Part shown: positions 1-20,453 of the stretch, one piece after another | Numbering within the stretch: position 1 is the stretch's first letter | Layout of the letters: every line of letters begins with the position of its first letter | DNA from: a virus | Virus record (IMG/VR): IMGVR_UViG_3300032267_000069 | Span: 1-20,453 of that record | Reading direction: 5' to 3' (one strand) | Length of the DNA stretch: 20,453 bases | Translations under genes and position numbers: made by a program | Notes under the pieces: model-generated | Databases searched by the model: none | The model's input: only the letters and a program-made list of their open reading frames with translations | What the model was told of the DNA's origin: nothing

Positions 1-1011
1 AACGACTATTTATCCACCACATTTGACCCCATGCTGGTGCGCTGGTCAGATCAAGAATCTGTAACCAATTGGACACCCGCAGTCACCAATCAAGCGGGTA
101 GTATTCGACTTTCTCACGGCTCCAAGATTGTCACCGCAATGCAGAGTCGGCAGGAGATTTTGATATGGTCGGACTCATCTTTGTACTCCCTTCAGTACTT
201 AGGCCCTCCCTACGTTTGGGGCAATCAACTTTTGGCGGACAACGTATCTATTGCGGGGCCTAATGCATCCGCGATTGCTTCTGGCGTGGTGTACTGGATG
301 GGTATCGACAAGTTCTACAAATACGACGGACGCACCAACACCCTGCGCTGTGATCTGAGGCAGTACATTTTCCAAGACATTAACGTAGCCCAAGCAGAAC
401 AAATTTTTGCCAGCACAAACGAGGCATTTAATGAAGTCTGGTGGTTCTATTGCTCCGCAAATTCCAATACCGTAGATAAGTACGCGGTGTACAACTACCT
501 AGAAGATGCTTGGTACTACGGCACTATGGCTAGAACGGCTTGGTTGGATTCCGGCTTGCGTCAGTTCCCGATTGCAGCAACCTATACGTACAACATAGTT
601 AACCAAGAATCCGGCGTAGACGACAACGAAACCGGTACTACCCTGCCTATTAACGCCTACATCACATCCTCTGAGTTTGATATTGGCGACGGACACAACT
701 TTGGGTTTGTGTGGAGGATGCTGCCCGACATTACATTCAGGGGCTCGGACTCCGGTACGCCGCAGGTCACCATGACGCTACTGCCGTTACAAAACTCCGG
801 TTCGGGATACAACGTGCCTCCCTCCGTGGGCGGTGTGGACAACGGTACTGTGGCTAGGATTGGTACTTACACCGTTGAGCAATTTACTGGGCAGATCAAC
901 ACCCGAGTGCGGGGCAGGCAGATGGCCTTTAAAGTGGAGTCTACTCAAGTAGGTACAACTTGGCAGTTAGGTGCACCTAGGATTGATATCAAACCTGACG
1001 GGAGACGTTGA
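1..1011 (+). CDS. Virion (tail/DNA-stabilisation-type) protein, 5' truncated by window edge
   Basis: The frame is open from the first base, reading NDYLSTTFDP before the first ATG at 31, so the gene almost certainly begins upstream and only its C-terminal ~337 residues are seen. The text is rich in Trp, Tyr and Gly with repeating short beta-strand-like blocks (VRWSDQES, ILIWSDSSLYSLQYLGPPY, EVWWFYCSANS, YNYLEDAWYYGTMARTAWL). Such blocks are typical of beta-propeller-like tail hub or stabilisation proteins of short-tailed phages. From memory, close relatives are annotated simply as 'structural protein' in many proteobacterial phages. The stop TGA overlaps the next start (TGATG), which points to translational coupling. 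There are no catalytic motifs. Virion role is likely; the exact position (tail tube, hub or head-tail stabiliser) is an inference. Confidence 0.75.
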   Translation, partial: NDYLSTTFDPMLVRWSDQESVTNWTPAVTNQAGSIRLSHGSKIVTAMQSRQEILIWSDSSLYSLQYLGPPYVWGNQLLADNVSIAGPNASAIASGVVYWMGIDKFYKYDGRTNTLRCDLRQYIFQDINVAQAEQIFASTNEAFNEVWWFYCSANSNTVDKYAVYNYLEDAWYYGTMARTAWLDSGLRQFPIAATYTYNIVNQESGVDDNETGTTLPINAYITSSEFDIGDGHNFGFVWRMLPDITFRGSDSGTPQVTMTLLPLQNSGSGYNVPPSVGGVDNGTVARIGTYTVEQFTGQINTRVRGRQMAFKVESTQVGTTWQLGAPRIDIKPDGRR

Positions 1012-1355
1012 TGACGTATGTAATCACATCGGCAAACCCCATAAATCCCATCGCTGCTCCACGTTTACCAAATGCCCCGACAGAGTACGAACAGCGGTAC
1101 TTGGACAGTTTAAACAGTATTTTGCGTTTGTACTTCAACCAGCTTGACAACACCATACGGCAGCTACAAGCAGCGTCTAACATAAAGCTCAATGTTTACA
1201 CGGTAAGCACTCTACCCAACGCAGCAACTTCGGGCGCGGGAACCGTAGCTTTTGTATCGGATGCTTTGCTGCCAACTTTCGGCTCAACAGTCGTGGGCGG
1301 CGGTGCTGTAAAAGTGCCCGTGTATTCGGACGGAACCAACTGGAAAGTTGGTTAA
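1011..1355 (+). CDS. Small phage structural-operon protein with SDGTNWKVG ending
   Basis: 114 residues. A TTG at 1008 is in frame, but the ATG at 1011 is the better start: GGAG lies at 1001-1004, six bases upstream, and the ATG overlaps the previous stop. The N-terminal half (PTEYEQRYLDSLNSILRLYFNQLDNTIRQL) is predicted helical, possibly a short coiled coil. The C-terminal half (GAGTVAFVSDA...GGGAVKVPVYSDGTNWKVG) is a beta-type cap seen, from memory, at the end of many phage tail-associated and hypothetical proteins. The two halves look like a helical connector joined to that cap. It sits between two virion genes, so a virion or assembly role is likely. No enzymatic motif is visible, and the function is unknown. 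Confidence 0.75.
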   Translation: MTYVITSANPINPIAAPRLPNAPTEYEQRYLDSLNSILRLYFNQLDNTIRQLQAASNIKLNVYTVSTLPNAATSGAGTVAFVSDALLPTFGSTVVGGGAVKVPVYSDGTNWKVG

Positions 1356-1393
1356 TTGGACTGAACGTGATAACATATATCAACCCATATTTC

Positions 1394-1399
1394 AAGAGG
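1394..1399 (+). promoter_or_regulatory. Ribosome binding site fixing the start at 1405
   Basis: AAGAGG lies five bases before ATG 1405. It decides against the in-frame TTG at 1348, which would add 19 residues, overlap the previous gene and has no such site. Confidence 0.7.
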
Positions 1400-1404
1400 C
1401 AATT

Positions 1405-2637
1405 ATGAGCCTACAGCAACTCGCACAACACATGGCGGCGCATGGGCGCGGGCCGGATACTATGCTTATGCACGTGACGCCACGGGAAGTGTCGCGTCTT
1501 CAAGAAGCTGCTATGGCTCAAGGTGGGTCACTGACTATCAACCCCCACACAGGACTACCAGAGGCTGGGTTTTTTGACAACCCTTTGGGTTCTGTGATGG
1601 ACGCCGTTTCCAATGTCGGCAGGTCCCTTGGAGTCAGCGATGCGTTTGTCCAAGCTCGGGATGCTGTAACACAAAGTCCTTTAACACCGATAATAGCCGG
1701 TGCTCTGTTAGGCCCCGCAGGGTTGGGTCTTAGTGGTTTGGCAACCGCTGGCCTTGTTGGTGGAACATACGCTTTAGGTAGCGGCAGTTTGTCAAAAGGT
1801 TTGCAAGCAGGTTTAGGTGCGTATGGCGGTCACAGTTTGGCTGGCGGTCTTATGGGTATGGGAGCTTCAGCGGCGGGGGCCTCTCCCACAGCAACAGAAG
1901 CAGCAAAAAATCTTATGGCACAGGGGTACTCAGAAAGCGCTGCATGGGAAGCCGTTAATGGAGGTGCTGGAAGCGGTTTTGGCGCTGGCACTTCTACACT
2001 AGATAAACTAGGCGCTGGGGCTTCTGCTGCGTTTGATAACCCAAAAGGTTTTGTGGATGCTATGGGCGGTTTAAAAGGAACGGCTACTACCGCAGCCCTG
2101 CTTGCGGCTCCGGCTATGGCGGCAACATCGGCAAAAGACGCCCCCGCTGGAATCACAGCGGCTCCACAAACACCCCAGTACATTCGCCCTTATAAATTTG
2201 AACGTACAGTCCGGGCACCCGAGCTGGGTATTGGCTCGCGCCAACAAAACTGGTTTGATGACAGGCTAACTGCACTGCCTACATACCCAGCAACCCAAGC
2301 GGCAACAGGTGGTATCGTGGCTTTGGCAGGGGGCGGCATGAGTTCTCTAGGCTCGCTGGGTGGTTATTCTGACGGGGGGCAGTTGCTTCGCGGTCCCGGC
2401 GATGGTGTTTCGGATTCCATACCTGCCGTTATTGCCGATAAACAACCCGCTCGACTCGCGGATGGTGAGTTCGTAGTGCCCGCTCGGATTGTTTCAGAAT
2501 TAGGTAACGGTTCCACAGATGCTGGAGCCCGTAAGCTATACGCTATGATGGATCGCATCCAAAAAGCGCGAGGTACAACAACCGGTAAGCAGCAAGTGGC
2601 TAAAAACAGCCGTGCTGAAAAACACCTTCCCGCATAA
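1405..2637 (+). CDS. Gly-rich hydrophobic virion-associated protein with DGEFVVPA motif
   Basis: 410 residues starting at ATG 1405. Residues about 94-125 (TPIIAGALLGPAGLGLSG onward) form a long Gly/Ala/Leu hydrophobic stretch, the kind of segment that could insert into or cross a membrane. Residues about 30-55 carry SLTINPHTGLPEAGFF. The C-terminal third has GGIVALAGGG (about 302-311), GPGDGVSDSIPAVI (about 330-343) and LADGEFVVPARIVSELGNGS (about 352-371), followed by a helical YAMMDRIQKAR. From memory, this GPGDG...DGEFVVPA block recurs at the end of uncharacterised virion-operon proteins in many short-tailed marine and freshwater phages. It lies between a tail-type gene and a set of large low-complexity genes. 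The inferred role is a virion protein, possibly internal or ejected; no biochemical function is known to me. Confidence 0.8.
   Translation: MSLQQLAQHMAAHGRGPDTMLMHVTPREVSRLQEAAMAQGGSLTINPHTGLPEAGFFDNPLGSVMDAVSNVGRSLGVSDAFVQARDAVTQSPLTPIIAGALLGPAGLGLSGLATAGLVGGTYALGSGSLSKGLQAGLGAYGGHSLAGGLMGMGASAAGASPTATEAAKNLMAQGYSESAAWEAVNGGAGSGFGAGTSTLDKLGAGASAAFDNPKGFVDAMGGLKGTATTAALLAAPAMAATSAKDAPAGITAAPQTPQYIRPYKFERTVRAPELGIGSRQQNWFDDRLTALPTYPATQAATGGIVALAGGGMSSLGSLGGYSDGGQLLRGPGDGVSDSIPAVIADKQPARLADGEFVVPARIVSELGNGSTDAGARKLYAMMDRIQKARGTTTGKQQVAKNSRAEKHLPA
2308..2337 (+). other. GGIVALAGGG peptide motif (coding)
   Basis: This ten-residue Gly-rich motif near the end of the 410-residue protein is echoed by GGIAG...RMAGGG in the protein encoded at 4626-6374. 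Confidence 0.5.
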
Positions 2638-2646
2638 GGAGCCGAC

Positions 2647-4623
2647 ATGGCTGATCCACAACAGATAATTCAAAGTCAAACCACAATCCCAGACTACGCT
2701 AAGCCGTATGTCGAACGGATGTTGGGTAAAGCCGAAGCAATTTCTGGAACAAACTTAGGTGTTTACCCTAGCGAAAGAATTGCTGGGTTCGACCCCCTAC
2801 AGTTACAAGCGTACAGGCAAGCTGCCGCTATGGGCATGCCGTATGAGGCTCAGTTTGCACCATCCACAATGATGCAGTATGCGCAACGCGCAGCACAGAC
2901 AGGATACAACCCCGCAGCGTATGGCAGCTCTTTTACCTCTCCAGCAGCTTACAACCCAACAAACTTTAACTATCAAAGTGTAGCTGCCGACAGAGTAAAC
3001 CCATATCAATTTGGTGCTGCGCCCACAATCAACGCCGCCAGTTTCCAAGGCCCTCAAGGTGTTTCTGCTGAGCGTGTGTCAGCTCCCTCCCTACAAAACC
3101 TATCTATGCAAGCTGCGCCAAGTGTTTATGCGCAGCAAGTAGGAACGCCCACCATGTCTGCGGCGCAGACTGGATACAACCCAAGCCTGCAAGCCTATCA
3201 AATGGGACCTGCTGAGCAAGTGGGCACATCCGCATTCACTGCACCGGGGGCAGTTGAGGCTTACATGTCTCCGTACCAGCAAGCGGTTACGGATGTTGCC
3301 AAACGTGAGGCTCGTAGACAAGCCGATATTTCTGGAACGCAAAGCGCAGCCCAAGCCGTAAAAGCCGGTGCTTTTGGGGGCAGCCGCCAAGCTATCGAAC
3401 GCGCAGAAGCCGAAAGAAATCTGCAACAACGTCTGTCTGACATCCAGACAACCGGATCACAAGCCGCCTACCAGCAAGCAGGTCAGATGTTTACATCGGA
3501 TCAAGCACGCCAGTTAGCTGCTGCACAGGCTAACCAACAAGCCGGACTAACTACAGGCCAGCAAAACTTAGCCGCACAATTAGGTGTTCAGCAGTTGGGA
3601 ACACAAGCTGGTTTGCAAACAAGTCTGGCAAACCTGACAAATGAACAGCAAGCAGCGGTTCAAAACCAATCTGCCCAACTACAGGCACAGGGCCTCAACG
3701 CCCAACAAGCGCTCCAAGCCGCTTTAGCTAACCAAGGCGTGCAACAACAGGCCAACTTGCAGAACTTAAGCGCTGGTTTACAGACGCAAGGATTAGGCGC
3801 ACAAACAGGTTTAACTGCACAACAACTAAATCAGTCCACAGGTTTACAAGCGCTTTTGGCAAACCAGCAAATGGGCTACAACACGGCATCTCAGAATGCG
3901 CAGCTTGCGCAACAAGCCGCACTTGCAAATCAACAACTGCAAGGACAGTATGGGCTGACTCAAGGGCAATTTGGTCAACAAGCCGCTATGCAGAACCCGC
4001 AGCTTGCAATGCAAGCAGCACTGGCAAATCAGCAAATGGGGTACAACACCCAGCAAGCGCAAGAAGCCGCACGACAGTTTGGCTACGGTCAACAGATGCA
4101 AGCCGCAGGATTGGGTGCTCAGTACGGTTTGGCAGCGAATCAATTAAATGCTCAGCAACAACAGTTTGGTGCGGGTTTAGGGTTGCAAGGTCTCCAAGCA
4201 GGTATGCAAGGTCTTGGACAATATGGAAACCTGACAAACAGCTTACAGCAGCAACAGCAAAACATAGCCAACTTGCAAAATGCTTACGGCACGCAGGCGC
4301 AACAACAGCAACAGAACATCCTGTCGCAACAGTATCAAGACTTCCTGAATCAGCAGAACCAGCCGTATCGCCAAGTTGGTTTTATGTCCGACGTTCTGCG
4401 CGGTGTACCGTTATCACAGCAAACACAAAGCACATATCAAGCCCCACCAAGTTTCATGTCGCAAGTGGCAGGTCTGGGCGTTGCTGGTTTAGGTTTGGCA
4501 AATCTAGGTAAAACGGCTGCTAGTGTTTTTGGTAAAGAAGGCGGGCACGTTAGGACGAAGAAAGTTAAAAGCGAGTTGGCAGGCTTACCTGCAATTGCCG
4601 TTTCTAAGATTGGTAAGGATTAA
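2647..4623 (+). CDS. Gln/Ala-rich repetitive virion-operon protein
   Basis: 658 residues. AAGGAG at 2636-2641 sits ideally before ATG 2647, and the gap from the previous gene is nine bases. The N-terminal third is Tyr/Pro/Ala-rich with the repeated phrase QTGYNP (residues 84 and 174). A conserved-looking central block, about 206-267, begins YMSPYQQAVTDVAKREARRQ and contains KAGAFGGSRQAIERAEAERNLQQ. From memory, this block is shared by many uncharacterised phage proteins next to internal virion genes. Residues about 270-560 are an extreme Gln/Ala/Leu/Asn region of degenerate repeats, including ANQQMGYNT twice 55 residues apart, and are likely a long helical fibre. The C-terminus (LGVAGLGLANLG, then KEGGHV...LPAIAV) is short and hydrophobic, then basic. 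No enzyme motif is present. The role is inferred as structural or ejected. Confidence 0.8.
   Translation: MADPQQIIQSQTTIPDYAKPYVERMLGKAEAISGTNLGVYPSERIAGFDPLQLQAYRQAAAMGMPYEAQFAPSTMMQYAQRAAQTGYNPAAYGSSFTSPAAYNPTNFNYQSVAADRVNPYQFGAAPTINAASFQGPQGVSAERVSAPSLQNLSMQAAPSVYAQQVGTPTMSAAQTGYNPSLQAYQMGPAEQVGTSAFTAPGAVEAYMSPYQQAVTDVAKREARRQADISGTQSAAQAVKAGAFGGSRQAIERAEAERNLQQRLSDIQTTGSQAAYQQAGQMFTSDQARQLAAAQANQQAGLTTGQQNLAAQLGVQQLGTQAGLQTSLANLTNEQQAAVQNQSAQLQAQGLNAQQALQAALANQGVQQQANLQNLSAGLQTQGLGAQTGLTAQQLNQSTGLQALLANQQMGYNTASQNAQLAQQAALANQQLQGQYGLTQGQFGQQAAMQNPQLAMQAALANQQMGYNTQQAQEAARQFGYGQQMQAAGLGAQYGLAANQLNAQQQQFGAGLGLQGLQAGMQGLGQYGNLTNSLQQQQQNIANLQNAYGTQAQQQQQNILSQQYQDFLNQQNQPYRQVGFMSDVLRGVPLSQQTQSTYQAPPSFMSQVAGLGVAGLGLANLGKTAASVFGKEGGHVRTKKVKSELAGLPAIAVSKIGKD
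3859..4049 (+). repeat. Degenerate direct repeat within the Gln-rich gene
   Basis: A 26-base unit encoding ANQQMGYNT occurs at 3859-3884 and 4024-4049 with two mismatches, 165 bases (55 codons) apart. QAALANQ-type phrases recur around it. This suggests internal duplication followed by drift. Confidence 0.6.
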
Positions 4624-4625
4624 AC

Positions 4626-6374
4626 ATGTCTTACACACCCGAATCCATCAGCCAGCTACAAGCTAGGCTTAACCGGCTAAGCCCACAACAACTTAAACAG
4701 TTTGCCGCAACCAACTACGACGACCCTATCAGCCTAGCTCTGGCTATGCAGGTGGATTCCGAACGTAAAAAAATGACCGCCCAAGGTCAGGCAATGGCCG
4801 CAGGCCAACAGAAACCGCCTGTTGCAGCACAGGCTATTCAGAGCATGGGCGAACCCATGCCAAACCAAGCGCAAACACAGCTTCCAGAAAACACAGGTAT
4901 TGCGCAGCTCCCCGCACCTAACATCCAGTCAATGGCAGACGGCGGTATTGCAGGCTACGACATGGAGCCCGTGGTACGCATGGCCGGTGGCGGTACGCCA
5001 ATTGGTCGTTGGTGGGAAGGTATCACCCAAGATTGGGATAAACGCAACGAGAAAAATGCTTTGCGCGATACATTAGCTGCACAATTCGGCCCTGCCGGTG
5101 GGTTGCAAGGGCTTTTTAAAGAGCAAACAGATGAGGAACGCGCCGCAGCACACAAAGTGTTGAGTATTTTGCCCAAGCTGTCGATGGAACAAATGCTTTT
5201 GCTTAAAGAACAGGGCGTTTCTGCCTTGCCGCAAATATCAGCGGCACTAGCTCCGCCACCAAAAACAACCACACCAGCACCCGCCTCGGCAGCGGCATCG
5301 ACAGCCCCCGCATCCACAACACAAGTACCGCCACCCGATACTAAAACCCTAGACACGCCTCCTCCACCCCCACCCGGACCTAGAGCAACGATTGCACCAG
5401 CAAACAGCGGTATCGCAGCTTTGGCACTAACACCAGAAGCAATCGCAAAAGACCGCGCTGCCATAAGTGCGACACAAAACTTGGATATTCCAGCGCCAAT
5501 TAAAGAGGCTATGGGTGATGTTGCAAGCACAGAAAAAGCTGCCGCACAGCAACGCCTTGCGGAGTTAGAAGCCGACATCACCAAACGTGGCCCAGCATTT
5601 GCTGACCGCGAAGCCCGACTCAAAGCACGCGAAGCTGAGTTTGGACAACAAAAAGAAGACAACAAGTCTATGGCGTTGCTTGAAGCAGGTCTGGCAATTA
5701 TGAGCGGGTCTTCCCCCTACGCGCTACAAAACATAGGCGCGGGTGCTCTAGTGGGTACTAAATCCTACAAAGCAGGTCTTAAAGAATTGGCTGAAACACG
5801 TGACAAACTGGACGATGCGTTTGGTCGCATTGAAGAGTACCGCCGCACAGAAGGTGCGATGAACGACAAAGAGCGTCGCGCAGCAAAAGCCGATATTGAC
5901 AAAACTGTGATAGACGCTAAAAAGACAGGTGTTGCAGCGCTTACTGATAAGTGGAAACTGAATGAGCAGCAAGCAAATAGCATGCTGACACAGCTAGCGG
6001 AAAATCGTAGGAGCCTGTTTGTAGAAGGCGAAGCCACTAAACGTACGGCCATGACTGTTGCAGCGCAGAAAGAAGCTACCGCCGCTACTCTATTGCCCGG
6101 AGAAGCCCGAGTAGCTCTGATCCTCGGTACAGGTAAAACCGAAGCGGAGCGTTTGCAGTCCGGCCTGTCGGAACTCAACAGCATTAAAGACCGCCTAACC
6201 GAATCTAAGTTGGCTGAGCTGTACGTTAAGCACAAAAAAGAAGCAGAGGAGCGTATGCTGCCGGTCATGTCCCCGACAGAATTTGCTAAAGTTATTAGAG
6301 CCGCTGTGTCAGCGTACAACCCCCCAGTGGTGGATACCGGCAACGCGCAACCGGGGAACATTAGGCCCCGATAA
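4626..6374 (+). CDS. Pro-rich, coiled-coil internal virion-type protein
   Basis: 582 residues. AAGGA at 4615-4619 precedes ATG 4626, which begins two bases after the previous stop, so coupling is likely. The N-terminal ~60 residues are helical (SISQLQARLNRLSPQQLKQF). MADGGIAGYDMEPVVRMAGGG (103-123) repeats the Gly-rich tag idea of the 410-residue protein. Residues about 209-252 are a Pro/Ala/Thr-rich linker with a run of six Pro. Residues about 302-345 (LAELEADITKRGPAFADREA and on) form a strong coiled coil. Residues about 339-367 (MALLEAGLAIMSGSSPYALQ...GAGALVG) are a small apolar patch of a type recalled from internal virion protein genes, followed by more charged helix to ~550. There is no catalytic motif. 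Virion internal or ejection role is inferred from architecture and from the giant gene that follows. Confidence 0.78.
   Translation: MSYTPESISQLQARLNRLSPQQLKQFAATNYDDPISLALAMQVDSERKKMTAQGQAMAAGQQKPPVAAQAIQSMGEPMPNQAQTQLPENTGIAQLPAPNIQSMADGGIAGYDMEPVVRMAGGGTPIGRWWEGITQDWDKRNEKNALRDTLAAQFGPAGGLQGLFKEQTDEERAAAHKVLSILPKLSMEQMLLLKEQGVSALPQISAALAPPPKTTTPAPASAAASTAPASTTQVPPPDTKTLDTPPPPPPGPRATIAPANSGIAALALTPEAIAKDRAAISATQNLDIPAPIKEAMGDVASTEKAAAQQRLAELEADITKRGPAFADREARLKAREAEFGQQKEDNKSMALLEAGLAIMSGSSPYALQNIGAGALVGTKSYKAGLKELAETRDKLDDAFGRIEEYRRTEGAMNDKERRAAKADIDKTVIDAKKTGVAALTDKWKLNEQQANSMLTQLAENRRSLFVEGEATKRTAMTVAAQKEATAATLLPGEARVALILGTGKTEAERLQSGLSELNSIKDRLTESKLAELYVKHKKEAEERMLPVMSPTEFAKVIRAAVSAYNPPVVDTGNAQPGNIRPR
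4932..4994 (+). other. GGIAG...RMAGGG peptide motif (coding)
   Basis: Residues 103-123 of the 582-residue protein carry this Gly-rich tag. It resembles GGIVALAGGG encoded at 2308-2337 in spacing of Gly blocks and hydrophobic residues. Confidence 0.45.
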
Positions 6375-6391
6375 GTGACATAATATGCACA

Positions 6392-6421
6392 GGGCAGTAA
6401 GTTGTCGGTCTGCCCCCGACA
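6392..6421 (+). promoter_or_regulatory. Interlocked alternative stems in the leader of the giant gene
   Basis: The 66-base gap before the giant gene contains GGGCAG (6392-6397) pairing with CTGCCC (6410-6415), and TGTCGG (6403-6408) pairing with CCGACA (6416-6421). The stems interlock, so they are mutually exclusive or pseudoknot-like; a true H-type knot would have a zero-length third loop, so exclusive folding is more likely. A lone TAATAT at 6381-6386 could be a -10 box but has no good -35. The hairpins could adjust readthrough or translation of the giant gene. Function is inferred. Confidence 0.4.
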
Positions 6422-6440
6422 CACAATTCGCAGGTAATCT

Positions 6441-9400
6441 ATGCCAAAGTACGTAAGGCTTCCAGACAATACGTTGTTCCCGCTTAAAGAGGGAGAAGAC
6501 CCTTCAGCAGCGTTTGCTGAAGCTGAGAAGTTGTACCCGCAGGCATTTGGTTTTACTGAACAAAAAGTTGAGTCTAAAGACACCAAAGGATTCAAAGCTG
6601 CCGCAGCCGCAGGCTTTGAGCGGCTTAAAGGCGAGACTGCGCTGACTGCGGGTAAGTTAGGTTTGATGGACGTTGCGGAAGCAGAAGCCTATCAAAAAGC
6701 CCAAGAAGAAAAAGCCGCTAAACGGTTCACGCCAACCGAAGAAGGTTGGACTGAGGCCCCCTTCCAGAAAATCAAAGAGACTGCTGGCGGTTCTTTGCCG
6801 TATATGCTGGCTCCCGCAGCCGCAGGTGCTGCGGCCTTGGCCGCGCCAGTATCCGCTCCGGTTGCTATGGGTTTGGGTTTAGCAGGCGCGAGTTTGGCTT
6901 CGGCTGGACAGTTCACTGGAACCAACATAGCCCGTCAGATGGATACCGGCAAGACGCTGGAAGAAGCCAGCCTAGCCTCCGCCGTAGGTGCAGCCCTCCC
7001 TCAAGCGGCGTTAGATACAGCGGCTATGGCGTTGTTGCCCGGTGTGGGTAAGTTATTCGGCTCCGTGGGTTCTAGGCTGACAACAGAGCAGGCCAAGGCA
7101 ATTGCGAGCCAGACGCTGGGACGTACGATTGCCGACTACACAGCTAAGACCGGCATGGCTATGGGACGCGAGGGCCTGACCGAAAGCGTGCAACAGGTCT
7201 TGGAACGGCTGCAAGCAGGCTTGGCTATTACCGACCCGGAAGCTCGTAAAGAATACATCGACAGTTTTATTGGGGGGGCCGCGCTTGCGGGTGTTGGGGC
7301 TCCTGTTGGACGTGCGTTTGAACGCAGCGGCGCTAAGAGACAGGCTGAAATGGCCGTGCAAGAAGAGGCTGCAAATGCAGCCGCCAAAGCAGCAGCCGCC
7401 GAGGAAGCTGCCAAGACAACCCCCGAAGCACTTATTAAGCTGGATGACGACTTCCGCGCAGCAAAGCAGCAGCTTGCTGCTATGAACCAAGCGCTGGAAA
7501 CTAAACCCACCAAGCCCCCTAAACCCGCTGACCCGAACTCGGACGAAGCTGCCGAAGCAAAACTGACTTACGAACACGCTAAAGCTGAATACGACATCCT
7601 TAAAAAACAACGCGATGAATTTGTTGCAGAGACTTTTAAACCGTTAGTTGCAGAACACAACAAACGTAAAGATGCAATTGAGTCCATGTATACAGAAAAC
7701 ATGGCGCGTCTTGAACAAGAAGCGGGGCAAGAACAACCCACCGCACCCGGTGCTGTACGTAACACCAACCTCCCCGTGCCAGTAGCACGGTTGATGGATC
7801 AATACGATCAGCTACGTTCCAAACTTGACACGGTTGAAACCAATCTAGCAGCAGCTCCTGATGTTGCAACGCAAAAACAAATTGAAGCGGAACGTGCAGA
7901 CCTGATTAAACGCATGGAGGGCTTGGCCCCTCTGATTGAAGAGCGTGGCGGTGTTACGGCGTCTGAGCAAGATTTCATGAAGCAGCTTGAAAGTGCTGAA
8001 AAGAAACGTCGGGACTTACTGCAAAAGGGGGATTTTGATGCGGCTTCTAAGCAAGCCGATGTAGTAGCAGAGTTACAAGCCAAGCTGCCCCATCTAGAAG
8101 AGTTGCGCGGATTGCGTACGAAGATGGGACAAACACGCGATCTGTTCACAGCAGCAGAAGCCCCGATACCGTCTGCCGAAATTGCAGATGTCGCACCCCC
8201 CACCCCTGTAAAAGGCATGGCAGCAACGCCTGACGAAGCCGCGCCCATACCGCGTGCTGAAAAAGTACAGGCTGCACAAGTTAAATTGGCTGATGCCAAC
8301 ACAGCGTTAGCTGCGGCTGTTGGAGCTAAGAATCCAGAGGGCATCAACCAAGCGTTGCTACAGATCAACGAAGCAGAGAACGAAGTTTCTCGCGCAACTG
8401 AGAAACAGGAACAGGTCGTTAAGCCCGGGCTTGTGTTGGACTTATTTGATCCGGGCAACATCATTCGCACCGCCATCAATAATGGCGACCAAAAAGTTCT
8501 GAGTGATATTGCACGGCATACGGATACGCAGAAACTTAGAGCAGCACTAGACGAAAAGGCCACAGAAAAAGAACGCCTGATCAACGTGCTAGAAAGCAGG
8601 CTAGAGTCCCCCGGCATTAAACGTGAGCGTGCGGATTTGTTTGCGGATTTGTTTGATGCCAAACAAAGAGCACTGTTCACAAACGGTACATATCAAGATA
8701 CAGAGCTACAAGCGCTGTATGACAAAGGCGGCGCAGCCGCAGTTGAGTACGAAGTCATCACACGACAAGTTGCGGATTTATCCAAAAAAGTGACGGCAAA
8801 ACAAGGTAATGCCAAACAGTCTTTGTACGAGCAGCTTGTTGACCTAGCTGCACAGCATGAGGCTATCAAAGCCCAACTTGAGTCCGGTATTGCCGCTCCT
8901 ACAATGGGAGAAAAAGTTGCAGGCGTGCAAGCCCAGTTGGGTAAAGGTGAGGCCCCCGGCCCACGTCAGATGGATGCGGCTGAACGGTATCAACTCACAC
9001 GCAGGCTACAAGCTGTTGAGAATAAGTACAAGCTGGTTGAAGGCAAAGTTATGCCTGTCAGAGACCAAATTCAGAAACTGTGGGACAGTCTGTACACCAC
9101 TAAAGCCGTTGAAAAACCCAGCGCTATTGCTGAGAAAAAACAAGCAGCGTCTGACGCAGAAGCACGCATGCCCAAGCAGATGTCGCGTGAGGCAAAGCGA
9201 GCCCAAAGAATTAATGCCGGGGATGTCCGCCGCGAAGCTGAAGCTTCAGAAAAAATGCGCGACTTGGCGATGGAGTTGGGCCGTAGAGAACCAGCTTACA
9301 AAAAGTTCCTACAAGACAGTAAAAAAAGGCTTGACACGTTAGTTAAAAAGTACGGCAGCGGTGACGATGCGGTGTCTTCATACAAAGCAGAAGTTCGCTC

Positions 9401-12400
9401 CAAGATGGAGGAGTTGTCCGCATCGCTGGGTAAAAAGACTCCTGAGTACAAGGCGACATTGAAAGAGCAGATTGCCTATGTTAAAGAAGCGTTTGCCAGC
9501 GCTGGCAAACAGGAAATAAAAAGCAAACGCACCACACAAGAAACACGCCGCCAATCTGCTGCCCCTAAAACACTGCGTGTGGCTGGTAGCAGGATGTCTC
9601 AAGCTGAGATTGAAAAGGAAGTTCGAGAAGCTAACGATGCGGATGGTGGTGTAGCTTATAGGTTGCGTGAGAGCGATGCCGAGACTACGGTCGATGCTGC
9701 CGAGGCGCAGAAAGTTATAGACGGGCTGAAGCTGCCCGATAACGTCAAGTTTGTGTACGCCGCCACTCCGGGCAAGATTCCGCTGCGGTTGCTAAAGATG
9801 ATGCAGACTGACGGTATCGATCCTATGGACGGCATGGTGCAGGGCGCTGTATTCCCAGACGGTACGGTCTTGGTTGTGGGAGATCAGCATGCCGATGTAA
9901 CGGACTTGGAGCGGACAATCGCCCACGAGATCATCGGGCATTACGGTGTAGACACCGTAATTGGTCTTGACCGTTTGAATGGGTTTGTCAGAAAAACTGA
10001 CATTATTTCTCTCGCTGAAAAAATTGGCGGCGACAAGTTGGTCAAAGAAGTGCTTGAAACCGTAGCCGCCAATGCCCGCCTTGGTCGCAGCGAAGAAGTG
10101 CAAAAGTTGCAAGGTATGCGCGAAATTATTGCGCATACAGAGGAGGCCCGTGTTACCGAAGGGTTCCGTGACAAAGCTAAGCGGTGGATCAACGAGTTGG
10201 TGGGTATGGTGCGCGAAGGTCTGCGTGCTATGGGCCTTAAAAACTTGAACGCATTGTCTACGTCAGACGTGTTCTACATGCTGAAGAAATCCCGCAAGGC
10301 TTTTGAGAACAAGACAATTGGACCATACCGTGCTGCTGATGGCGAAACAGCGTTCCGTTTGAAACGTGATCCACAACCTTACAAGTCGGTTGGTAAAGAA
10401 CCAAGCGTTGTTGACACTTTCCTCGGTAACGTCATGGGCTTGGCCGGGCGTGTTCAGTTTGTAGATCAGTACGCAGCACTTGAGTCAGCATTAAAGAAAG
10501 GTCTGAGTGCAGGTCAGATCAGCAGTCTTGAGGCTACAAACGCCAACTACTTGCTACGTTTTGGGCAGCAGCGAAGCCAGTTTGCAGGACAGTTTTTGAC
10601 GAACGGCCCCGTTAAGTTAGAGGTTACCAAAAAGCCCAACGGGGTTGAGAGCCTGTACCGCAGCACCAAAGGCGTGTCTATGACGGACATAGCCAAGAAA
10701 CTAAACGAAGCAGGCATCGGCAACGACACAGAACAAGAAGCCATGTTTACCCTGTATGTGGCAGGCAAACGGGCTAACCAAGTAGGTTGGAACAAGCTTA
10801 ATTTTTCAGACCCTGCTGCCGCAGAAGACGACTATATTGATGTGCTAAGCCGTTTAAACGGTGATGCAAAAGCAAAGACCGCCTTCGAAGAAGCCGCCAA
10901 GCTGTATCAGCAGTACAACGCAGGTTTGCTAGATTTCTTGGTAGATACCGGGGCGCTGACTTCTAAGAAAGCTGCCGAGCTTAAGTCCGTTACATATGTG
11001 CCGTATTACCGCATCAACAATAACGGTGAAGTTCAGTTGATGATTGACAAAGAAACGCCCGTACGTATTTCTAACATCAAGGACGAGCCGCAACTTAAAG
11101 AGTTGGTGGGTGGCAACACCGCCATTTTGCCCATCTTTACAAGTTCCGTGCAGAACACGTTCATGATCACAGGCATGGGGCTGCGCAATCAGGCGGTTAA
11201 AGAAAGTGCTTTTGCTTTGCAGAAGATAGGTATTGCGAGTCGTGTGGCTCAAGGCAAAGGACCGCAGGGCGCTAACATAGTTCGTTTCAAGAAAAAGGGC
11301 GAAGACTACTACGCTTTGATTGATACGGATCAGTACGGTATTCCGGCTGAATTGATTGTGCGTGGTATGGAAGGTATCAAGACTACGCTGCCCGCCGTTA
11401 TCAAAATGCTGGGCATACCCGCAGACTTGTTGCGTTCTTTTGTTGTGCGCAATCCATCGTACGCTTTCCGTCAGATCATCCGCGACCCGCTGAATGCTTG
11501 GTTGACTACAGGAACCGATGCAACGCCCGTACTTAGCTCCATGAAAGAACTAGCTAGTATGGTAGCTGGCCGCAGCGAAGCTGAGCGCAAACTTATGGCA
11601 ACGGGGGCTATTAGCAGTAACGTGTTCTCCGGCGACGAGCGTGACATGTCTAAGTTCCTCAAGGATGTGTCTGCTGGTAAGTCTGGGTGGGATAAAGCGA
11701 TAGCTAAGTTGGATGCCTTTGCTATGCAGGGTGATGCTGCTACCCGCGCGGTCATCTACAAGGACTCTCTGGCCAAGGGCATGTCGGAACAAGAAGCGCT
11801 GCTGCGCACGTTGGAGTCCATGAACTTTAGCCGCCGTGGTGTGTCGCCTAGCATGCAGGCGCTGTCGATAATGATCCCGTTCTTTAACGCACAGATTCAA
11901 GGTTTTGATGTTTTGTATCGGGCCTTCAGCGGCAAAATGCCTTTTAGCGAACAGCTTAAGATTAAAGAGAAGTTGATTACGCGCGGGCTAATGCTGGCTG
12001 CTGGAACGATGGCTTATGCCGCCATGATGTCCGATGATGAAGCCTACAAACGTGCCAAGCCAGAAGAGCGTTACTCTAGTTGGTTTGTGTATGTGCCCGG
12101 TTTGTCTGAGCCTTTGCGCATACCAATTCCTTTTGAGTTGGGTTATTTATTTAAAGCACTGCCAGAGGCTGTGTACAACATGGCTGTAAACGATGAGAAG
12201 GCCAGCAAGGCTTTGGGCGGTATGGCGAAGCTGTTGGAGCAAACCAACCCATTCAGTTTGCCGCAAGCTGTTAAGCCGCTGACAGAGGCGATACTGGGTA
12301 AATCGTTCTTTAGTGGCGACATTGAGTCTGCTAGAGAGAAAAGCATTTTGGCTACAGAACGCTACCGCGAGAGCAGCACAGAACTGTCCAAACTTCTTGG

Positions 12401-12920
12401 GTCTGTTACAGGGGGTGTTGGCGTAAGCGCCATCACAATCGACCATTTGATCCGTGGCTACACTGGGCCTCTTGGGATTGCCCTTGTGTCATTGGCTAAC
12501 CCGTTGCTGGCGTCTGACGCGCGTGCTGAAATACAAAAGCCAACCACGAAACTTAGCAAGACACCTTTTATCGGTGGGCTGTTTCAACCTGTTGAAGGTC
12601 GCGGTACTTTGGATGAAGCCTATGACCGTATGGAAGAGGTTAGGCAAGTCAAGGGTGCGTACAACAACATGCTTAAGGAAGGCAGGCGTGCCGAGGCACA
12701 GGCCTTTGTGCAGAGATATGCAGACGAAATCGCATCAGCATCGCTTTCGGGAGCCGTCCAGAAAAGTCTGGGAGACTTAGCGGCGTTGGAGCGCAAAATA
12801 CGCAGCCATCCAACCATGACCACCGAAGAGAAAGACGAGCGTCTGGCAAAGATAGATGCGATTAAGTTGCAGAGGGCCCGGAGTTTCTTGGCGGCGTCCG
12901 ATAGAACCAAACCCCAATAA
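6441..12920 (+). CDS. Giant polyvalent/internal virion protein with HEXXGH peptidase-like motif
   Basis: 2159 residues from ATG 6441, with only a weak AGGT at 6432-6435 as ribosome site. In order: a short start (MPKYVRLPDNTLFPLKEGED); Gly/Ala-rich apolar helices at about 115-160 and 180-210, possible membrane or channel segments; a long charged coiled-coil region about 300-1090; HEIIGH at 1162-1167 with EIIAHTEE at 1228-1235; an all-helical stretch; and from about 1660 to 1960 a region (RNPSYAFRQIIRDPLNAW, NFSRRG, IPFFNAQIQGFD, WFVYVPG) resembling the LPD38 domain of phage 'large polyvalent proteins'. HEXXGH with a downstream Glu is the zinc-site pattern of M49 (dipeptidyl peptidase III) enzymes; H1162, H1167 and E1228 or E1234/E1235 could be ligands. 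As last gene of the virion operon it is probably packaged and ejected with the DNA, like large core proteins of T7-type phages, but sequence similarity to those is not evident. Confidence 0.85.
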   Translation: MPKYVRLPDNTLFPLKEGEDPSAAFAEAEKLYPQAFGFTEQKVESKDTKGFKAAAAAGFERLKGETALTAGKLGLMDVAEAEAYQKAQEEKAAKRFTPTEEGWTEAPFQKIKETAGGSLPYMLAPAAAGAAALAAPVSAPVAMGLGLAGASLASAGQFTGTNIARQMDTGKTLEEASLASAVGAALPQAALDTAAMALLPGVGKLFGSVGSRLTTEQAKAIASQTLGRTIADYTAKTGMAMGREGLTESVQQVLERLQAGLAITDPEARKEYIDSFIGGAALAGVGAPVGRAFERSGAKRQAEMAVQEEAANAAAKAAAAEEAAKTTPEALIKLDDDFRAAKQQLAAMNQALETKPTKPPKPADPNSDEAAEAKLTYEHAKAEYDILKKQRDEFVAETFKPLVAEHNKRKDAIESMYTENMARLEQEAGQEQPTAPGAVRNTNLPVPVARLMDQYDQLRSKLDTVETNLAAAPDVATQKQIEAERADLIKRMEGLAPLIEERGGVTASEQDFMKQLESAEKKRRDLLQKGDFDAASKQADVVAELQAKLPHLEELRGLRTKMGQTRDLFTAAEAPIPSAEIADVAPPTPVKGMAATPDEAAPIPRAEKVQAAQVKLADANTALAAAVGAKNPEGINQALLQINEAENEVSRATEKQEQVVKPGLVLDLFDPGNIIRTAINNGDQKVLSDIARHTDTQKLRAALDEKATEKERLINVLESRLESPGIKRERADLFADLFDAKQRALFTNGTYQDTELQALYDKGGAAAVEYEVITRQVADLSKKVTAKQGNAKQSLYEQLVDLAAQHEAIKAQLESGIAAPTMGEKVAGVQAQLGKGEAPGPRQMDAAERYQLTRRLQAVENKYKLVEGKVMPVRDQIQKLWDSLYTTKAVEKPSAIAEKKQAASDAEARMPKQMSREAKRAQRINAGDVRREAEASEKMRDLAMELGRREPAYKKFLQDSKKRLDTLVKKYGSGDDAVSSYKAEVRSKMEELSASLGKKTPEYKATLKEQIAYVKEAFASAGKQEIKSKRTTQETRRQSAAPKTLRVAGSRMSQAEIEKEVREANDADGGVAYRLRESDAETTVDAAEAQKVIDGLKLPDNVKFVYAATPGKIPLRLLKMMQTDGIDPMDGMVQGAVFPDGTVLVVGDQHADVTDLERTIAHEIIGHYGVDTVIGLDRLNGFVRKTDIISLAEKIGGDKLVKEVLETVAANARLGRSEEVQKLQGMREIIAHTEEARVTEGFRDKAKRWINELVGMVREGLRAMGLKNLNALSTSDVFYMLKKSRKAFENKTIGPYRAADGETAFRLKRDPQPYKSVGKEPSVVDTFLGNVMGLAGRVQFVDQYAALESALKKGLSAGQISSLEATNANYLLRFGQQRSQFAGQFLTNGPVKLEVTKKPNGVESLYRSTKGVSMTDIAKKLNEAGIGNDTEQEAMFTLYVAGKRANQVGWNKLNFSDPAAAEDDYIDVLSRLNGDAKAKTAFEEAAKLYQQYNAGLLDFLVDTGALTSKKAAELKSVTYVPYYRINNNGEVQLMIDKETPVRISNIKDEPQLKELVGGNTAILPIFTSSVQNTFMITGMGLRNQAVKESAFALQKIGIASRVAQGKGPQGANIVRFKKKGEDYYALIDTDQYGIPAELIVRGMEGIKTTLPAVIKMLGIPADLLRSFVVRNPSYAFRQIIRDPLNAWLTTGTDATPVLSSMKELASMVAGRSEAERKLMATGAISSNVFSGDERDMSKFLKDVSAGKSGWDKAIAKLDAFAMQGDAATRAVIYKDSLAKGMSEQEALLRTLESMNFSRRGVSPSMQALSIMIPFFNAQIQGFDVLYRAFSGKMPFSEQLKIKEKLITRGLMLAAGTMAYAAMMSDDEAYKRAKPEERYSSWFVYVPGLSEPLRIPIPFELGYLFKALPEAVYNMAVNDEKASKALGGMAKLLEQTNPFSLPQAVKPLTEAILGKSFFSGDIESAREKSILATERYRESSTELSKLLGSVTGGVGVSAITIDHLIRGYTGPLGIALVSLANPLLASDARAEIQKPTTKLSKTPFIGGLFQPVEGRGTLDEAYDRMEEVRQVKGAYNNMLKEGRRAEAQAFVQRYADEIASASLSGAVQKSLGDLAALERKIRSHPTMTTEEKDERLAKIDAIKLQRARSFLAASDRTKPQ
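8631..8654 (+). repeat. Perfect 12-base tandem duplication
   Basis: GCGGATTTGTTT occurs twice in direct succession inside the giant gene, adding a repeated Ala-Asp-Leu-Phe pair to the protein. It is in frame and looks like a recent slippage or duplication event. Confidence 0.7.
9491..9510. repeat. Perfect 20-base palindrome inside the giant gene
   Basis: GTTTGCCAGC is followed immediately by its own reverse complement. It encodes FASAGK in the coiled-coil region. There is no loop, so it is more like a dimeric protein site or cruciform than an RNA hairpin. Confidence 0.7.
9940..9961. repeat. Inverted repeat, 10-base arms with 2-base centre
   Basis: ATTACGGTGT, AG, ACACCGTAAT. It lies directly over the codons after the HEIIGH motif of the giant protein. 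All ten arm positions pair. Confidence 0.7.
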
Positions 12921-12942
12921 AGCCGTCTCTGATTGCCACGTA

Positions 12943-12980
12943 AGCCCGCGCATCGAAGATGCGGCAAGCAAGGGCCGCAT
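12943..12980 (+). other. Overlapping hairpins downstream of the giant gene
   Basis: CGCATC-GAA-GATGCG (12949-12963) and ATGCGGC / GCCGCAT (12959-12965 with 12974-12980, eight-base loop) share bases, so only one can form at a time. The second is followed by TTTAAT. Together with the terminator they fill the gap 12921-13042, which has no convincing ORF. Confidence 0.45.
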
Positions 12981-13013
12981 TTAATCCCGCAACACGTACT
13001 GCGTCCGTGTCGA

Positions 13014-13043
13014 GGCAGGGGACGAAAAACCCCTGCCCCTTTT
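13014..13043 (+). terminator. Rho-independent terminator of the virion operon
   Basis: A perfect 8-base-pair stem GGCAGGGG / CCCCTGCC (13014-13021 with 13030-13037) with loop ACGAAAAA is followed by CCTTTT. The T-tract lies on the + side only, so it terminates the + strand operon. Its last T is the first base of the opposing gene's stop codon. Confidence 0.75.
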
Positions 13044-15934
13044 CAAGTCTCATCCACGGATGCTTGACTACCAATAGCTTCTTCATGGTTGCTGATTCTT
13101 CGGCTAATCTTCATTGCGGATACGCGCATAGGCGGTGCATCTGTCTTGGACATCATGTCTTTCTTAGGCACGTAACTCACAGTGAACTGCGCCTCTAGCT
13201 GCTTCTTCAGATTGGAATAGCTAAAGCTCATATTTGAGCAGAAGGACTTGAGTAGACGTTCTTCTATAAAGAAGTCGATGCAGCCCGCAGTAACGCCGTG
13301 CTCTACTCGCCCCATCACATCCGCTCTTGTCGTGGTCTTACCCACAGACGTACCATCATGGAAGTGAGCCAATGGCCCCGCCTTATCGCCATACTTAACC
13401 ACAACGAAGCGGCCTTGGTACTCTTGGATGAACGCATTAAGCACATCCTCTGCGCTGCGCTTGCCACCTTTGATACTAACACGCATGCTGTCGATGTGAC
13501 GGCGTAGGCTGTCGATGATCTCTTGCATGGGTATGTCAACCACATTGGCATGTTTCTCGTTAAGCAGGATACCCGCAGCCACAGCACACGCACAACCCGC
13601 CATCCAGAAGCGCTCATCATTGGGGGCGTTGAACTCGTCGTACATCTGCCGTATGGTTTTGGGCAACAGCGTCTTGAGGTAGTCCACGTTACTTACGAAG
13701 TACCGCACCAGAACATCGCCAACTACAGCGTAGTTGTTCTGTAGGGACTTGATGACCTCTATCTCCTCAGTGTTCCAGTCCAGCTTCTCATCCATGCCGT
13801 ACTCTATCAATCGGCGCAGTTCACCTTCAGAAGAGTGCTGCCTAGCACCCGTCATGTAATCCACGGCGGGGCGGTTCGATGACATGATGGCAATGGTCTG
13901 CCATATGGACAGGTTCAGACGTTCTTTGTTTGCGCCTGACTCCATACGTTCCTTGCCGCGCCCTTCGCTCATACTGAAGAGGAAGGCAGGGAACCACTCA
14001 AAGTCCACACGGTTGTTGGTGGTGATCTCATCCGTGATAAGTGGGTTGCTGCGCAGCAAGCCAAGCCGTTGCTGCATAGCTACGGCAGAAGTTCCCGACC
14101 CAGTGCGGTAGTGCACCGGATGCCCCCATACAGAAGCCGCAGTATCTAGCGCCAAGGACTTGCCAGTACCCGACTCGCTTGAGGCGCAGTGGACCGTCAT
14201 GCCGTACAGACCTGTGAAGCGCATCAACGGAGCGCCAGCACCGAACAGCAGAATCGCAAGGTGATCCCACATCTTGCGCCTGATCATCATGTTGACGACT
14301 TTGACCCAGTTCTCAACTACACCAGTAGGCTTGGTGTTGGCGATGATGTTCTCTAGTCCGGGCATAGGGACTTCGATAGGCTCCTCACCTTTTCTGTAGA
14401 TGCACCCGGCAAACACGTAGCTGTCATCGTCCTGCCAGCCGTAACTCTGCGGAATTACTATGGGGTTCTTTTCAGTACTCAGCTTCTCCACACAGGCGCG
14501 GATGTAGTCGTACAGGTTCTTGTCGTTGCCAGCCCCAAACGAAGCAACGATGTTCTGGTTCATCAGGTATTTGATCGTCTCGTCCTTACTCGCTACCGCT
14601 TTCTGCGGGAGCATTACTTCTTGGACGATGCTGTTACGTGTCGCAAACAAGTGAACTAAGTGGTCACCACCGTTGTTCAGGATGTCTATAGGAAACACGT
14701 CATAGGGCAGAAGCATCACGTGCTTCTTGGTGATGTTGCCCTGCTGGTCTATGTCTTCTTTCTCTACAAACACACCACCGTTCTGACCGTAGGCATAGCC
14801 ACGTGGTGGTTCAGGACGCAGTACTGAGCGGCTTTTCTTCTCAGGTACAAGCGAGACTTCAACAACTTTAGCTTCCGTGCTGACCGCAGTCTCGCGCCCC
14901 AACGCCAACGGGTTAGTGATCTTGCCCCAGTGCGGACACTTCTCACAAACACCGGGGTTGATGGAGTCGAACGACACGCAAGAGTACGGCCCCTTGATTT
15001 GGTCCAGCTTCTGACGCATGCGCTCATGATCGTACGGATGTAAGTCGGACAACCAAACCGCAGCCTTCTGCCCGTCTTCGCACTTCTGAGCGATGCTCAG
15101 TGTGGCACGCCATAGCGGCTCCATCTCTTCTTCAGCAGCGTTCTCGATGTAGTGCAGAATTTGACCGCAGCCTAGCCCGTCCTTCGTTTTGTGCAGGATG
15201 GTTTTAAACTTGGTGTGGCTGTTCTCGAACAACTTAACCGCTGTAGCAGAGTGTTTGACACTGGTTGGCTTGGTCCCCGGCAGTTGCAGCGATGCCGCTG
15301 GCAACGCCGGTACTGGAGACTTGAGCCCGCTGATGATGAGGCTCGACAGGTCTTGGAAGTCGAACGTATCCCCTTTAGCTAGTAGGCGGACTGGGCGCGG
15401 CGTAGCGTACTTAGCCTTGAAGTTGGTGGTGTCAGGCACACGCAGGATACGCGCTGCATCAGCAGTCACGCTCATGTCGATACGCATATCTTCCTGCTTG
15501 CACAGGCGCTTGAACGCTTCGGCTACAGGCTTCCACCGAGCAACCTCCACGTCCTCAGTCAACGGCCAGTACACGTGCAGCCCACCACCAGACCCCACGA
15601 TGTACGGCGTGCCAAGCAGGTCGAGACCCGTCTTAAACATGAAGGACTTAAGGGACTCCGCTGCTTCCTTCTTGGACGCATAACCGTCCATATCAATAAA
15701 CAGACTGCGCAAGAATCTAGCGTTCTCAGCTTTGCGGCTCCCCGCTTCGGCAAATGTAGCTAGTGCGAAGTAACAGTCTTTCTTGCTATCGTGCCAAGAT
15801 GTTATGGGCGTTAGTAAATTCTCCAGTGCTTGTTCAAAATCGTGCTCCTTTTTCGTTTTTGTATAGCCAACTGCACAGTAGTACCCGGAACCCGGGGACG
15901 GCAGGACTACCGCTAGAAACTCAAGCGGGGTCAT
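13043..15934 (-). CDS. Primase-polymerase (AEP-like) / superfamily 3-like helicase fusion
   Basis: 963 residues; GAAGGA precedes ATG 15934 in the 14-base gap after the upstream small gene. The N-terminal ~200 residues match an archaeo-eukaryotic-type primase-polymerase: FIDMD (D81, D83), GSGGGLHVYW (H120) and RIDMSVTADAARILRVP (D153), so metal and nucleotide residues appear intact. A Cys/His cluster follows (C319, C330, C333, H335; C256 nearby), probably zinc-binding. The second half is an ATPase: ESGTGKS (K592), Walker B LITDE (D635, E636) and a sensor-like IMSSNRP. The segment between, about 380-540, resembles the region preceding the ATPase in DUF927-type phage helicases; that is tentative. 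The C-terminal ~110 residues could be a winged helix. It should synthesise primers and unwind DNA at the phage fork. It is the last gene of the - strand operon seen here. Confidence 0.88.
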   Translation of the reverse strand: MTPLEFLAVVLPSPGSGYYCAVGYTKTKKEHDFEQALENLLTPITSWHDSKKDCYFALATFAEAGSRKAENARFLRSLFIDMDGYASKKEAAESLKSFMFKTGLDLLGTPYIVGSGGGLHVYWPLTEDVEVARWKPVAEAFKRLCKQEDMRIDMSVTADAARILRVPDTTNFKAKYATPRPVRLLAKGDTFDFQDLSSLIISGLKSPVPALPAASLQLPGTKPTSVKHSATAVKLFENSHTKFKTILHKTKDGLGCGQILHYIENAAEEEMEPLWRATLSIAQKCEDGQKAAVWLSDLHPYDHERMRQKLDQIKGPYSCVSFDSINPGVCEKCPHWGKITNPLALGRETAVSTEAKVVEVSLVPEKKSRSVLRPEPPRGYAYGQNGGVFVEKEDIDQQGNITKKHVMLLPYDVFPIDILNNGGDHLVHLFATRNSIVQEVMLPQKAVASKDETIKYLMNQNIVASFGAGNDKNLYDYIRACVEKLSTEKNPIVIPQSYGWQDDDSYVFAGCIYRKGEEPIEVPMPGLENIIANTKPTGVVENWVKVVNMMIRRKMWDHLAILLFGAGAPLMRFTGLYGMTVHCASSESGTGKSLALDTAASVWGHPVHYRTGSGTSAVAMQQRLGLLRSNPLITDEITTNNRVDFEWFPAFLFSMSEGRGKERMESGANKERLNLSIWQTIAIMSSNRPAVDYMTGARQHSSEGELRRLIEYGMDEKLDWNTEEIEVIKSLQNNYAVVGDVLVRYFVSNVDYLKTLLPKTIRQMYDEFNAPNDERFWMAGCACAVAAGILLNEKHANVVDIPMQEIIDSLRRHIDSMRVSIKGGKRSAEDVLNAFIQEYQGRFVVVKYGDKAGPLAHFHDGTSVGKTTTRADVMGRVEHGVTAGCIDFFIEERLLKSFCSNMSFSYSNLKKQLEAQFTVSYVPKKDMMSKTDAPPMRVSAMKISRRISNHEEAIGSQASVDET

Positions 15935-15948
15935 AACAATCCTTCAGG

Positions 15949-16140
15949 TTACGTGGTCAGGAAAAGATCAAGTTGTCGTTCGTCTTTGGGCGGGAATTCA
16001 TCTAAGGGGGCTAGTGCAATAAAGCGGTTCAGCAACTCAACTTGCCACAAGTAGTCTAGACCTTCGGCGCTGTCAAGTTGGTTGGAGCAGTGGGTGATCA
16101 ACTCTTTGTTGCTCAAGGTTCTAGGTTGTATTCTTGACAT
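15949..16140 (-). CDS. Small protein with C-terminal sliding-clamp-binding peptide QLDLF
   Basis: 63 residues (MSRIQPRTLSNKEL...ERQLDLFLTT). ATG 16140 is chosen over an in-frame TTG at 16152 because GGAG at 16150-16147 is its ribosome site and lies inside the TTG extension. The body is a predicted helical domain with WQVELLNRFIALAP. The last ten residues hold QLDLF, an exact match to the bacterial beta-sliding-clamp-binding consensus QL(S/D)LF, in an exposed, charged, C-terminal position. The gene overlaps the HTH gene upstream by 28 bases and precedes the primase-helicase by 14, so it belongs to the replication operon. It is inferred to recruit the host clamp to phage replication or to block it for host DNA. 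The domain itself is unrecognised. Confidence 0.8.
   Translation of the reverse strand: MSRIQPRTLSNKELITHCSNQLDSAEGLDYLWQVELLNRFIALAPLDEFPPKDERQLDLFLTT
15961..15975 (-). other. QLDLF sliding-clamp-binding motif codons
   Basis: The codons CAA CTT GAT CTT TTC on the - strand give QLDLF, three residues from the C-terminus of the 63-residue protein. Confidence 0.7.
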
Positions 16141-16391
16141 ATTTTTCTCCAAGCATCGTCCGCAGTGCGTGACGATTGCATAATTTTTAAAAGAAGCTCT
16201 ACACGATTTTGGTAAGCGATAAACACGTCCTTACCCTGAAACCAGTTGTAGACCGTTTGTCTTGTGACGCCAAGTGCTGCCGCTATCTTTGTAACTGGGA
16301 AGTTAAGATGTATCGCCCATCGCCCCAACTGATTGCCGGGGGTTTTAGGCGCTGACAGCACGGTATCTATTGTTTTATTTGAATAAGCCAT
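16113..16391 (-). CDS. Small helix-turn-helix DNA-binding protein
   Basis: 92 residues. Residues about 31-52 (FPVTKIAAALGVTRQTVYNW) are a textbook helix-turn-helix with the recognition helix VTRQTVYNW, followed by FQGKDVFIAYQNRVELLLKI, as in small Cro/C1-like or Mor-like phage regulators. The protein is too short for a repressor with a separate oligomerisation domain. The gene overlaps the start of the QLDLF gene by 28 bases, implying coupled translation. No Shine-Dalgarno sequence is visible before its ATG: the - strand upstream reads CGAGTACCCCCACCCAAT. A short ORF (16375-16449) overlaps its start and may supply ribosomes. It is probably an operon regulator or origin-binding protein; which of these cannot be told from the sequence. 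Confidence 0.75.
   Translation of the reverse strand: MAYSNKTIDTVLSAPKTPGNQLGRWAIHLNFPVTKIAAALGVTRQTVYNWFQGKDVFIAYQNRVELLLKIMQSSRTADDAWRKICQEYNLEP
16147..16150 (-). promoter_or_regulatory. Ribosome binding site fixing the start at 16140
   Basis: GGAG on the - strand, six bases before the ATG at 16140; it decides for the 63-residue form of the QLDLF protein. Confidence 0.65.
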
Positions 16392-16449
16392 ATTGGGTGG
16401 GGGTACTCGCTGCGTCTACTCGTGGATGACCCCACATTGTTGATAGCAT
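16375..16449 (-). CDS. Possible 24-residue leader ORF overlapping the HTH gene start
   Basis: ATG at 16449 reads MLSTMWGHPRVDAASTPTQY then GLFK and stops with TAA at 16375, 17 bases inside the HTH gene in another frame. AGGGGGG lies seven bases before the ATG, a G-rich Shine-Dalgarno-like stretch. It occupies most of the 79-base gap after the SSB-like gene, which otherwise holds no clear promoter. It might be a translated leader that couples the HTH gene; it may equally be chance. Confidence 0.3.
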   Translation of the reverse strand: MLSTMWGHPRVDAASTPTQYGLFK

Positions 16450-16470
16450 CCGCTTTCCCCCCTAAACTCC

Positions 16471-17454
16471 TTACTCGTCGTCCCAGTCAGCCACGATGTC
16501 GGCTAACTTGCTTTTCTTAGCAGGTACTGTGGTCTCTTTAGTTGGGGCTTTGCGAACTTCCGGCTCATCGTTCTCGTCTTCCTCAACTACAGGAGCGGCC
16601 TTGGCTTTCTTGGCTTTCTCCGCCTTTTCAGCTTTCTCCGCAATCGGTGCATACGCAGGTGCGTCTTCCTCTTTGGTCAAATCACCCATAGGGCGGCTGC
16701 CTTCGAGCTTCAGGGGTTCTGCTTTGGCGCTGGGTGGAGCAACAGTCATAACCACCGCACGCTTGGCATCCTCAGAATTGGACTGCTCCAACACAGTTTC
16801 GTACTCGGCATCCTCTAACCAGCGAACGGGTTGGAAGTACAGCTTGGGGCTTTCAGCCTTGGTATCGAAACGCATGCGTGTAACGATCTGCTCGGGATTG
16901 ATGGGCGGGCTTTGCAATGCCAAGTAACGAGCGAACGCTTGGAGCGGACGCTTGTCTCCCTCTTCTTTACCGAAGATAGAAGTCGCTGGCAGCGTAAGCT
17001 GCAACACATCCCCTGTGGGGTTATCTGCCAACACAACGGCAAGGCGCTGTTGGAAGCGGCAAGCACGGCTGTTGTTCTGTCCTGAACCTGCTACGTTTTG
17101 TGGGCATGCCATGCATGTGCTGCACTGTGGGTCTTTGATAGAAGCGTCTGGTTTTTCACCATCGTTGCTCCAGCAATCAGGCCCTGCAATGTTCTCTGCG
17201 TCATAGGACTTAGCATAGAAAATGCGGTTGACCTTGGGGGCTGCCTTAACAATGATCACGTCAAGATGTCGATCATCAATCGATGCGATTTCTTTACTGC
17301 CAGCTACCAGACGGAACACACCACCTTTGATAGAGATGCGCTTGGTGCTCTGTATGGTGCTGCCCCCTGTAAGGGCTTTAGCTGTCTCAGACAGTTCATT
17401 GTTACGGGCGAATGCGGGAACTTTAGATGCGTTAAAAAGCGTTACGTTACTCAT
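16471..17454 (-). CDS. Single-stranded-DNA-binding-like replication protein with acidic tail
   Basis: 327 residues. The N-terminal ~220 residues look like a beta-rich binding domain: RISIKGGVFRLVAGSKEI, VIIVKAAPKVNRIFYAK, LQLTLPATSIFGKE and LYFQPVRWLED. It contains a cysteine group (C94, C111, C114, C117, C132) in GPDCWSNDG...CSTCMACPQNVAGSG...RACRF that could bind zinc. Then follow a low-complexity linker of repeated EKA/KKA units and an acidic end finishing ADIVADWDDE. A folded basic core plus an acidic C-terminal tail is the plan of phage and bacterial SSB proteins, where the tail recruits partners. From memory, related phage proteins of this type sit beside primase-helicases. It lies four bases after the preceding gene. 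The SSB role is inferred and not certain. Confidence 0.7.
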   Translation of the reverse strand: MSNVTLFNASKVPAFARNNELSETAKALTGGSTIQSTKRISIKGGVFRLVAGSKEIASIDDRHLDVIIVKAAPKVNRIFYAKSYDAENIAGPDCWSNDGEKPDASIKDPQCSTCMACPQNVAGSGQNNSRACRFQQRLAVVLADNPTGDVLQLTLPATSIFGKEEGDKRPLQAFARYLALQSPPINPEQIVTRMRFDTKAESPKLYFQPVRWLEDAEYETVLEQSNSEDAKRAVVMTVAPPSAKAEPLKLEGSRPMGDLTKEEDAPAYAPIAEKAEKAEKAKKAKAAPVVEEDENDEPEVRKAPTKETTVPAKKSKLADIVADWDDE

Positions 17455-17458
17455 GAGA

Positions 17459-17863
17459 TTACTTTCTAGACTTGGTTACACGAATGTCGAACTCAGTTAC
17501 TGAGTTCATGCCCGGTGGTAAAACCCCCGGATTTTCTTCAAGGAAGGTCGCCATGTTGGTCTGTGCGATGCGCTTCTCCAGCAAATCCAAAACATCATGC
17601 TCAAGAATAAAGCTCTTGAATGCGTCCCAGTCTTGCGTGTTGTAACGCGTCTTAGTCACCAAGGAGACCGTCCCAGAAGTAGTATTGACCGTCTTCAAAC
17701 CTTCGGCTTTCATCCGGTCTTTTATAGCCATGCGTATTTCAGCACGCTGTTCTTCAAGCGCTGCGATCTGGCTATCTAAAGCCTCAATCTTGCTCTTGAT
17801 CTTTCCATGAATACCCACCAACCTATCTATGTTGATGTCGTCTTCACTGTCCTTTTCGTTCAT
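17459..17863 (-). CDS. Coiled-coil phage protein of unknown function
   Basis: 134 residues from ATG 17863. An in-frame TTG at 17887 is rejected because GGAG at 17873-17870 is the natural ribosome site for the ATG. Residues about 13-55 form a coiled coil (IDRLVGIHGKIKSKIEALDS onward, QIAALEEQRAEIRMAIKDRM). Then comes a small alpha/beta part with TTSGTVSLVTKTRYNTQDWD, FLEENPGVLPPGMN and a terminal EFDIRVTKSRK. From memory, proteins of this size with the 'DWDAF...LPPG' pattern are common next to SSB-like genes in phages, but I know no established function. It sits four bases before the SSB-like gene and may act with it. Confidence 0.72.
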   Translation of the reverse strand: MNEKDSEDDINIDRLVGIHGKIKSKIEALDSQIAALEEQRAEIRMAIKDRMKAEGLKTVNTTSGTVSLVTKTRYNTQDWDAFKSFILEHDVLDLLEKRIAQTNMATFLEENPGVLPPGMNSVTEFDIRVTKSRK

Positions 17864-17869
17864 TGCTTT

Positions 17870-17873
17870 CTCC
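17870..17873 (-). promoter_or_regulatory. Ribosome binding site fixing the start at 17863
   Basis: GGAG on the - strand, part of the block GGAGAAAGCA that is repeated exactly before the helicase gene at 19498-19489. Confidence 0.65.
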
Positions 17874-17896
17874 AATTTTGTTGTCAAGGGTTAGAC

Positions 17897-17934
17897 AGTT
17901 TACAGGGATTTTATAGCTTTGCAACTCCTTTCAA
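17897..17934 (-). promoter_or_regulatory. Candidate internal promoter before the coiled-coil/SSB genes
   Basis: The 67-base gap 17864-17930 is the AT-richest in the operon. On the - strand it offers TTGAAA (17934-17929), 15 bases, TAAAAT (17913-17908), and alternatively TTGCAA (17924-17919), 16 bases, TAAACT (17902-17897). Both are imperfect sigma70-like pairs. They would transcribe the coiled-coil, SSB-like and downstream genes. Confidence 0.3.
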
Positions 17935-19487
17935 GAATTAATTTCGTGTTCAAACATTTGAGTCAGTAGTGAGTTGTCACTTACTTTCCCTTCGAGCGCT
18001 TTGAACATACGCTTCTCTATTGGTGAGCCTTGAATGTGCACCACCGTAACTTTAGTGGAGTCCTGTCCTTTGCGGTCAGCCCGAGCAATACACTGAATGT
18101 ACTGCTCCACACTCATCAGAGGACCGTAGAACACCACCGTATCCGCAGCAGTCAACGTGATACCGTGCGCAGTAGCCTGCGGCTGCATGACCAACACCCG
18201 TGGGTCTTTGTGTTTCTGAAACCGTTGGATGATGTCGCCTCGTTTGGTGGCCGTCACACCGCCGTGGATAGTCTCTGTTGGGATACCACGCTTGTTCAAG
18301 TGGGCGTGGATGGCATCGATGGTGCTGCGAAACATGGCGAAGATAATAACTTTGCGGCTCGTCTCATCAAGAATCTCTTCCAACACCGCCAGCCTTGGGG
18401 CAGCATCGAACTCGACAACCTCTTTGTCATCCGTGTAGGCAGCACCGCATGAAATCTGTAACAGCTTGCTCACTCCAGCAGCGGCGTTGACCGCAGTGAT
18501 GGTTTCTCCCGCAGCCTGTACGAGCATCTTGTCTTTGAGCATGTCGTAGTACTTCTTCTGTTGCTGTGTCAACGGCACATCACGCGTCATCGTAATGACC
18601 GGCGGTAGGTCAAGGCACTGTTCTTTAGTGAATCTAATGGCGGGTTGCAGTGCTTCATGAACAAGCTCTGATGCGTTGGGTTTGGGAGCCCACTTAAACA
18701 TGGTGATCTTGTTCATCACTTGATCGCGCCAAGATGTAAAGAACTTAGGTATGTTGTCTGGGTTAACCAGCTTGGCCAAACCATAAGCATCCGCAGGCGA
18801 CTGCGATGCGGGTGTCCCCGTCATCATCCACAGCATCGTGTCTGGGCGTACGATGGACTTGAGAGTCTTCCACCGTTTCGTTGTGATGGTCTTGTATGCG
18901 TTGGCTTCGTCCACGATGATGAGATCAAACTTACCGTTGGCGTTAATCTCTTCCGCTATCAGGTTGAGCCCGTCATAGTTGCAGATCACAAATTCGTAGT
19001 CTTGTTGGATCATCTCTATACGCCGACTAGCCTGCGCGTGGTGCGCAACTATGGCGGAGCGGTGGATGATGCTATTGTTCAGGTCACCTAACCAAGCGCT
19101 GTGCATGATCGATAGGGGACACAAAATTAAACAACGTCTGACATCACCGCGCTGCATCAAGTAGTCCGCCGCCCATAGTGCCGATAGTGTCTTGCCTGTC
19201 CCCGGCTCGCTGAACACAAACGCTTTCTTATGCAGCGTCAGGAACGATGCCGTTTCTATCTGGTGCTCCATCGGCTTGAACTTGCCGGGCCACTTGTACC
19301 GTCTAGTGATGGGGGATGGTGCGTTCTTGACCCCTAAGTTTCTGAGCACGCGCACTTCATCCAAACCCCAGAACACCGCAACCTCATAACCGCCGTTGCA
19401 CGGCGTGATTTTGTGTTTAGGTATGACGCTGTATTTATGTGGGTTTCGCGTTCGGAATAGTAAGGCTTTGTTATCAACAATCTCCAT
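17931..19487 (-). CDS. SNF2/DEAD-like superfamily 2 helicase
   Basis: 518 residues; GGAGAAAGCAG precedes ATG 19487, sixteen bases after the HNH gene. Motifs in order: Q-like KPMEHQIETASFL (~71-83), Walker A SEPGTGKT (93-100, K99), motif II VDEAN (192-196), motif III MTGTP (222-226), motif V QATAHGITLTAADTVVF and motif VI QCIARADRKGQ with R469 as likely arginine finger. This is a compact SNF2-type translocase without accessory domains, similar in size to phage helicases used in fork remodelling or recombination (compare the role, not the sequence, of UvsW). Motif II ends in Asn rather than the usual His. It is likely to act with the nuclease upstream and the SSB-like protein downstream. The family assignment is firm; the specific role is inferred. 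Confidence 0.9.
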   Translation of the reverse strand: MEIVDNKALLFRTRNPHKYSVIPKHKITPCNGGYEVAVFWGLDEVRVLRNLGVKNAPSPITRRYKWPGKFKPMEHQIETASFLTLHKKAFVFSEPGTGKTLSALWAADYLMQRGDVRRCLILCPLSIMHSAWLGDLNNSIIHRSAIVAHHAQASRRIEMIQQDYEFVICNYDGLNLIAEEINANGKFDLIIVDEANAYKTITTKRWKTLKSIVRPDTMLWMMTGTPASQSPADAYGLAKLVNPDNIPKFFTSWRDQVMNKITMFKWAPKPNASELVHEALQPAIRFTKEQCLDLPPVITMTRDVPLTQQQKKYYDMLKDKMLVQAAGETITAVNAAAGVSKLLQISCGAAYTDDKEVVEFDAAPRLAVLEEILDETSRKVIIFAMFRSTIDAIHAHLNKRGIPTETIHGGVTATKRGDIIQRFQKHKDPRVLVMQPQATAHGITLTAADTVVFYGPLMSVEQYIQCIARADRKGQDSTKVTVVHIQGSPIEKRMFKALEGKVSDNSLLTQMFEHEINS

Positions 19488-19488
19488 C

Positions 19489-19498
19489 TGCTTTCTCC
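19489..19498 (-). promoter_or_regulatory. Helicase ribosome-site block GGAGAAAGCA
   Basis: Identical to the ten bases at 17873-17864 in front of the coiled-coil gene; a weaker version, GGAGAAAAAT, precedes the QLDLF gene. Confidence 0.55.
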
Positions 19499-19503
19499 GT
19501 TTA

Positions 19504-19737
19504 TTATTTGTTATCGCCTTGGTTTGCTGATTTGTTTCGCAGTCTCAGGTTGCCCGGAGTAGTCTTGCCGCCTTTACGTAGCGGCACTTTGTGGTCGATG
19601 TCTTTGCCTGCACGGTCAATACCTTTTTTGTCGTACAACCTGCGGGCCTTCTGCCGTTCAAGTTGATCTTCGGTCTCACCGTTTTTCTTTTGAAGTTTGT
19701 AGGCGTGTTTGTAATCACGCTTGCCGTTTGTCTGCAT
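19504..19737 (-). CDS. Small HNH endonuclease
   Basis: 77 residues from ATG 19737; AGAGG at 19749-19745 with seven-base spacing decides this start over longer in-frame possibilities that would overlap the Cas4-like gene. The motif is IDHKVPLRKGGKTTPGNLRL (D48-H49, N63) followed by N72, giving the His-Asn-Asn pattern accepted in phage HNH nucleases. The N-terminal part is basic and helical (DYKHAYKLQKKN..DQLERQKARRLYDKKG). No cysteine-bound zinc knuckle is present. It could be a genome-processing nuclease or a free-standing homing-type nuclease; position inside the replication operon, directly after the Cas4-like nuclease with a one-base gap, favours a stable operon member. Confidence 0.8.
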   Translation of the reverse strand: MQTNGKRDYKHAYKLQKKNGETEDQLERQKARRLYDKKGIDRAGKDIDHKVPLRKGGKTTPGNLRLRNKSANQGDNK

Positions 19738-19738
19738 G

Positions 19739-20407
19739 TTAGTTCCTCTTAGTGTTGTACTCGCAAGTCTTGACCGAGCACCACCCGCATAGGGGTGTCG
19801 GCTTGGGGTTCCACACATTCGTCTCGTGCGCCTTCTCGATACGAGCAACCCGTTCGCGGTAGTCCGCCCACGCATCGGGGGCTTCACCCACCAGCATACT
19901 GGACTTCACCATGTCGTTCTTTAAAACAAACAGCAGTGCCGAAGTCACGCGCCGTATATGCGGGAAGTGCGTGAAGACCATGAGCGACATCAACGTCAAT
20001 TGATCCCTGTCAGGATACTTGTTGTTGCCTGTCTTGTAGTCCACCACACGTGCGGTCAGGTTGTCATCATCGATGATGATTAAGTCAGCAATACCACGCA
20101 CCCATCGGTTGTCGTCGTTGAAGTCACACGGACGTAAGTCCTCGGTAACGCCCATCTCGTACTCGCACAGTTTCCTGCCGGTCTTGGCCTTGAGGGCGTC
20201 TAGTGTGTCTTTAAGAAACTCGAAGTGTGTGGGTAGTGGCTTGTCGCTTTTGATGTAGTGCTCAGCAGCGTCGTGGAATTCTTTGCCGTACAACGTGGCT
20301 TGTGTGTCTTGGAACGTGTAGTTCTTAAGAACTTTAACCTCGTGGTATCGGCGGGCGCAGCCCTCATAGTCTTTGAGAGCGCTGTGACTCCACGTAATCT
20401 TGCTCAT
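19739..20407 (-). CDS. Cas4/RecB-like PD-(D/E)XK nuclease with Fe-S cysteines
   Basis: 222 residues; GAGG six bases before ATG 20407. Residues 5-21 (TWSHSALKDYEGCARRY) and H45 match the start of RecB-family nucleases. The catalytic core is GIADLIIID (D108) then RVVDYKTG (D123, K125), followed by DQLTLMSLM with Q136 as the downstream helix motif. C17 together with C207, C210 and C215 (LCGWCSVKTCEY) is the four-cysteine arrangement that holds an iron-sulphur cluster in Cas4 and AddB. No cas1 or repeat array is nearby, so CRISPR adaptation is not indicated; the likely job is 5'-end or duplex resection in phage recombination/replication, or host DNA breakdown. The stop is one base before the HNH gene start. 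Confidence 0.87.
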   Translation of the reverse strand: MSKITWSHSALKDYEGCARRYHEVKVLKNYTFQDTQATLYGKEFHDAAEHYIKSDKPLPTHFEFLKDTLDALKAKTGRKLCEYEMGVTEDLRPCDFNDDNRWVRGIADLIIIDDDNLTARVVDYKTGNNKYPDRDQLTLMSLMVFTHFPHIRRVTSALLFVLKNDMVKSSMLVGEAPDAWADYRERVARIEKAHETNVWNPKPTPLCGWCSVKTCEYNTKRN

Positions 20408-20453
20408 TAGAACCTCGCTGTGTTGATAGCCTGCGCTAAGCGCTCGGCAAAGT
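20408..20453 (-). CDS. C-terminal end of an upstream replication-operon gene (partial)
   Basis: On the - strand one frame is open from the window edge and ends FAERLAQAINTARF then TAA, immediately before the Cas4-like ATG (TAATG arrangement). The tight junction is typical of this operon. Only 14 residues are visible, so no function can be given, and one of the other frames is also open. Confidence 0.4.

Follow-up and report, generated by a model that had tools for sequence, protein, structure and literature searches.

A small phage protein with a conserved clamp-binding motif at its C-terminus, a candidate adaptor to the host sliding clamp

Does a phage that carries its own replication enzymes still make use of the sliding clamp of its host? 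The question is raised by a small gene in IMG/VR record IMGVR_UViG_3300032267_000069, of which positions 1 to 20,453 were analyzed (the window, 20,453 bp in all). The gene runs on the minus strand at 15,949–16,140, from an ATG at 16,140 to a TAA at 15,951–15,949 (stop included), and encodes a protein of 63 amino acids (MSRIQPRTLSNKELITHCSNQLDSAEGLDYLWQVELLNRFIALAPLDEFPPKDERQLDLFLTT) whose C-terminus reads DERQLDLFLTT. A 63-residue reading frame at this location, ending in QLDLF and then LTT, had been proposed from the sequence alone (hereafter the original prediction), and it is indeed present on the minus strand; the plus strand over 15,949–16,140 contains stops and no open frame. The QLDLF codons (CAACTTGATCTTTTC) lie at 15,961–15,975 on the minus strand. 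A Shine-Dalgarno-like GGAG (16,147–16,150, minus strand) stands 6 nt ahead of the ATG, within the gene of an HTH protein, the 3' end of which overlaps the start of the small gene by 28 nt. Because this GGAG stretch is conserved, many relatives read xEKNM in the frame of the small protein. On the other side, 14 nt separate the stop from the ATG of a primase-helicase gene at 15,934, so the gene does lie directly before the primase-helicase, as originally described, and the codons of its tail fall outside the primase gene.

We first ask whether the motif could have arisen by chance. Of 1,000,000 shuffles of the 63-aa protein, 102 placed QL[D/S]LF no more than 6 residues from the end; this figure is post hoc, and conservation is therefore the real test. 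In a first scan, all 30 relatives ended in Qx[D/E]LF. A profile scan with patterns that did not touch the motif found at least 288 relatives in viral contigs, of which 80 were kept, and the 50 distinct proteins collected by then all had the motif at their end. Two further scans were made, in which one pattern covered the Q of the motif and none its L or F. In total, 70 distinct close relatives were recruited without the motif as a requirement, and Qx[DENS]LF was found 0–6 residues from the C-terminus in every one of them (HMM search, all loci). The Q, L and F are 100% conserved in this set, while position 2 may be L, Q, K, R, G or I and position 3 may be D, E, N or S, such that both consensus forms, QLDLF and QLSLF, occur within one family. 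The Q, L and F codons differ synonymously among relatives; thus selection acts on the protein. Among 7,590 other open reading frames of the same contigs, the motif occurred in only 2, with 0.7 expected from shuffled tails. The motif in the 63-aa protein is no chance match. The expectation of a conserved tail with a varying remainder is also upheld: the N-terminal part diverges in the wider family described below, and all 70 close relatives keep the motif.

The conserved residues resemble those of known clamp ligands. QLDLF conforms to the canonical Q-phi-x-[L/M]-[F/L] or Q-phi-x-[L/M]-x-[F/L] consensus; it is the strongest pentapeptide among clamp ligands, and QLNLF is the motif of Pol V (PMC11139829). 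The strict consensus wants an aliphatic residue at position 2, and some relatives depart from it with K, R, Q, G, P or H; the position tolerance reported for clamp ligands resembles the variation at positions 2 and 3 of this family (PMC11139829). From these sequence features, the tail of the small protein very probably binds the host beta clamp (DnaN).

An AlphaFold2 monomer model, built on a 37-sequence alignment, divides the protein in two. The N-terminal domain (16,012–16,110, minus strand) is predicted to form two helices at residues 11–22 and 30–43. The tail, residues 44–63 (15,952–16,011, minus strand), has no helix or strand in the model, and its block mean pLDDT declines from 71 to 64 to 52. 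The motif is thus predicted to sit in an exposed, flexible segment, in line with the flexible context originally supposed. A Foldseek search of PDB folds with the model found nothing significant, which is unsurprising for a fold of two helices.

To look beyond the close relatives, we anchored a wider sample on the neighboring primase-helicase and inspected the gene directly upstream in 80 loci. The tail carried a pentameric motif in 57 (QLDLF, QLELF, QLRLF, QLPLF, QLNLF, QIDLF, QKDLF, QRDLF, QPELF, QQALF or QHALF), a hexameric motif in 11 (QLELDF, QLELDL, QLKLDF or QLELPL, the last as QLELPLF) and no motif in 12. Clamp ligands accept both pentameric and hexameric forms with Leu/Phe anchors, and in a published phage display the most abundant peptide had QLELDF as its core (PMC11139829). 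Throughout the wider family the tail persists while the N-terminal part retains about 15–40% pairwise identity (minimum 15%, median 38%), and the spacing between the second helix and the motif varies. An outgroup-rooted primase tree places the motif in the ancestor of the clade and requires two changes to the hexameric form and two losses; the tree was made with FastTree, and its deep branches are therefore tentative. Homologues lacking the motif had been named beforehand as an outcome that would count against the proposal. They do occur: two nested losses account for 12 of the 80 loci (a clade of 11 and locus L314), and one further locus, L345, also lacks the motif. No clear substitute clamp motif was found in the replication modules of the motif-less clade that were examined, so the link to the clamp appears dispensable in some lineages. 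One candidate for such a substitute, a 53-aa open reading frame in contig G028 whose reality is uncertain, ends in QLRLFHL. Among homologues in MAG contigs, one from Gammaproteobacteria has the tail QLPLPF-NE, again a hexamer, and one from Chitinophagales has no motif. The switching between pentamer and hexamer, together with the two losses, fits selection for the beta-clamp pocket.

The gene is embedded in a replication operon. Across 109 loci, within the reach of each contig, its gene order does not change: PolA, 100 aa, exonuclease, HNH, SNF2 helicase, coiled coil, ssDNA-binding-like, HTH, small protein, primase-helicase and 70 aa. The 109 include some overlapping stretches of one contig. 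The window holds most of this operon, all on the minus strand. Immediately upstream of the small gene in 109 of 109 loci is the HTH protein (92 aa, 16,113–16,391; Pfam HTH_23, E 6.8e-6). Downstream, and adjacent in 104 of 109 loci, is the primase-helicase (963 aa, 13,043–15,934; PF06048 (DUF927) and the PHROG DNA primase/helicase), the 3' end of which is overlapped by the gene of a conserved 74-aa protein (12,862–13,086) that is present in 72 related loci and has no Pfam match. Further upstream lie a probable ssDNA-binding protein (327 aa, 16,471–17,454; phrog_27714, weakly Gp3-like, 107 of 109 loci), whose role we infer; a coiled-coil protein that is Pam3 gp33-like or Gam-like (142 aa, 17,459–17,887; PF23984); a SNF2-type helicase (17,931–19,487; PF00176, PF00271); an HNH endonuclease (19,504–19,887; weak PF01844); and a PD-(D/E)XK exonuclease (19,739–20,407; PF12705).

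Several other features of the region deserve mention in their own right. The ssDNA-binding-like protein has a conserved acidic aromatic tip, LADIVADWDDE, which reads LADVVGAWDDED or LADIVSDWDDE in relatives and FAGWDD in Pseudomonas phage Rollin; its DWDDE is likely another C-terminal docking peptide. PHROG labels the coiled-coil protein at 17,459–17,887 a minor head protein (phrog_13900), and given its place within the replication operon this label is probably wrong. On the plus strand, 6,441–12,920 encodes a 2159-aa protein with an LPD38 domain and a HEIIGH zincin-like motif, of the large polyvalent phage protein kind. Rfam detected no RNA family in the window.

Which polymerase would such a tail serve? 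The original prediction pointed out that no phage polymerase is visible. This is true within the window; it fails as an argument, since in relatives the gene of a family A DNA polymerase lies just upstream, past the point at which the contig ends. The record stops inside the operon, just after the exonuclease, and the polymerase is thus out of view. Two sets of related records gave a family A polymerase in 16 of 20 and in 18 of 27; Pol III alpha was seen in 0 of 20 and a phage-encoded beta clamp in 0 of 47, though many records are fragments and these missing genes are not proof of absence. None of 11 phage PolA copies checked contained such a motif. Within those motif-bearing modules that were checked, no gene but the small one convincingly encodes a clamp motif at the C-terminus. 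A 104-aa zinc-ribbon-like protein of a distant sister phage, encoded right after the primase (L131, 9,990–10,304, plus strand), has PEQLNLF at its end; this tail is missing from the relative in L132 and is possibly an independent gain of a clamp motif beside a primase. Two short open reading frames end in QLRLFHL (L347, 8,402–8,563, plus strand) and GKQLELFN (L114, near 2,723, plus strand), and these could be further clamp ligands or chance occurrences.

The family has so far escaped annotation. Pfam, NCBIfam and PHROG gave no consistent profile match, the best being weak and confined to at most 2 of 37 members, and with no PDB match either, the statement that the rest of the protein belongs to no recognized family stands. 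A search of annotated phage genomes with the window protein and the family consensus yielded no relative, the one match (E 0.6) lying inside a terminase, and a search of bacterial genomes with the small protein yielded none. Rhizobium phage RHph_TM3_14A and Pseudomonas phage Rollin have relatives of the primase and no such protein upstream of it, so the family appears limited to the clade around the window. No phage family of this kind was found described in the open-access literature. With at least 288 close relatives in viral contigs and at least 590 relatives of the adjacent primase, this so far unnamed protein family of environmental phages is abundant, and the clamp motif offers a functional handle on it.

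Taking these observations together, we propose that the small protein is a stand-alone adaptor, in which a two-helix domain and a flexible clamp-binding tail connect the replication module of the phage with the host beta clamp; we put the probability of this reading at roughly 60%. The two-helix domain would most likely grip a phage replication protein, be it the primase-helicase, the HTH protein or the family A polymerase, while the flexible tail would insert QLDLF into the hydrophobic pocket of host DnaN. Phage machinery whose polymerases, where examined, are devoid of a clamp motif, and for which the searches turned up no phage clamp, would thereby be tied to the host clamp, and as an outcome the polymerase may gain processivity, or clamps may be delivered to phage primers. 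What we infer in this model is that the tail binds DnaN, that the helical domain holds a phage partner, and that the protein acts as a recruiter. Three features favor the adaptor: the constant operon placement, the link with the HTH gene, and a phage polymerase that comes with neither clamp nor clamp motif. Some lineages drop the tail and keep the helical domain, which indicates that this domain has a function apart from the tail, as would suit an adaptor holding a phage partner. More tentatively, and with the odds against it, the protein may be a dedicated processivity adaptor of 60–70 aa through which a phage family A polymerase and primase-helicase that lack a clamp come to work with the host beta clamp; it would then be a counterpart of thioredoxin for T7 polymerase, with the host sliding clamp used instead. 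Phages with their own family A polymerase may thus still use the host clamp, and the pentamer, hexamer and lost-motif lineages constitute a natural experiment on the value of the clamp link for phage replication.

The main rival to the adaptor is a competitor for the host clamp. The original prediction offered a clamp recruiter or an inhibitor; the conserved tail and the replication-operon setting agree with it, and the constant placement favors the recruiter or adaptor over the inhibitor. In host takeover, the small protein would fill the clamp pocket and displace host Pol III, the clamp loader or repair polymerases, which would make clamps and nucleotides available to the phage. Every clamp ligand could face competition from a small protein that presents the motif alone, the motif is often in its strongest-binding form, QLDLF, and one phage clamp inhibitor is known, Gp168 of Twort (PMC11139829). 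We nevertheless regard inhibition as rather unlikely: the gene always lies within the replication operon, between HTH and primase, and not among variable accessory genes; a pocket blocker would equally block the phage's own use of the clamp; and Gp168 acts at the DNA channel and not at the pocket (PMC11139829).

A sub-case of the adaptor is an initiation factor, in which the HTH and clamp-motif proteins form one complex that binds the phage origin and recruits the host clamp there, much like TrfA. The 28-nt gene overlap and the constant pairing in 109 loci agree with such a complex, and TrfA requires its clamp motif for replisome assembly at a plasmid origin (PMC4980987). However, no origin or HTH binding site was identified, and overlap alone is no proof of a complex; we consider this specific form unlikely. 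It is more improbable still that the C-terminal motif serves another partner or another constraint, with no clamp binding. Part of the linker, D-P-x-Q, is conserved as well; against this, the switching between pentamer and hexamer, the interchange of QLDLF, QLSLF and QLNLF, and the restriction of variation to tolerant positions all match the clamp pocket, and the tail overlaps no downstream gene. We know of no other target with such a pattern of switching, interchange and tolerance. Finally, a toxin–antitoxin pair with the small protein as a SocB-like clamp-binding toxin is very improbable, as the pair occupies a core place in the replication operon at every locus, despite its overlapping genes with HTH first, the weak YdaS and HTH-antitoxin profile matches of the HTH protein, and the listing of a Caulobacter toxin that collapses forks among clamp partners (PMC4980987). 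A temperate, addiction-module reading was also considered and rejected: no tyrosine integrase was found in 15 records of related phages, which leaves such a module little to maintain.

How does the proposed adaptor compare with known systems? The CBM ligands of the beta clamp (Pol II, Pol IV, UmuC of Pol V, PolC, Hda and MutS) likewise present Q-phi-x-L-F or Q-phi-x-L-x-[F/L] in a flexible segment, and in Pol II and Pol IV the motif is C-terminal, as in the small phage protein (PMC11139829). Those ligands are enzymes or large regulators, whereas the phage protein is a stand-alone polypeptide of 60–70 aa with no enzymatic domain. SocB of Caulobacter, by description, is alike in that it binds DnaN through a clamp motif; unlike the phage protein, it is a chromosomal toxin that is degraded with the SocA adaptor. 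The comparison with staphylococcal phages made at the outset is a loose one: Gp168 of Twort is a phage protein aimed at the host clamp, but it prevents clamp loading by obstructing the DNA channel (PMC11139829), which sets it apart from a protein with a canonical pocket motif. A functional precedent is TrfA, the initiator of plasmid RK2, which is also a replication protein of a mobile element that needs a clamp motif for host replisome assembly (PMC4980987). TrfA is a large iteron-binding initiator with its motif around residue 137–138, in contrast to the two short helices of the phage protein, in which Pfam, NCBIfam and PDB comparisons detected no TrfA-type iteron-binding winged-helix Rep domain. 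And unlike the situation of TrfA, the phages considered here own a family A polymerase and a primase-helicase.
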